A stretch of DNA of 55,767 nucleotides, taken from Crocinitomicaceae bacterium. Lineage in GTDB: Bacteria; Bacteroidota; Bacteroidia; Flavobacteriales_D; Crocinitomicaceae. Shown in pieces: positions 1 to 55,767 of the stretch. The stretch covers positions 1 through 55,767 of the forward strand of contig JANRBR010000023.1 of the NCBI GenBank assembly GCA_030727405.1. Reading direction: 5' to 3'. Under the pieces are notes generated by a model. The model was given only the letters and a program-made list of their open reading frames with translations, was not told the DNA's origin and made no database searches. The position numbers and the translations under genes are program-made. Each line of letters begins with the position of its first letter. Position 1 is the first letter of the stretch.

Positions 1-103
1 GCACATAGTTGACTGTGTATGTCCATTGGGCCGTGGCTGACATCGATAAGACGAGTAAAGCCAATGTAAAAACGTACGACAATCTAAACGTAAAACTTTT
101 CAT
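1..103 (-). CDS. Secreted protein, N-terminal fragment (cut by window edge)
   Basis: Only the first 34 residues are in the window; the gene runs off the left edge. The ATG lies at 101-103 on the minus strand. The visible part is a classic Sec signal peptide: a basic start (MKSFTFR), a hydrophobic core, and SATA followed by Q, a common cleavage context in Bacteroidota. The mature protein starts near QWTYTVNY and cannot be assigned. A perfect -7 promoter element at 132-139 supports this start. Function unknown. Confidence 0.7.
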   Translation of the reverse strand, partial: MKSFTFRLSYVFTLALLVLSMSATAQWTYTVNYV

Positions 104-131
104 AGTAACAACTTTAGTATTTGTAATTCGA

Positions 132-139
132 CAAATATA
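132..139 (-). promoter_or_regulatory. Bacteroidota -7 element for the gene at 1-103
   Basis: TATATTTG on the minus strand matches TAnnTTTG exactly and lies 28 nt before the ATG. No clear TTTG -33 element is seen. The rest of 140-370 is AT-rich and I see no gene in it. Confidence 0.5.
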
Positions 140-373
140 TTCATTTTTTTCATAAAAAAAAATTTCTTTCGAATCGATGGCCATTCTTTATGAACATCCT
201 TTTTTTAGAATTCGATTAACTTGCAATTATCTTGTTCAATTAGTGTTCTTCAGTAACATTTAAAATCTAAATAATCCAATGGAACATTCCAATGAAACAA
301 CAAAATCTTAAAAGCAAATTAAGAGAGAACGCCTTATTCGTCATTTTGAAAAGAAAGTGAAAAAAACAATGAG

Positions 374-381
374 TATCTTTG
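374..381 (+). promoter_or_regulatory. -7 promoter element for the SDR gene
   Basis: TATCTTTG is a perfect TAnnTTTG element. TTTG at 345-348 is a possible -33 element, though the spacing (25 nt) is long. A longest-ORF start (TTG at 379) would lie inside this box, so translation must begin downstream at the ATG at 400. Confidence 0.55.
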
Positions 382-399
382 CTTGTAAACAAAGAAAAA

Positions 400-1182
400 A
401 TGACCCCAGAAAATCGAACAGCACTGGTTTGTGGAAGCACGCAAGGAATTGGCAATGCCGTTGCAAATCAATTGGCAAAAAATGGATTTAATTTGGTGCT
501 GATGGCGCGAAATGAAGAGAAATTGAAAAACGCATTATCCCAATTGGATGTAAGTCAAGGACAAGCGCATCAACTTTTAGTGGCTGATTTCTCAAATCCG
601 AGCGGACTAAAAACAGTCATTGAAAAATTTGTTTCCGAAGGAAACCGCGTGCATGTTTTGGTAAACAATACTGGAGGGCCAAAAGGCGGTTTGATTAAGG
701 ATGCCGATCCAGAAGAATTCATCAACACTTTCAACCAACATTTAATTTGCAACCACATTTTGATGCAGGCGCTCAATCCAGGAATGATCGAAGCAGGTTA
801 TGGGAGAATCATCAACATCATTTCCACTTCCGTGAAACAACCTTTACCCAATTTAGGAGTGTCGAATACTATTCGGGGCGCTGTTGCGAATTGGAGTAAA
901 ACCCTCGCTGGAGAATTGGGACAATATGGAATCACTGTGAACAATGTTTTACCTGGTGCTACGAACACTTCACGCTTAAGCGAAATTGCCGGGGCCAAAT
1001 CCTTGAAAACAGGACAAACGGTTTCTGAGATTTTTGAAGAAATGGGCGGCGAAACACCAATGAATCGCATCGCAGAACCAGAAGAGGTTGCGGCAGCAGT
1101 TTGTTTTCTTGCATCTCCGGAGGCATCCTACATCAATGGCATTAATTTACCAGTGGATGGCGGCAGAACCAAATGCTTGTAA
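400..1182 (+). CDS. Atypical short-chain dehydrogenase/reductase (SDR)
   Basis: A 260-aa Rossmann-fold oxidoreductase. The cofactor loop GSTQGIG is at residues 12-18 and the NNTGG motif (NNAG equivalent) at 89-93, as in NAD(P)-dependent SDRs of the FabG type. A serine-rich strand (IISTS) around 142-144 is in the place of the catalytic serine. The usual YxxxK pair is not there: the aligned segment reads SNTIR (155-159) before GAVANW. Known SDRs with this SNT(I/V)R signature form a divergent branch usually annotated only as 3-oxoacyl-ACP reductase-like. The start ATG at 400 is chosen because a perfect promoter box covers the upstream TTG. Monocistronic; substrate unknown. Confidence 0.85.
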   Translation: MTPENRTALVCGSTQGIGNAVANQLAKNGFNLVLMARNEEKLKNALSQLDVSQGQAHQLLVADFSNPSGLKTVIEKFVSEGNRVHVLVNNTGGPKGGLIKDADPEEFINTFNQHLICNHILMQALNPGMIEAGYGRIINIISTSVKQPLPNLGVSNTIRGAVANWSKTLAGELGQYGITVNNVLPGATNTSRLSEIAGAKSLKTGQTVSEIFEEMGGETPMNRIAEPEEVAAAVCFLASPEASYINGINLPVDGGRTKCL

Positions 1183-1220
1183 ACATCTTTCCGCTAGTTG
1201 CTATATATATAAGGTATAGA

Positions 1221-1535
1221 TTAATCCGCTTTTTTAGCCAAATAGGAGCGGTAAGCCATTAAAGATGGGAATCCTAAAAGCAAGCAGGCTGAAAGCAAAT
1301 AGCCCTTGGTAACTAGGTGGAATCCCTCAATGTCTTGTAGGTCTTTTGGGTCAATTCCAATTCCGATAAAATAAGACAAACTTAGTTTAATGGGCAGTGC
1401 CAATTCCTTTGCTCCTTGTTTCACCAAGATTTCTCCATCAAATATGGTGATGTTGAAGAAAAACAAGGGAATCGCAAAAATCAGAAAGGTGATTAAAAAA
1501 ACAAGTCCCGGCTTTTTAAAAATAGTCTGTATCAT
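1221..1535 (-). CDS. Small membrane protein, unknown function
   Basis: A 104-aa protein with at least two strong hydrophobic segments (about residues 10-30 and 79-95) and a weaker one near 48-62. The basic C-terminus (YLAKKAD) suggests a cytoplasmic tail. I do not recognise the family. It is convergent with the SDR gene (38-nt gap) and divergent from the glycosyltransferase gene. A perfect promoter box four bases before its ATG argues that it is a real gene. Confidence 0.65.
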   Translation of the reverse strand: MIQTIFKKPGLVFLITFLIFAIPLFFFNITIFDGEILVKQGAKELALPIKLSLSYFIGIGIDPKDLQDIEGFHLVTKGYLLSACLLLGFPSLMAYRSYLAKKAD

Positions 1536-1539
1536 CGGA

Positions 1540-1547
1540 CAAAATTA
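1540..1547 (-). promoter_or_regulatory. -7 element four bases before the ATG at 1535
   Basis: TAATTTTG on the minus strand matches TAnnTTTG. Four bases separate its G from the start codon, so the transcript probably begins at or next to the ATG. One of seven such cases in the window. Confidence 0.55.
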
Positions 1548-1558
1548 ATGGTTTTATC

Positions 1559-1566
1559 TATATTCG
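1559..1566 (+). promoter_or_regulatory. Near-consensus -7 element for the GT4 gene
   Basis: TATATTCG differs from TAnnTTTG at one base (TTCG). It lies 16 nt before the TTG start at 1583 and supports that start, since no ATG follows within a sensible distance. Confidence 0.35.
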
Positions 1567-1582
1567 CCCACAGAATTACGTT

Positions 1583-2686
1583 TTGACTAGAAAAATACAA
1601 ATCGCTTACGTATGTACATCACTTGGATGGGGTGGATTAGAGATGAATCACCTCAAGAATGCCCAGTGGATGAAAAACAGGGGTCACCACGTATTACTCG
1701 TATGCACGAAAAACTCACCCTTGCATGTGGCTGCACTGAAATGTGAGTTGTCCATCATCGCCATTCGAAAACCATCAAAACATTATGCATTTTTAAGCGC
1801 CTTTCTTCTGCAAAAAATACTTTTAAGAAAGGGCGTTGAACACGTGTTTATTCGCAGTACGTTTGATTTAAGCCTAGCAGCAAGTCTTTCATTCTTTTCA
1901 CGGAAACGACTCAAAACGCATTATTTCATGGAAATGATGTTTCATCAACAAAAACGCCAGTTTTTTAGAACCCTCCGTTATGCATCTTTAACATCCTGGA
2001 TCTGTTCGCTAAACTACATGAAATCTTTCGTGCTACGCTTCACTCATGTGTCCGCTCAAAAAGTGAAAATCGTTCCATCCGGTTTTGATTTTAGCACGCT
2101 TTCTCATTTACCTAAAACGGAAGCCAGGAAGCAGCTAAATTTGCCTCAAGATGCGGCGATTTTTGGGATGATTGGACGCATTGACCGTAAAAAAAGGTTA
2201 GAACTCGCGATTAAAGCCTTGAATGAATTAAAAAATGAACCTTTCCACTTATTGATTGTGGGAGAAGAGACACCGGATTCCAAAGACACCTACTTGGATG
2301 ACGTAAAAAGACTTATATCCCAAGGTGGATTAGAAAAACGGATTCATTTTTTTGGATTTCACGAGGATCCCTATCCCTTTTACCGTGCAATCGATGCGCT
2401 TATTATGGCATCGGATTTTGAAACTTTTGGCATGAGTACGATTGAGGCTTTTGCCCACGATACACCTGTCATTGCGAGCGATAACGGTGGATCGAAAGAA
2501 CTGTTAACCCTGTTTCCATATGGTGCACTGTTCAAAGCGGGCGATTTTTTATCCCTGTCCGCAGCGATGTCCCAACTACCCGACTTCTCAAATCAACATT
2601 TATCCAAAGAAGCGTTTAGGGCTGTTTTCGACCACGAGCGCGTTTGTGAAATGGTTGAAACAAGTATACTAAGTTTAGATTCCTAG
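1583..2686 (+). CDS. Family 4 (GT-B) glycosyltransferase
   Basis: A 367-aa GT-B enzyme that would transfer a sugar from a nucleotide-sugar donor during cell-envelope glycan synthesis. The N-terminal beta strand and glycine loop (IAYVCTSLGWGGLE) form the acceptor domain. The C-terminal donor domain has GMIGRIDRKKR near 195-206, and ETFGMSTIEAF followed by PVIASDNGG, the E-x7-E type signature of GT4. The start is TTG; the first strand would be lost from any later ATG, and a near-consensus promoter box lies 16 nt upstream. Stand-alone gene, 36 nt before the sensor kinase. Acceptor and donor cannot be named. Confidence 0.8.
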   Translation: MTRKIQIAYVCTSLGWGGLEMNHLKNAQWMKNRGHHVLLVCTKNSPLHVAALKCELSIIAIRKPSKHYAFLSAFLLQKILLRKGVEHVFIRSTFDLSLAASLSFFSRKRLKTHYFMEMMFHQQKRQFFRTLRYASLTSWICSLNYMKSFVLRFTHVSAQKVKIVPSGFDFSTLSHLPKTEARKQLNLPQDAAIFGMIGRIDRKKRLELAIKALNELKNEPFHLLIVGEETPDSKDTYLDDVKRLISQGGLEKRIHFFGFHEDPYPFYRAIDALIMASDFETFGMSTIEAFAHDTPVIASDNGGSKELLTLFPYGALFKAGDFLSLSAAMSQLPDFSNQHLSKEAFRAVFDHERVCEMVETSILSLDS

Positions 2687-2708
2687 CGTTAGAGAAGCGA
2701 AATCTCCT

Positions 2709-2716
2709 TAAATTCG
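2709..2716 (+). promoter_or_regulatory. Near-consensus -7 element for the sensor kinase
   Basis: TAAATTCG (consensus TAnnTTTG, one mismatch) ends six bases before the ATG at 2723. The TTCG variant also occurs before the genes at 1583 and 35294. Confidence 0.35.
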
Positions 2717-2722
2717 TCGGAC

Positions 2723-4237
2723 ATGGACTTGTATTCTGCTAAACAACGTTGGAAAGTCATCTTGATTTTCATTTCTATCCTCATTATTGGGGCTTCTTTG
2801 TTTGTTTCCAACCAAATGATTCAAAAAATCGCCGAACGGGATCGATCAAAAGCAAAAGAATGGGCTGGATCCTTGAAAAAGAAAGTCGAATTGGTGGAAT
2901 TAAGTGCGCGCATTTTTCAATCGTTAAGGGAAAAGGAACGCGAAAAAATTGAGTTGGTTGTTGCTGCTCAAAAAACGCTGTTAAATCCTTCCGATATTTC
3001 CCTCAATCAAGACCTTGCATTTACACTTAGCATCATTGAATCGAATAAAAACATCCCTGTTATTTTGTTGAATGACGATGGCACCGTAGCACAATCACGA
3101 AACGTCGATCCATTTCTCTCCAAAGAAAAAAAACCAGGAGAAATCGAAAAATTAGCAGAAAAATGGCAACATGATGGACATGTATTCAACATCAAGGTAT
3201 TTGGTGACATGGAAATGTCTTTTATCTACGGTGAATCTCCCGAATTTTTGCGTTTGCAAAGGCAAAGTGACTCCTTAATTGCTTCCTTCAATCAAGATTT
3301 AAGCAAGCAGTCCAATTTGATTCCTGTACTTTTCTATGATTCGGATTCAAAAAAAGTGATTTCGAGCAATTTATCCAAGGAAGAACTCGCTCCAAAACGG
3401 CTGGCGAAAACCATAGCTGAATTACAAGCGCAAAATAAACCCATCCACATCAATTTCGGCGAAGGAGAAAAATTGCTTTATTTCAGTGATAGCCCGGAAG
3501 TAAAACAGCTCATTTGGCTTCCATACATCGAATTTGGGGTCGTTGCGCTGATTGTCATCATTGGGTATTTGTTGTTTTCAACGTATCGCAAAGCCGAACA
3601 GAACCAAGTATGGGCTGGCCTTGCCAAGGAAACGGCTCATCAATTGGGGACTCCCCTATCCTCTTTAATGGCCTGGGTCAGTCACTTAGAAAATGAAGAT
3701 GTAGATCCCATGGTTCCGAGGGAAATGCAAAAAGACTTAGAAAGGCTAGAAAAAATCACCGATCGTTTCTCAAAAATTGGCTCAGGCGCAAAATTGATCG
3801 AAGAAGATTTTGTGTTTACCATTGAAAACAACTTAAATTACTTAAAAGCACGCCTTTCGGACAAAATCGACATTGAATTTACGGTGGATGGCCAGCGTCC
3901 CATGATTGTGTTGCATAACCGATCTTTGATGGAATGGGTGGTGGAAAACATCTGTAAAAATGCCGTGGATGCGATGGAAGGAGTTGGTAAACTACACGTT
4001 CACATTCAAGAGGTAGCGGAATGGGTGCATGTCGACATAAAAGACACAGGTAAAGGACTGACAAACAAACAATTCAAAACCATTTTTCAACCAGGATATT
4101 CGACTAAAAAACGCGGTTGGGGACTCGGATTAACCTTAGTAAAACGCATTGTGGAGGAATACCATAAAGGACGTGTTTTTGTCCTTACATCAGAAATCGA
4201 TAAAGGAACAACTTTTAGAATCAGTATTCCACACTAA
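2723..4237 (+). CDS. Membrane sensor histidine kinase (orphan)
   Basis: A 504-aa two-component sensor kinase. Transmembrane helix 1 is at about 11-29 and helix 2 at 264-285, enclosing a roughly 230-residue extracytoplasmic sensor domain. No HAMP domain is evident after helix 2. The H-box AKETAHQLGTPL carries the phospho-accepting His306. The ATPase domain shows the N-box (ENICKNAVDAM, 408-418), G1 (DTGKG, 441-445) and G2 (GWGLGL, 465-470). The HQLGTP form of the H-box is common in Bacteroidota kinases. No response regulator lies nearby, so its partner and signal are unknown. Confidence 0.88.
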   Translation: MDLYSAKQRWKVILIFISILIIGASLFVSNQMIQKIAERDRSKAKEWAGSLKKKVELVELSARIFQSLREKEREKIELVVAAQKTLLNPSDISLNQDLAFTLSIIESNKNIPVILLNDDGTVAQSRNVDPFLSKEKKPGEIEKLAEKWQHDGHVFNIKVFGDMEMSFIYGESPEFLRLQRQSDSLIASFNQDLSKQSNLIPVLFYDSDSKKVISSNLSKEELAPKRLAKTIAELQAQNKPIHINFGEGEKLLYFSDSPEVKQLIWLPYIEFGVVALIVIIGYLLFSTYRKAEQNQVWAGLAKETAHQLGTPLSSLMAWVSHLENEDVDPMVPREMQKDLERLEKITDRFSKIGSGAKLIEEDFVFTIENNLNYLKARLSDKIDIEFTVDGQRPMIVLHNRSLMEWVVENICKNAVDAMEGVGKLHVHIQEVAEWVHVDIKDTGKGLTNKQFKTIFQPGYSTKKRGWGLGLTLVKRIVEEYHKGRVFVLTSEIDKGTTFRISIPH

Positions 4238-4283
4238 GAAGCGAACGAAATTTTCTCGCTATTTTAGCAAACAAATTCAAGCT

Positions 4284-5060
4284 ATGTATCAATTCATTCT
4301 TGCCGAAATAAAGAACAATATCGGCTACATCACGATTAATCGTCCCAATCAACTTAATGCACTCAATAAAGATACGATTGCAGAATTGCATCAGGCATTG
4401 GATGCCTTCGGTCAAGATCAGAGCGTTGGCGCCATCATTTTAACGGGATCAGGAGAAAAAGCATTCGTTGCTGGAGCAGACATTAAGGAGTTCGCTGATT
4501 TCACCATTTCACAAGGTGGAGAATTGGCCGTAACTGGTCAAACTACCTTATTTGACTTCATCGAAAATTTAGGAACACCGGTGATTGCTGCTGTGAATGG
4601 ATTTGCCTTAGGTGGTGGATTGGAACTTGCGATGGCCGCGCACATCCGAGTGGCTTCAAGCAATGCTCGAATGGGATTGCCAGAGGTTTCCTTAGGTGTC
4701 ATTCCAGGCTACGGAGGTACGCAGCGTTTGCCACAATTAATTGGCAAGGGAAAAGCCAATGAAATCATTTTCACTGCTGGGATGTTGAAAGCAGAAGAGG
4801 CCTTGCAATGGGGACTTGTGAACCACGTGGTTGAACAAGCGGAATTAATGAGCAAATGCGAAGAAATCGCACAAAAAATATTGACCAATTCTCCCATGGC
4901 CATAGCAGCAGCTATTCGCTCTGTGAATGCAGGATTCAGCGATGGGGTTAACGGTTATGAAACGGAAATTTCATCCTTTGCACAATGCTTCGGAACAAAA
5001 GAATTCGTCGAAGGAACCACCGCTTTTTTAGAAAAACGAAAAGCAAACTTTAGGGGCTGA
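4284..5060 (+). CDS. Enoyl-CoA hydratase (crotonase family)
   Basis: A 258-aa crotonase that adds water to trans-2-enoyl-CoA in fatty acid beta-oxidation or a related CoA pathway. The oxyanion-hole segments are AFVAGADIKEF (60-70) and NGFALGGGLELAM (105-117). Both catalytic acids of true hydratases are present: Glu114 in GGLELAM and Glu134 in GLPEVSLG. The reading frame is open back to 4149, inside the kinase gene, but only the ATG at 4284 gives a normal crotonase N-terminus (MYQFILAEI). It ends one base before the flippase start, so the two genes are probably co-transcribed although unrelated in function. Confidence 0.92.
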   Translation: MYQFILAEIKNNIGYITINRPNQLNALNKDTIAELHQALDAFGQDQSVGAIILTGSGEKAFVAGADIKEFADFTISQGGELAVTGQTTLFDFIENLGTPVIAAVNGFALGGGLELAMAAHIRVASSNARMGLPEVSLGVIPGYGGTQRLPQLIGKGKANEIIFTAGMLKAEEALQWGLVNHVVEQAELMSKCEEIAQKILTNSPMAIAAAIRSVNAGFSDGVNGYETEISSFAQCFGTKEFVEGTTAFLEKRKANFRG

Positions 5061-5061
5061 G

Positions 5062-6525
5062 ATGAGCAATCCCATTCGTAAATTAATTAGTCAAACTGCC
5101 GTCTATGGATTATCGTCCATTGTCGGACGTTTGTTGAACTATTTATTGGTTCCATTATATACGAGTGTCTTTACCGATCCCGCGCACTATGGTGTTGTAT
5201 CTGAATTATATGCCTGGGTCGCATTTCTCATTGTGATCTTAACCTTTGGGATGGAAACGGCATTCTTTCGCTTCATTCAAACGAGTGAAAACAAAGAACA
5301 AACCTACCTCAACTCGCTCGCTTCTGTACTGGGAATCAATGCCTTCTTATTCGCTGCGCTTTTATTTTTTAACGACGACATTGCCCAATTGATGTTGTAC
5401 GAGGGACACAATGAATACATCATATTATTGGGTATCATTGTCTGTGTGGATGCCATATCAGCGATTCCGTTGGCCCGATTGCGGGTGGAAGAAAAATCCA
5501 TGCGCTTTGTGAGCATTCAAATTACCTCAATTCTGGTAAATGTAGGATTGAATTTATTCCTCATGTTGTATTTGTTCGATCCCGAACGACCAGAGGAAGG
5601 AGTGCTGTTTATTTTACTGGCGAATTTATGTGCCTCCCTGGTGAAGCCAATTATGCTTTACGATTCTTTTAATTTGTCCGGTTTAAAATTGAATTGGAAA
5701 GAAATCAAACTGATGCTATTCTATGCATTTCCCTTGGTTATTGGAAGTTTTGCAGGAATCATCAATGAAACAATTGACCGCATACTCCTGAAACAAATTC
5801 TTTACAATCCTTCAGATATCAGCACCTTACATACCGCCGAATCCGAAGTTGGTATTTACAGTGCCTGTTATAAGTTGGCCATGCTCATCACGATTTTATT
5901 GCAAGCTTATCGCTATGCTGCGGAGCCCTTCTTTTTCAACCAGATGAAAAACGAAGACCGCAATGTCATTTATGTGAAAGTCATGAACTTATTTGTGGCG
6001 ACAGTTTGCCTTGTGTTCTTATTTGTGAGTTTAAACATCGATTTATTCAAACATTTCATTCAAAATGAAGCATATTGGACAGGCTTAAAAGTAGTGCCCA
6101 TATTGTTACTAGCCAATGTATTCTTAGGAATCTATTACAACCAAAGCATTTGGTACAAATTGAGTGGTAAAACACAGTATGGCGCATACATCGCACTGAT
6201 CGGTGCCTCCTTTACTATAGGGATAAATTTGGTTTTTATACCAACATATGGTTACATGGCAAGTGCATGGGCAACGTTTATTGTCTACGCTTTGCAAATG
6301 CTTATTTCCTATTTCCTAGGGCAGAAACACTATCCGATTCCATATAACGTTAAAAAATTCTTCCTTTATTTGGGCTTGGCTGTCGTACTATATTTCCTTG
6401 GTTCACTTATCCAACTGGAACGGTATTTTGTCCAATTCATCCTTCAAAACACGCTTTTATTGTTGTATGTTCTTTTCATCATTAAAATGGAAAGGCACGC
6501 TTTTTCATTGAAAAGGTCTTCGTAA
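5062..6525 (+). CDS. Polysaccharide flippase (Wzx/MATE-like)
   Basis: A 487-aa polytopic membrane protein with about 12-14 hydrophobic helices from residue 10 to the C-terminus. The start (ISQTAVYGLSSIVGRLLNY) and the spacing of the helices are typical of the oligosaccharide flippase branch of the MOP superfamily, which moves lipid-linked glycans across the inner membrane. Length fits Wzx-type proteins. The start codon follows the crotonase stop by one base. No polymerase or O-antigen cluster is adjacent, so the substrate is unknown. Confidence 0.85.
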   Translation: MSNPIRKLISQTAVYGLSSIVGRLLNYLLVPLYTSVFTDPAHYGVVSELYAWVAFLIVILTFGMETAFFRFIQTSENKEQTYLNSLASVLGINAFLFAALLFFNDDIAQLMLYEGHNEYIILLGIIVCVDAISAIPLARLRVEEKSMRFVSIQITSILVNVGLNLFLMLYLFDPERPEEGVLFILLANLCASLVKPIMLYDSFNLSGLKLNWKEIKLMLFYAFPLVIGSFAGIINETIDRILLKQILYNPSDISTLHTAESEVGIYSACYKLAMLITILLQAYRYAAEPFFFNQMKNEDRNVIYVKVMNLFVATVCLVFLFVSLNIDLFKHFIQNEAYWTGLKVVPILLLANVFLGIYYNQSIWYKLSGKTQYGAYIALIGASFTIGINLVFIPTYGYMASAWATFIVYALQMLISYFLGQKHYPIPYNVKKFFLYLGLAVVLYFLGSLIQLERYFVQFILQNTLLLLYVLFIIKMERHAFSLKRSS

Positions 6526-6557
6526 TTACGCAGATCATCAAACTTTTTATGGAGAAG

Positions 6558-6591
6558 TTTGTTAGATAGTCACCGAATCAGCTTAAATTTG
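6558..6591 (+). promoter_or_regulatory. Promoter of dxs (TTTG-N22-TAAATTTG)
   Basis: A TTTG -33 element at 6558-6561 and a perfect -7 element TAAATTTG at 6584-6591. The G of the -7 box is four bases before the dxs ATG, which suggests a leaderless message. Confidence 0.6.
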
Positions 6592-6595
6592 TTAA

Positions 6596-8554
6596 ATGGC
6601 ATCACATACTTACCAAGCAGGACCACTATTGGAGCAAATCATCACTCCGAGTGACTTGCGTGAAAAATTTACCGAGGATCAATTGCCTCAAGTTGCTGAC
6701 GAATTGCGTCAGTACATCGTGGATGTCATATCAGAAATTGGAAACAGCCACTTCGGTGCAAGCTTAGGTGTTGTCGAGCTTTCGGTAGCACTACATTACG
6801 TATTCAATACCCCTGATGATCAACTCGTTTGGGACGTAGGACATCAAGCTTACGGACATAAAATTCTTACTGGAAGACGCGAACAATTTCACACCAACCG
6901 CTTGAAAGGCGGAATCTCAGGATTCCCTAAAAGATCGGAGAGCAAGTACGACACCTTTGGTGTTGGACACTCTTCCACCTCCATTTCTGCTGCTTTAGGG
7001 ATGGCTGTTGCTAGCCGATACAAAGGCGAAACAGAACGCCAACATGTGGCTGTTATCGGTGATGGCGCCATGACTGCTGGACTTGCCTTCGAAGGTATGA
7101 ACCATGCTGGATTTGAAAAAGACGCGAATTTATTAGTGATTTTGAACGACAATTGCATGTCCATCGATCCCAATGTAGGAGCGCTGAAAGAATACCTCAC
7201 AGACATCACCACATCGCACACCTATAATAAAGTCAAAGACGAAGTCTGGAAATTATTGGGGAAGGTTTCCAAATTTGGTCCAGATGCTCAAACCATCGCT
7301 TCCAAAGTTTCTCATGCACTGAAAGGAACCTTGCTTAAACAAAGCAACCTGTTTGAATCACTGAATTTCCGCTATTTCGGTCCTGTTGACGGGCATGATG
7401 TCGTGGGATTAGCAAAGGTACTTGCCGATTTAAAAGATATCCCTGGACCGAAAATTTTACATTGCATCACACGAAAAGGAGCAGGGTATAAATTTTCAGA
7501 AGAAGGAAATCCAACGAAATGGCATGCGCCAGGAGTCTTTAATAAAGAAACGGGCGAGATTGTTAAAATCATGCCTAAATCGCCTCAGCCACCTAAATAC
7601 CAAGATGTATTTGGACATACCATTGTTGAATTAGCGGAGAAAAACGAAAAAATCATGGGTGTCACGCCTGCGATGCCATCCGGTTGCTCGTTAAACATCA
7701 TGATGGCGGCAATGCCAGAACGCAGTTTCGATGTCGGAATTGCCGAGCAACATGCTGTAACCTTTAGTGCAGGTTTAGCAACTCAAGGATTGGTTCCTTT
7801 TTGCAACATATATTCATCGTTCATGCAGCGCGCATTTGATCAAGTATTGCATGACGTAGCATTGCAAAATTTAAATGTCGTTTTTTGCCTTGACCGTGGA
7901 GGATTGGTTGGCGCCGACGGGGCAACGCACCACGGAGCTTACGATTTAGCATATATGCGATGCATTCCAAATATGGTTGTATCCGCACCGATGAATGAAG
8001 AGGAATTGCGTAATTTAATGTACACCGCTCAACTAAAGGATCAAGGTCCATTCTCCATCCGTTATCCAAGAGGAAATGGTGTCATGACGGAGTGGAAAAC
8101 GCCTTTGAAAGAAATAAAAATTGGCGAGGGAAGAAAAGTAACGAACGGCGAAGATGTGGCCATCCTAACGATTGGACACCCGGGGAATTTTGCGCAAGAA
8201 GCCATCAAACAATTAGCAGAAACGGGTATTTCCGTCGCACATTACGACATGCGCTTCGTGAAACCCATCGATGAAATCATGCTGCATGAAGTGTTCACAA
8301 AATTTAAACACGTCATCACTGTTGAAGATGGTTGTCTAATGGGTGGATTTGGTTCTGCTGTCATCGAATTCATGGCCGATCAAAAATACCAAGCGGAAAT
8401 CGTTCGACTAGGAATACCAGATGAATATGTACACCATGGAACCCAAGAAGAACTTTGGGCAGATTGTCGTTTTGACGCTTCTGCGATTATTTCTACCGTG
8501 AAAAAAATGGTGAAGTACAAAGAACAAACGAACCATTCGCAAAAAGTAAGTTAG
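6596..8554 (+). CDS. dxs: 1-deoxy-D-xylulose-5-phosphate synthase
   Basis: A 652-aa thiamine-diphosphate enzyme joining pyruvate and glyceraldehyde 3-phosphate, the first step of the MEP isoprenoid pathway; it is cytoplasmic. Motifs in order: SHFGASLG with the catalytic-type His52, WDVGHQAYGHKILTGR (79-94), and the ThDP/Mg site GDG (155-157) running to Asn186. The pyrimidine domain has VGIAEQHAV with the conserved Glu. The C-terminal transketolase domain is complete. Length is slightly above the usual 620-640 because of N- and C-terminal tails. It has its own promoter four bases upstream. It supplies the precursors for uppS and ctaB products elsewhere in this window. Confidence 0.96.
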   Translation: MASHTYQAGPLLEQIITPSDLREKFTEDQLPQVADELRQYIVDVISEIGNSHFGASLGVVELSVALHYVFNTPDDQLVWDVGHQAYGHKILTGRREQFHTNRLKGGISGFPKRSESKYDTFGVGHSSTSISAALGMAVASRYKGETERQHVAVIGDGAMTAGLAFEGMNHAGFEKDANLLVILNDNCMSIDPNVGALKEYLTDITTSHTYNKVKDEVWKLLGKVSKFGPDAQTIASKVSHALKGTLLKQSNLFESLNFRYFGPVDGHDVVGLAKVLADLKDIPGPKILHCITRKGAGYKFSEEGNPTKWHAPGVFNKETGEIVKIMPKSPQPPKYQDVFGHTIVELAEKNEKIMGVTPAMPSGCSLNIMMAAMPERSFDVGIAEQHAVTFSAGLATQGLVPFCNIYSSFMQRAFDQVLHDVALQNLNVVFCLDRGGLVGADGATHHGAYDLAYMRCIPNMVVSAPMNEEELRNLMYTAQLKDQGPFSIRYPRGNGVMTEWKTPLKEIKIGEGRKVTNGEDVAILTIGHPGNFAQEAIKQLAETGISVAHYDMRFVKPIDEIMLHEVFTKFKHVITVEDGCLMGGFGSAVIEFMADQKYQAEIVRLGIPDEYVHHGTQEELWADCRFDASAIISTVKKMVKYKEQTNHSQKVS

Positions 8555-8646
8555 CTTTCTTTTTCAGCTCAATTGATGCATTGATTCACAATTAATTTCT
8601 ATTTTAGTTCGCGAAATAATTGAAAAAATCTACGCGGTTTTTTTAA

Positions 8647-8669
8647 TTATTGTAATTTGGACAATAATT
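8647..8669. promoter_or_regulatory. Operator candidate A, upstream of the sugar permease
   Basis: A perfect 9-bp dyad, AATTATTGT (8645-8653) and ACAATAATT (8661-8669), separated by 7 bp. It ends 13 bp before the permease start. It shares the core TTATTGTnnTTTnnACnATnnT with sites at 10843, 10976 and 19959. The likely binder is the Nudix-like regulator encoded two genes on. Confidence 0.6.
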
Positions 8670-8682
8670 TAAACCATTTTTT

Positions 8683-10107
8683 GTGAAAAAAACGAATTTC
8701 AGTGCTTTTGGCACCTTAATCACCATTTTCTTTTTTTGGGGCTTTGTTGCAGCAAGTAACGATATATTAATCCCCGTATTTAAAAAAGCGCTGCATCTAA
8801 GTCAACTTGAATCACAATTGATTTCTTTTGCCTTTTATGTTGCCTATACGGTAGGATCTATCCTCTATTTCGCTATTTCAGCCGCATTGAAAAAAGATGT
8901 CTTGAATAAAATTGGTTACCGAAATGGATTGTCCTTGGGATTAATCATTTCAGCAGTTGGAACATTATTGTTCATTCCAGCTTCCAATAATTCTTCGTTT
9001 ATCATGTTAATCTCTGGATTATTCATTGTTGGATTAGGGTTTGCCTTGCAGCAGATTGCCGCAAATCCCTTAGCCATTCAAATGGGAGATCCTTCCAAAG
9101 GAAACATTCGCTTGAGTATGGCAGGAGGAATCAATAATGTTGGAACAACGATTGGACCTGTAATTGTGTCGTTTGCCATTTTTGGAGGCCTTTCAAATGG
9201 AGATACCACATTAGACTTGAAGGCCGTTCAAACACCCTACTTATTCTTAGGATTGGCTTTCGTAATTGCAGCTATTTTCTTCAAATTCTCCTCTGTTCCA
9301 GACCGCATTGAAGGGTCTTCATCGGAAGGTGCAGGAAAAATCATGGAAACCATCAAACACCCTCAAGTAATATTGGGAATGTTGGCTATCTTCCTATACG
9401 TTGGAGTTGAAGTTGCGACCGCAAGCAATTTACCTGAATTCATGAAACAAAAATTAGGAACTTCTGAAAATGCTGTTGCCCCCTTTGTTTCCTTATACTG
9501 GGCTAGTTTAATGATCGGACGATGGACCTCTGCAGCAGGTGTGTTTGATCTAAGCAAAGTCATGAAAACCTTGTTAGGTGTAGTGTTGCCTTTTGTTGCA
9601 TTTGGAATTTTTGCCGGTGCAAATATCATTGGTGGACACGACATTCATGAGCTTTACCCATATCTAGGAATTGTCGTACTATTGATCATCGCTGACTATG
9701 CCAGCTCAGGAAATCCGGTGAAACAAATCATTATTTATTCCACCCTTGGTGCGATCGCACTTTTAGTTGGAATTTTCAGTTCAGGTATGGTGAGCGTTTT
9801 TGCCTTTATCTCGGTTGGATTATTTTGCAGTACACTTTGGCCATGTATTTTCACATTATCTATAGCAGGAATGGGAGAAAACACAAATACTGCATCGAGC
9901 TTATTGATTATGATGATCATGGGCGGCGGTTTCATATCTGTCCTTCAAGGGGCACTAGCAGATGAACAGGTCTTGGGAATTCAATATTCTTATCTGCTTG
10001 GAGTGGTTTGTTTTGTTTACCTTGCTTTCTTTGCTTGGAGCGTCAATCGCATATTACAAAAAAGAGGCGTAGACATCTTCTCCACTGAAAAAGTTTCTGG
10101 ACATTAA
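8683..10107 (+). CDS. FucP/GluP-type sugar permease (MFS)
   Basis: A 474-aa major-facilitator transporter with about 12 transmembrane helices. It resembles the fucose/glucose/galactose:H+ symporter family: an early FFFWGFVAASNDILIP segment in helix 1 and the AGGINNVGTTIGP segment before helix 5. Its role here would be inner-membrane uptake of the glucose released from the glucan by the downstream GH16 and GH3 enzymes. The start is GTG, preceded by operator candidate A. Only 17 bases separate its stop from the regulator ATG, so permease and regulator are probably one transcript. The exact sugar is an inference from context. Confidence 0.85.
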   Translation: MKKTNFSAFGTLITIFFFWGFVAASNDILIPVFKKALHLSQLESQLISFAFYVAYTVGSILYFAISAALKKDVLNKIGYRNGLSLGLIISAVGTLLFIPASNNSSFIMLISGLFIVGLGFALQQIAANPLAIQMGDPSKGNIRLSMAGGINNVGTTIGPVIVSFAIFGGLSNGDTTLDLKAVQTPYLFLGLAFVIAAIFFKFSSVPDRIEGSSSEGAGKIMETIKHPQVILGMLAIFLYVGVEVATASNLPEFMKQKLGTSENAVAPFVSLYWASLMIGRWTSAAGVFDLSKVMKTLLGVVLPFVAFGIFAGANIIGGHDIHELYPYLGIVVLLIIADYASSGNPVKQIIIYSTLGAIALLVGIFSSGMVSVFAFISVGLFCSTLWPCIFTLSIAGMGENTNTASSLLIMMIMGGGFISVLQGALADEQVLGIQYSYLLGVVCFVYLAFFAWSVNRILQKRGVDIFSTEKVSGH

Positions 10108-10124
10108 ATATTGTTTTTGTGAGC

Positions 10125-10820
10125 ATGTATCGCATTAATTTTAATGATTTTTTCACTTCTGCATTTTCGGTTGATTGCATACTCTTCGGGTATTCAGAAG
10201 GTGAAATTAAAGCGTTACTGATCAAAAGAGCCATGCAGCCTTTTGAGAACCTATGGGCAATACCCGGTGATTTGATTTACCCCGATGAGGACTTGGAGCA
10301 AGCAGCAGAACGTGTTTTATTTGAGTTAACTGGACTCAACAACATCAAGATGCACCAATCTCAAACGTTTGGAAAACCCAATAGACACCCACAGGGTAGG
10401 GTAATCACCATCTCCTACTTTGCATTATTGCGCATCGAAGATTTTGAAGTAAAAGCCTCCTCTTGGGCAGGCGATGTTCAATGGGTTTCACTGAAAAACA
10501 TGCCTGATTTGGCCTTCGATCACAATCACATCCTTGCGAGCACCTATGAAATGCTCAAACTAAAGCTGCAAAACGAACCCATTTGTTTCGATTTGCTTCC
10601 AGAACGATTTACATTGAATGAATTTCAGCAATTGTATGAATTTGCTTTTGAACAGGCCTTCGATAAAGCTAATTTCAGAAAGAAAATAAAGTACATTCCA
10701 CTTATTGCTCACGATGAAAAGCAACAAAATGTCAAACATCGTCCAGCAAAATTATTTTCCTTTAATAGAGAACAGTACCTGCTTTCTCTTGAAAATAATA
10801 GCTATACCTTTAAAATGTAG
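10125..10820 (+). CDS. Nudix-fold transcriptional regulator (NrtR/AraR-like)
   Basis: A 231-aa protein with an N-terminal Nudix-like domain (about 12-130) and a C-terminal winged-helix domain (about 145-225). This is the architecture of NrtR regulators and of Bacteroides AraR. The Nudix box is degenerate: the segment around ERVLFELTGL keeps the spacing but lacks the paired acidic residues of REUxEE, so hydrolysis is unlikely and ligand sensing likely. FGKPNRHPQGRVITISYFAL is typical of the family. A GTG at 10119 is possible, but the ATG at 10125 is preferred. It sits between permease and susC with matching palindromes on both sides, so it is the natural local regulator. The ligand is unknown. 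Confidence 0.82.
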   Translation: MYRINFNDFFTSAFSVDCILFGYSEGEIKALLIKRAMQPFENLWAIPGDLIYPDEDLEQAAERVLFELTGLNNIKMHQSQTFGKPNRHPQGRVITISYFALLRIEDFEVKASSWAGDVQWVSLKNMPDLAFDHNHILASTYEMLKLKLQNEPICFDLLPERFTLNEFQQLYEFAFEQAFDKANFRKKIKYIPLIAHDEKQQNVKHRPAKLFSFNREQYLLSLENNSYTFKM

Positions 10821-10842
10821 CACAAAAAAACTTTTTTCATAC

Positions 10843-10865
10843 TTATTGTATTTTATACAATTATT
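10843..10865. promoter_or_regulatory. Operator candidate B, after the regulator gene
   Basis: A near-perfect palindrome, TTATTGTAT-TTT-ATACAATTA, plus two further bases of the shared 23-bp pattern. It ends two bases before a TATATTTA box, so a bound regulator would cover a promoter. Its TTG (10846-10848) is 19 bp from that box, a correct -33 distance. Confidence 0.55.
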
Positions 10866-10867
10866 TA

Positions 10868-10875
10868 TATATTTA
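10868..10875 (+). promoter_or_regulatory. Possible promoter inside the regulator-susC gap
   Basis: TATATTTA (TAnnTTTG with one mismatch) follows operator B, with TTG 19 bp upstream. A transcript would start near 10880 and meet a strong terminator at 10926. Confidence 0.35.
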
Positions 10876-10879
10876 CCAT

Positions 10880-10948
10880 GACTGTAGTGAACATTTCGAA
10901 TAGTCAATGGTTAAATACTTAGTAAAGAGGCTTCGGCCTCTTTTTTTT
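10880..10948 (+). ncRNA. Candidate short RNA under operator control
   Basis: This roughly 65-nt stretch lies between a plausible promoter that touches operator B and a perfect terminator hairpin. It would be expressed with the glucan locus. An alternative is that it is simply the 3' end of the permease-regulator message. A 14-codon ORF (ATG 10878 to TAG 10922) exists, but its ATG lies at or before the expected start site. Nothing in the sequence proves transcription. Confidence 0.25.
10926..10948 (+). terminator. Intrinsic terminator before susC
   Basis: AGAGGC-TTCG-GCCTCT followed by a run of eight T. The stem is perfect, with a stable UUCG tetraloop. It separates the permease-regulator unit (or the candidate short RNA) from the susC operon. 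Confidence 0.9.
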
Positions 10949-10975
10949 ATGAACCACGTATGCAATGAAAAAAAC

Positions 10976-10998
10976 TTATTGTTCTTTTTACCATAATA
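10976..10998. promoter_or_regulatory. Operator candidate D, upstream of susC
   Basis: Carries all invariant positions of the TTATTGTnnTTTnnACnATnnT pattern, with TTATTGT on the left and ACCATAA on the right. It lies 10 bp before the susC -7 element and overlaps the expected -33 region. Confidence 0.55.
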
Positions 10999-11008
10999 GT
11001 AAATTTTC

Positions 11009-11016
11009 TATATTTA
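11009..11016 (+). promoter_or_regulatory. -7 element for the susC operon
   Basis: TATATTTA, one mismatch from TAnnTTTG and the same octamer as at 10868. It ends 19 nt before the susC ATG at 11036. TTTA at 10987-10990 could serve as -33. Confidence 0.4.
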
Positions 11017-11035
11017 CGAAACTAACAATGCTAAA

Positions 11036-14000
11036 ATGATTCAAAAACTATTCATTCAAATCCTTTTTATCGGTTTAGGAAGCTTTGCTTTTTCGCAAGA
11101 GCTATACGTGTCCGGACTGGTAAAAAGCGAACAGAACATTGGACTACCCCTTGTTAAAGTTCAAGTAAAAGGTCAAAATACCGGTGTAATGACCGATGGA
11201 AGTGGCTTTTATCGATTAAAAGTATCCGATTCAACCACATCGGTCTTGATTTTCTTTCTCATTGGATATGAAAAACAAGAGGTAACACTAAACGGTCGCT
11301 TAAACCTGGACATCACCCTTGCGGAACTCGTAAACAACCAACAAGAAGTTGTGGTTGGATATGGAACCTCAAAAAGCAAAGAATTAACAGGTGCAAATAC
11401 TAAAATCAACGGTGAAAATGTTGAAAAAATGAGTGTTGCTCGCGTAGACCAAGCCTTACAAGGTCAAGTTGCCGGTGTAAACATCGCAACAAACTCAGGA
11501 TCACCGGGTGGCTCTTCAAGCATCCGAATCCGTGGTTTATCGACTTTTGGAGACAACGATCCTTTGATCCTTGTAGACGGTGTTGTGTATGACTCTGAGG
11601 GATTAAACGCTTTGAATCCATCTGATATTAAGTCAATTAACGTTTTAAAAGATGCCACAGCTGGTATTTACGGTGTGCGTGCCGCAAACGGTGTGATCAT
11701 CGTTGAAACCAAGAAAGGAAATGTCAACAGCAAGCCTCAAATTGAATACAATGGCTATTGGGGACAACAACAAACTTCCCGAAAACTAGACCTTTTAACT
11801 GCGCAAGAATACGCCGTGATTAAAAACGAAATGTTTGGTCTAGGTGGACAAGCCATACCGTTCAACAATACCAACTTAGGTGTCGGAACGCCTTGGCAAG
11901 ATTCAGTTTTTCAATCAGCTCCTATTCAAAGCCACAACCTCAGCATTAGCGGTGGTACGATGAATACACGTTATTCTATTGCCCTTGGCTATTTTACGCA
12001 AGATGGAATTGTTGGAGGTTCAAAATCCAATTTTTCGCGTTACAATGCACGCATGAATTTAAGTACAGATATGTCTGCGAAATTAAAAATGAATTCCGTT
12101 TTGCTTTATTCAAACGATTCACGCAGTACCTTGCCAGAAAATGGGATTGGATCTGTGTTGTACAATACCATCAATGCCTTCCCAAATGTGCCGATTCGCA
12201 AGCCAAATGGACAATTCTCCTACATGGAAGAAGTGAGCGACATCATCAATCCTATTGCACAAATGCAAAACCAGTACAATTGGAATACTGCAAACAAACT
12301 CGTTGGAAAAGAAGAGTTTATCTATTCATTTAACGATCATTTGTCTTTTACAAACCGCTTAAACTATAACGTAGCCTTTGTTGATGCGAAAGTATTTTCT
12401 CCGCTTGTTTGGTATGGTGACGGTAAATATGCAAATACCGCATTAAACGATCAATTGGAATCTCCAACCGTGGAACTTGCTCCAGGAGTCGAAATCAATC
12501 GTGGTGCGGCGGTTTATGAAGACCGTTCAACTTTTGTTGATTTGACATATGAGAGCTTCCTTAACTACGAAAAAACGTTTGCTGAAAAACATAAAATCAA
12601 AGGAACTGCTGGTATTTCCATCTTTCAACGAAAAGGAAGTTCTTTAAGCGGAACAGGATTTGGTATTCCAAACAACTCAGTAGATTACGCAGACATCTCA
12701 GCAAATACGGCTCAAGGTGGTTATTTGAACAATGTTGGCTCTTGGGAATTTACAGAGCGCCTTGTTTCCTCGTTCCTACGTGCAGAGTATGGATACAAAG
12801 AAAAATACCTATTCTCCGCAATCCTTCGTCGAGATGGATCAAGTAAATTTGGACCGAACAGCCGTTATGGCTTCTTCCCTACTGCTGCTGCTGGTTGGGT
12901 GCTTTCTGATGAGGACTTCTTCAAAGTTAAGTTCATCAACTACGCTAAATTGCGCGTAAGCTACGGTGTATCAGGGAATGACCAAATTCCAAACTTTGCT
13001 TATCGTGGCTTATTAAACGGTGAAGGAGTGTATGTTTTTGATGATTTAATCACTCAAGGAGTAGCTATTGGACGTCCTTCAAACCCCGACTTGAAATGGG
13101 AAACAACACGTCAATTAAACATTGGTGCGGACTTTACCTTCTGGAAAAACCTTGATTTTACCACAAATTACTTTATTAAAAACACTTTTGATTTATTGTT
13201 TCAACCAGATGTAACGGCTATTATTGGTTCTTATGGACCTGGAGGATATCCACCAGTAATCAATGCAGGAAACGTATCCAATAAAGGTGTTGAATTAGAA
13301 TTTGCTTACCACATTCGCAAAAAGAAAGATTTCTCTACAGACCTTAACTTCAACGTAACAACCATTACAAACAAAGTTACCAAAGTGCCAAATGGCGTTG
13401 ATTACATCCCTGGAGCTGGATTCAGCGTTGGTGGAGACATTGCAACTCGATTCCAAGAAGGATACGAAATTGGGTATTTCTTTGGTTATCAAACCGCTGG
13501 AATCTTCCAAACGCAAGAAGAAATCGATGCCGCAGGAGTTGTTCAAGAAGGAGCAAAACCAGGAGACATCATATTTGTCGATCAAAACGGAGATGGAAAA
13601 ATCAGCTTTTCAGACGATAGTGATAAAACATACTTAGGATCTGCGATTCCTGATTTCACCTTCGGATTTAACTTCAACGTGCGCTACAAAGCATTTGATA
13701 TTTCTGGTATGATTTACTCCGCTATCGGTCAAGAAATCATTCGAAATTATGAGCGTCAGCAACCATATGCCAATCAATTAGGATACATGGTAGACCGCTG
13801 GACAGGACCAGGTTCAACAAATGAGAATCCGCGTGTAACAACCGAAGCAACACGAAACAACTTATTCTCCTCTTATTATGTGGAAGACGGTTCTTTTGCT
13901 CGTTTGAAAAACATTCAAATCGGATACAGCTTCCCTGCACCGAAATTGAAAAAAATCAAAGTAGAATCTTTCCGTATTTACGTATCAGCAAACAACTTGA

Positions 14001-14128
14001 TTACCTTAACACGTTACCAAGGATTCGACCCAGATCTAGGTTCATCCAGCGCACTTTCATCAGGAGTTGACTACGGATTTTATCCGCAAGCAAAAACATT
14101 CATGGGTGGTATTCAATTAAAATTTTAA
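11036..14128 (+). CDS. SusC/RagA-type TonB-dependent glycan transporter
   Basis: A 1030-aa outer-membrane transporter that imports glycan oligomers with TonB energy. The signal peptide ends near FAFS/Q20. A carboxypeptidase-regulatory-like domain (about 24-108) is followed by the plug, with the family signature SSSIRIRGLSTFGDNDPL, LILVDGVVYD and GVRAANGVIIVETKKG. The rest is the 22-strand barrel ending in a terminal Phe (IQLKF). It is the first gene of a run (susC, susD, PKD, GH16, GH3) with gaps of only 3-27 bases, so one operon. Substrate inferred from the GH16/GH3 partners: a beta-1,3-glucan such as laminarin. Confidence 0.95.
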   Translation: MIQKLFIQILFIGLGSFAFSQELYVSGLVKSEQNIGLPLVKVQVKGQNTGVMTDGSGFYRLKVSDSTTSVLIFFLIGYEKQEVTLNGRLNLDITLAELVNNQQEVVVGYGTSKSKELTGANTKINGENVEKMSVARVDQALQGQVAGVNIATNSGSPGGSSSIRIRGLSTFGDNDPLILVDGVVYDSEGLNALNPSDIKSINVLKDATAGIYGVRAANGVIIVETKKGNVNSKPQIEYNGYWGQQQTSRKLDLLTAQEYAVIKNEMFGLGGQAIPFNNTNLGVGTPWQDSVFQSAPIQSHNLSISGGTMNTRYSIALGYFTQDGIVGGSKSNFSRYNARMNLSTDMSAKLKMNSVLLYSNDSRSTLPENGIGSVLYNTINAFPNVPIRKPNGQFSYMEEVSDIINPIAQMQNQYNWNTANKLVGKEEFIYSFNDHLSFTNRLNYNVAFVDAKVFSPLVWYGDGKYANTALNDQLESPTVELAPGVEINRGAAVYEDRSTFVDLTYESFLNYEKTFAEKHKIKGTAGISIFQRKGSSLSGTGFGIPNNSVDYADISANTAQGGYLNNVGSWEFTERLVSSFLRAEYGYKEKYLFSAILRRDGSSKFGPNSRYGFFPTAAAGWVLSDEDFFKVKFINYAKLRVSYGVSGNDQIPNFAYRGLLNGEGVYVFDDLITQGVAIGRPSNPDLKWETTRQLNIGADFTFWKNLDFTTNYFIKNTFDLLFQPDVTAIIGSYGPGGYPPVINAGNVSNKGVELEFAYHIRKKKDFSTDLNFNVTTITNKVTKVPNGVDYIPGAGFSVGGDIATRFQEGYEIGYFFGYQTAGIFQTQEEIDAAGVVQEGAKPGDIIFVDQNGDGKISFSDDSDKTYLGSAIPDFTFGFNFNVRYKAFDISGMIYSAIGQEIIRNYERQQPYANQLGYMVDRWTGPGSTNENPRVTTEATRNNLFSSYYVEDGSFARLKNIQIGYSFPAPKLKKIKVESFRIYVSANNLITLTRYQGFDPDLGSSSALSSGVDYGFYPQAKTFMGGIQLKF

Positions 14129-14131
14129 GCA

Positions 14132-15601
14132 ATGAAACGCATTCAACAAACACTTTTATTTACAGGACTACTTGTTCTGTCCATCACACAAACAGGATGT
14201 GATAAATTCTTAACGGTTGATCCACCTTACACACAAGATGTGGAGAATTTCTTCCAAACACCGGAAGATTACGACCGTGCATTAACCGGGGCATATGACA
14301 TGCTTCAAGCTTCTTTCTTAACGTTATGGCTCGGTGAGATTGCATCTGACAATTCCATTGCGGGTGGCGAAAGTGTGAACGACTCTCCAGGACTTCATCA
14401 AATTGATGCGATGAATCATGGCGGTGTCAACAATGAACTTCGCAACGTGCTTCGATGGAATTACACTGGAGTTACCCGCGCTAATTACATTTTGGAAAAC
14501 CAAGACAACATTGAATTTCCAGGAAAAGCGCATATTCTAGCTGAAGCAAAGTTTTTACGTGCTTATTACTATTTCGAATTAGTGAAGTACTTTGGTGATG
14601 TTCCATTGATCGTAGACCGAAGAATTGGTATAGATGAAGCATTGCAAATACCGCGTTCTTCTAAAGCAGACGTTTATGCTCAAATCGAGCTAGACTTAAT
14701 AGACGCTGTGGCAGTGTTGAATCCTGTTGCGAGTCAAAAGGGGCGCGCAACCAAAGGAGCAGCTCAAGCATTCCTCGGAAAAGTATACTTGTACCAAAAT
14801 AAATTTACCGAAGCAGCAGCTACTTTTGACGAAGTCATCGCTTCTGGAAGCTATAGCTTGATTCCTAACTACAACGACCTATTCACAGTTGCAAACGAAA
14901 ACAATTCGGAAACAGTATTTGACGTTCAATACACTGGATTAGAAGGTGGAAGTTATGGTTGTTTAATTTGCCTAGAAGGAAATGCTGCCGTTGGTTTCCA
15001 AGGAATCAGACAATACAACGGTCCCGTTTATGGCGATGGAAACAGCTACAACCTCCCTACCCAAGAATTGTATGACGCGTTTAGTTCAATCGATCCACGC
15101 AGAAATGCAACTATTCTAGACATTGATGCATTCATTGCAACTCAACCAAATCCAGCATCCATTACCTATGCTGTAGGAGCTGGCGGACATACCGGTTATT
15201 ACAACAACAAATACATCAAACGCCAAGGAGAAATCGGATTACCTGACAATGACTTAACAAGTCCAGTTAATTACCGCGTAATGCGCTATGCAGATGTTAT
15301 GTTAATGGCCGCTGAAGCACACTACCAACTTGGAAACACTTCTACCGCTCAACAACTAATCAACCAAATCAGAGCGCGCGCAGGTGTTCCGGGAATCAAT
15401 GTTAACTCCATCGATGTCATCTACAAAGAACGACGCTATGAACTTTCAGGTGAAGGACTTCGATTTTTCGATTTAGTTCGCACAGGACAAGCAGCAACGT
15501 ACATCAACGGTTTCGTTGTTGGCAAACATGAATTATTTCCCATTCCACAAGTTGAAATCGACTTAGCAGGTGGTAATTGGGCTCAAAATCCAGGATATTA
15601 A
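14132..15601 (+). CDS. SusD/RagB-type surface glycan-binding lipoprotein
   Basis: A 489-aa lipoprotein that forms the lid of the SusC channel and captures oligosaccharide at the cell surface. The lipobox TQTGC gives Cys23, followed by DKFLTVDPP, a typical SusD start. The alpha-helical TPR-like region contains AKFLRAYYYFELVKYFGDVPL, the best-conserved SusD stretch, and the C-terminus has YEL-GEGLRFFDLVRTG. It starts three bases after the susC stop. Specificity cannot be read from sequence; the neighbours point to laminarin-like glucan. Confidence 0.95.
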   Translation: MKRIQQTLLFTGLLVLSITQTGCDKFLTVDPPYTQDVENFFQTPEDYDRALTGAYDMLQASFLTLWLGEIASDNSIAGGESVNDSPGLHQIDAMNHGGVNNELRNVLRWNYTGVTRANYILENQDNIEFPGKAHILAEAKFLRAYYYFELVKYFGDVPLIVDRRIGIDEALQIPRSSKADVYAQIELDLIDAVAVLNPVASQKGRATKGAAQAFLGKVYLYQNKFTEAAATFDEVIASGSYSLIPNYNDLFTVANENNSETVFDVQYTGLEGGSYGCLICLEGNAAVGFQGIRQYNGPVYGDGNSYNLPTQELYDAFSSIDPRRNATILDIDAFIATQPNPASITYAVGAGGHTGYYNNKYIKRQGEIGLPDNDLTSPVNYRVMRYADVMLMAAEAHYQLGNTSTAQQLINQIRARAGVPGINVNSIDVIYKERRYELSGEGLRFFDLVRTGQAATYINGFVVGKHELFPIPQVEIDLAGGNWAQNPGY

Positions 15602-15611
15602 ACTTTAGCTT

Positions 15612-16463
15612 ATGAACATGAAACTCATTTTTTCAGCGTGCATCATGATGTTGCTCGTAGCATGTAAAAAAGACAATCCTCAGTTAGGAGATGCACCAAC
15701 ACTTGCTGATGCTTCCTTTACCTATGCGCCATTAGCGAGCAATGCCAACATCATTGAATTTACGGCAAATAACCCCAACGTTCAATGCGTATGGGATTTC
15801 GGTAATGGAACCACTGCAAAAGGAGCGAGCGTTTCTTCGCCCTATCCGTATGCGGGAACATACACGGTGAAATTAACCGTATTTTCATCTGGAGGCAGCA
15901 AAAGTACGACTCAAGAAATAACCATTGCACAAGATAATCTTGGCCTACTAAACAACCCTATTTTCATCATGTTAACAGGTGGTGTAAACGGTCCAGGTTT
16001 TAAAACATGGGTTATTGACTCCACTGCAGATGGCCACATGGGCGTTGGTCCAGATCCAATCAGTCCACTAGGAAACATCCCAGAATGGTGGTCAGCTGGA
16101 CCTCTTGATAAATCGGGAGCTGGCCTATACAACGATAAATACGTTTTTCATTTGAACGGTTTCAAATTCGATATGATCAACTTCGGTGACGTATACGTGC
16201 ACAACTCATTAGCTGCTAATTTCCCAGGATCCTTTCAAAACCTAGGAGATTTTACAGCGCCATACAATGATGTGATGAACGAATCATGGACCTTGGTAGA
16301 AGGAGCAGATACAACTATTACTCTTTCTAACAATGCGTTCCTTGGTTTTTACACCGGAGTTCAAACCTATAAAATATTGGAAATCACAGACTCTACCCTA
16401 TCTTTACAGTACAAACACCACGCTGGAGGACTAAATTGGTACTTGCGTCTTAAAACTGAATAA
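15612..16463 (+). CDS. PKD-domain lipoprotein, probable glycan-binding protein
   Basis: A 283-aa lipoprotein (lipobox LLVAC, Cys18). Residues about 35-105 form a PKD-type beta-sandwich with the VWDFGNGTTAKG and YPYAGTYTVKLTV signatures. The C-terminal half, about 115-283, is unassigned; aromatic residues in it (Trp, Tyr) would suit sugar binding. In glucan loci of marine Bacteroidota the gene after susD often encodes a PKD-containing surface glycan-binding protein in the SusE/F position, and this fits. The second ATG at 15618 is an equally possible start. No catalytic motif is seen. Confidence 0.75.
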   Translation: MNMKLIFSACIMMLLVACKKDNPQLGDAPTLADASFTYAPLASNANIIEFTANNPNVQCVWDFGNGTTAKGASVSSPYPYAGTYTVKLTVFSSGGSKSTTQEITIAQDNLGLLNNPIFIMLTGGVNGPGFKTWVIDSTADGHMGVGPDPISPLGNIPEWWSAGPLDKSGAGLYNDKYVFHLNGFKFDMINFGDVYVHNSLAANFPGSFQNLGDFTAPYNDVMNESWTLVEGADTTITLSNNAFLGFYTGVQTYKILEITDSTLSLQYKHHAGGLNWYLRLKTE

Positions 16464-16475
16464 AACACTTTGATC

Positions 16476-17567
16476 ATGAGCATTCACCACCTTCTTATTT
16501 TTGTTTTTGCCGGCATGGCTGGTTGCGATAAAAACAAACCGCCTCAAGTACAGTTGCCTACTAATTTAGTAACGGAAATTACGGTGACCGGGGGCTTGGT
16601 TGATGTTCAAGCATCTGCTCAAAATGCCAATTTTTACACCGTTACCTTCTACCATAACAACGATTCAACCGTGGTAGAAACAAACGATGGACAAGCAGAT
16701 TATACCTTCGCGGCTTCAGGCACTTATACGATAAAAACAAGTGCTCACACTACCTACACTGATTTCATTAGTAAAGTAGAAAGCGTAAGTGTTACCGTTT
16801 CTGGAGGAAGCTCATCAGGTGCGCCAGCAACTGGTTATACAACGCCACTTAACTATCCAAACTATTCGCTTGTTTGGAATGATGAATTTAACGGCACCAC
16901 ACTTTCATCCGATTGGACTTTCGATATTGGAACCGGAAGTGGTGGCTGGGGAAACAATGAATTGGAATATTACACCAATCAGAATTATGTCATAAATGGT
17001 GGCGTTCTAGCCATTACAGCAAAAAACCAACCTTTTAATTCTTCCTTGTATACTTCAACGAGGATGAAAACCCAAGGACTTAAGTCTTGGAAATATGGCC
17101 GTATAGACATTCGTGCTGCATTGCCATACGGACAAGGAATATGGCCAGCGTTGTGGATGTTAGGTGACAACATAACAACCGTCGGGTGGCCTTCATGTGG
17201 TGAAATTGACATCATGGAATTAATTGGAGGCGCTGGTGCAAATGATCGAACCGTGCATGGAACTGCTCATTGGAGCGACAATGGCGTTCACGCGTCATAC
17301 GGAGGCAGTAAAGTTCTTTCTTCTGGAAAATTTGCGGATGAGTTTCACGTGTTTTCCATCATTTGGAATCAAAATAGTATTACATGGTTGTTGGACGATG
17401 TTCCTTATAAAACCTTGGATACGACCCCAGCAAATTTAAGTGAATTCCAAAATAAGTTCTTCTTGATTTTCAATGTAGCCGTTGGAGGAAACTGGCCAGG
17501 AAATCCCGATGCAACTACCGTTTTTCCACAAACAATGTATGTTGACTATGTTCGCGTCTTTCAATAA
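16476..17567 (+). CDS. GH16 endo-beta-1,3-glucanase (laminarinase) lipoprotein
   Basis: A 363-aa lipoprotein (lipobox GMAGC, Cys17) anchored in the outer membrane. Residues about 28-110 form a PKD-like module, then a Ser/Gly linker, then a GH16 domain from about 128 to the end. The catalytic signature is GEIDIMELIG, with nucleophile Glu243, Asp245 and acid/base Glu248. ELEYYTNQN, KYGRIDIRA, GIWPALWMLG and the terminal NVAVGGNWPG are typical of laminarinases (EC 3.2.1.39 or 3.2.1.6). A TTG six bases upstream is possible, but the ATG at 16476 gives a normal lipoprotein start. Licheninase specificity cannot be excluded. Confidence 0.93.
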   Translation: MSIHHLLIFVFAGMAGCDKNKPPQVQLPTNLVTEITVTGGLVDVQASAQNANFYTVTFYHNNDSTVVETNDGQADYTFAASGTYTIKTSAHTTYTDFISKVESVSVTVSGGSSSGAPATGYTTPLNYPNYSLVWNDEFNGTTLSSDWTFDIGTGSGGWGNNELEYYTNQNYVINGGVLAITAKNQPFNSSLYTSTRMKTQGLKSWKYGRIDIRAALPYGQGIWPALWMLGDNITTVGWPSCGEIDIMELIGGAGANDRTVHGTAHWSDNGVHASYGGSKVLSSGKFADEFHVFSIIWNQNSITWLLDDVPYKTLDTTPANLSEFQNKFFLIFNVAVGGNWPGNPDATTVFPQTMYVDYVRVFQ

Positions 17568-17594
17568 AAGAGCAGGCATTAAACCATTCCTATC

Positions 17595-19898
17595 ATGAAA
17601 AAATTATCTTACTACTTAGGTGGGACACTTGTGCTGTTGTTCTCCTGTAAAAGTGTACAACACATTTCAACTTCACAAAATCCACAAGAAGACAAAGCCA
17701 TTGATGCCATCATTGCTCAAATGACCGTGGAAGAAAAAGTTGGACAAACGTGTCAAATAACCTTAGATGTGATCACAAAAACCGATTCGAAAGGGGCAGC
17801 ACTTATTCCAGCTACCATTGATACGGTAAAATTAAACGAGGCACTTTTCAAATACCACGTTGGTTCAGTGCTCAACGTTGGCGCACATACGCTATCCTTG
17901 GATGAATGGAAAGGAATCATCCAATCCATTCAACAACCATTCGTGGATGGGAAAACAAAAACGCCCATCATTTATGGAATTGATGCCATTCACGGAATTA
18001 ATTATACCATTGGAGGTACTTTATTCCCTCAAGAAATTGGTTTGGCGGCTACATGGAATACAGAATTAGCTAAAACCTTTGGTGAGATTACTGCTTATGA
18101 AACCCGTGCTTCAGGAATTCCATGGAATTTTTCCCCAGTATTGGATCTAGGAAGACAGCCCCTTTGGTCAAGAACCTTTGAAACCCTTGGTGAAGACCCT
18201 TACCTTGTTTCAGAAATGGGTGCAGCCATTATTGATGGATACCAAGGTGGTAACAAGATCGATGACAAACACGTTGCCGCTTGCATGAAACATTTTGTTG
18301 GTTACAGTGGTGCTAATAGCGGACGTGATCGAACACCGGCATGGATTCCCGAAAAATACATGAAAGAACTCTATTTACCTTCCTTCAAGAAAGCCGTTGA
18401 ACATGGAGCATTGACCGTGATGATCAACAGTGGCGCAGTGAATGGAATTCCAGGACACATCAACCATCATTTAATCACAGAAACCCTAAAAAATGAATGG
18501 GGATTTGAAGGATTCGCTGTTTCTGACTGGGAGGATTTCATCATGCTACACACCGTTCACCGCACTGGTACATCATTGTCCGATGCTTATATTCAAGCAT
18601 TTAACGCTGGTGTAGATATGAGCATGGTGCCCTTAAGTCCACAGTACAAAGAATACTGCGAAATCATGGTACAAGCCGTTAAATCAGGAAAAATCACAAT
18701 GGATCGCCTCGATGATGCCGTAAGAAGAATCATTCGTGTGAAACGCAGACTTGGCTTGTTTGAACAAGCCATTCCGAAGTTTGACGCCTACCCGAAATTT
18801 GGTAGCAAAGAATTTAAACAAGCATCTTTAAATGCTGCCATAGAATCCATTACCCTACTTAAAAACGAAGGGAATGTTTTACCGCTTTCTGCGAAACAAA
18901 AAGTATTGATTGCCGGACCTGCCTCAGACAACCTAATTTATTTGAATGGTGCATGGACACATACCTGGCAAGGAGTTGATACAAGCTATAACACCAAAGG
19001 TTCTATGACCATTCGTCAGGCATTCGAGCAAAAAATCGGCAAAGAGAATTGCCTTTTTTCAAAAGGAGCAGAAATTTACAGTGAAGCAGACTTTGAAAAA
19101 ACCCGTTTTGTTGACCTAGCGGATTACAAACAAAAATTAGGTCAAGCAGATGTGGTCGTTTTATGCCTTGGAGAATTACCATCCACAGAAAAACCAGGAG
19201 ACATTTTGTCCTTGAACCTCCCGCCTGAACAACGTGAACTTGCAAAATTGGCATACGAACAAAATAAAAAGGTCATCTTAGTTCTATTGGAGGCACGACC
19301 TAGAATTATCCACGACATTGTTGCACCAGCAGCAGCCATTATTCAAGGTTATTTACCGGGAGATTATGGCGCAGAAGCCTTGGTTAAATTAATGTACGGA
19401 GAGAATAATTTTAGTGGGAAGCTTCCTTACACCTATCCTAAATTTGACGGAGTAATAGAATTTTATGACCATCCACGAAGCATAGATCGTTCAAAATCGG
19501 GAGATTTCTCAGCTTACAATCCAGAATGGGACTTTGGATATGGACTTTCTTATGCTCAATTTGAATATGAAAACCTGTCTTTACAAACAGACGTGTTACA
19601 TGGAAACGATAGCCTTCAAATTACGGTGCGTGTAAAAAACACGAGTGGCATCAATGGAAAAGAAGTGCTGCAACTATACATCAGCGATGATTTCGCTAGC
19701 ATGATTCCCAGTGGAAAATCCTTAAAGCGCTTTGCAAAACTGAACATTGCAGCGAATGGTGTTGAAAGCAAAACTTTTTACATCTCCAAAAAAGACTTGA
19801 TGTTTGTAGGATCTAATGGTGAATTCATTGTGGAAGATGGAACCTTTACAGTTAGCGTAGGTACTCTCAAAAAAACCTTTACATACTCGTCAAAATAA
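17595..19898 (+). CDS. GH3 beta-glucosidase lipoprotein
   Basis: A 767-aa exo-acting glycoside hydrolase that would release glucose from beta-glucan oligomers. The lipobox LLFSC gives Cys18, so the enzyme is membrane-anchored, probably facing the periplasm or surface. The GH3 N-terminal barrel contains KHFVGYSGANSGRDR and GFAVSDWEDF with nucleophile Asp311. The GH3 C-terminal domain and a fibronectin-III-like domain (about 670-767) complete it. Length matches BglX-type enzymes. Last gene of the susC operon; it follows GH16 by 27 bases. Confidence 0.94.
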   Translation: MKKLSYYLGGTLVLLFSCKSVQHISTSQNPQEDKAIDAIIAQMTVEEKVGQTCQITLDVITKTDSKGAALIPATIDTVKLNEALFKYHVGSVLNVGAHTLSLDEWKGIIQSIQQPFVDGKTKTPIIYGIDAIHGINYTIGGTLFPQEIGLAATWNTELAKTFGEITAYETRASGIPWNFSPVLDLGRQPLWSRTFETLGEDPYLVSEMGAAIIDGYQGGNKIDDKHVAACMKHFVGYSGANSGRDRTPAWIPEKYMKELYLPSFKKAVEHGALTVMINSGAVNGIPGHINHHLITETLKNEWGFEGFAVSDWEDFIMLHTVHRTGTSLSDAYIQAFNAGVDMSMVPLSPQYKEYCEIMVQAVKSGKITMDRLDDAVRRIIRVKRRLGLFEQAIPKFDAYPKFGSKEFKQASLNAAIESITLLKNEGNVLPLSAKQKVLIAGPASDNLIYLNGAWTHTWQGVDTSYNTKGSMTIRQAFEQKIGKENCLFSKGAEIYSEADFEKTRFVDLADYKQKLGQADVVVLCLGELPSTEKPGDILSLNLPPEQRELAKLAYEQNKKVILVLLEARPRIIHDIVAPAAAIIQGYLPGDYGAEALVKLMYGENNFSGKLPYTYPKFDGVIEFYDHPRSIDRSKSGDFSAYNPEWDFGYGLSYAQFEYENLSLQTDVLHGNDSLQITVRVKNTSGINGKEVLQLYISDDFASMIPSGKSLKRFAKLNIAANGVESKTFYISKKDLMFVGSNGEFIVEDGTFTVSVGTLKKTFTYSSK

Positions 19899-19900
19899 AT

Positions 19901-19919
19901 CCTTTTTAAACCAAAAAGG
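19901..19919 (+). terminator. Weak hairpin after the GH3 gene
   Basis: CCTTTTT-AAACC-AAAAAGG, a 7-bp stem just after the stop codon but without a following T run. It may stabilise or partly end the operon transcript. Confidence 0.3.
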
Positions 19920-19958
19920 CACTTAGTTGTTATATGAAAAAATGCGATTTTTTTTAGG

Positions 19959-19981
19959 TTATTGTATTTTTTACTATATTA
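19959..19981. promoter_or_regulatory. Operator candidate C, upstream of the T9SS protein
   Basis: Matches the shared pattern TTATTGTnnTTTnnACnATnnT at all invariant positions; the left half is perfect and the right half (ACTATAT) is degenerate. It lies 25 bp upstream of a perfect -7 box, so it is placed further from the start than sites A, B and D. Confidence 0.5.
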
Positions 19982-20006
19982 GTTCTCTTTTCCCATGGAA
20001 ATGAAC

Positions 20007-20014
20007 TATTTTTG
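20007..20014 (+). promoter_or_regulatory. -7 element for the T9SS glycan-binding gene
   Basis: TATTTTTG, a perfect TAnnTTTG, 28 nt before the ATG at 20043. The gene therefore has its own promoter beside operator C. Confidence 0.55.
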
Positions 20015-20042
20015 AATTATTAACCAATTTAATTAACTGATT

Positions 20043-21491
20043 ATGAAAAAACTGTACTTATTTTTTCTTTTGCCATTTTTTGGCTTAAATGCCCAAGTAG
20101 AAGGTACTTGGAAACTTGCTCCACAAGCGGGAGCTTTGGGAGTTGGCCCTTCTTTGGGGAATACTTCTTGGTGGTCAAACTCAACGGGAGACGTAACCAC
20201 ACGTGCTTGTTTATTTGATGATTCCATCAAATTCGAACAAGGTGTTATGACTCATTACATGGATGGAAGCACATGGTTAGAGCCATGGCAAGGTAGCACT
20301 CCAGAAGCATGTGGTACTCCAGTCGCTCCTCACGTAGGTGGACAAGCAGCGTATGAATTCGATGCGACAGCAGGTACATTGACTGTGAATGGATTAGGTG
20401 CTCACCTTGGATTAGCTAAAGTAATCAACGGAGCAGAAATTGCTAGTCCAGCAAACGCTGCATCTAGCATCACTTATGATGTTGTTTTCTCCAATGGCGG
20501 TAACACAATGACGGCAACAATCAACTTCGGAACTGGTGTTTGGCAGTTCGTTTACCAAAAAACTCAAATCGTTCAGGCGGCAACACCATTGATTACGTTC
20601 CAAGTGGACATGAACAACTACACTGGTGCAGCTTTCACAACGGTTTACGTAAGTGGAACATTTAATGGATGGAGCGGAAACGCAAACCCAATGACTGACG
20701 CAAATGGTGATGGTATTTGGGAAGTTACTTTACCAATCAACGCTGGTGCAATTGAATACAAATTCTCTTTAGACGACTGGGCTAACTCTGAGCAATTTGC
20801 TGGAGGAGAGACATGTACCATTACGAGTGGTGGCTTTACCAACCGTGCTTACACAGTAGCTGGTGATGCGAATCTTGGAGCTGTTTGTTACGAAAGTTGT
20901 TCAGTTTGTACTTCAGACGTTACATTCCACGTAGACATGAATAACTACACTGGTGCAGCTTTCACAACGGTTTACGTAAGTGGAACATTTAATGGATGGA
21001 GCGGAACGTCAAACCCAATGGCAGATGCAAACACAGATGGTATTTGGGATGTTACATTGCCATTACCAAACGGTACAATTGAATACAAATTCTCTTTAGA
21101 CGACTGGGCTAACTCTGAGCAGTTCGCTGGAGGTGAAACATGTACAATTACAACAGCAGGATTCACAAATCGTGTATACACTGTAACAGGTGCTAACGTA
21201 ATGGATACTGTTTGTTATGCTAGCTGTGATGCTTGTATCGCTGGAATTGCAAACAATGCAACAACAACGTTAAAAGTAATGCCTAACCCGGCTAACACGT
21301 CTTTCAACATCGTTTCTTCTGATGTAATCAATTCTGTTGAGTTGGTTGACCTTAGCGGAAAATCAGTACGTAAATTGGTTGGTTCTGCTTCAGAATTAAC
21401 GGTGAACGTATCCGATCTTGTTCAAGGAATTTACACAGTAATCGTTCGTACTGAAAACGGTACGTCAACTTCTCGTGTAATTGTTGAGTAA
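20043..21491 (+). CDS. T9SS-secreted multidomain putative glycan-binding protein
   Basis: A 482-aa secreted protein. The signal peptide ends at LNAQ. Residues about 21-180 form a domain starting GTWKLAPQAGALGVGP, which I recall from Bacteroidota glucanases and glucan loci as a non-catalytic, probably carbohydrate-binding unit. Two tandem 109-residue modules follow (184-292 and 293-401), with TVYVSGTFNGWSG and IEYKFSLDDW, resembling the beta-sandwich of starch/glycogen-binding (CBM20/48-like) domains. The tail (MPNPANTSF to RVIVE) is a type A T9SS sorting domain. No glycosidase motif is seen. Own promoter, operator and terminator; probably a secreted or surface-bound accessory of the glucan locus. 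Confidence 0.8.
   Translation: MKKLYLFFLLPFFGLNAQVEGTWKLAPQAGALGVGPSLGNTSWWSNSTGDVTTRACLFDDSIKFEQGVMTHYMDGSTWLEPWQGSTPEACGTPVAPHVGGQAAYEFDATAGTLTVNGLGAHLGLAKVINGAEIASPANAASSITYDVVFSNGGNTMTATINFGTGVWQFVYQKTQIVQAATPLITFQVDMNNYTGAAFTTVYVSGTFNGWSGNANPMTDANGDGIWEVTLPINAGAIEYKFSLDDWANSEQFAGGETCTITSGGFTNRAYTVAGDANLGAVCYESCSVCTSDVTFHVDMNNYTGAAFTTVYVSGTFNGWSGTSNPMADANTDGIWDVTLPLPNGTIEYKFSLDDWANSEQFAGGETCTITTAGFTNRVYTVTGANVMDTVCYASCDACIAGIANNATTTLKVMPNPANTSFNIVSSDVINSVELVDLSGKSVRKLVGSASELTVNVSDLVQGIYTVIVRTENGTSTSRVIVE
20592..20918 (+). repeat. Tandem module copy 1 (109 codons)
   Basis: First of two direct in-frame repeats with a period of 327 nt. Positions 20616-20679 are identical to 20943-21006, third codon positions included, as is a 46-nt stretch encoding IEYKFSLDDWANSE. 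Confidence 0.9.
20919..21245 (+). repeat. Tandem module copy 2 (109 codons)
   Basis: Second copy. By eye about three quarters of residues equal copy 1; differences cluster near the middle loop and the Cys-rich end. Both copies keep four cysteines near the same places (GETC, CY, SC, C). Confidence 0.9.
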
Positions 21492-21511
21492 TACTTATGA
21501 TTGATTGATTG

Positions 21512-21541
21512 AAAAGAGGGGACCTGTCCCCTCTTTTTTTT
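21512..21541 (+). terminator. Intrinsic terminator after the T9SS gene
   Basis: AAAAGAGGGGAC and GTCCCCTCTTTT form a 12-bp inverted repeat around CT, followed by a T run. It closes the glucan locus. Confidence 0.92.
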
Positions 21542-21584
21542 GCTCTAAACTTTTTATTTACACCATTTACGACACTTCTTTGCG

Positions 21585-21592
21585 TACTTTTG
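21585..21592 (+). promoter_or_regulatory. -7 element four bases before the ATG at 21597
   Basis: TACTTTTG, a perfect TAnnTTTG. Exactly four bases lie between its G and the ATG; probable leaderless start. Confidence 0.55.
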
Positions 21593-21596
21593 CAAC

Positions 21597-21959
21597 ATGG
21601 ATCACGACATCGAACTTAAATTTCAAAAACTTAAGAATAGCCTTGAAAAAGACTTTGGACCCGGTTTGGATGTGCCAGCCCTACTATTCCTAATCGGAGT
21701 CAACGAATTAGGAGTTGGTTATAAAAACTTTAGCAAACAAGAAAAGACAGAATTAATGCACATTGCCATTTGTACTTTACTTGAACCTTATGGATATTAC
21801 GAATTTGAAGGGCGCGATAAAGATTCCTGGCCACACTTCAAAATCAATCAATTAATTCCCGCAATTGGGCATCAAGAGCAACAACATTTGATGAAAGAAG
21901 CAATGATCGAATACTTCATTCAAAATGACTATTACACACCAGGGAATGAGAACGATTAA
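21597..21959 (+). CDS. Conserved 120-aa protein, unknown function
   Basis: A soluble, mostly alpha-helical, acidic 120-aa protein with no signal peptide. Recognisable stretches are LLFLIGVNELGVGYKNFSK and LLEPYGYYEFEGRDKDSWPHF. I recall such proteins as conserved hypotheticals in Flavobacteriia but know no function. An in-frame-shifted ORF at 21505 is a shadow. It has its own perfect promoter and precedes ctaB by 84 bases; a link to oxidase assembly is possible but unsupported. Confidence 0.7.
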   Translation: MDHDIELKFQKLKNSLEKDFGPGLDVPALLFLIGVNELGVGYKNFSKQEKTELMHIAICTLLEPYGYYEFEGRDKDSWPHFKINQLIPAIGHQEQQHLMKEAMIEYFIQNDYYTPGNEND

Positions 21960-22031
21960 CTACGGTATTTTTAGTCCTGCCTCAAAATCAAACAAGCCGG
22001 TTTTTTTTATGCTTCGAAAGCCCTTAATTCG

Positions 22032-22039
22032 TAATTTTG
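22032..22039 (+). promoter_or_regulatory. -7 element four bases before the ctaB ATG
   Basis: TAATTTTG, a perfect TAnnTTTG, four bases before the ATG at 22044. It probably drives the whole oxidase cluster through 27379. Confidence 0.55.
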
Positions 22040-22043
22040 TCGC

Positions 22044-22916
22044 ATGACGCAAGAAACATTAAAAACGCCTTCCACGTTTAGAACATATTTGGTATTCACC
22101 AAGTTTCGCCTTTCTTTTTTGGTCATATTATCTGCCTTGTCTGGTTATTTATTCGCTGGCGGGAAGGATGGATGGACGATTGCCTACTTAATGCTCGGAG
22201 GAACACTCGTAACCGCAGCATCCAATGGAGCGAACCAGATTTGGGAAAAAGACCTCGATAAGTTCATGAACCGAACCAATCGAAGGCCATTGCCGACGGG
22301 ACAGATGTCCGTAAAGGAAGCGTATATCATTTGCATCGTAACACTCATCATTGGAACAGTTCTGCTTTCACTCATTAATTGGAAGAGTGCAGTATTGGGC
22401 GTTCTTGCTTTCATCAGCTACGTTTTCATTTACACACCACTTAAGCAAAAAAGCCCTTGGGCAGTTTTTGTTGGAGCCTTTCCTGGTGCAATTCCTCCAA
22501 TGTTAGGTGCCATAGCGCACACAAATGCATTTGGCTTTCTTCCTGGAGTACTATTTTTCGTTCAATTCACTTGGCAATTTCCGCACTTCTGGGCCATAGC
22601 CTGGGTTTTATATGACGATTACAAAAAAGCTGGGTTCTCCCTGCTTCCTTCCAACACCGGAAGATCAAAACATTCAGCGTTTCAAATCATGCTCTATGCC
22701 CTTGCTTTAATCCCTTTTAGCCTCGTTCCATGGTTGCTTGGGTGGACCGGCACCTATTCACTCATCATCGCCGCAATTCTCGGAATAGGTTTCTTTTTAT
22801 ACAGCTATAAATTATACCACAGTTTAGAAGTTGTCGATGCGCGCAAACTTATGTTCGCTTCATTTGTTTATTTACCGATCATACAATTTGTTTATGTTTT
22901 TGATCGCTGCATTTAA
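22044..22916 (+). CDS. ctaB: Protohaem IX farnesyltransferase (haem O synthase)
   Basis: A 290-aa UbiA-superfamily prenyltransferase of the inner membrane that attaches a farnesyl group to haem B to make haem O for cytochrome oxidases. It has seven to nine helices. The aspartate-rich prenyl-diphosphate motif is NQIWEKDLDKFMNRTNRRPLP, followed by the second conserved loop VLYDDYKKAGFSLLP. First gene of the oxidase cluster: two subunit III genes, subunit IV, two SCO proteins and DUF420 follow on the same strand with short gaps or overlaps. Confidence 0.95.
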   Translation: MTQETLKTPSTFRTYLVFTKFRLSFLVILSALSGYLFAGGKDGWTIAYLMLGGTLVTAASNGANQIWEKDLDKFMNRTNRRPLPTGQMSVKEAYIICIVTLIIGTVLLSLINWKSAVLGVLAFISYVFIYTPLKQKSPWAVFVGAFPGAIPPMLGAIAHTNAFGFLPGVLFFVQFTWQFPHFWAIAWVLYDDYKKAGFSLLPSNTGRSKHSAFQIMLYALALIPFSLVPWLLGWTGTYSLIIAAILGIGFFLYSYKLYHSLEVVDARKLMFASFVYLPIIQFVYVFDRCI

Positions 22917-22946
22917 CTTAGATTAATTCAATAAATCAACCCCACC

Positions 22947-24029
22947 ATGAGCAATCTAAATGAAAAAATGACTGGAAAAAGAGATTTCTCCAATGAAATT
23001 AGTCCAGAAGTGAAAGAAAAAATGAAGAAGAACCTTGTTTACGTAGGAATCTTCAGCATCATTATGTTATTTGCAGGATTTACATCCGGCTATTACGTAT
23101 CCATGGGAGATTCCTTTTGGTTAAAATACCCCATGCCTATGTACTTTTGGGTAAGTACTGCCAGCATTGCCCTCAGTAGTTTGGCTTTTGCATTAGCCAT
23201 TCGAAGTGCGAAACAAAACAAACAAGGACAAATCAAACTTTGGATGGCAGCCACACTGATTTTTGGTGCCGGTTTTATCTATTCTCAATTCAAAGGATAC
23301 GGGGAACTCGTTAAAAACGGTTTCCATGCAGTAAATAACCTGGTTGTTACCGATGGACGCTATGGAGATTATTTTGAGGTGAAATACAAGGACAAATTCA
23401 TCGACGTGGACGGAAATAAATTCGTTTATGAAGGAAAAGAAATGAATGCCCAAGATTTTCAAAAATTTCAAGGTTTCATGAGTCAATTTAAAACAGTGAA
23501 ACAAAGCAAAACATTGCAATTAACCAAACCAATGGCCGGGTTTCAACTTTACTTCAATCAACAACCACTCTTGATTAAAAACAAGCAATTGTATGTGAAT
23601 GATTCCATGCCATTGCAGTTTACAGATGAAATTCGCCTTAGTCAATTAGCAGTAAACATACTGGATAAAAGAGGGGACTTTTTTGCACGAGGAGAATACG
23701 GAAAGGACTTTAGCATTTATTATAAAAAACAAAAACTAGATTATAAGGACCGAAAACTCTGGTATAAAGGTCAAACCATTAAACCACACCTTCAAGTGAA
23801 AGCAATGGAATCAGCTGATTCTGCTTCCCAATACTTGTATTTAATCACCTTCGTTCACTTGCTACATGTGCTCGTTGCATTAATTTATTTATTAAAAGTT
23901 GCAACTGCTTCATTTAGAGGTCGTTTTAATGCTGAAAACCACTTATCACTAAGATTAAGCGCGCTCTTTTGGCATTTTTTAGGGCTTTTATGGGTAGCTT
24001 TACTACTGTTTTTCATATTTATTCACTAA
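22947..24029 (+). CDS. Haem-copper oxidase subunit III-like protein with large insert
   Basis: A 360-aa membrane protein of the cytochrome oxidase subunit III family. Helices lie at about 29-49, 66-86 and 98-114, then after an insert at about 296-320 and 334-359. The terminal LFWHFLGLLWVALLLFF is the subunit III signature. Flavobacterial relatives are about 190-200 aa; here about 180 hydrophilic residues are inserted between helices 3 and 4. The insert contains three similar segments (143-167, 199-223, 255-279) with alternating aromatic and hydrophobic residues and a K/N-x-x-[FLV]-x-Y core, suggesting repeated beta-hairpins. Second gene of the oxidase cluster. Confidence 0.82.
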   Translation: MSNLNEKMTGKRDFSNEISPEVKEKMKKNLVYVGIFSIIMLFAGFTSGYYVSMGDSFWLKYPMPMYFWVSTASIALSSLAFALAIRSAKQNKQGQIKLWMAATLIFGAGFIYSQFKGYGELVKNGFHAVNNLVVTDGRYGDYFEVKYKDKFIDVDGNKFVYEGKEMNAQDFQKFQGFMSQFKTVKQSKTLQLTKPMAGFQLYFNQQPLLIKNKQLYVNDSMPLQFTDEIRLSQLAVNILDKRGDFFARGEYGKDFSIYYKKQKLDYKDRKLWYKGQTIKPHLQVKAMESADSASQYLYLITFVHLLHVLVALIYLLKVATASFRGRFNAENHLSLRLSALFWHFLGLLWVALLLFFIFIH

Positions 24030-24049
24030 ACTTGCAAAAAATTAGTTAG

Positions 24050-25075
24050 ATGGCAGGACATACAACTCAACTTGACGCTAAAACGCTATGGGGCGGAAAA
24101 GAATCCCCTTTTCAAACGAGCTATGGTAAATTAATGATGTGGTTTTTCCTAGTGTCAGATGCCTTGACATTTAGTGGATTACTTATTGCATATGGTTTTA
24201 CGCGCCATGACGCCCAAGATGCTTGGCCGATCGGTGAAGAAACATTTAATTCCATGCCTTTCCTAGGACATGGATATCCCCTACTTTACGTAGCATTAAT
24301 GACATTCATTTTGATTGTTTCATCCGTAACGATGGTATTGGCTGTTGAAGCTGGACATCGCATGGATCGAAAAGGTGTAACAAATTGGATGATTGCCACC
24401 ATCATTGGAGGATTTTTCTTTGTTGGGTCTCAAGCATGGGAATGGTCACATTTCATTCACGGTTCTGAATTCGGGAAAATCGAATTAGCGGATGGTTCTC
24501 AAGCCATTGTTAGAGGTCATTTCGGTGAAATCAAAAATTTTACAGTCCTTGAATCTGGAAAACGCCATAAAAAAGGTGAAATCATCAAAGACGAATTGAT
24601 GCACACATTTCAACATGCTGCTGAAAAAGGACATTTAAAAGATGGAAAGATTCACTTAGCAGACGGTTCAATCGCGAAAATCAACAAAGCGAAAGACCAT
24701 GAAATGAAATTGATCATTAAAAAATCTGGTGCGAAAAACAAAATTGGTGGTAAAGCAATCACCGGAGCATCTGCCGAAAAAATGTATTATGAGTCACTAT
24801 ACAGCGGCGGAGCAAACCGAGTTGTCTATGGGGCAAACATGAAACAAAACGAATATGGCCCTCAACAATACGCACAATTCTTCTTCTTTATCACTGGATT
24901 CCACGGATTTCACGTATTTTCAGGAGTGGTTATTAACATCATTATTCTGTTGGGTGTTATTGCTGGAACTTACCACAAACGTGGACATTATGAAATGGTT
25001 GAAAAAACTGGACTTTACTGGCACTTTGTCGATTTAGTTTGGGTTTTTGTCTTCACATTCTTCTATTTGATCTGA
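24050..25075 (+). CDS. Cytochrome c oxidase subunit III with hydrophilic insert
   Basis: A 341-aa subunit III protein. The N-terminal helices include WFFLVSDALTFSGLLIAYG; the C-terminal part has FFFITGFHGFHVFSGV and GLYWHFVDLVWVFVF, the best-conserved subunit III motifs. Between them lies a roughly 120-residue charged insert, about residues 137-260, with an internal echo (GKIELADGS and GKIHLADGS). Subunit III does not carry redox centres; it stabilises the core and the oxygen path. Flavobacteria commonly have two adjacent subunit III genes, a short and a long one, as here. Core subunits I and II are not in the window. Confidence 0.88.
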   Translation: MAGHTTQLDAKTLWGGKESPFQTSYGKLMMWFFLVSDALTFSGLLIAYGFTRHDAQDAWPIGEETFNSMPFLGHGYPLLYVALMTFILIVSSVTMVLAVEAGHRMDRKGVTNWMIATIIGGFFFVGSQAWEWSHFIHGSEFGKIELADGSQAIVRGHFGEIKNFTVLESGKRHKKGEIIKDELMHTFQHAAEKGHLKDGKIHLADGSIAKINKAKDHEMKLIIKKSGAKNKIGGKAITGASAEKMYYESLYSGGANRVVYGANMKQNEYGPQQYAQFFFFITGFHGFHVFSGVVINIIILLGVIAGTYHKRGHYEMVEKTGLYWHFVDLVWVFVFTFFYLI

Positions 25076-25100
25076 TTTTAACACGCTAAAATATATTCTC

Positions 25101-25469
25101 ATGGAAAGAGATGACTTAATTGAATATTCATTACACAACCACCACGACGAAGCGCAAGGTAAATCGATTCGTAAAAAAATTCTTCAAGTAACCGTTCTAT
25201 TAACAGTGATTACAACTGTTGAGGTTATTTTGGGAGCAATGATTAAACAAAGCAGCGATGCTTGGGCTTTTGTAAAATGGTCCTTTATCATTATGACGCT
25301 TGTAAAAGCAGCGTACATTGTGATGGTATTCATGCACTTAGGAGACGAGAAAAAAGCGTTAAGAAACGTTATTTTAATTCCCTATGCAATGTTTATTTTA
25401 TACCTTATTTTCATTCTTATTTGGGAAGGAACGATGGTATCTTCAGCTTTGAAATCTTTCGGATTCTAA
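25101..25469 (+). CDS. Cytochrome c oxidase subunit IV family protein
   Basis: A 122-aa inner-membrane protein with three helices (about 27-47, 55-78 and 88-113), the size and layout of bacterial subunit IV (CyoD/CtaF-like). The N-terminus is His-rich (HNHHDE). KAAYIVMVFMHL is the typical second-helix motif. It follows the second subunit III gene by 25 bases and precedes the first SCO gene by three, so it is co-transcribed. Small accessory subunit that supports assembly or stability of the oxidase. Confidence 0.87.
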   Translation: MERDDLIEYSLHNHHDEAQGKSIRKKILQVTVLLTVITTVEVILGAMIKQSSDAWAFVKWSFIIMTLVKAAYIVMVFMHLGDEKKALRNVILIPYAMFILYLIFILIWEGTMVSSALKSFGF

Positions 25470-25472
25470 TTC

Positions 25473-26168
25473 ATGAACCAAACGAAGCAACCAAGAAATC
25501 GCGCTAAGTCGATTTTGGCATTGCTGTTGGTCTTTGGACCAGCTCTTTTTCTTATTCTAATTTCGACAAGACGATGTGACCACCGATTCAAAGAATTGGA
25601 AGATTACGGTCTAGTAAAAACAAGCGCTTTTAACGTCATTGAAAATGGTAAAGAGACCAAAAAATCACTTGCGGATTACAAGGGTGACCTGGTGATTATT
25701 TCTACCATCCAAACTTCTTGTCCAAAAGAATGTGGCATTTCATTGTGGCACTTCAATCAAATTCTTTACCAGCACATTCGCAAAAACAAACGGAAAAAGT
25801 TAAAACAAGTTCGACTCATTTCCTTTGCGACTGACAAAAATGGAAACCCAGCGAACGATGAGCAAATCGCATCGATACGTGCTATGTTGGAAGAAGATGT
25901 TGAGGACTACGACCCTTCTATTTGGATTGTTGCGAAAGGAAATCCGGCTGAAGTGTATGACATCAAACACAACAATCAAAGCTTATATAGAAAAGGAAAG
26001 CAGTATTTTGGGGGCGTTAGTTATTCCTCTTTAATGTTGCTACTTGATAAACAAAATCACCTCAGAATGGTTTTAAAGGGAGACGAAGAGGGAATGATTC
26101 GAAGAATGAAAGAACACCTTGCCCTGCTTCAAAAGCAATATGACAAAGAACGGGCAAAAAATGGCTAA
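25473..26168 (+). CDS. SCO1/SenC-like thioredoxin-fold protein lacking the copper His
   Basis: A 231-aa protein anchored by one N-terminal helix (about 12-31) with a periplasmic thioredoxin-like domain. The CxxxC motif is CPKEC (Cys83, Cys87), as in SCO copper chaperones that deliver copper to oxidase subunit II. The distal copper-ligand His is absent: the matching segment reads GGVSYSSLMLLLD, with Tyr184 where SCO proteins have His. It may therefore act as a thiol reductase for the partner SCO protein or subunit II rather than bind copper. It overlaps the next SCO gene by eight bases. Confidence 0.8.
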   Translation: MNQTKQPRNRAKSILALLLVFGPALFLILISTRRCDHRFKELEDYGLVKTSAFNVIENGKETKKSLADYKGDLVIISTIQTSCPKECGISLWHFNQILYQHIRKNKRKKLKQVRLISFATDKNGNPANDEQIASIRAMLEEDVEDYDPSIWIVAKGNPAEVYDIKHNNQSLYRKGKQYFGGVSYSSLMLLLDKQNHLRMVLKGDEEGMIRRMKEHLALLQKQYDKERAKNG

Positions 26169-26832
26169 AATTTCTTCCATTCTGGTATTAATCACCCTAC
26201 TCCTTTCATGCGGTGAACCTATCCCACCAAAATTACCCAAGCTTGGAAACGTTGATTTACTCTACAAGGAAAAAAATGGCGAAACCGTTGTTGACACGCT
26301 TTATGCTAGCATTCCTTCCTTTACCTTTTTCAACGAAGACAGTGTAATCGTATCGAACAAAGACTTTAAAAACCGTGTTTGGATCGTTGAATTCTTTTTC
26401 GCTACCTGCCCATCGATTTGTCCCATCATGAACGCGCAATTTAAATCCCTAAACCGCGAAACCGAAAAAGTAAAAAACCACGTTCAATTTCTTTCGTTTA
26501 GCATTAATCCGAAACATGATACGCCATCCGTTCTAAAAAAATACAAAACAGACCACGGAATCTCAGCAAAAAACTGGTCCTTTCTAACTGGAAATGAAGC
26601 GGAAACGCATCGACTCGGCATCGAACACTTTTTAACTTTTGCTGGAAGAGATGATGAAGCGGCTGGTGGTTATGCCCATTCAGGTTCCTTTACACTAGTG
26701 GATAAATCCGGTCACGTGAGGGGCGTTTATGCCGTGACAAATCCAGATTTAACGGTAAACAAAAAAGAATACGATCGACTTAAAACAGACTTATTTAATC
26801 TTTTAAAATATGAATACAACGTCTCCGAATAA
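26161..26832 (+). CDS. SCO1/SenC family copper chaperone lipoprotein
   Basis: A 223-aa lipoprotein (lipobox LLLSC, Cys17) with the complete SCO copper site: Cys83 and Cys87 in CPSIC and His173 in YAHSGSFTLVD. It would deliver copper to the CuA site of cytochrome oxidase subunit II. The frame is open to 26119, but the lipoprotein signal only makes sense from the ATG at 26161, which overlaps the preceding stop codon by eight bases and implies translational coupling. Its 3' end overlaps the DUF420 gene by 23 bases. Confidence 0.9.
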   Translation: MAKISSILVLITLLLSCGEPIPPKLPKLGNVDLLYKEKNGETVVDTLYASIPSFTFFNEDSVIVSNKDFKNRVWIVEFFFATCPSICPIMNAQFKSLNRETEKVKNHVQFLSFSINPKHDTPSVLKKYKTDHGISAKNWSFLTGNEAETHRLGIEHFLTFAGRDDEAAGGYAHSGSFTLVDKSGHVRGVYAVTNPDLTVNKKEYDRLKTDLFNLLKYEYNVSE

Positions 26833-27379
26833 CCTGCCTTCGTCAAAATATAGAAAACTTGTGGTGGCCGTTTCCATCATTATACCGATCGCAGTTGCTG
26901 CGTTATTTGGAATAAAAATCGAAGGCGTGGATTTATCCTTTCTGCCGCCATTTTACGCAACCCTGAACGGAGTAACCGCAATTTTATTAATCTTGGCCTT
27001 AGCCTTCATTAAAATGGGCAACATGAAGCTTCATCAGCGCACCATCCAAGTGAGTTTGGGTATTAGCTTTCTTTTCTTGGTGTGTTACGTCGCTTACCAC
27101 ATGACTTCAGACACTACATTATTCGGAGATTTGAATCACGATGGCTTAGTAGACAACAACATTGGAACCATTAAATACGTGTATTACTTTATCTTGGCTT
27201 CACATATTCTCTTAAGCATTGCTGTCATTCCGCTGGTTCTTTTAACCTATTTATTTGCAATGGAAGGAAACTACACGAAACACAAAAAATATACCCGCTT
27301 TGCTTTCCCTATTTGGTTGTATGTTGCCATTACCGGTGTGGTCGTTTACTGGATGATTTCTCCATACTACGTGCATTAA
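26810..27379 (+). CDS. DUF420 membrane protein (CtaM-like oxidase assembly factor)
   Basis: A 189-aa membrane protein with five helices. The first conserved unit is LPPFYATLNGVTAILL, then MKLHQRTIQVS, KYVYYFILASHILLSIAVIP and HKKYTRFAFPIWLYVAITGVVVYWM, all hallmarks of DUF420. In Bacillus and Staphylococcus this family (CtaM) is needed for activity of haem A-type oxidases, which fits its place at the end of the oxidase cluster. The start overlaps the SCO gene by 23 bases; a later start is possible but would shorten the cytoplasmic tail. Confidence 0.88.
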   Translation: MNTTSPNNLPSSKYRKLVVAVSIIIPIAVAALFGIKIEGVDLSFLPPFYATLNGVTAILLILALAFIKMGNMKLHQRTIQVSLGISFLFLVCYVAYHMTSDTTLFGDLNHDGLVDNNIGTIKYVYYFILASHILLSIAVIPLVLLTYLFAMEGNYTKHKKYTRFAFPIWLYVAITGVVVYWMISPYYVH

Positions 27380-27451
27380 TCAAAGGTAAAAAAGTGTACC
27401 TTTCGGTTCAAACTAAACAAGGGCACAAGGAACGAAACACATTTACCCCAA

Positions 27452-27889
27452 ATGAACCATACTGATAAACAAGAACGATACGACAGAGCATACCTTAGAT
27501 TAGCTTTAAGCTGGGCGCAACTTTCACATTGCTCACGTAAAAAAGTTGGTGCGATCATCGTCAAAGATGCCATTATAATTTCTGACGGGTACAACGGTAC
27601 TCCTGCCGGATTTGATAATTGCTGCGAAAACGAAGAAGGAAATACACATTGGTATGTATTACACGCGGAAGCAAATGCCATTCTTAAAGTGGCTAAATCA
27701 ACCAATAACTGCAAGGATGCCACCTTATATCTGACGCATTCTCCCTGCAAAGACTGCAGCAAACTTGTACTGCAATCCGGGATCAAGAGATTGGTGTATC
27801 AAGAGGCATACAAAGATACCTCCGGAATAGATTTTCTTAAAAGTGCTGGCTTAGAAGTTGTACAAATTGAACATTGTGAACATGTCTGA
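27452..27889 (+). CDS. dCMP deaminase family protein
   Basis: A 145-aa zinc-dependent cytidine/deoxycytidylate deaminase. The zinc site is complete: His71 and catalytic Glu73 in HAEANAIL, and Cys99/Cys102 in PCKDC. SRKKVGAIIVKD and GYNGTPAGFDNC match deoxycytidylate deaminases, which make dUMP for dTMP synthesis; ComEB-like proteins are the nearest relatives. Cytoplasmic. No clear -7 box was seen just upstream. Its stop codon overlaps the start of the S41 protease gene by eight bases, so the two are coupled. Confidence 0.92.
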   Translation: MNHTDKQERYDRAYLRLALSWAQLSHCSRKKVGAIIVKDAIIISDGYNGTPAGFDNCCENEEGNTHWYVLHAEANAILKVAKSTNNCKDATLYLTHSPCKDCSKLVLQSGIKRLVYQEAYKDTSGIDFLKSAGLEVVQIEHCEHV

Positions 27890-29453
27890 TCAACCAAAAA
27901 ATAATTACCTCCTCCCCATCATTTTATCTCTGCTACTGGCAATAGGGATGTACGCTGGGTTTTTTCTTAATACGGTCGAAACCCGGTCAACAGGAGACAT
28001 TCAAAAGTTAGAGGATATTCTGACCCTACTCGACCAAAATTACGTGGATAAAGTCGATAAAGATGCCATTTTCGAAGAAACCATTTCGGACATGTTGCAT
28101 AAATTAGATCCTCATAGCAATTACATTTCTGCAAAAGACATGAAATCTGTCAATGAATCCATTGAAGGTCAATTTGGTGGTGTAGGCATCCGATTTTTAC
28201 TTTTGAGAGACACGATTTGTGTCACCAACATCATTGCAAATTCCCCCTCATACTACGCGGGAATAAAAGCGGGTGATAAAATCATAAAAGTGAATGGTAA
28301 AAAAATGTATGGCAAAGGAATGACCAATGAAAAGGTACTTGCTACACTCAAAGGTCAGCCCGGAACAAAATTGCAAGTAACCATCCTTCATAACAAGAAA
28401 TTACGCACCATTGCCCTCGAACGCGGAATTATCCCACTCCTTTCGATTCCGTGTGCGTATATGATTGATAAACAAACAGGTTATATTCTGATCTCGGAAT
28501 TTTCGCAGGTGACTTCACAAGAATTTTACCAAGCAAGCTCGAAATTATTAGCGAAAGGCATGACAAAACTTGTACTGGATCTGCGCAACAATCCTGGCGG
28601 AGTGATGTCGTCTGCCATTGAAATCGCGGATGCTTTTCTGGCAAAAAACAACATGATTTTAAAATCTAAAGGTAAAAACGAAGGACTTAAAACCTATTAT
28701 TCCACAGCGGGTGGACACCTAGAAAAAACAAAGTTAGTCGTACTCATCAACGCACACTCTGCTTCAGCAAGTGAAATTTTAGCTGGGGCCATACAAGATA
28801 ATGATCGCGGGATCATTGTTGGAAGGCGCTCATATGGAAAAGGACTCATTCAGAAAGATGAAGTATTGCGCGACGGAAGCAACCTCCGCATCACCATCGC
28901 GCGTTACTATACGCCTTCTGGACGTTGCATCCAGCGATCGTATAAAGGTGGTTACGATGCTTATATGCGGGACGAAGAACGCACCATACGAAATGAATAT
29001 TTTAAACCCGACAGCTCCATCTTTGTTGATTCACTTAAATTCAAAACGAAGAAAGGGCGTATTGTATATGGCGGTGGTGGAATCATGCCTGATGTTTTTG
29101 TTCCCGGTGACACATCTGGTACTTCGTTTTACTTAACCGAATTACAAATGAGCGGCGCGCCAAGAGCTTTTGCCTTTGATTTCATGCAAGCAAATCGAGG
29201 TAAATGGTCTACAGCAAATGATTTTGTGCAAACATTCGAAGTCAGCGATGATTTGTTAAAACGCTTCTTAAATTTTGCACAAAAAGATTTCAAAGTCCAG
29301 AAGGACCCTGCCGGAATCGCCACCAGTAAAACACTGATTAAACAAATTTTAAAGGCCGAAATAGCTAGTCAAAACTGGACCGAGGAAGGGTATTACCGCG
29401 TGCTTAATCCATTCGACAAAGAACTGATGAAAGCCTTAAAATCGTTCAAATAA
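27882..29453 (+). CDS. C-terminal processing protease, S41 family with PDZ domain
   Basis: A 523-aa serine protease facing the periplasm, held by an N-terminal helix (about 9-29). A PDZ domain (about 92-170, GGVGIRF to GTKLQVTI) precedes the S41 catalytic domain. The Ser-Lys dyad is Ser295 in HSASASEILAG and Lys320 in RRSYGKGLIQ. VLDLRNNPGGV (231-241) is the conserved strand. Such CtpA/Prc enzymes trim or degrade periplasmic proteins from the C-terminus. The frame opens at 27858, but the ATG at 27882, inside the upstream stop region, gives the proper membrane anchor. Confidence 0.93.
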   Translation: MSDQPKNNYLLPIILSLLLAIGMYAGFFLNTVETRSTGDIQKLEDILTLLDQNYVDKVDKDAIFEETISDMLHKLDPHSNYISAKDMKSVNESIEGQFGGVGIRFLLLRDTICVTNIIANSPSYYAGIKAGDKIIKVNGKKMYGKGMTNEKVLATLKGQPGTKLQVTILHNKKLRTIALERGIIPLLSIPCAYMIDKQTGYILISEFSQVTSQEFYQASSKLLAKGMTKLVLDLRNNPGGVMSSAIEIADAFLAKNNMILKSKGKNEGLKTYYSTAGGHLEKTKLVVLINAHSASASEILAGAIQDNDRGIIVGRRSYGKGLIQKDEVLRDGSNLRITIARYYTPSGRCIQRSYKGGYDAYMRDEERTIRNEYFKPDSSIFVDSLKFKTKKGRIVYGGGGIMPDVFVPGDTSGTSFYLTELQMSGAPRAFAFDFMQANRGKWSTANDFVQTFEVSDDLLKRFLNFAQKDFKVQKDPAGIATSKTLIKQILKAEIASQNWTEEGYYRVLNPFDKELMKALKSFK

Positions 29454-29457
29454 GGGT

Positions 29458-29574
29458 TTACTTTTGTTTCTTTTCAGAAAGGTAAAGGATGATAAAAATC
29501 CCAACCAATCCAGCGACTGTTAAAACGGCAACCCAAAATGTGGTCCCCGCTGCTAAAGGAATAAGTACATTCAT
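29458..29574 (-). CDS. 38-aa single-pass membrane protein
   Basis: A small ORF on the minus strand: start MNVLIPLAAGTTFW, then a continuous hydrophobic helix of about 22 residues, then a charged tail (SEKKQK). It fills an otherwise empty gap between the convergent protease and T9SS genes. A TACATTTC box (29587-29594, minus) with TTTG 21 bases further upstream could be its promoter. The amino-acid make-up is that of a real small membrane protein. Function unknown. Confidence 0.5.
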   Translation of the reverse strand: MNVLIPLAAGTTFWVAVLTVAGLVGIFIILYLSEKKQK

Positions 29575-29689
29575 GGCATTTTTTAAGAAATGTAGTTGTT
29601 ATTCGGATATGCCCACAAACAAATGAATATAGGCTGCTATGTACTTAGCAGAAAGCACCTGTGGATGATAATCCCTTGATTTTGAATGC

Positions 29690-30904
29690 TTAATCTGCCT
29701 TGATTAATCGGAAATGGAATTCGCCTATGGACATAAAATAAGAGCCATTCGGAAGGTCACTTACATCGACATACGATTCATTTTCTAATTGTTGTTCCTT
29801 TTCTAAATGACCTGAAACAGAATAAATGGCTAACTTTTTTCCTCGAAGAACCTCAGGAATCTGAATAAACCCAGCGCATGGATTCGGATAAATGTTTTGA
29901 CTTTGTTGGTCAGCTACTCCAACATTTCCACTAAAATAGGAAGTGAAATTGCAGGAAAACAATTTAGGGGGAATGGTTATGATGGAGGAGATTTGTTCCG
30001 AGCTGATGAAAGCATGTACAGAATCAATCCATGCAATTCCCTCTGTTTGAGCTAAACTCAACATATTCCCCAATTCTAATCTGCGTTTGTTTCCACTAAA
30101 GATGTCGGATCCATTAAAATCAAAAAGTAAATAAACAAAACTCGTATAGAAATTAGACCCATTGTTTTTATATCCCAGGGCAAGTACCTTATTCGAGCTT
30201 GAATCGAAGCTTACATCGGTAATTAATCCATCCATGAACATCGAATCCACAGGAGATATGCTCAGAGTATCTTGCCAAATCGCTGGCATACGGTATCTTT
30301 TAGCATAAAAATTGTTCCAGTTTTTCGTCAAAAGCACCAATGAATCGTGGTCATAGTACAATCCCTCACAATCAAATGCATGTCCATTGCTTGGTCCATT
30401 AAACTGATGTTGATCCGTGTATTTAAATACCCTTTTTTCGGCAGGAACCGAATGCGTGGTGGTCGTACTAAGGTCTGACTTACTCACTTGGTAAATGGCT
30501 AAATCCGTTCGATTTCCTGCATTATTACCAAAATCACCAATGTAAAAATGAGTGGAACTTTGAGTTAAGCCTTCCCAATCAACATTGGTAGACGAGGAAA
30601 CTAAAACACTGTCTACGATGTTTCCTGATAAATCCAATTTGAAGAGCATTGGCAAAGATCCACCGTCATTCAACATCCAAATATGATCATCCCAAACGAG
30701 CATGCCAGAATTTTCAATCAGCCTTGAACTTAAATTCTGAACCAAGGTCGGCGTGTCATTCGTTGGAGAATAGAGGCAGGTCCCGTCATTGAAAAGTGCA
30801 GAAGCATCATAATTCATGGCTTGAGGATCGGTACACCCGCTTTGCGCGCGCAACAACCCTGAGGCAAATACACAGAATGCCGCTAAAACAATTTTTGTTC
30901 CCAA
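29690..30904 (-). CDS. Secreted T9SS protein with beta-propeller-like region
   Basis: A 404-aa secreted protein. The signal peptide ends at LLRAQ21; next comes GCTDPQAMNYDASA with DGTC, a small Cys-containing module common in Crocinitomicaceae/Flavobacteriales secreted proteins. The middle (about 60-320) has repeated SdiA-regulated/propeller-like strands (LVWDDHIWMLNDGG, HFYIGDFGNNAG). The C-terminal YPNPCAGFIQIP is a type A T9SS sorting domain. The start is TTG and overlaps the preceding gene by 22 bases; no ATG lies before the signal core. Last gene of a three-gene minus-strand operon. Confidence 0.72.
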   Translation of the reverse strand: MGTKIVLAAFCVFASGLLRAQSGCTDPQAMNYDASALFNDGTCLYSPTNDTPTLVQNLSSRLIENSGMLVWDDHIWMLNDGGSLPMLFKLDLSGNIVDSVLVSSSTNVDWEGLTQSSTHFYIGDFGNNAGNRTDLAIYQVSKSDLSTTTTHSVPAEKRVFKYTDQHQFNGPSNGHAFDCEGLYYDHDSLVLLTKNWNNFYAKRYRMPAIWQDTLSISPVDSMFMDGLITDVSFDSSSNKVLALGYKNNGSNFYTSFVYLLFDFNGSDIFSGNKRRLELGNMLSLAQTEGIAWIDSVHAFISSEQISSIITIPPKLFSCNFTSYFSGNVGVADQQSQNIYPNPCAGFIQIPEVLRGKKLAIYSVSGHLEKEQQLENESYVDVSDLPNGSYFMSIGEFHFRLIKAD

Positions 30905-31737
30905 TGTTCGCTTTCTTTTTTATCGATTAACCCTAAACTTTCCAATTGCTTTACAACTTCTTCAAATGCTTGGCTATTTAATTCCTTGCCATAGTTCCAC
31001 TCCGTTTGATCCAACCAAGAACGCACCTTTTCAACTGGAAGTGCGTACTTCCATGAAAATTGTTCCGCAGAAGTTGGATCATTTTTCAATTTATACGCCT
31101 CCTTTTGGACAATCCCAATGATGGATTGAAGGAGTGAGTAGTCCGTTTGCATTAAGCTAGATTTAACAGCGATTACAAAGCAAGGCCATGGCGTATATAC
31201 CTCATCCAATAAGCGGCACTTATTTTGCTCAACAAACGGAGAGGTCGTATATTTCTCCCATAAAAATCCTTGTGCTTCTCCATGGTTTAAAGCCCAAATT
31301 CCACCATAAACATCACCAACCACGTTAAATTTCAATTCCTTTAAGTCCCAATGCTCCCCTTTTGCCTTGACATAGGTCATTAAATGTGAACCAGAGCCTT
31401 CTCGAGATATAGCAAAGGTTTTTCCTTGTAAATCAGAAACCGTGCGAATCGCATCATTTATCGGAACGTGGATACCCCAACACAGTGGACTCTCAACATA
31501 CACATTTACAATTTTTGCATCAAGTCCAGCTAAAATAGCTCTTGTGATTCCCTCCGTTAACAGAACGGCAATGTCTATCGTACCAGCTTGCAAACCTTTG
31601 ATCATTTGTCCGGTTCCACCGTTCATGTCTGACCAATACAGTTCCGCTCCGATGGCCTGAAATTTACCCTCTTCAATCGCATTGCGCCATGGAAGATTGA
31701 AGTGTTCTGGTACTCCTCCTATTTTAAATCGTTTCAT
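30883..31737 (-). CDS. Cytosolic substrate-binding-protein-like protein (PBP2 fold, Ca3427-like)
   Basis: A 284-aa protein with the type II periplasmic-binding-protein fold but no signal peptide (MKRFKIGGVPEHFN starts directly at the first strand). VPEHF, GTGQMI, ESPLCWGIHVP, AISREGSGSHLMTY, GFLWEKYTTSPFVE and TPWPCFVIAV match the small fungal/bacterial family typified by Candida Ca3427, whose function I do not know. It is not a standard transport receptor, since it should stay in the cytoplasm. Its ATG overlaps the stop of the exporter gene (ATGA). Confidence 0.72.
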   Translation of the reverse strand: MKRFKIGGVPEHFNLPWRNAIEEGKFQAIGAELYWSDMNGGTGQMIKGLQAGTIDIAVLLTEGITRAILAGLDAKIVNVYVESPLCWGIHVPINDAIRTVSDLQGKTFAISREGSGSHLMTYVKAKGEHWDLKELKFNVVGDVYGGIWALNHGEAQGFLWEKYTTSPFVEQNKCRLLDEVYTPWPCFVIAVKSSLMQTDYSLLQSIIGIVQKEAYKLKNDPTSAEQFSWKYALPVEKVRSWLDQTEWNYGKELNSQAFEEVVKQLESLGLIDKKESEHWEQKLF

Positions 31738-33512
31738 TCAGGTTGGTTCTGGTTAAAAAATTGCCGATCATACAAACGCTTATAGTAGCCATTTTCCAAT
31801 TGCAATAGTGAAGTATGATCACCTAATTCGACTAATTCTCCTTTATCCAACACCGCTATTCGGTCTGCTTTTTGAATGGTCGACAAACGGTGTGCGATCA
31901 CAATCGAAGTTCGGCCAGCTGTGAGTTTCTCGGTTGCCGACTGAATCATCTGCTCACTCTCACTGTCCAAACTTGATGTCGCTTCGTCCAAAATTAATAG
32001 CTGAGGAACGTAAACATATGCTCGAATGAAAGCCAATAATTGACGTTGTCCAACGGAAAGCATCCCTCCCCTTTCTCCTATTTGATGGTCGTAATCATTT
32101 GGAAGCCTCATGATGAATTCGTGAGCGCCAACGGCTTTTGACGCCTCAATAACCTGCTCCCTGGAAATCGTTGCGTCGCCTAAGGTCACGTTGTTGTGGA
32201 CGGTGTCAGAGAACAAAAAAACATCTTGTAACACAACCGCAATGTTTTTTCTTAATGTTGGTAAATAGATGGCTTGAATCGGTGTTTCCCCAATCAGTAT
32301 TTCCCCCGCATCATGCTCATAGAACCTGCCCAATAAATTAACAATGGTTGTTTTACCAGAACCTGTAGCCCCAACAATTGCGATGGTTTCTCCTTGTTTG
32401 ATGGTTAAATTGATTTTTTTAAGCACCGGAACGCCGCTTTGATAGGAAAACGAGACGTCCTTGAAGTGAACATCTTGCGCAAAATTCACTTCCCGGATAG
32501 TGCCACCTTCCTGTAAGTCTGCTTCTTCATCCAAGACATCGAACACACGCTCTGCCCTTACTGTTCCGCGCTGCAGTATGTTAAATTTATCTGCTAATTG
32601 CCTAATTGGGCGATAAAGTTGGTTAATCCACAAGGTGAAAGCAAATATTTCACCATACATGGATCGTATTTCAAGGGCAGATTTACCTGAAACATGCAAT
32701 GCACCAAAAACCAATAAAAAAGCGATGGATAGGGAACTCAATACTTCCACCACAGGGAAAAAAATAGAGTTTGCCCATACAGCCTTTAAATGTGCCTGAC
32801 GATGCGCTCCATTGATTTTTTCGAACCGTTTGTATTCCTCCCTTTCACGGTTAAATAATTGGACAATACTCATCCCGCTAATGCGTTCTTGAACAAAAGT
32901 GTTTAAGCGCGTTACCGCCATGCGTTCTTGCTGAAAAGATTCTTTCATGGACCGAGCAAAAACCTTTGTTGCAAACAACAAAAAAGGGATGGGTATGAGC
33001 GTCATAAGCGCCAATTCCCAATTGCTCAGAAACATTAAAACCAAGATGAAAATTAAGGAAAACAAATCAGATATGATTTCCATGATTCCCGAGGAAAACA
33101 CCTCCGTAATGGCCTCCATGTCAGAAACGACTCGAGTCACCATTGCGCCAACTGGATTCTTGTCAAAATATGACATGCGGAACCGCAAAAAATGATGCAT
33201 CATTTTTTTACGTAAATCGAAAATAACAGATTGAGCAAGTAAATTGGAAAAATACGAGGAAACCAGCTGTAAAAGTCCTTCCACCATTAAAACACCCAAG
33301 AGGATGGAAGACCAAAAAAGCAGCATGGATGGATTTTGTGATTGAACAATGTATTTGTCCACCATGTTCCCAATTAACCAAGGCCTCAAGGGTCCTGGAA
33401 TGGATAATAACAAAACAGAAACCATGGAAATTGCCAAATATTTGCGGTATGGTTTCGCAAAAAACAACAAGCGTTTAAAAAGCTTTTTTTTGGACGGATT
33501 GACAGGCTTCAT
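31734..33512 (-). CDS. ABC exporter half-transporter (MsbA/BmrA-like)
   Basis: A 592-aa fused permease-ATPase: six helices in about 1-310, then a nucleotide-binding domain. Walker A is GATGSGKTT, the signature LSVGQRQLL, Walker B LLILDEATS and the H-loop IAHRLST. It would export a lipid, drug or peptide as a homodimer. The frame opens at a TTG (33524), but that codon lies inside a perfect promoter box, so the ATG at 33512 (MKPVNPSKK) is taken as the start. First gene of an operon with the PBP2-like and T9SS genes. Substrate unknown. Confidence 0.88.
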   Translation of the reverse strand: MKPVNPSKKKLFKRLLFFAKPYRKYLAISMVSVLLLSIPGPLRPWLIGNMVDKYIVQSQNPSMLLFWSSILLGVLMVEGLLQLVSSYFSNLLAQSVIFDLRKKMMHHFLRFRMSYFDKNPVGAMVTRVVSDMEAITEVFSSGIMEIISDLFSLIFILVLMFLSNWELALMTLIPIPFLLFATKVFARSMKESFQQERMAVTRLNTFVQERISGMSIVQLFNREREEYKRFEKINGAHRQAHLKAVWANSIFFPVVEVLSSLSIAFLLVFGALHVSGKSALEIRSMYGEIFAFTLWINQLYRPIRQLADKFNILQRGTVRAERVFDVLDEEADLQEGGTIREVNFAQDVHFKDVSFSYQSGVPVLKKINLTIKQGETIAIVGATGSGKTTIVNLLGRFYEHDAGEILIGETPIQAIYLPTLRKNIAVVLQDVFLFSDTVHNNVTLGDATISREQVIEASKAVGAHEFIMRLPNDYDHQIGERGGMLSVGQRQLLAFIRAYVYVPQLLILDEATSSLDSESEQMIQSATEKLTAGRTSIVIAHRLSTIQKADRIAVLDKGELVELGDHTSLLQLENGYYKRLYDRQFFNQNQPE

Positions 33513-33521
33513 TTTCTCGAA

Positions 33522-33529
33522 CAAAATTA
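33522..33529 (-). promoter_or_regulatory. -7 element for the exporter operon
   Basis: TAATTTTG on the minus strand, nine bases before the ATG at 33512. It covers the upstream TTG and so decides the start codon. Confidence 0.5.
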
Positions 33530-33589
33530 CATTAAATCAACGAGAATTGAATCCGTTTCAAGCCTTGTCTCCATTGAAATAGCGTTGAT

Positions 33590-33620
33590 TTTGTAGAAAC
33601 TTTTATTTTGCCTACCTTTG
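33590..33620 (+). promoter_or_regulatory. Canonical promoter of prs (TTTG-N19-TACCTTTG)
   Basis: TTTG at 33590-33593 and TACCTTTG at 33613-33620 with the textbook 19-bp spacer of Bacteroidota promoters. The start codon follows 19 bases later. Confidence 0.75.
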
Positions 33621-33639
33621 CGTTCAATTTTCGAAAGAC

Positions 33640-34569
33640 GTGGGAGTAAAAATATTTGCTGGAAGATCATCAGAAGCTTTAGCTGCTAGGGTAGCAGCGA
33701 GTTTCGGGGTGAAACTTGGAGACGTAAAAGTAAGCGTCTTCAGTGATGGAGAATTTCAACCATCATTCGAAGAGACGGTTCGTGGACAAGATGTTTTCAT
33801 CGTTCAATCCACGATGCCTCCATCCGAAAATTTATTCGAACTGCTTTTATTGGTAGATGCAGCCCGTCGTGCTTCAGCGCGCAAGATTATTACTGTTATT
33901 CCATACTTTGGTTTTGCTCGTCAAGACAGAAAAGATAAACCACGTGTTGCTATCGGTGCTAAACTTGTTGCAAACATGTTAATGGCAGCAGGCGTTGACC
34001 GCGTCATGACCATGGATTTACACGCGGACCAAATACAAGGATTTTTTGAAGTTCCTGTAGATCATCTTTACGCTTCCACCTTGTTTTTAGCAGAAATCGA
34101 AAAATTAGACACGTCTAATTTAGTCGTTGCTGCTCCAGATGCTGGTGGTGCTAAACGCGCCAATTCTTATGCGAAAAACCTTAATTGTGGACTAGCGCTT
34201 TGTCATAAACACCGCAAAAAAGCGAATGAAATCGCTGAAATGACGGTTATTGGTGATGTAGACGGGAAAGACGTCATCATCATTGACGACATGTGTGATA
34301 CTGCCGGAACATTGACAACCGCTGCTGATCTATTGATCGAAAAAGGCGCTAAAAGTGTTCGCGCTTTTTGTACACATGCCGTACTTAGTGGTCCTGCATA
34401 CGAGCGCATTGAAAATTCTCAATTAACCGAACTAATTGTAACAGATACGATTCCTTTGGCTAGAAATAGCGATAAAATTCGTGTCATTACGGTAGCTGAT
34501 TTGTTTGGAGACGTCATTAAACGCCTCATAAACAACGAATCAATTAGTTCTCATTTTGTAATCTCTTAA
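33640..34569 (+). CDS. prs: Ribose-phosphate pyrophosphokinase
   Basis: A 309-aa cytoplasmic enzyme making PRPP from ribose 5-phosphate and ATP for purine, pyrimidine, His, Trp and NAD synthesis. KIFAGRSSEALA opens the protein; DLHADQIQGFF is the metal/ATP region and DVIIIDDMCDTAGT the PRPP loop. Length is typical (about 310). The start is GTG at 33640, fitting the family N-terminus. rplY follows after 12 bases, an association seen in many bacteria. Confidence 0.96.
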   Translation: MGVKIFAGRSSEALAARVAASFGVKLGDVKVSVFSDGEFQPSFEETVRGQDVFIVQSTMPPSENLFELLLLVDAARRASARKIITVIPYFGFARQDRKDKPRVAIGAKLVANMLMAAGVDRVMTMDLHADQIQGFFEVPVDHLYASTLFLAEIEKLDTSNLVVAAPDAGGAKRANSYAKNLNCGLALCHKHRKKANEIAEMTVIGDVDGKDVIIIDDMCDTAGTLTTAADLLIEKGAKSVRAFCTHAVLSGPAYERIENSQLTELIVTDTIPLARNSDKIRVITVADLFGDVIKRLINNESISSHFVIS

Positions 34570-34581
34570 ATTAATATAAAC

Positions 34582-35172
34582 ATGAAAACAGCACATTTGA
34601 GCGGTTCGCTTAGAACGAACGTAGGGAAAAAGGATGCTGCCAGCCTAAGAAACGCTGGTCTAGTTCCTTGTGTGCTTTACGGACAAGGTGAGCAAACTCA
34701 CTTCGCAGTAAAGCGAACAGAAATGGACAAAATCGTTTATTCACCAGAAGTTTTCCAAGTTGCTTTGGATATTGAAGGTAAAAAAGCGATGGGAATCATT
34801 CGTGAATTGCAACAACACCCAACGAAAGACACCATTCAGCACGTAGACTTTTTGGAATTAAGTGAAACGAAACCAGTTCGTGTAAAACTTCCAGTAAGAT
34901 TAACAGGGTCTTCTCGTGGTGTGATGGCCGGTGGTAAATTAATGACGGTATTCCGTACACTTCAATGTGTTGGATTAGCAAAAGACCTTCCAGATGCGAT
35001 TACTTTAGATATCTCTACATTAGGCATCGGTCAGTCGATTCGTGTAAACAGCATTGAAATTCCTGGTGTAACTTTGTTAGACCCTGCGAATGCAGTTGTT
35101 GTTTCTGTCAAAATGGCTCGTGGTGCTGTTAAAGGCGCAGATGCTGACAACGAAGAGGAAGAAGAAGCATAA
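34582..35172 (+). CDS. rplY: 50S ribosomal protein L25 (Ctc/TL5 form)
   Basis: A 196-aa L25 of the long Ctc type, which binds 5S rRNA in the large subunit. The N-terminal L25 domain (about 1-90: LSGSLRTNVGKKDAASLRNAG, VPCVLYGQG) is followed by a TL5-like C-terminal beta domain (about 95-180) and an acidic tail (DADNEEEEEA). Co-transcribed with prs from the promoter at 33590, and closed by the terminator at 35203. Confidence 0.95.
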   Translation: MKTAHLSGSLRTNVGKKDAASLRNAGLVPCVLYGQGEQTHFAVKRTEMDKIVYSPEVFQVALDIEGKKAMGIIRELQQHPTKDTIQHVDFLELSETKPVRVKLPVRLTGSSRGVMAGGKLMTVFRTLQCVGLAKDLPDAITLDISTLGIGQSIRVNSIEIPGVTLLDPANAVVVSVKMARGAVKGADADNEEEEEA

Positions 35173-35202
35173 AACTTGGATGACTTGTTCATCAATAAAA
35201 TC

Positions 35203-35231
35203 AAAAACCGTCCTTGTGGCGGTTTTTTTTT
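35203..35231 (+). terminator. Intrinsic terminator after rplY
   Basis: AAAACCG and CGGTTTT stem with an inner CC/GG pair around TTGT, followed by T8 or more. Confidence 0.85.
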
Positions 35232-35275
35232 GCCCAATAGAGAAGATATTCTTTTTTGATTTGACAATTGTTCCT

Positions 35276-35283
35276 TAATTTCG
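35276..35283 (+). promoter_or_regulatory. Near-consensus -7 element for the GT2 gene
   Basis: TAATTTCG (one mismatch from TAnnTTTG), 10 nt before the ATG at 35294; TTTG lies 17 bp upstream (35255-35258). Confidence 0.4.
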
Positions 35284-35293
35284 TTCCATCCAT

Positions 35294-36007
35294 ATGGCTG
35301 CAAAATCAATTGTTATTATTCCAACGTATAATGAACTCGACAATGTCGGTCCAATGGTAGACGCCATTATTTCATTAGATCGTACGTTTGATGTTTTATT
35401 CATTGATGATTCTTCTCCAGATGGAACGGCAGATGTAATTCGGACATTACAAGCGAAATTTACAGACCGCATTCATTTGGAAAAACGCAGCGGAAAGCTT
35501 GGTTTAGGAACGGCCTATATTCATGGCTTTCATTGGGCACTAGCACATGATTACGACTACATTTTTGAAATGGACTGTGATTTTTCACATAATCCAAAAG
35601 ACCTTGTTCCTCTTCTAGAAAGATGTGAGGCGGATGCCGATGTGGCCATTGGTTCACGCTATTGCAAGGGTGGACGAGTCCAAAATTGGCCGTGGAAACG
35701 AATCCTAATGAGTTACTTTGCAAGTGTATATGTGCGAATCATTTTAATGATTGGGATAAAGGATACAACAGCAGGGTTCAAATGCTACAGAGCGGAAGTA
35801 TTGAGAAAAATCAAGCTAGATAATGTTACTTTCAAAGGATATGCCTTTCAAATTTGTATGAAGTATGCCGCACTAAAACATGGATTTATTGTGAAAGAAA
35901 TACCCATCACCTTTATTGATCGCGTGGTAGGAGAGTCTAAAATGTCAACTGGAATATTCAAAGAAGCCTTTTTTGGGGTTTGGAAAATGCGTAAAATGGA
36001 CTTATGA
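35294..36007 (+). CDS. Polyprenol-phosphate mannosyltransferase (GT2, Dpm1-like)
   Basis: A 237-aa soluble GT-A glycosyltransferase. VIIPTYNELDNVGPMV opens the nucleotide-binding fold, DDSSPDGTADVI follows, and FEMDCDFSHNPKDL carries the metal-binding acidic motif. GSRYCKGGRVQNWP and DTTAGFKCYRAEVL are typical of the dolichol/polyprenol-phosphate mannose synthase group, which charges lipid carriers with mannose from GDP-mannose. No C-terminal membrane helices. Its stop overlaps the dihydroorotase ATG by four bases, a gene pairing I recall as common in Bacteroidota. Confidence 0.88.
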   Translation: MAAKSIVIIPTYNELDNVGPMVDAIISLDRTFDVLFIDDSSPDGTADVIRTLQAKFTDRIHLEKRSGKLGLGTAYIHGFHWALAHDYDYIFEMDCDFSHNPKDLVPLLERCEADADVAIGSRYCKGGRVQNWPWKRILMSYFASVYVRIILMIGIKDTTAGFKCYRAEVLRKIKLDNVTFKGYAFQICMKYAALKHGFIVKEIPITFIDRVVGESKMSTGIFKEAFFGVWKMRKMDL

Positions 36008-37344
36008 ACAACTATTTAATCAAAGCAGGAACAATAGTAAACGAAGGAAAGAAATTTGTGGGGGATGTGCTGATTTTAAATGGACGCATCGAAAAAATTG
36101 GTTCTACTATTGATTTGCCACAAGGAGTCGTCGAAGTAAATGCTGAAGGGAAATACGTGATGCCCGGTTGCATTGATGATCAGGTTCATTTTAGAGAACC
36201 AGGTTTAACGCATAAGGGAACCATCTATTCCGAATCCCGCGCAGCCGTAGCTGGAGGCATCACCTCGTTTATGGAAATGCCTAACACGGTTCCGAATGCC
36301 CTTTCCCAAGAATTATTAGAGGACAAATACCAAATTGCTGCACAATCCTCTTTAGCAAATTATTCCTTTTTCATGGGGGCATCGAATGATAACCTAGAAG
36401 AAGTGTTAAAAACAAACCCTCAAAATGTGTGTGGTTTAAAAATATTTATGGGATCATCCACTGGGAATATGTTGGTGGACAAAGAAGCTGTACTAGAAAG
36501 CCTCTTTTCTCGCGTGTCCATGTTGATTGCCACCCATTGCGAAGATGAATTAACCGTTCGAAGAAATTTAGACCTTTTCCAAGAGAAATATGGAGAAGAT
36601 ATCCCGATAGAGGCGCACCCCATCATTCGAAATGAAGAGGCTTGTTACTTGTCTTCTTCTTTAGCTGTTTCATTAGCAAAAAAACACCATTCAAGGTTAC
36701 ATATATTGCATATTTCTACCGAACGAGAAACACACTTGTTCGACAACACACTTCCATTAGAGAAAAAACACATTACCGCAGAAGCGTGCATACACCACCT
36801 TTGGTTTTCTGATCAAGATTATGCGGAAAAAGGGAATTTTATTAAGTGGAATCCCGCGGTGAAAACAGCTGCTGACCGCGAAGGAATTTGGAAAGCTCTG
36901 CTTGACAATCGCATTGATGTTATTGCAACAGATCACGCGCCTCATACCTTTGAGGAAAAATCCAATAAATACCTAACAGCGCCTTCGGGAGGACCATTGG
37001 TTCAACACGCATTAATTGCCATGCTCGAAAAAGCGCAAGAAGGGAAAATTAGCATCGAACGCGTAGTTGAAAAAATGGCGCATGCACCTGCTATTCTTTT
37101 CCGAATCAATCAAAGAGGCTTCATACGTGAAGGTTACCACGCGGACCTTGTCATCGTTGATCCGAATCGCAACACAACGGTTACAAAAGAAAATTGTTTG
37201 GCAAAATGTGCTTGGTCTCCATTTGAAGGACACACTTTTCAGCACGCTATTGACCGCACCTTTATCAACGGTAGGTTAGCCTATGATCAGGGAGAATTGA
37301 TTGAAGGAAAAATGGGAGATCGTTTGACGTTTAATCTGGCCTAA
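36004..37344 (+). CDS. pyrC: Dihydroorotase (metal-dependent amidohydrolase)
   Basis: A 446-aa amidohydrolase that closes carbamoyl-aspartate to dihydroorotate in pyrimidine synthesis. The metal-site regions are DDQVHFREPG (58-67), Lys146 in LKIFMGSS (the carboxylated Lys), ATHCEDE, HILHIST and ATDHAPH. In most class I enzymes the first motif is HxH; here Gln60 replaces the first His while His62 and Arg64 remain. As I recall this is usual in Bacteroidota homologues. The gene overlaps its upstream neighbour (ATGA) and its stop shares one base with the next ATG (TAATG). No other pyrimidine gene is adjacent. Confidence 0.85.
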   Translation: MNNYLIKAGTIVNEGKKFVGDVLILNGRIEKIGSTIDLPQGVVEVNAEGKYVMPGCIDDQVHFREPGLTHKGTIYSESRAAVAGGITSFMEMPNTVPNALSQELLEDKYQIAAQSSLANYSFFMGASNDNLEEVLKTNPQNVCGLKIFMGSSTGNMLVDKEAVLESLFSRVSMLIATHCEDELTVRRNLDLFQEKYGEDIPIEAHPIIRNEEACYLSSSLAVSLAKKHHSRLHILHISTERETHLFDNTLPLEKKHITAEACIHHLWFSDQDYAEKGNFIKWNPAVKTAADREGIWKALLDNRIDVIATDHAPHTFEEKSNKYLTAPSGGPLVQHALIAMLEKAQEGKISIERVVEKMAHAPAILFRINQRGFIREGYHADLVIVDPNRNTTVTKENCLAKCAWSPFEGHTFQHAIDRTFINGRLAYDQGELIEGKMGDRLTFNLA

Positions 37345-37670
37345 TGAAATACCTAATCATCTGCTTCCTTTTCGTTTTGTGTGCTTGTGAACAAGGCGCG
37401 AAAAAGTCCCCCCAAGGATTAATTGATGCGGATAAAATGAGTCTTGTAATGGAAGATGTGTTATTGCTCGAAAGCCATTACCAAAGTAAATACGGCGTTC
37501 CAGGACTTTATAAAAAAGCATTAGATCAGTCTTTGCTAGCGGTGTTCAAAAAACACCATGTGACAAAGAAGCAGTTTATGGATAGTTATACTTATTACGC
37601 GAGTCTTCCGGAATCCTTTAAAGAATTAAATACCGGGATTATGGATCGATTAAGCCGTCAAGCGCCTTAA
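37344..37670 (+). CDS. DUF4296 lipoprotein
   Basis: A 108-aa lipoprotein; the lipobox LCAC gives Cys15. After a short linker comes a helical domain (about 26-105): LIDADKMSLVMEDVLLLESHYQSK and YTYYASLPESFKELNTGIMDRL, the pattern of the Bacteroidota family DUF4296. Function unknown; probably in the outer membrane or periplasm. It is translationally coupled to the dihydroorotase gene and converges on murI with four bases of overlap. Confidence 0.8.
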   Translation: MKYLIICFLFVLCACEQGAKKSPQGLIDADKMSLVMEDVLLLESHYQSKYGVPGLYKKALDQSLLAVFKKHHVTKKQFMDSYTYYASLPESFKELNTGIMDRLSRQAP

Positions 37671-38491
37671 AAACTGTGGTGCTTCGATTGGATGGGGTAT
37701 CCTAAAAACCGCGCTGCTTTTTCATCGAATACTTCAGACGATTCAGAACTATAGAACTCCCTTTGGGCATTTTTTGATAGTTTTTCATCCATTTCTGGAT
37801 GTGCCCGTAAATATTGTTCCAATTTATCTGCAACGATTGGGCCTTGAGATACCACATTAATGTGTTTTCCGGCGATTTGGCGTATTTTCTCCTTAATTAC
37901 CGGGTAATGTGTACAAGCTAAGATGATCGTGTCTATAAGTGGGTCTTTTTTCAAGAGCGCCTGAACATCCTCTTCGATGAACTGAACACCGGCTGTGTGG
38001 TGGTGTTTTTCATTTTCGATTAAAGGTACCCACATTGGACAAGCATGCTGGGATACATGAATGTCGGGCGCGAATTTTTTTAATTCAATGAGATAGGATT
38101 GACTCTGAACGGTTCCACTCGTGCCTAAAACACCCACATGGCGGCTTTTACTCAAAGAACCGATTTCCTCCGTGCTTGGTCGAATCACCCCTAATACACG
38201 TTTATCTTGACCGAGCTTTGGTAAATCGTTCTGTTGAATGGTGCGCAAGGCCTTTGCAGATGCCGTATTGCACGCTAATACAACTAACGGACAGCCTTGG
38301 TCAAACAAAAATTTCACCGCTTCGAGGGTAAATTCATAAACGACATCAAAAGAACGATTTCCATACGGCGCACGTGCATTATCCCCGAAATACAAATAAT
38401 CGTATTCAGGCAAGGCATTTTGCACTTCCTCAAAAACGGTTAATCCCCCGTAACCTGAGTCAAAAATACCGATGGGCGCTCTTTTGTTCAT
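37667..38491 (-). CDS. murI: Glutamate racemase
   Basis: A 274-aa cofactor-independent racemase that makes D-glutamate for peptidoglycan. IGIFDSGYGGLTV opens the protein; the two catalytic cysteines are Cys74 in LACNTASA and Cys193 in LACTHYPVI. FGDNARAPYG is also diagnostic. Last of the envelope genes on this strand, but it has its own start signal: a perfect -7 box four bases before the ATG, placed just after the terminator that ends the ompH transcript. Confidence 0.95.
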   Translation of the reverse strand: MNKRAPIGIFDSGYGGLTVFEEVQNALPEYDYLYFGDNARAPYGNRSFDVVYEFTLEAVKFLFDQGCPLVVLACNTASAKALRTIQQNDLPKLGQDKRVLGVIRPSTEEIGSLSKSRHVGVLGTSGTVQSQSYLIELKKFAPDIHVSQHACPMWVPLIENEKHHHTAGVQFIEEDVQALLKKDPLIDTIILACTHYPVIKEKIRQIAGKHINVVSQGPIVADKLEQYLRAHPEMDEKLSKNAQREFYSSESSEVFDEKAARFLGYPIQSKHHSF

Positions 38492-38495
38492 GATT

Positions 38496-38503
38496 CAAAA
38501 CTA
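38496..38503 (-). promoter_or_regulatory. -7 element four bases before the murI ATG
   Basis: TAGTTTTG on the minus strand. It is squeezed between the ompH terminator hairpin and murI; any -33 element would lie inside that hairpin. Confidence 0.5.
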
Positions 38504-38506
38504 AAC

Positions 38507-38535
38507 AAAAAAGGCAATCCGTTGGATTGCCTTTT
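38507..38535 (-). terminator. Intrinsic terminator after the ompH pair
   Basis: A 12-bp perfect stem (AAAAGGCAATCC / GGATTGCCTTTT) with a 3-nt loop; on the minus strand it ends in T6. It separates the bamA-ompH transcript from murI. Confidence 0.9.
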
Positions 38536-38555
38536 ATTATTTATTCTTTTAAAAA

Positions 38556-39071
38556 CTATTTTTTGGTGTCCGCAGCGTCCAAAATCAATAATTCCACAAT
38601 GACTTCGTTTGTAATGTCCATTCCGCCTTTGTAATACATGGTCATAGAAGATTGATCTAAGACATAATTTAATTTTTTGCGTTCCGCAACGATTTCAATG
38701 GCCTTTTGTACTCGATCAAGGATCGGTTGATTTAATTGCTCGCTGTAAACTTTTAATTCTTGCTCTAATTCAGCCTGGCGCGTTTCTAAATTTTGCTGCA
38801 TGCGCATTAATTTATTTTGCTCGTTTTCTTTGATCATCGGTGGCATATTAGCTTGACCGTCTATCCAAATTTTATATGCTGATTCAAAAGCTTTTTGCAT
38901 TTCTTCCAATTCTGACACGCCAGATTTCTGGATTTGATCTAATTGTGAAATCGCCGCTTTACGAGATGGTAACGTGTCCAACAATTTTTGTGAATTCACA
39001 TGTGCTACTTTCGATTGAGCAGCTGCTCCAAATCCAATAAATAAAACCAATCCTAATAATAAATTTTTCAT
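38556..39071 (-). CDS. OmpH/Skp family periplasmic chaperone, copy 2
   Basis: A 171-aa secreted protein; the signal peptide ends at GAAAQ. SKVAHVNSQKLLDTLPSRKAA starts the Skp fold, the middle is a long coiled coil (about 40-125, many Glu/Lys/Gln), and the end is a beta strand pair (LNYVLDQSSMTMYYKGG). Skp trimers carry unfolded outer-membrane proteins to the BAM complex. It lies 12 bases behind its paralogue and is co-transcribed with it; twin ompH genes after bamA are usual in Bacteroidota. Confidence 0.9.
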   Translation of the reverse strand: MKNLLLGLVLFIGFGAAAQSKVAHVNSQKLLDTLPSRKAAISQLDQIQKSGVSELEEMQKAFESAYKIWIDGQANMPPMIKENEQNKLMRMQQNLETRQAELEQELKVYSEQLNQPILDRVQKAIEIVAERKKLNYVLDQSSMTMYYKGGMDITNEVIVELLILDAADTKK

Positions 39072-39083
39072 TTTTAATTTGTG

Positions 39084-39596
39084 TTATTTTGTTATACCCA
39101 TTTCCTCAAGAACAGAATCGCTCATGTCAAATTCTTTCTCTGCATACACCAAATTACTTTGGTTTGCTTTATCAAAAACGAAGGAGTACCCTTCTCTCTT
39201 TGCTACTTTTTTCATGGCCGTGTAAACACGGTCTTGAATTGGTTTTACCAACTCTTGTCTTTTCTGGAAATAATCACCTTCTGATCCAAAATGCTGTGTT
39301 TGAAGATCAATGGCATCCTTTTCCAATTTTTCTATTTCGGTTTTACGCTTCTCTCTCTCCTCTTTTGGAAGAAGCACTTCTTCTCGATCAAAACTTGCTT
39401 TCTTTGTTTTAATCGCATCGTAGCGTTCCTCTATTTCCTTCGTCCAACGTTCAGCCATTTTATCTAAACGTTCCTTCGCTTCAACATATTCCGGAACATT
39501 TTTTAAGATATAATCGGAATCAATAAACGCGTACGTCTGTGCATTGGCAAAACGCATGCCAAAAAACAAAATAAAAAGAAACCAATACTTTGACAT
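39084..39596 (-). CDS. OmpH/Skp family periplasmic chaperone, copy 1
   Basis: A 170-aa secreted protein; the signal peptide ends at FANAQ. TYAFIDSDYILKNVPEYVEAKERL begins the Skp fold; a charged coiled coil (about 45-115) follows and GYSFVFDKANQSNLVYAEKEFDMS closes it. Role as for its downstream paralogue: holding outer-membrane proteins for the BAM machine. It starts 51 bases after bamA, and a TAACTTCG box in that gap may give it extra transcription. Confidence 0.9.
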   Translation of the reverse strand: MSKYWFLFILFFGMRFANAQTYAFIDSDYILKNVPEYVEAKERLDKMAERWTKEIEERYDAIKTKKASFDREEVLLPKEEREKRKTEIEKLEKDAIDLQTQHFGSEGDYFQKRQELVKPIQDRVYTAMKKVAKREGYSFVFDKANQSNLVYAEKEFDMSDSVLEEMGITK

Positions 39597-39621
39597 AAAA
39601 AAAATTGTTTCTAAAGAACGG

Positions 39622-39629
39622 CGAAGTTA
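39622..39629 (-). promoter_or_regulatory. Possible internal -7 element before the ompH pair
   Basis: TAACTTCG on the minus strand, one mismatch from TAnnTTTG, 25 nt before the ATG at 39596. No clear -33. Confidence 0.25.
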
Positions 39630-39647
39630 AACATTTATTATAATATT

Positions 39648-42203
39648 CTATAATTCTCCCAGGTTCATCCCAATGGTAAAGCTCAATTTAGGATAAAAGC
39701 CCTTTGTCATAATAGAGGCATCAGAACCAGATTTGGAACCAGCAGAACTAGACCAACTGTCTAACTTGTCAAAACCGAAGCCATAATCAAGCCCCAACAT
39801 ACCGAACATGGGTAAAAAGACACGAATACCAACACCCGCGGCGCGCTTAACATTGAAAGGATTAAACTTATCGAAAGTCGGATAAGTATTACCTGCTTCT
39901 AGAAATGTCAAGGCGTAAAACGTTGCTTGTGGATTCAATGAAATCGGATAACGCAATTCCAAGGTATATTTCGCAATGATTGGATCTCCTCCAGAAGCTG
40001 AAATACTTTGATCGTCGTATCCACGAAGTGCAATGATTTCTCGTCCACCGAGCTGATTCACTCCTGAAAGCCCACTTCCTCCCATGGAATAACGGTCAAA
40101 AGGCGTCATCCCTTTCGCTTTGTTATACATTCCGATGTAACCGAAACCAAAGCGCGGCATGAGCACTAATTTTTTATCAGCCGTTAAAGGTAAAAACCAC
40201 TCTCCCGTAAATTTAAAACGGTAGTATTCCAAAAACAAATACCTTTCTCTATCAGTCATTCCGGCATAATCAACTTCATCATTGAAATATGAATAAGGCA
40301 ACGTTGCCTTTGCCGTTAAGGTGAAATTGGACCCGCTTTGTGGATAAATTGGGGCGCTTACAGAGCTGCGTTGAAGCACGTATTTTAGGGCGATGTCGTT
40401 TGCATATCCTTCATTAAACAATGGGAAACGCGTATCCTTCATGACATCATAATACTGATAACTCAATTCGTAATAAGCCGTGAAGTAATCATCTGGCCAT
40501 TTTTTTCTGCGACCTAAACCAACACCGGTTCCTGTGATGGATAAGCCAGTATAATTTGGGTCTGAACGCAAGAATCCAGTTGTAGAAAGCGCTGTTCTAT
40601 TCACCCAAAACGAAAGGGAATTCGGTTTCTTTCCTCCCAACCACGGTTCGGTAAACGAAAAGTTATACCCTTGATAAAAACGACCATTTGATTGAGCACG
40701 AATGGAAAGACGTTGTCCATCACCGCCTGGTAAAGGAGACCAAGCTTCTTTTTTAAAGATGTTTTTCGTTGAAAAATTATTAAAGGACAAACCAAGTGTT
40801 CCGATGATTCTTCCCGGAGTAGATGGCCCTGCTCCTCCATATCCTCCGGACAACTCAATTTGATCACTGGACTTTTCTTCCACTACGTATTCAATATCTA
40901 CCGTTCCCTTAGCTGGATTCGGTGAAGGATTCACCTGAAATCCTTGATCGTTAAAAAAGCCTAATTGAGACAATTCGCGTTGGGTCCGCATGATGTCCTC
41001 TTTGTTAAACACGTCACCTGGCTTGGTGCGAACTTCCCTGAGGATTACGTGGTCATTTGTTTTTGTGTTTCCGCGAATGGTAATGTTACCATTTGTTGCA
41101 ATTTTTCCTTCGATGATCCGGATTTGGTGATTAATGTGGTTGTTTTCCACATTCGTTTCTACAGGAATGACTTGAAAAAACAAGTACCCTTTATTCATGT
41201 AAATCGACGAAATGTCTCGGCCGTCTGGACCTCCAAATAAACGCTGTGAAAACAATTCCTTGTTGTATAAATCACCCTTATTTATCCCTAAAACAGTGTC
41301 TAGAAAACTAGAGCGGTATTTCGTGTTTCCAATCCACTCCACATCGCCGAAATAGTATTTATCCCCTTCGTTAATTTGAATGTGAATTTTCAAATTTTTA
41401 TCATCCAATAGGTATACCGAGTCCATAATTATTTGGGCGTCACGCAAACCTACTTTATTGAACTTAGCCATTAGAGCCGTTTTGTCTGTTTGGTAACTAG
41501 ACTCTGTGAATTTAGACCGTTTAAAGATGCGCAAAACACCCTTTTCTTTTGTGTCTTTCATCGCCATTTTTAACTTCCAAACCGGGACTTCTGTACTTCC
41601 CACGATTTCAATTTCTTTGATGCCTATTTTTGCTCCTTTATCAATGGTGATGGCAAAAATCTCGGAGTCATTGATTAAGGTATCCTTGGTTCTTTTCACA
41701 TCTACATTCGCATGGTAATATCCCTTTTCTCTAAAATAGCCGCGGATTTTACTTTTTGTTTGAAATAATAAGTTTTCAGTAATCGTTTTTCCCGCATACA
41801 AAGAGATTTCTTCCCTCACCTTATCTGCTTCTCTTTTGGTAATCCCTTCGAACTTAAATTTAGAAAGTTTCGGTCTTGGCACCAATTCAATGACCATGTA
41901 TACGACTCCGGCAATTTCTTTTTCGGCATAAATGGAAATATTGGAGAACAGTCCCTCGCTCCATAAATTTTGAATGGCCTTATTGATTTGTTGACTAGGC
42001 AGGGTAATCATTTGACCCTGGCGTAATCCAGCAATCATTTTAATCCCCTGATGATCATAATTATCAGCTCCCACAACGCGAACCGGACCTATTTCATATT
42101 CCTTTGGTGAAGCGTAACTGAAGTCCAATCCACCTAGCGTTGTAGGTCCATTTTGACCAAGCGAAACAAAAGAAAGGAATAAAGCTATTACTAAATATCT
42201 CAT
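39648..42203 (-). CDS. bamA: Outer membrane protein assembly factor BamA
   Basis: An 851-aa Omp85 protein that inserts beta-barrel proteins into the outer membrane. The signal peptide ends near SLGQ. Five POTRA domains span about 35-450 (IRGNTKTNDHVILREVRTKPGDVF is the clearest unit), followed by a 16-strand barrel with GGYGGAGPS at its start and GGREIIALRGYDDQSISASGGD (the conserved L6 RGY/F motif). The ATG overlaps the uppS stop (ATGA), so it is coupled to uppS; two ompH genes follow. Confidence 0.95.
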   Translation of the reverse strand: MRYLVIALFLSFVSLGQNGPTTLGGLDFSYASPKEYEIGPVRVVGADNYDHQGIKMIAGLRQGQMITLPSQQINKAIQNLWSEGLFSNISIYAEKEIAGVVYMVIELVPRPKLSKFKFEGITKREADKVREEISLYAGKTITENLLFQTKSKIRGYFREKGYYHANVDVKRTKDTLINDSEIFAITIDKGAKIGIKEIEIVGSTEVPVWKLKMAMKDTKEKGVLRIFKRSKFTESSYQTDKTALMAKFNKVGLRDAQIIMDSVYLLDDKNLKIHIQINEGDKYYFGDVEWIGNTKYRSSFLDTVLGINKGDLYNKELFSQRLFGGPDGRDISSIYMNKGYLFFQVIPVETNVENNHINHQIRIIEGKIATNGNITIRGNTKTNDHVILREVRTKPGDVFNKEDIMRTQRELSQLGFFNDQGFQVNPSPNPAKGTVDIEYVVEEKSSDQIELSGGYGGAGPSTPGRIIGTLGLSFNNFSTKNIFKKEAWSPLPGGDGQRLSIRAQSNGRFYQGYNFSFTEPWLGGKKPNSLSFWVNRTALSTTGFLRSDPNYTGLSITGTGVGLGRRKKWPDDYFTAYYELSYQYYDVMKDTRFPLFNEGYANDIALKYVLQRSSVSAPIYPQSGSNFTLTAKATLPYSYFNDEVDYAGMTDRERYLFLEYYRFKFTGEWFLPLTADKKLVLMPRFGFGYIGMYNKAKGMTPFDRYSMGGSGLSGVNQLGGREIIALRGYDDQSISASGGDPIIAKYTLELRYPISLNPQATFYALTFLEAGNTYPTFDKFNPFNVKRAAGVGIRVFLPMFGMLGLDYGFGFDKLDSWSSSAGSKSGSDASIMTKGFYPKLSFTIGMNLGEL

Positions 42204-42952
42204 TTATGTTCATTTAATTGTTCAGAGGTCAATCCAAACCTGCGTTCCCTCTGTTGAAAGGCACAAATAGCATGGATGAATTCAGCTCTGCGAAACTCTG
42301 GCCACTGTACAGCTGTAAAGTACAACTCTGTATAAGACAATTGCCAAAGCAAAAAGTTACTAATGCGGCACTCACCACTGGTTCGAATGAGTAATTCCGG
42401 ATCTGGAATCATTGACGTATTTAAGGTCTTGTTGATTTGGTCTTCCGTAATTTGATCGGTAGAAAGGACTCCTTGTTTTACTTTTTCTGCAATCAACTTA
42501 CAAGCATTCGTGATTTCCCATCTAGCACTGTAATTCAAGGCAAGAATTAAGGTTAGTGCTGTGTTGTCTTTCGTTTTATCAATGGCTTCTTTCAATGAGC
42601 TCACACACCCCTCTGGCAAGGCCTCAATATCTCCAATGGTTAAAAGTCGAACACCATTTTTATGCATGTCATCCGTTTCATTGGTAATGGCTTGTACAAG
42701 CAGATCCATAAGTCCTGCAACCTCCTCTGCTGGGCGATTCCAATTCTCCGTTGAAAAGGCATACATGGTTAAAAATTGCACACCTATTTCGCGCGCTGTT
42801 TTAATAATTTCTTTGACGGATTCAACACCAGCAGCATGTCCAAATAAGCGATGCTGACCCTGACTTTTAGCCCAACGTCCATTGCCATCCATAATGAAAG
42901 CAACATGCTTTGGAATGTTTGTTTGGTCCAAGTTGGTATATAAATTAGTCAT
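42200..42952 (-). CDS. uppS: Isoprenyl transferase (undecaprenyl diphosphate synthase)
   Basis: A 250-aa cis-prenyltransferase making the C55 lipid carrier for peptidoglycan and polysaccharides. HVAFIMDGNGRWAK holds the catalytic Asp, then FSTENW, and the C-terminal LIRTSGECRISNFLLWQ region binds isopentenyl diphosphate. The frame opens at a TTG (43024), but that would add a non-homologous tail. The ATG at 42952 is preferred because AAGGAG stands six bases before it; an ATG at 42958 is the alternative. First gene of the uppS-bamA-ompH unit. Confidence 0.93.
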   Translation of the reverse strand: MTNLYTNLDQTNIPKHVAFIMDGNGRWAKSQGQHRLFGHAAGVESVKEIIKTAREIGVQFLTMYAFSTENWNRPAEEVAGLMDLLVQAITNETDDMHKNGVRLLTIGDIEALPEGCVSSLKEAIDKTKDNTALTLILALNYSARWEITNACKLIAEKVKQGVLSTDQITEDQINKTLNTSMIPDPELLIRTSGECRISNFLLWQLSYTELYFTAVQWPEFRRAEFIHAICAFQQRERRFGLTSEQLNEHK

Positions 42953-42958
42953 TTCCAT

Positions 42959-42964
42959 CTCCTT
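42959..42964 (-). promoter_or_regulatory. Shine-Dalgarno sequence of uppS
   Basis: AAGGAG, six bases before the ATG at 42952. Such a clear ribosome site is rare in this window and decides the uppS start. Confidence 0.55.
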
Positions 42965-43022
42965 AACGAAGTTAATCAAAGAATCTTGTGCACTGGCCAC
43001 AAAAGTCGATAAACTATTTCTC

Positions 43023-43059
43023 AAAAAAAAAGGGACTGGTTAACCAAATCCCTTTTTTT
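43023..43059 (-). terminator. Intrinsic terminator after atpC
   Basis: AAAAAAAGGGA and TCCCTTTTTTT stem with an inner TGG/CCA pair (TGGTTAACCA), ending in a T run on the minus strand. It separates atpDC from uppS. Confidence 0.85.
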
Positions 43060-43075
43060 AATTTATTAAACTGAA

Positions 43076-43354
43076 TTATTCAGCAAGAATAACCAAGCGA
43101 TTATTGTTTAATTCTGCCACGCCACCTTTAATCGAAACAGATACTTTTGATCCTGTCTGAACCAAAAGACTACTCATTTCAGCCTCAGCTTGGTCTCCGC
43201 TTAACTCAAAAATTACTTCTCCATTTTTCAAAGAAGAAATGATTGGTGCGTGATTATTCAACACTTGAAAGACGCCATCTAATCCTGGAAGAGTAACGTT
43301 GTTCGCCTCTCCTTTAAAAAGACTTGCTTCTGGTGTGATGATTTCTAATTTCAT
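43076..43354 (-). CDS. atpC: F1 ATP synthase epsilon subunit (short form)
   Basis: A 92-aa epsilon subunit linking the gamma rotor to the c-ring. The protein is the N-terminal beta-sandwich only: MKLEIITPEASLFKGEANNVTLPG, then DGVFQVLNNHAPIISSL, ending at NNRLVILAE. The regulatory C-terminal two-helix domain of the 130-140-aa forms is missing, as in other Bacteroidota. It follows atpD by 11 bases. The two genes stand apart from the remaining atp genes, which are not in the window. Confidence 0.93.
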   Translation of the reverse strand: MKLEIITPEASLFKGEANNVTLPGLDGVFQVLNNHAPIISSLKNGEVIFELSGDQAEAEMSSLLVQTGSKVSVSIKGGVAELNNNRLVILAE

Positions 43355-43365
43355 GTGTAAACGTA

Positions 43366-44907
<1,542 letters not shown>

Positions 44908-44942
44908 TTATTTGAATTTCCGAGAAACAAATGAAGATTGTT

Positions 44943-46148
44943 TTATGCGTTCTTTACAAGTATCCGAACTGGGAAAAAAGAGAAAAGAAAACTGAGCGCA
45001 GAAACCGCTCCTAAAATCAAGCCTAAATCACTTAGGGTAAAGACAATTGGGAAAGGAACATTTGCCCCGGGAATAATTAAAAATGCTGTTTTTATTTGAA
45101 TAAAGCACACAAGGTAACCTAAGGCTAAACCAAATAAAATCCCCAAGGATGATATAAGTAAACCCTCAAAGAAGAACACGTTAAAAATGTCGTTTCTTGT
45201 CATGCCGATCGCCGTCAATAATTTGATGCTTTCCTTTTTCTCGACATACAACATGGTCAAGGATGCCACCAAATTAAACGCAGCTAAAACAAACACAAAA
45301 AGCAAGATGATGAAAACGACCAAGCGTTCAGATTTACTTGTTTTAAAAATCAGTTCGTTCTTTTCAAGGTTGGTTTTTATTGAAAAGTTCTTGCTACCAA
45401 TGGATTCGATGATCTTATTTTTGACCTCTACGTTTGAGAAACCCGGGCTAACAGAAACGTATATTTTGCTGATTTCGTTTTGATAACCCAATAAATCAGA
45501 TGCAGACTGAAAATCCCAAAGCAAGGCAGAATTATTGACTTCTTTATTGAAATTAACAGCGCCATCAATGGGGATGCGCGAGGAAAAAAAGGGGGCTTTT
45601 CCTAAACGAATTTTTACATTTCGTTTTGGAGCATAGAGCAATACTTCGTCTTTTTCTATCGTTCCAAGGCTAAGCCTTAAGTTTTGCATTAAATCCGCAC
45701 CAATATATGCAAAGCGGCCATCCTGATATGCATTTGCTCCGATATGGTTAATCAAGTGTTTTTGAAGGTGGCATTCACTTAAAAACGATTTCTCCACTCC
45801 ATAAAGGCGTGCATTGATCCACTTTTGTTCATGGCGCAAAACAACAATTTCTTCTATTTCTTTGGAAACCGATTTTACTCCTGGGATTTTTTGGAGTTTT
45901 CTCAGGTCAAGTTCGTTGTCAAAAAAGGTTTTTCGTTGGATGTGTTGAATCGTAATCGGTGGGTCGAATTCGCTGTATAGTTGTTCGATCATTTTTTCGA
46001 TTCCATTGAACGCGGAAAGTAAGACTACAAGCGCAGCGGTAATAATCATGACGCCAAAAAGAGAAATGCGGCTAATTAGGGTAACAATGTTTCGTTTTCC
46101 CTTAGACCACAAATACCTTTTTGCTATGTAAAATGAGGTGTTGATCAC
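44943..46148 (-). CDS. LolC/LolE-like ABC transporter permease (FtsX family)
   Basis: A 401-aa inner-membrane permease. Helix 1 (about 26-47) is followed by a large periplasmic domain (MacB-type, about 50-265), then three C-terminal helices (about 270-395) forming the FtsX domain. SLFGVMIITAALVVLLSAFNGIEKM is the usual start of lipoprotein-releasing permeases, which extract lipoproteins for the outer membrane. The matching ATPase gene (LolD) is not adjacent. Its ATG overlaps the rbfA stop (ATGA), a pairing I recall from other Bacteroidota. Confidence 0.85.
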   Translation of the reverse strand: MINTSFYIAKRYLWSKGKRNIVTLISRISLFGVMIITAALVVLLSAFNGIEKMIEQLYSEFDPPITIQHIQRKTFFDNELDLRKLQKIPGVKSVSKEIEEIVVLRHEQKWINARLYGVEKSFLSECHLQKHLINHIGANAYQDGRFAYIGADLMQNLRLSLGTIEKDEVLLYAPKRNVKIRLGKAPFFSSRIPIDGAVNFNKEVNNSALLWDFQSASDLLGYQNEISKIYVSVSPGFSNVEVKNKIIESIGSKNFSIKTNLEKNELIFKTSKSERLVVFIILLFVFVLAAFNLVASLTMLYVEKKESIKLLTAIGMTRNDIFNVFFFEGLLISSLGILFGLALGYLVCFIQIKTAFLIIPGANVPFPIVFTLSDLGLILGAVSALSFLFSFFPVRILVKNA

Positions 46149-46483
46149 TTCTTTTTCAGTAACTCATCGATTTTCATAGCATAGTCAAGTGAGTCATCGA
46201 TTTGAAATACAAGGTCAGGAATTTTACGTAAGTTTTTTAGTCGATTTCCAACTTCATACCTGATTTTACCTTGATTGGCACGGATGTTTTCCAAAACAAC
46301 ATTTTTATCTGGTCCTGCAAAAACACTTAAAAAACACCTCGCTAAGGAGAGGTCAGATGTTACACGTACAACCGTTACGGTAACCATGGCGCCAAGGCAT
46401 ATTTCACTTGCATTACGCTGAAAAAAAGTGGATAATTCTGCTTGAATTACAGCCTCTATTTTGTTTTGTCTAATTGAACTCAT
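46145..46483 (-). CDS. rbfA: Ribosome-binding factor A
   Basis: A 112-aa KH-like protein that binds the 30S subunit during maturation and cold adaptation. RQNKIEAVIQAELSTFF opens it, VTVTVVRVTSDLSLARCFLSVF is the conserved strand, and RYEVGNRLKNLRKIPDLVFQIDDSLDYAMKI the signature end. A perfect -7 box sits in the 17-base gap to the upstream GT2 gene, four bases before the ATG. It is coupled to the downstream permease. Confidence 0.94.
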   Translation of the reverse strand: MSSIRQNKIEAVIQAELSTFFQRNASEICLGAMVTVTVVRVTSDLSLARCFLSVFAGPDKNVVLENIRANQGKIRYEVGNRLKNLRKIPDLVFQIDDSLDYAMKIDELLKKK

Positions 46484-46487
46484 GCAT

Positions 46488-46495
46488 CAAAGTTA
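46488..46495 (-). promoter_or_regulatory. -7 element four bases before the rbfA ATG
   Basis: TAACTTTG on the minus strand, a perfect TAnnTTTG in a 17-base intergenic gap. Confidence 0.55.
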
Positions 46496-46500
46496 TGAAT

Positions 46501-47496
46501 TTAAGAACGAACTTCATCGGTTCTTTGCTTTTCTAGCAATTCAGAAATGACGCGTTTCACTCCTAAAAGACTTAGTGGTTTTATGCCCAAATGTGCTTGA
46601 CTAAACTTTCTTCGGCATTGCTGCAGGCTGTTTATTTGACGAAATGCAGAAACCAATGCTTTCCAATGAAGTGTTTTTCCAAGACAAAGATGAATCAGAG
46701 CATTACACAAGCTTTTGCCTAAATACAACCAATTAAATACAGCTGGTAAATGAAGAAAGTGTAGAAAATGTTTGTTTCGTTTCGCAATCATTCGCACGTG
46801 TTCGCTGGGTAATTTTCTGATGGTCGACGATGGCGCGTGAAAACAGATGGACTGAGGTTGGAAATACAAGAAATAACCTCGCCTCCAGGCTCTTATTCCT
46901 AAATCCACGTCCTCGGAGTAATAAGGGTTGAATGATTCATTGAATCCCCCTAGTTCGATCAAATACGTTCTTCTAATAAGTGCATTTGCTCCAGACAAAA
47001 AGAAAGTCGGAAGCACCGCTTCTTTTGAAAAAATATTTTTATTGCTTTCAATGGATAAAAAACCAACATTTGCACTTTTAGCCCCGTCCTGTGGTTCTTT
47101 TGACTCAGCGTCCAAAATGAGGCCCATGACCCCAAAGGTTTTTTCATTTTTCATTACATGCAACTGGGAATGAAAATAAGCAGGAGATAAATGAACATCC
47201 GAGTTGAGCAAAAGAATCCAATCTTTCGATGCTGCTTTTATTCCGCGGTTTGTGTTTCCTGAAAATCCGGTGTTTGACTCATGACGCAAAAAAATTACCT
47301 CAGGAAAACACCTACTCACCAATTCTTCCGATTGGTCTGAGGAACAGTCATCCGTTACAATGATTTCAGCATCAATTATTCCACTTGTTTGAAGGGACTC
47401 ATATGCACAACGAATTGTTTCCTCCAATAAATGCTGGCCATTGTAATTTGGAATAACGATAGAAATACTTGGGTGATCAGACACGTTTACTTGCAT
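46501..47496 (-). CDS. Family 2 glycosyltransferase (rhamnosyltransferase-like)
   Basis: A 331-aa GT-A enzyme of the GT2 family. ISIVIPNYNGQHLLEETI begins the fold; VTDDCSSDQSEELV and LLLNSDVHLSP carry the nucleotide-sugar and metal motifs, and NPYYSEDVDLGIRAWRRGY the acceptor-side ED motif. It would add a sugar to a cell-surface glycan. Divergent from the exporter at 47579; a lipid-linked substrate shared by the two is conceivable but unproven. Donor unknown. Confidence 0.88.
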   Translation of the reverse strand: MQVNVSDHPSISIVIPNYNGQHLLEETIRCAYESLQTSGIIDAEIIVTDDCSSDQSEELVSRCFPEVIFLRHESNTGFSGNTNRGIKAASKDWILLLNSDVHLSPAYFHSQLHVMKNEKTFGVMGLILDAESKEPQDGAKSANVGFLSIESNKNIFSKEAVLPTFFLSGANALIRRTYLIELGGFNESFNPYYSEDVDLGIRAWRRGYFLYFQPQSICFHAPSSTIRKLPSEHVRMIAKRNKHFLHFLHLPAVFNWLYLGKSLCNALIHLCLGKTLHWKALVSAFRQINSLQQCRRKFSQAHLGIKPLSLLGVKRVISELLEKQRTDEVRS

Positions 47497-47506
47497 AAGA
47501 ATAAAA

Positions 47507-47514
47507 CAAAAGTA
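47507..47514 (-). promoter_or_regulatory. -7 element for the GT2 gene
   Basis: TACTTTTG on the minus strand, 10 nt before the ATG at 47496. The preceding TTTGCG is a frequent context of this box. Confidence 0.5.
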
Positions 47515-47544
47515 CGCAAATAATTATGGTGTGATTTCTCCATA

Positions 47545-47574
47545 TTTGAGAAGCCATAGGATTGCGTATCTTTG
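47545..47574 (+). promoter_or_regulatory. Canonical promoter (TTTG-N18-TATCTTTG) before the exporter
   Basis: TTTG at 47545-47548 and TATCTTTG at 47567-47574; the ATG at 47579 follows four bases later. It excludes the in-frame ATG at 47531, which lies upstream of the promoter. Confidence 0.7.
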
Positions 47575-47578
47575 TTGC

Positions 47579-49423
47579 ATGAAAACGTTTTGGGAAATTT
47601 TCCGCTTTGCCTTCAAATACAGATTACTGGCTCTTTTGACCATTATCGGCAACTTACTTTTTACCGTTTTTAACCTTCTTTCCCTGGTCCTCTTTATTCC
47701 TTTTTTACAACTTATTTTTAGTTCGAAAGAGTTGAAAACGGTCGTAAAAGCACCACATTATTCGGGAAACCTAGAAAACCTTCCGTCTTATTGGGTGGAT
47801 TTATACAACTATGAAATGCATCAAATGGTCGTATCGGATCCAAAACGGGCGCTTATCACTGTGTGTTTCATGGTTTTTGGCGCATTCTTTTTTAAAAATC
47901 TATCTAGGTACTTTGCCGTTTGGTTTCAATCAGAATTAAGGGCTAGAGTTGTTCGGGATATCCGGAATCAGTTGTATGAAAAAGCCATCCGTTTGCCTCT
48001 CGGTTTTCATGCAAACGAACGGAAAGGAGATCTACTCACGAGAATGGGTCATGATGTTGGTGAAGTTGAAAATGCGGTAGTCTGCACACTTGAATTAGTT
48101 TTTAGAGACCCCATTTCCATTCTCATTCACGTTGGGACATTGTTGTTCATTAGTGCTGAACTTACGGTTGTTTCGTTCTTCCTTTTACCCATTTCCGCAT
48201 TTGTCATTTCGACGGTTGGTAAAAGCCTTAAACGAACAGCAAAACAAGGCCAAGAACAGCTTGGATTATTAACCTCTTCTTTCGATGAAAGTTTAAGCGG
48301 CGTTCGCATTATAAAATCGTTTAATGCGCTTCCTTTCATGTCCGGAGTATTCCAGGCACTGAACTTGCGTCACCAAAAATTAACGACAAAAACCATTCGT
48401 AAAAAAGATGTTTCTTCCTTGTTGAATGAAACAATTGGCGCAGGTGTCATGATGTGCTTGGTTTGGTTCGGTGGAAAACAAATACTCGAAGGCAATCAAG
48501 GCGAACATGCGCTTACAGGAGAATTATTCATTACGTTCATTGTGGTTTTTTCACAATTATTGCGTCCAATACAAGCAGTATCGAGCGGCATAGCAGTGAT
48601 AAACAAAGGAAAAGTTTCATTGGATCGCATCAATGAAATCCTCCATAGCGATGAAAAAATTCATGAAAAAGACCAGGCATTATCCGTTTCTCATTTCAAT
48701 GAATCGATCGTATTTGATCACGTGGGTTTTAAGTATCAAAATGAACCCGTGATTAACGATTTATGCTGGGAAGTAAAAAAGGGTACAGCCGTTGCCATTG
48801 TTGGTGAGTCAGGAAGTGGAAAATCTACTTTAATGGACTTACTATCTAGGTTTTATGATGTAGGAGAAGGAAAGATTCTCATCGACGGACAAGATATTCG
48901 AGACCTTAAAATTCATGATTTAAGGCAATTAAGCGGGATTGTTTCACAAGAGTCTATTTTGTTTAATGTGTCCGTAAGTGAAAACATCGCTTTTGGAGAC
49001 GAAAGTCCGAATATGGACCGAGTATTGCACGCTGCCAAAGTGGCAAATGCACACGTTTTTATATCTGAGCTGGAAAATGGTTATGATACCGTTATTGGGG
49101 AGCGAGGCAACAAACTTTCCGGCGGACAGAAACAACGTTTAAATATTGCCCGAGCTGTCTACAAAGACCCTGCGATTTTAATCTTAGATGAAGCGACATC
49201 AGCCTTGGACACAGAATCGGAAAAACTGGTTCAGGATGCGCTTGAAACCTTAATGGAAGGAAGGACATCCTTTGTCATTGCACACCGACTCAGCACCATT
49301 AAAAACGCAGATGAAATCGTGGTATTATCCAAAGGGGAAATCGTAGAGAAAGGTACGCACGACGAGCTTATTTCTGCAAAATCACATTACTATAAATTTT
49401 GCTCCTTGCAAGGATTAATTTAA
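47579..49423 (+). CDS. ABC exporter (MsbA-like, lipid-type)
   Basis: A 614-aa fused permease-ATPase. Six helices lie within about 1-330; an unusually long first periplasmic loop (about 40-95) precedes helix 2. The nucleotide-binding domain has Walker A GESGSGKST, signature LSGGQKQRL, Walker B ILILDEATS and the H-loop IAHRLST. MsbA-like proteins flip lipid A or other lipids. The start is set at MKTFWEIF because the promoter covers the earlier ATG. It is distinct from the exporter at 31734. Confidence 0.9.
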   Translation: MKTFWEIFRFAFKYRLLALLTIIGNLLFTVFNLLSLVLFIPFLQLIFSSKELKTVVKAPHYSGNLENLPSYWVDLYNYEMHQMVVSDPKRALITVCFMVFGAFFFKNLSRYFAVWFQSELRARVVRDIRNQLYEKAIRLPLGFHANERKGDLLTRMGHDVGEVENAVVCTLELVFRDPISILIHVGTLLFISAELTVVSFFLLPISAFVISTVGKSLKRTAKQGQEQLGLLTSSFDESLSGVRIIKSFNALPFMSGVFQALNLRHQKLTTKTIRKKDVSSLLNETIGAGVMMCLVWFGGKQILEGNQGEHALTGELFITFIVVFSQLLRPIQAVSSGIAVINKGKVSLDRINEILHSDEKIHEKDQALSVSHFNESIVFDHVGFKYQNEPVINDLCWEVKKGTAVAIVGESGSGKSTLMDLLSRFYDVGEGKILIDGQDIRDLKIHDLRQLSGIVSQESILFNVSVSENIAFGDESPNMDRVLHAAKVANAHVFISELENGYDTVIGERGNKLSGGQKQRLNIARAVYKDPAILILDEATSALDTESEKLVQDALETLMEGRTSFVIAHRLSTIKNADEIVVLSKGEIVEKGTHDELISAKSHYYKFCSLQGLI

Positions 49424-49475
49424 GGCGAAAAAGAACATTAACATCCTTTAAAGTGTTTAGTTGATACTTTATAAC

Positions 49476-49483
49476 TAAATTTG
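49476..49483 (+). promoter_or_regulatory. -7 element for the desaturase operon
   Basis: TAAATTTG, a perfect TAnnTTTG, 17 nt before the ATG at 49501; TTTA 17 bp upstream may act as -33. Confidence 0.55.
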
Positions 49484-49500
49484 TCACTTAAACCGATAGT

Positions 49501-50610
49501 ATGAATCATCAAACAGTATCCTTTTCGAAGGAAACAAACGTAGAGTTTTACAAAACACTACGATCAAGGGTAAATTCCTACTTTAAGGACAATAACATTA
49601 CCCGTCACGCAAATGCTGCCATGGTGATCAAAACCATTGTCATGTTGGCGATTTATCTTGTTCCTTTTGGGTTTTTATTTGTCTCTGGGTTAAGCTCATG
49701 GGTCTATTTTGTCTGTTGGGCAATGATGGGTGTTGGAATGGCTGGGGTTGGATTGTCCGTTATGCACGATGCCAATCACGGTGCTTATTCTCGAAATGAA
49801 AACATCAACAAGGCTGTTGGAAATGTATTAATCTTACTTGGAGGAAGTGCTGTTAACTGGAAAATTCAACACAATGTATTACACCACACCTATACAAATG
49901 TGACTCATTTAGATGAAGACATCGATCCACCATCTAAATTGCTTCGTTTTACACCACACAAAAAAAGATACGCTGCACATAAGTTTCAACATTTATATGC
50001 TTGGTTCTTTTATGGTTTGATGACCTTCATGTGGTTTTCTACCAAAGACTTCAAGCAAGCGGTTCGTTACAAGAATAAGGATTTAATCAAAACACAAGGG
50101 ACAACCTATAGCCGTCACCTTTCCTACATTATTCTTTTCAAAGTAATTTACGTTGGTTTGTTTATTGTTTCTCCATTTGTTTGGAGTGGTGGATCTTGGT
50201 TAGTTACCTTGCTTGGATTTTTGATCATGCATTTTATTGCTGGATTTATTTTATCCATCATTTTCCAACCAGCGCACGTTGTTCCTTCTTCGAACTATCC
50301 CATGCCTGATGAATCAGGTAACATTGAAGCAGATTGGGCAGTGAATCAACTTTACAACACGGCCGATTTTGCTCCAAAATCAAAATGGTTTTCTTGGTAT
50401 GTTGGTGGCTTAAACTTCCAAGTGGAACACCATTTATTCCCTAACATTTGTCACGTTCATTACAGTAAAATTGCAGACATCGTTAAAGCAACAGCAGAAG
50501 AGTACAACCTTCCTTATTATTCGTACAAAACATTTATGGGTGCTTTATCTGACCATACGAAAATGTTATATAACTTAGGACATTACGACCAAGCTCCTGC
50601 GATTCATTAG
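49501..50610 (+). CDS. Membrane fatty acid desaturase (front-end/linoleoyl-CoA type)
   Basis: A 369-aa di-iron desaturase of the inner membrane. The three His boxes are HDANH (89-93), HNVLHH (124-129) and QVEHH (307-311); the Gln in the third box is the mark of front-end (delta-5/6-like) desaturases. Four or more helices surround them. No fused cytochrome b5 domain is present, so it needs an external electron donor. It would introduce a double bond into acyl chains of membrane lipids, perhaps for cold adaptation. Three bases separate it from the next gene. Confidence 0.92.
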   Translation: MNHQTVSFSKETNVEFYKTLRSRVNSYFKDNNITRHANAAMVIKTIVMLAIYLVPFGFLFVSGLSSWVYFVCWAMMGVGMAGVGLSVMHDANHGAYSRNENINKAVGNVLILLGGSAVNWKIQHNVLHHTYTNVTHLDEDIDPPSKLLRFTPHKKRYAAHKFQHLYAWFFYGLMTFMWFSTKDFKQAVRYKNKDLIKTQGTTYSRHLSYIILFKVIYVGLFIVSPFVWSGGSWLVTLLGFLIMHFIAGFILSIIFQPAHVVPSSNYPMPDESGNIEADWAVNQLYNTADFAPKSKWFSWYVGGLNFQVEHHLFPNICHVHYSKIADIVKATAEEYNLPYYSYKTFMGALSDHTKMLYNLGHYDQAPAIH

Positions 50611-50613
50611 TAA

Positions 50614-50967
50614 ATGTATTTAGATGATTTAAGAAATCATTGCCTTCTAAAAACAGGTGTTAGCGAAGGGTTTCCTTTTGATAAAAACACACTTGTTTTT
50701 AAAGTATTTGGTAAAATGTTTGCACTAACTGATGTGGATGCATTCGATTCCATCAATTTGAAATGTGACCCAGAAAAAGCCATTGATCTCAGAGAGCGCT
50801 TTCACGGCATTCAACCTGGTTACCACATGAATAAAAAACATTGGAATACCGTCGCATTGATGAATGATGTATCCGATCAATTACTATTCGAGTTAATAGA
50901 CCACTCCTACCTACTTGTTTATCATAGTCTTCCAAAAAAGGTGAGAAATGAAAATCCGCTTAGATAA
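50614..50967 (+). CDS. MmcQ/YjbR family protein
   Basis: A 117-aa cytoplasmic protein of the CyaY-like-fold YjbR group. EGFPFDKNTLVFKVFGKMFALT, INLKCDPEKAIDLRERF and GYHMNKKHWNTV are the family marks. These proteins are annotated as DNA-binding from fold similarity, but no clear role is established. It lies between the desaturase and hslR on the same transcript, overlapping hslR by 20 bases. Confidence 0.88.
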   Translation: MYLDDLRNHCLLKTGVSEGFPFDKNTLVFKVFGKMFALTDVDAFDSINLKCDPEKAIDLRERFHGIQPGYHMNKKHWNTVALMNDVSDQLLFELIDHSYLLVYHSLPKKVRNENPLR

Positions 50968-51325
50968 ATTTGTCTGGTGCGTTCGCTTGGCTAAAACGCG
51001 ATCACAAGCAAGTGAACTCATCACGAAAGGAAGAATTAAACTCAACCATTCTGAAGCCAAACCATCCAGAGAAATCAAACAGAATGACCTCATTTGCATT
51101 CATAAACACAATGCGGTTTTTGAATATAAGGTACTTCAATTGCTCGATAAAAGACTTGGTGCAGCTTTGATAAATGATTACATAGTAGACCAAACTAAAC
51201 CGGAAGAAATCGACAAATTCAAACAATACCAATTGGCTCAACGAGCATACCGAGAAACCGATGGTAAACCAACAAAAAAGGACCGCCGTGAACTAGATCG
51301 ATTCATGGAAGACTGGGAAGAATAA
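50948..51325 (+). CDS. hslR: S4-domain RNA-binding heat shock protein Hsp15-like
   Basis: A 125-aa protein with an N-terminal S4 domain (about 3-60): IRLDKFVWCVRLAKTRSQASELITKGRIKLN. In E. coli Hsp15 binds stalled 50S subunits carrying nascent chains and helps recycle them. The charged C-terminus (GKPTKKDRRELDRFMEDWEE) is typical of the Bacteroidota form. The start overlaps the YjbR gene by 20 bases. It is convergent with the dehydrogenase gene, one base apart. Confidence 0.9.
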   Translation: MKIRLDKFVWCVRLAKTRSQASELITKGRIKLNHSEAKPSREIKQNDLICIHKHNAVFEYKVLQLLDKRLGAALINDYIVDQTKPEEIDKFKQYQLAQRAYRETDGKPTKKDRRELDRFMEDWEE

Positions 51326-51326
51326 A

Positions 51327-52274
51327 TCACGCGGAAAAATACGCAGTAATTTTATCTGCCAAGACATTACTTAATTTGAAGTAGCTTTCATTGGTCCAGC
51401 CAGCTACATGTGGCGTCATCACCACTTTTTCAGAATTCAGAATATACTTAAAATCAGCGCTGTGTTCCTGGTCGAAAAAGGACTCAAAACTTGATTTTTC
51501 ATACTCCAAAACATCCAAACAAGCTCCTTTTATTTTTTTCGACTTCAAGCCTTTCACTAACACTGCAGTATCAACGATTTTCCCCCGTGAAAGATTCAAC
51601 AAATAAAATGGTTTGACACATTGATTTATAAATGCTTCGTTAAAGTAATGCACTGTTTCTTTATTTTGAGGAACGTGAAAACTGATGACATCAGCTTGTT
51701 CAAATATCGCCTCCAATGTGCATTCTTGTACGAAATGATCACCGAAGCCAAATTTAAATTTGTCATATGCCATTACTTTGACATCAAAACCCTTCCACTT
51801 ATTTGCAAAAGCGGCACCGTTATTTCCGAATCCAATGATTCCAATCGTTTTTCCCTCTATTTCCTCTCCGCGGTTATCCTCTCTGTTCCAAATACCTGCT
51901 TGGATTTCTTGGTTTGCTTTTGGAATTTTATTCATGAGCGCCAATAGCATGCCAACAGCATGCTCAGCTACTGCATTACGGTTTCCCTCAGGAGAATTGA
52001 ATAAGGCAATGTTTCTTTCCTTACAATAAGCAACATCAATGTTTTCAAGGCCTGACCCTGACCTTGCAATAAACTGTAAATCAGGCATTTGATATATAGT
52101 TTCTTTGGATAGCGTGATTTTCGATCGTATCACAATGCCCGTCGCATCCTTTAGTAATCCCGGCAATAACATAACCGGTTCTTTTGTGACATCCACGCAA
52201 TCAAAGCCAAAAGACCGAAGACGTTCTTTCAATATGGAATGAATGGTGTCAATAAAATAAACTTTTCCCTTCAT
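51327..52274 (-). CDS. D-isomer-specific 2-hydroxyacid dehydrogenase
   Basis: A 315-aa NAD-dependent dehydrogenase of the phosphoglycerate dehydrogenase group. The cofactor loop is IGIIGFGNNGAAFA. The catalytic triad is visible: Arg in ARSGSGLENID, Glu in LDVLEYEKS, His in MTPHVAGW. It lacks the C-terminal ACT domain of many SerA proteins. The frame opens at a TTG (52295), but that codon falls in a perfect -7 box; the ATG at 52274 (MKGKVYFID) is therefore taken. Whether it makes phosphohydroxypyruvate or acts on another acid cannot be told. Confidence 0.85.
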   Translation of the reverse strand: MKGKVYFIDTIHSILKERLRSFGFDCVDVTKEPVMLLPGLLKDATGIVIRSKITLSKETIYQMPDLQFIARSGSGLENIDVAYCKERNIALFNSPEGNRNAVAEHAVGMLLALMNKIPKANQEIQAGIWNREDNRGEEIEGKTIGIIGFGNNGAAFANKWKGFDVKVMAYDKFKFGFGDHFVQECTLEAIFEQADVISFHVPQNKETVHYFNEAFINQCVKPFYLLNLSRGKIVDTAVLVKGLKSKKIKGACLDVLEYEKSSFESFFDQEHSADFKYILNSEKVVMTPHVAGWTNESYFKLSNVLADKITAYFSA

Positions 52275-52292
52275 GATGATTCGGTGTTTTGA

Positions 52293-52300
52293 CAAAGGTA
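52293..52300 (-). promoter_or_regulatory. -7 element for the hydroxyacid dehydrogenase
   Basis: TACCTTTG on the minus strand, 18 nt before the ATG at 52274. One arm of a 14-bp inverted repeat lies directly upstream of it. Confidence 0.55.
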
Positions 52301-52301
52301 C

Positions 52302-52315
52302 GTTTATTTGAAATC
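52302..52315. repeat. Inverted repeat, arm 1 (pairs with 52433-52446)
   Basis: GTTTATTTGAAATC; its exact reverse complement GATTTCAAATAAAC is at 52433-52446. The arms lie 117 bp apart in the 209-bp gap between mnmG and the dehydrogenase, a gap in which I see no gene or terminator. Confidence 0.6.
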
Positions 52316-52432
52316 ACCTCTCTATCATATGTCACGATACGAATGGTGCAAAATTCTATAAAATCGATTGAAACGCGAAAAAACCCACCTCCATAAACAA
52401 ATTCTCCTACATTTTTTAAACACGCCGCTATA

Positions 52433-52446
52433 GATTTCAAATAAAC
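52433..52446. repeat. Inverted repeat, arm 2 (pairs with 52302-52315)
   Basis: GATTTCAAATAAAC, 37 bp from the mnmG stop codon. See arm 1. Confidence 0.6.
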
Positions 52447-52483
52447 ACCAGGTAAACCCTCTTAAACCGGCTTAAAATCAATA

Positions 52484-54355
52484 TTAGCGACCTAAATGAA
52501 TCAAAAGAACGGAAACATCACTTGGAGAAACACCTGAAACGCGTGCGGCTTGTCCGATTGTTCGGGGTTTGATCTTCTTTAATTTTTCTTTGGCTTCTAA
52601 AGAAATACTTTTAATATCATCGTATGACAACTTCTCAGGTATCATTAAATCTTCTAAACGAGCCAATTTGTTAGCTTGTTCTTCTTCTCTTTCAATGTAA
52701 CCTTCATACTTGAGTTGAACCTCTGTTTGAATTAAAACATCGGCATCTTCTTCTGCTGCAGTATCTGCTGCTATTTTTGCCTCTGGACAAACCAACAATA
52801 AATCTTGTAAATTAATGTGTGGTCTAGTGAGTAGACTGGTGATTTTCACTTGTTGAGTAATGGGAGTTGATTCCTTCTGTGTGAGAAGAGGATTAGCCTG
52901 CTCAGGAGTGATTCCTATTTTCCTCAATTCTTTTTTCAGCCAATTCGTTTGATTTACTTTATGCTGAACTTTTAGCAAGCGCTCATCATCCGCTAATCCA
53001 ATCGCGTGACCAAGAGGTGTTAGTCGCTCATCCGCATTATCTTGCCTCAATAATATTCGAAATTCAGCTCTGCTAGTAAACATGCGATAAGGCTCATTCG
53101 TTCCTTTGGTAATCAAGTCATCGATTAAGACACCTATGTACGCATCGCTTCTTGATAAGATAAAAGGATCTTTCTCTTTTATTTTCAGGTGTGCATTTAT
53201 TCCAGCCATTAAACCTTGACAAGCGGCCTCCTCATAACCTGTTGTTCCATTAATTTGTCCAGCAAAATACAAACCCTCAATGCGTTTCGTTTCTAGCGTA
53301 TGCTTTAACTGAGTAGGAGGGAAGTAATCGTATTCAATCGCATATCCCGGTCTAAACATCTTCACGTTTTCAAAACCCGGTATGGTTTTCAAAGCCGCAA
53401 GTTGTACATCTTCCGGCAAGGAAGTGCTAAACCCGTTGACATAAATTTCTACTGTTTGCCAACCCTCTGGTTCAACGAAAATCTGGTGTCGGTCTCTATC
53501 AGCAAAACGATTTATCTTATCTTCTATACTTGGACAATACCTCGGCCCCGTGCTCTTTATTGATCCATTAAACATCGGAGAACGGTCGAAACCTGTTCTT
53601 AGTAATTCGTGTGTTTGGGTATTCGTATAAGTAATGTAACAAGGGATTTGTTTATCCAGAGCACGTGTATTTGCATAGCTAAATTTTGAGGGCTTTTCAT
53701 CACCTGGCTGCAACTCCATTTTGGAATAATCCAAAGATCTTCCATCGACTCTTGGTGGTGTACCCGTCTTCATTCTACCCGCTTCAAAACCCAACTCTAT
53801 TAAGTTTTCTGTGATTCCAGTTGAAGCTTTTTCCGCGGCTCTTCCGCCGCCAAATTGTTTTTCGCCTAAATGTATTAAGCCATTAAGAAAGGTACCATTG
53901 GTCAAGACAACTGATTTGGCATAGATGTTTATATCCATAGATGTCTTCACGCCCGTTATTTTACCATTCTCAACTAGAACACCTGTACACATGTCCTGCC
54001 AAAAATCAACATTTGGATTTTGCTCGAGTAGCAATCTCCACTCCCAAGAAAACATCATGCGGTCATTTTGAGTTCTGGGAGACCACATAGCAGGTCCTTT
54101 TGACATGTTAAGCATTCTAAATTGAATGGCGCTTTTATCACTAACGATACCCGATCCGCCACCCAATGCATCAATTTCACGAACGATTTGGCCTTTTGCT
54201 ACCCCACCCATTGCTGGATTGCAACTCATCTGAGCGATCGTATTCATGTTCATCGTGAGCAATAAAACCTTACTACCCATTTTAGCGGCAGCATTAGCGG
54301 CTTCACATCCCGCGTGTCCTGCGCCAACAACTATAATATCGTAACTATCTAACAT
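52484..54355 (-). CDS. mnmG: tRNA uridine-5-carboxymethylaminomethyl modification enzyme MnmG (GidA)
   Basis: A 623-aa FAD enzyme that, with MnmE, modifies U34 of several tRNAs. The FAD loop is [36 protein letters not shown] and [11 protein letters not shown] are strictly conserved MnmG motifs; [22 protein letters not shown] text ([16 protein letters not shown]) marks the second FAD region, and [17 protein letters not shown] the helical C-terminus. It lies 26 bases behind ybeY and next to two parS sites; gidA is near the replication origin in many bacteria. Confidence 0.97.
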
Positions 54356-54361
54356 GTGGTT

Positions 54362-54377
54362 TGTTTCACGTGAAACA
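54362..54377. promoter_or_regulatory. parS centromere site 1
   Basis: TGTTTCACGTGAAACA, identical to the 16-bp chromosomal parS consensus bound by ParB. It fills most of the 26-bp mnmG-ybeY gap. Confidence 0.88.
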
Positions 54378-54381
54378 TGTA

Positions 54382-54819
54382 TTATTCGCCTTTTGTTTCA
54401 CGTGAAACAAAAAGATTTAGATAAAAAGCCTCTTTGGCTCTCATATCGAAAATTTCATTCTCGGTTTTATCCCCGTAACCGCAAAGGTGTAATACACCAT
54501 GGTATATTACCCTGAATAATTCTTCCTCTATTGAAGTTAATTGTATATGGCTATTCTCCTTTACGCGATCCAGCGATATTACTAAATCTCCACTAACCAC
54601 ATTGCCTTCGCAATAATCAAAGGTTATTATGTCGGTATAGTAATCATGCTGTAAAAAATCTTGATTCACCTTTAAGACATATTCATCAGTAGTAAGTACA
54701 ATAGAAATATCCCCGGTAATTTTTTTCTCACGAAGAATTAAATCCTTTAAACAGTTCTTAAGATGGATGCTTTTCAAGAATACGGGCTTCTTTACATCAA
54801 TAAGTTGTAATGAAATCAT
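54382..54819 (-). CDS. ybeY: Endoribonuclease YbeY (rRNA maturation)
   Basis: A 145-aa zinc metalloenzyme acting in 16S rRNA 3'-end processing and ribosome quality control. The metal motif is [16 protein letters not shown]: the first two His are present, while the third ligand of the usual GYDH form is replaced by Asp context (GYGD), as in other Bacteroidota. [22 protein letters not shown] is the conserved core. The last codons (FVSRETK) are made by parS site 2. Its ATG overlaps the stop of the RsbW-like gene (ATGA). Confidence 0.93.
54394..54409. promoter_or_regulatory. parS centromere site 2, inside the ybeY coding end
   Basis: A second exact TGTTTCACGTGAAACA, 32 bp from the first. It lies within the last codons of ybeY; the flanking palindrome extends to TTT...AAA on both sides. 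Confidence 0.88.
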
Positions 54820-55238
54820 TTCACAAAATATAAAGAAACTTGATTTCCTTGTTCATTATATTCCACCTCATCAGAAAGGTTTTTCATTAAAAAAATGCCA
54901 CGTCCATTTTCCTTTAAAATATTCTCAGGAGCTGTTGGATCTGGTAAATTATGATAATCAAAACCATGACCTTCATCTTTAACAGAAAAACAAAAAGATT
55001 CCGATGCATCCGCTACATATACCGCAACATTCAAAGACTTGTCTTGTTGGCTTCCGTGACTTATTGCGTTGTTAACTGCCTCTGTAACAGCTATTAACAC
55101 GTTCCCGTAGGCATCCTCTTGCACGCCAACAGTGTGACACACACGATCCACTAAATTCTCAACGTCTACCAAGGATTGAAAATCCGCAGGTATGTTTAAT
55201 TCTTCAATAATGTTAAATCCTTCTTTCATATAAATCAT
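54816..55238 (-). CDS. RsbW-like ATP-binding protein (anti-sigma-type kinase)
   Basis: A 140-aa GHKL-fold protein like the anti-sigma factor serine kinases RsbW/SpoIIAB. The N-box is EAVNNAISHG, G1 DEGHGFD and G2 GRGIFLMKNL. There is no sensor or dimerisation domain, so it should phosphorylate or bind a partner such as an STAS-domain antagonist, none of which is encoded here. A second ATG at 55229 is an equally good start. In Bacteroidota it commonly stands between a large coiled-coil protein gene and ybeY, as here. Confidence 0.85.
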   Translation of the reverse strand: MIYMKEGFNIIEELNIPADFQSLVDVENLVDRVCHTVGVQEDAYGNVLIAVTEAVNNAISHGSQQDKSLNVAVYVADASESFCFSVKDEGHGFDYHNLPDPTAPENILKENGRGIFLMKNLSDEVEYNEQGNQVSLYFVK

Positions 55239-55250
55239 TACAGGAAGTGG

Positions 55251-55767
55251 TCATTCACTTAGATTGAAGTATTGGTTCGCTTTTTCCTTATAATATTGCT
55301 TAAAAGAAGGGTCTGAGCTTTTCAATAATTCTATTTCCTTTAATTTGGATTTGTTATACTCCTCAAAGCGAATTTTGTTACCATTATTTTCATCTTTTCC
55401 AGATTTAGATTCTCTTTTTTCCTCGTACCCTCTTTCCATGATTGCCTTCTCACTTTCTAAAAGACGTGTTAATATCTCATGTTGACGGTTAATCATGTCC
55501 TTGTTAATGTTCTTATTGATCAAGTTTTTTTCTTGCTCTTCCAGTTCTTTCAATAAGGGATTTAATTGATTTCCAGAACCTTTACCATCCTTATTCATTT
55601 CATTTCGCAATTGTTCCAAGCGTTGACGAATAGCCGTTTGTTCTGCAGCCATTTTTGCCATTTCTTTGTTTCCCAATCCCATCATATTTTGTCCAGTACT
55701 TCCTGGTTTGTCTCCTGGTTTTTTTCCACCAGGATTCGGACCTTTCTGCATTTGTTCCAATTGCTTC
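55251..55767 (-). CDS. C-terminal part of a large coiled-coil protein (DUF4175-like), cut by edge
   Basis: The frame is open to the right edge, so the N-terminus is missing; 171 codons plus stop are visible. The segment is rich in Gln, Lys, Glu and Met, with a Gly/Pro-rich linker (GPNPGGKKPGDKPGS) followed by long helices (RQRLEQLRNEMNKDG, LLKELEEQEKNLI). The tail FKQYYKEKANQYFNLSE is reminiscent of Bacteroidota DUF4175-type membrane proteins, which commonly precede this RsbW-like gene. Assignment rests mostly on gene order and composition. It ends 12 bases before the kinase gene and is probably co-transcribed. Confidence 0.6.
   Translation of the reverse strand, partial: KQLEQMQKGPNPGGKKPGDKPGSTGQNMMGLGNKEMAKMAAEQTAIRQRLEQLRNEMNKDGKGSGNQLNPLLKELEEQEKNLINKNINKDMINRQHEILTRLLESEKAIMERGYEEKRESKSGKDENNGNKIRFEEYNKSKLKEIELLKSSDPSFKQYYKEKANQYFNLSE

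Follow-up and report, generated by a model that had tools for sequence, protein, structure and literature searches.

A probable sugar-sensing Nudix-fold repressor with TTATTGT-N7-ACAATAA operators at a beta-glucan locus of a Crocinitomicaceae bacterium

We find that a beta-glucan locus in the window (the whole stretch of DNA analysed, 55,767 nucleotides) carries four copies of an inverted repeat around a gene for an NrtR/AraR-like protein, and we consider it likely that this protein is a sugar-sensing Nudix-fold repressor acting on TTATTGT-N7-ACAATAA operators of a beta-glucan regulon. The genes of the locus are as follows.

8683..10107, + strand: MFS sugar permease, NagP/GluP/FucP-like (Pfam MFS_1; NCBIfam NagP 159.5 and gluP 156.9 bits, neither reaching its cut-off)
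10125..10820, + strand: NrtR/AraR-like regulator, with a Nudix-like sensor and an NrtR winged helix (Pfam NrtR_WHD, NUDIX and AraR_C above cut-offs)
11036..14128, + strand: SusC-like TonB-dependent receptor (NCBIfam TIGR04056, 784.6 bits, above cut-off)
14132..15601, + strand: SusD-like lipoprotein (Pfam SusD_RagB)
15612..16463, + strand: PKD-domain protein (domain match)
16470..17567, + strand: GH16 protein, beta-glucanase family (Pfam Glyco_hydro_16, 78.9 bits)
17595..19898, + strand: GH3 protein (best NCBIfam match exo-beta-1,3/1,6-glucosidase, below cut-off)
20043..21491, + strand: protein that combines CBM48/CBM53-like modules with a T9SS sorting tail (domain matches)

The locus thus holds the gene set of a laminarin-type PUL, a SusC/SusD pair with GH16 and GH3; the GH16 protein is a putative laminarinase and the GH3 protein a putative beta-glucosidase. 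The operators and the elements between them are listed next.

8647..8667, + strand: operator A, perfect dyad (14/14 arm positions), ending 15 bp short of the MFS start (8683)
10843..10863, + strand: operator B, 13/14 dyad, starting 22 bp past the regulator stop, with a -7-like box TATATTTA downstream at 10868
10878..10948, + strand: candidate short RNA or leader, from a putative promoter at operator B to a terminator-like hairpin, with an assumed transcription start
10924..10948, + strand: terminator-like hairpin with an 8-pair stem and a T run
10976..10996, + strand: operator C, 13/14 dyad, ending 39 bp before susC (11036), with a -7-like TATATTTA at 11009
19959..19979, + strand: operator D, 12/14 dyad, ending 63 bp short of the CBM48/T9SS gene (20043), its right arm overlapping a -7-like TATATTAG at 19975

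An earlier note on this DNA had described these as four intergenic 23-bp sites sharing the dyad. All four are present between genes and match TTATTGTNNTTTNNACNATNNT exactly, and the dyad stands, but its core is 21 bp long. The ranking of A as perfect and B as nearly so also agrees with the arm counts, as does the placement of the sites before the permease, on either side of a terminator (the hairpin between B and C is terminator-like) and before the T9SS gene. The pattern TTATTGTNNTTTNNACNATNNT was derived from these same four sites, so that a fair test has to come from how the dyad fares in relatives and from whether it occurs together with the regulator. In the whole genome (2,233,639 bases) the pattern has 4 exact matches; none turns up at one mismatch, and 38 do at two. 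Its reversed form, run as a control, gives 12 + 7 matches when up to two mismatches are allowed, and none of 100 dinucleotide-preserving shuffles made from the window contains an exact match. With just the 4 exact matches genome-wide, the window's intergenic DNA holds no further full match, as had been claimed, and random occurrence elsewhere in the genome is not seen at one mismatch.

The dyad is conserved at orthologous loci. Of 38 such loci, hand-picked for spread and for size of contig, 36 contain the dyad with no more than 1 of 14 mismatches; the total is 67 copies, all of them outside ORFs of 90 codons or longer. Spacings other than N7 gave 0–2 dyads in the same loci, and 41 permuted-arm controls gave a mean of 1.1 and a maximum of 4. 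An identical or near-identical site precedes the MFS gene in relatives, as operator A does here, and the operator D variant TTATTGTATTTTTTACTATAT is found again before the orthologous gene. Beyond the family, a dyad with no mismatch or one is present in only 9/20 orthologue loci hand-picked at the order level.

Co-occurrence points the same way. When genomes of the family are divided by the presence of a regulator orthologue at E 1e-60 or better (100/240 genomes, including G154 at 45% identity and the fragments G079, G198 and G222), the perfect dyad occurs in 71/100 with the regulator versus 13/140 without it, 84 genomes in all (Fisher p 6e-24, uncorrected for relatedness). The 29 regulator-bearing genomes that have no perfect dyad include eight with scanned loci, and all eight have a one-mismatch site. 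One genome, G176, keeps the permease site yet has no regulator orthologue at E 1e-55.

Sites also lie away from the regulator. In its own genome a fifth site (C20:18878) precedes an unlinked secreted-protein gene, and the sites are restricted to five places by a pattern scan together with a site-model scan in which 150 of 2,140 first-look candidates were scored. The site model was built partly from own-genome sites and from sites of some genomes later scanned with it. In several genomes the permease, GH3, GH16, CBM48 or SEC437 homologue is encoded apart from the regulator and is preceded by a site of its own, and in relatives sites are also found before GAPDH and G6PD. Neither an NAD-synthesis gene nor an arabinose gene was found among 30 Pfam-scanned proteins at trans sites, among the matches listed; on the same basis, of 24 trans dyads from genomes with the regulator, 4 fall within genes. 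Among 35 loci scored, the best site falls inside an ORF in L215, L224, L232 and L210 (a 95-codon ORF), and L222 has no site above threshold. The idea of a beta-glucan regulon is supported, but the predicted regulon is wider than the one locus, given the fifth site in trans and the central sugar-metabolism genes in some relatives.

The regulator itself has the domain order of the NrtR family (Pfam NUDIX 47.7, cut-off 21.1; NrtR_WHD 64, cut-off 27); its start at 10125 is the third codon of an ORF at 10119 and agrees with the orthologue alignment. The closest solved structure is BtAraR (E 6e-47), and an AF2 model with a mean pLDDT of 83.4 matches 5bs6 with a TMq of 0.77–0.78. Compared with the Nudix signature GX5EX7REUXEEXGU (PMC4666351), an alignment of 15 orthologues bears out the description of a degenerate Nudix protein: the first Gly is Asp51, RE is RV66 and EE is EL70, with D51, R65 and L70 invariant. 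The BtAraR sensor residues Arg34, Arg86 and His131 are kept in 68/68 regulator rows, some genomes being represented twice, while Gly48 is Asp and Phe49 is Leu, each in all 68. Of the DNA-reading residues, Lys179, Asn181 and Lys184, which read bases in BtAraR, are invariant in the 15 aligned orthologues.

Bacteroidota promoters are of the -33/-7 type with a TAnnTTT-like box. A sigma-70 promoter scan was set aside (23 sites, fewer than in shuffles, mean 37.4). Among the operators the offset to a -7-like box varies (16, 25, 33–34), and the box scan found no clear one near operator A. The stretch between B and C has 21 nt invariant across 13 distinct sequences and may be an operator-controlled short RNA; Rfam gave no match in the window, and terminator-like sites in the region are no more numerous than in shuffles.

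In the mechanism that we propose, the NrtR-family protein with its broken Nudix signature would bind TTATTGT-N7-ACAATAA as a dimer, at operator A just before the MFS start codon, at B and C on, or slightly upstream of, promoter-like boxes serving the short RNA and/or susC, at D in the same relation to the promoter-like box of the CBM48/T9SS gene, and at C20:18878 before the unlinked secreted-protein gene. Breakdown of beta-glucan would deliver a small sugar, most likely D-glucose, to the cytoplasm, where it would enter the Nudix pocket (Arg37, Arg89, His135); the winged helices would then turn as in BtAraR and the operators be released. We give roughly an even chance to the effector being glucose or a close relative, and regard repression, as opposed to activation, as likely. 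An activator, or a protein that needs the sugar in order to bind, could be accommodated by the differing box offsets, but we judge it unlikely: BtAraR loses DNA affinity upon arabinose binding, repression is also what is described for NrtR proteins of the NAD type (PMC4666351), and the overlap of operator D with its -7-like box suits occlusion.

A second NrtR protein is encoded in the same genome, at a maltose locus. Among 22 hand-picked paralogue loci, GTGT-N7-ACAC was found in 19 and mixed arms in 3, with no TTGT-N7-ACAA beside the regulator; a first search, requiring at least 6/7 self-complementary arm positions, missed most sites, and the GTGT-N7-ACAC count was used instead. The paralogues have Arg180 in 22/22, whereas the beta-glucan regulator has Ala180 in 68/68 rows. 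A clean residue-to-base code, in which Lys179-Arg180 specifies GTGT, was upheld only in part, as order-level loci break it: those with Lys179-Arg180 (n=3) gave 0 GTGT and 1 TTGT, and those with Ala180 (n=6) gave 2 GTGT, 2 TTGT and 1 mixed. It is conceivable, at somewhat less than even chances, that a Flavobacteriales group has two paralogous Nudix-fold repressors, one for alpha-glucan with GTGT and one for beta-glucan (and glucose catabolism in some lineages) with TTGT, separated by Arg180 to Ala/Gly at the DNA-intercalating position, and that the beta-glucan repressor also drives the conserved short RNA that lies between its own gene and susC.

The paralogue, or a global Crp-like regulator, might instead bind the dyad and leave the Nudix protein a bystander. 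In Bacteroides, operons under AraR or XylR control do have Crp-like palindromes upstream (PMC3878776), a perfect dyad is present in 13 genomes that lack the orthologue, and L097 has a perfect TTGT dyad directly behind the paralogue. Yet dyads track the orthologue, 7 of 15 dyads retrieved from 12 of these 13 fall within genes, paralogue loci have a different operator beside the regulator, and the dyad shares the geometry of the AraR co-crystal, so that we consider another binder very improbable. That the motif is just a conserved -33/-7 promoter is scarcely credible, even though the left-arm TTG stands 19–21 bp from a TAnnTTT-like box at some B-type sites, because arms and N7 spacing are specific and the -7 offset varies; the own-genome restriction to five places and the absence of the perfect dyad from 127/140 regulator-less genomes also speak against it. 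Binding of sites A–D by the protein at 10125–10820, the binder named in the earlier note, is accordingly predicted with high confidence from the linkage of gene and sites, the conservation of the sites both at orthologous loci and at rearranged ones, their co-occurrence with the regulator, AraR-identical geometry and the distinct operator of the paralogue.

To our knowledge, the switching-on of laminarin use in Bacteroidota is little described. Among the open-access papers searched, there was none joining NrtR with laminarin, nor Nudix or repressor with laminarin. If the prediction is true, it would supply a regulator, an operator matrix and candidate targets across many lineages, as well as two paralogues that coexist naturally in one cell and differ in their operators, in which effector and specificity residue would be directly testable.

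Among known systems the nearest is BtAraR (BT0354), the NrtR-family L-arabinose repressor of Bacteroides, which resembles the regulator in fold, domain order, broken Nudix signature, sensor residues, GT-N7-AC operator spacing and control of SusC/D genes (here predicted). The two differ in that they are 35–37% identical, BtAraR has an intercalating Arg180 in place of Ala and Gly48-Phe49 in place of Asp-Leu in the pocket, operator base 7 is G in BtAraR and T here, and AraR is linked to arabinose control whereas beta-glucan genes adjoin the regulator here. The BtAraR co-crystal operator is GTGT-N7-ACAC, and AraR orthologues keep all DNA-contact residues including Arg180 (PMC4666351); with Arg180 replaced, the pocket changed and AraA absent from its own genome (no AraA_N match), we rejected membership of AraR. 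The ADP-ribose-responsive NAD regulator NrtR of Shewanella likewise combines Nudix and NrtR winged helix, and assignment to the NAD type was rejected at 140.3 bits against a cut-off of 400 (NCBIfam NF050029). The predicted NrtR-family xylose regulator XylR (BT0791) is alike by description in family and in sugar catabolism (PMC3878776). Marine Bacteroidota laminarin PULs share SusC/SusD with GH16 and GH3, their shortest variant, but the words 'regulator' and 'nudix' are absent from the main text of that source (PMC6794258). We take the beta-glucan regulator, whose arrangement many relatives share, to form a new branch within a known family of regulators and not a new kind of system.

The earlier note had proposed that four operator candidates and a Nudix-fold regulator define a beta-glucan regulon, a claim that our analysis supports and also extends through conservation of the sites in relatives, their co-occurrence with the regulator and unlinked members. 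Rechecking the window confirmed both the positions of the four sites and their exact match to the proposed consensus (core TTATTGT-N7-ACAATAA). The locus comprises, in order, an MFS permease, the NrtR-like regulator, SusC, SusD, a PKD protein, GH16, GH3 and a CBM48/CBM53 protein with a T9SS tail; the DXP synthase that neighbors it upstream was left out.

8647, operator A
10125-10820, NrtR/AraR-like regulator, predicted to bind operators A-D
10843, operator B
10878-10948, candidate small RNA or susC leader of ~70 nt with a -7-like box of its own, lying between operator B and a terminator-like hairpin
10976, operator C
19959, operator D
G000:C20:18878 (own genome, L146), site ~8 bp upstream of SEC437, a protein of 437 residues in which Pfam recognizes a T9SS tail but no further family
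G000:C35, L060 8614-9423, own-genome paralogue of the regulator, with a GTGT-N7-ACAC dyad at a maltose-type locus

Shuffling the window 100 times never produced an exact consensus match. The own genome (42 contigs, 2,233,639 bases) holds 4 exact matches and 38 that differ at two positions, with none differing at one, and a reversed control pattern gives 12 + 7 matches there. Because the pattern was drawn from these same four sites, we rested the case on relatives. Of the 240 family genomes, 100 have an orthologue of the regulator (E 1e-60 or better); with the threshold set at E 1e-55, orthologues also turn up in genomes of five further families of this order (f2, f5, f6, f9 and f11). We selected 38 orthologous loci from the family, 684,024 bases in all. 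Here the dyad occurs 35 times in perfect form and 67 times when up to one mismatch is allowed, spread over 36 of the 38 loci, compared with 0-2 dyads at spacings other than 7 (range 0 to 15) and a mean of 1.1 (maximum 4) for 41 permuted arms. All 67 fall outside ORFs of 90 codons or more. The gene that follows within 400 bp is susC for 28, GH3 for 10 (alone or divergent with another gene), CBM48 for 8, MFS for 6 and another ORF for 9, and the 6 without an ATG-started ORF at this distance include some that precede a GTG-started MFS gene. The sites keep to the same genes despite a varied gene order among loci, such as GH3-regulator-CBM-GH16. The motif weakens beyond the family, where 9 of 20 chosen loci hold a dyad with no more than one mismatch.

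A site model built from 53 sites, those of the own genome among them, ranked the four window sites top in that genome and C20:18878 next, with 150 of 2,140 first-look candidates scored. Given that sites also precede SEC437 homologues (52-61% identity) in five other genomes (L212, L217, L218, L220 and L225), SEC437 is probably a true unlinked member of the regulon. Dyads away from the regulator locus (trans sites) precede the following genes, assigned by Pfam unless stated otherwise.

GAPDH: L112, L118, L134
Glucose-6-phosphate dehydrogenase (G6PD): L107, L109, L115
Glyco_hydro_2_C-type TIM-barrel proteins: L104, L110, L114, L135, L137, L138
GH16 with a T9SS tail: L119
SSF symporter: L117
MFS permeases: L121; also L110 and L113, recognized by their resemblance to the MFS of the window
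Pyruvate dehydrogenase E1: L136 (in a genome without a detected orthologue)

Further trans sites precede T9SS-tailed proteins, one lectin/PKD protein and proteins of no family, and at one a photolyase is divergent to a T9SS protein. Among a set of 35 loci, what are presumably additional GAPDH, G6PD and E1 genes were recognized from their N-termini alone; for four of these loci (L210, L215, L224 and L232) the top-scoring site fell within an ORF, and L222 had no site above threshold. Model matches were found in 24 of 24 further genomes, a result that is not independent because those genomes are partly the source of the model's sites.

Across the 240 family genomes, a perfect dyad is present in 71 of the 100 with an orthologue versus 13 of the 140 without (Fisher p 6e-24, kinship ignored), and among the 29 orthologue-bearing genomes lacking a perfect dyad, a one-mismatch site is present in each of the 8 covered by a locus scan. 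Among the matches listed, perfect dyads that lie on a different contig from the regulator, or at least about 10 kb away from it, fall inside genes in 4 of 24 cases in genomes with an orthologue versus 7 of 15 in those without. Three of the genomes without a detected orthologue have sites in front of a GAPDH and a Glyco_hydro_2_C gene (G115), a pyruvate dehydrogenase E1 gene (G136) or a PD40 gene (G096); given such genes and the 75-83% completeness of the three assemblies, the regulator may be missing from the assembly only. In G176, without a regulator orthologue at E 1e-55, operator A is kept before the permease (C105, L121 3030), a case of an orphan operator or of recent regulator loss.

The closest solved protein to the regulator is BtAraR, the L-arabinose repressor of Bacteroides (E 6e-47), followed by Shewanella NrtR, and an AlphaFold2 model of the regulator (mean pLDDT 83.4) best matched apo-BtAraR. 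According to the available portion of PMC4666351, Arg34, Arg86 and His131 of BtAraR bind L-arabinose, and on the crystal operator, GTGT-N7-ACAC, G7 is read by Lys179 and the T10-A18 pair by Asn181 and Lys184, with Arg180 intercalating at the step from T8 to G9. The sugar-ligand counterparts in the window regulator (Arg37, Arg89 and His135) are invariant across 68 aligned rows, and Lys179, Asn181 and Lys184 are retained in 15 of 15 aligned orthologues, whereas Gly48-Phe49 has become Asp-Leu and Arg180 has become Ala in all 68 rows. The window operator shares G9, T10 and the N7 spacing with that of BtAraR but has T, not G, at position 7.

The paralogue in the own genome adjoins GH65, an HAD enzyme, an MFS carrier, GH13 and a BadF-type kinase, a predicted gene content that marks a maltose-type locus. 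Translation of the paralogue probably begins after the TTG of the ORF, because the dyad falls within the first codons. Elsewhere in this genome, a GTGT-N7-ACACTTT dyad at G000:C1:10709-10729 is possibly a further site of the paralogue. Our paralogue set comprised 22 loci, 18 where the neighbors of the regulator include the BadF kinase and 4 with more distant NrtR proteins and without maltose genes. The dyad next to the regulator is GTGT-N7-ACAC in 17 and mixed in 1 of the former, and GTGT in 2 and mixed in 2 of the latter; TTGT-N7-ACAA was found in this stretch in none of the 22, and Arg180 is present in every paralogue. The entire intergenic DNA of the 18 BadF-type loci holds 17 GTGT, 4 TTGT and 1 mixed dyads, two of the TTGT dyads lying upstream of a gene homologous to the window MFS (L091, L098) and one right behind the paralogue (L097). 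With midpoint rooting, the beta-glucan clade is sister to the maltose-paralogue clade, BtAraR standing outside on a long branch. The residue-to-dyad picture is untidier at the order level, with 15 TTGT and 0 GTGT dyads for Gly180 (8 loci), 3 and 0 for Thr/Ile179-Arg180 (3 loci), 1 and 0 for Lys179-Arg180 (3 loci), and 2 and 2, plus 1 mixed, for Ala180 (6 loci).

By analogy with BtAraR, an apo dimer of the regulator would occupy the operators and a sugar would release it. Using what we take to be the consensus, we called a -7-like box overlapping operator D, 4 bp after B and 12 bp after C, and no clear box at site A; since these boxes overlap or closely follow their operators, occlusion would suit the arrangement. 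Our best guess for the effector is glucose, given that the targets share a focus on breaking down glucans, taking up sugars and, in relatives, catabolizing glucose, and that the pocket retains the sugar ligands but has changed walls; laminaribiose is a possible alternative.

The element between operator B and the terminator-like hairpin could, judged from sequence, be an operator-controlled small RNA or a susC leader. It is single copy in the own genome and matched no Rfam family. We compared 189 loci that contain a regulator match, many of which share a genome. The window version is present in 42 of them (13 distinct sequences), with 21 nt invariant. In a sister group (e.g. L047, L048, L050, L057 and L063), 38 loci (14 distinct sequences) carry a different conserved version with a hairpin at its end. 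In all 14 sequences the hairpin loop GAGTG is complementary to a conserved CACTC farther upstream, a pair that is possibly a kissing-loop or anti-termination element. A hairpin immediately precedes susC in 9 loci (6 distinct sequences), and 36 (19 distinct sequences) have the site but no such element. Small RNAs linked to PULs are known in Bacteroides, according to the portions of the literature available.

The open-access literature searched yielded no paper joining NrtR, or a Nudix regulator, with laminarin or its polysaccharide utilization loci; an earlier description of the regulon elsewhere, for instance in RegPrecise or subscription journals, is possible. The NrtR sugar regulons found there are those for arabinose and xylose in Bacteroides. 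The available text of PMC6794258 gives SusC/D, GH16 and GH3 as the shortest laminarin variant of marine Bacteroidota, and the window locus resembles it in having all of these. As read from sequence comparison, the system appears as the AraR machinery with a new operator and new targets, and probably with a new effector as well.
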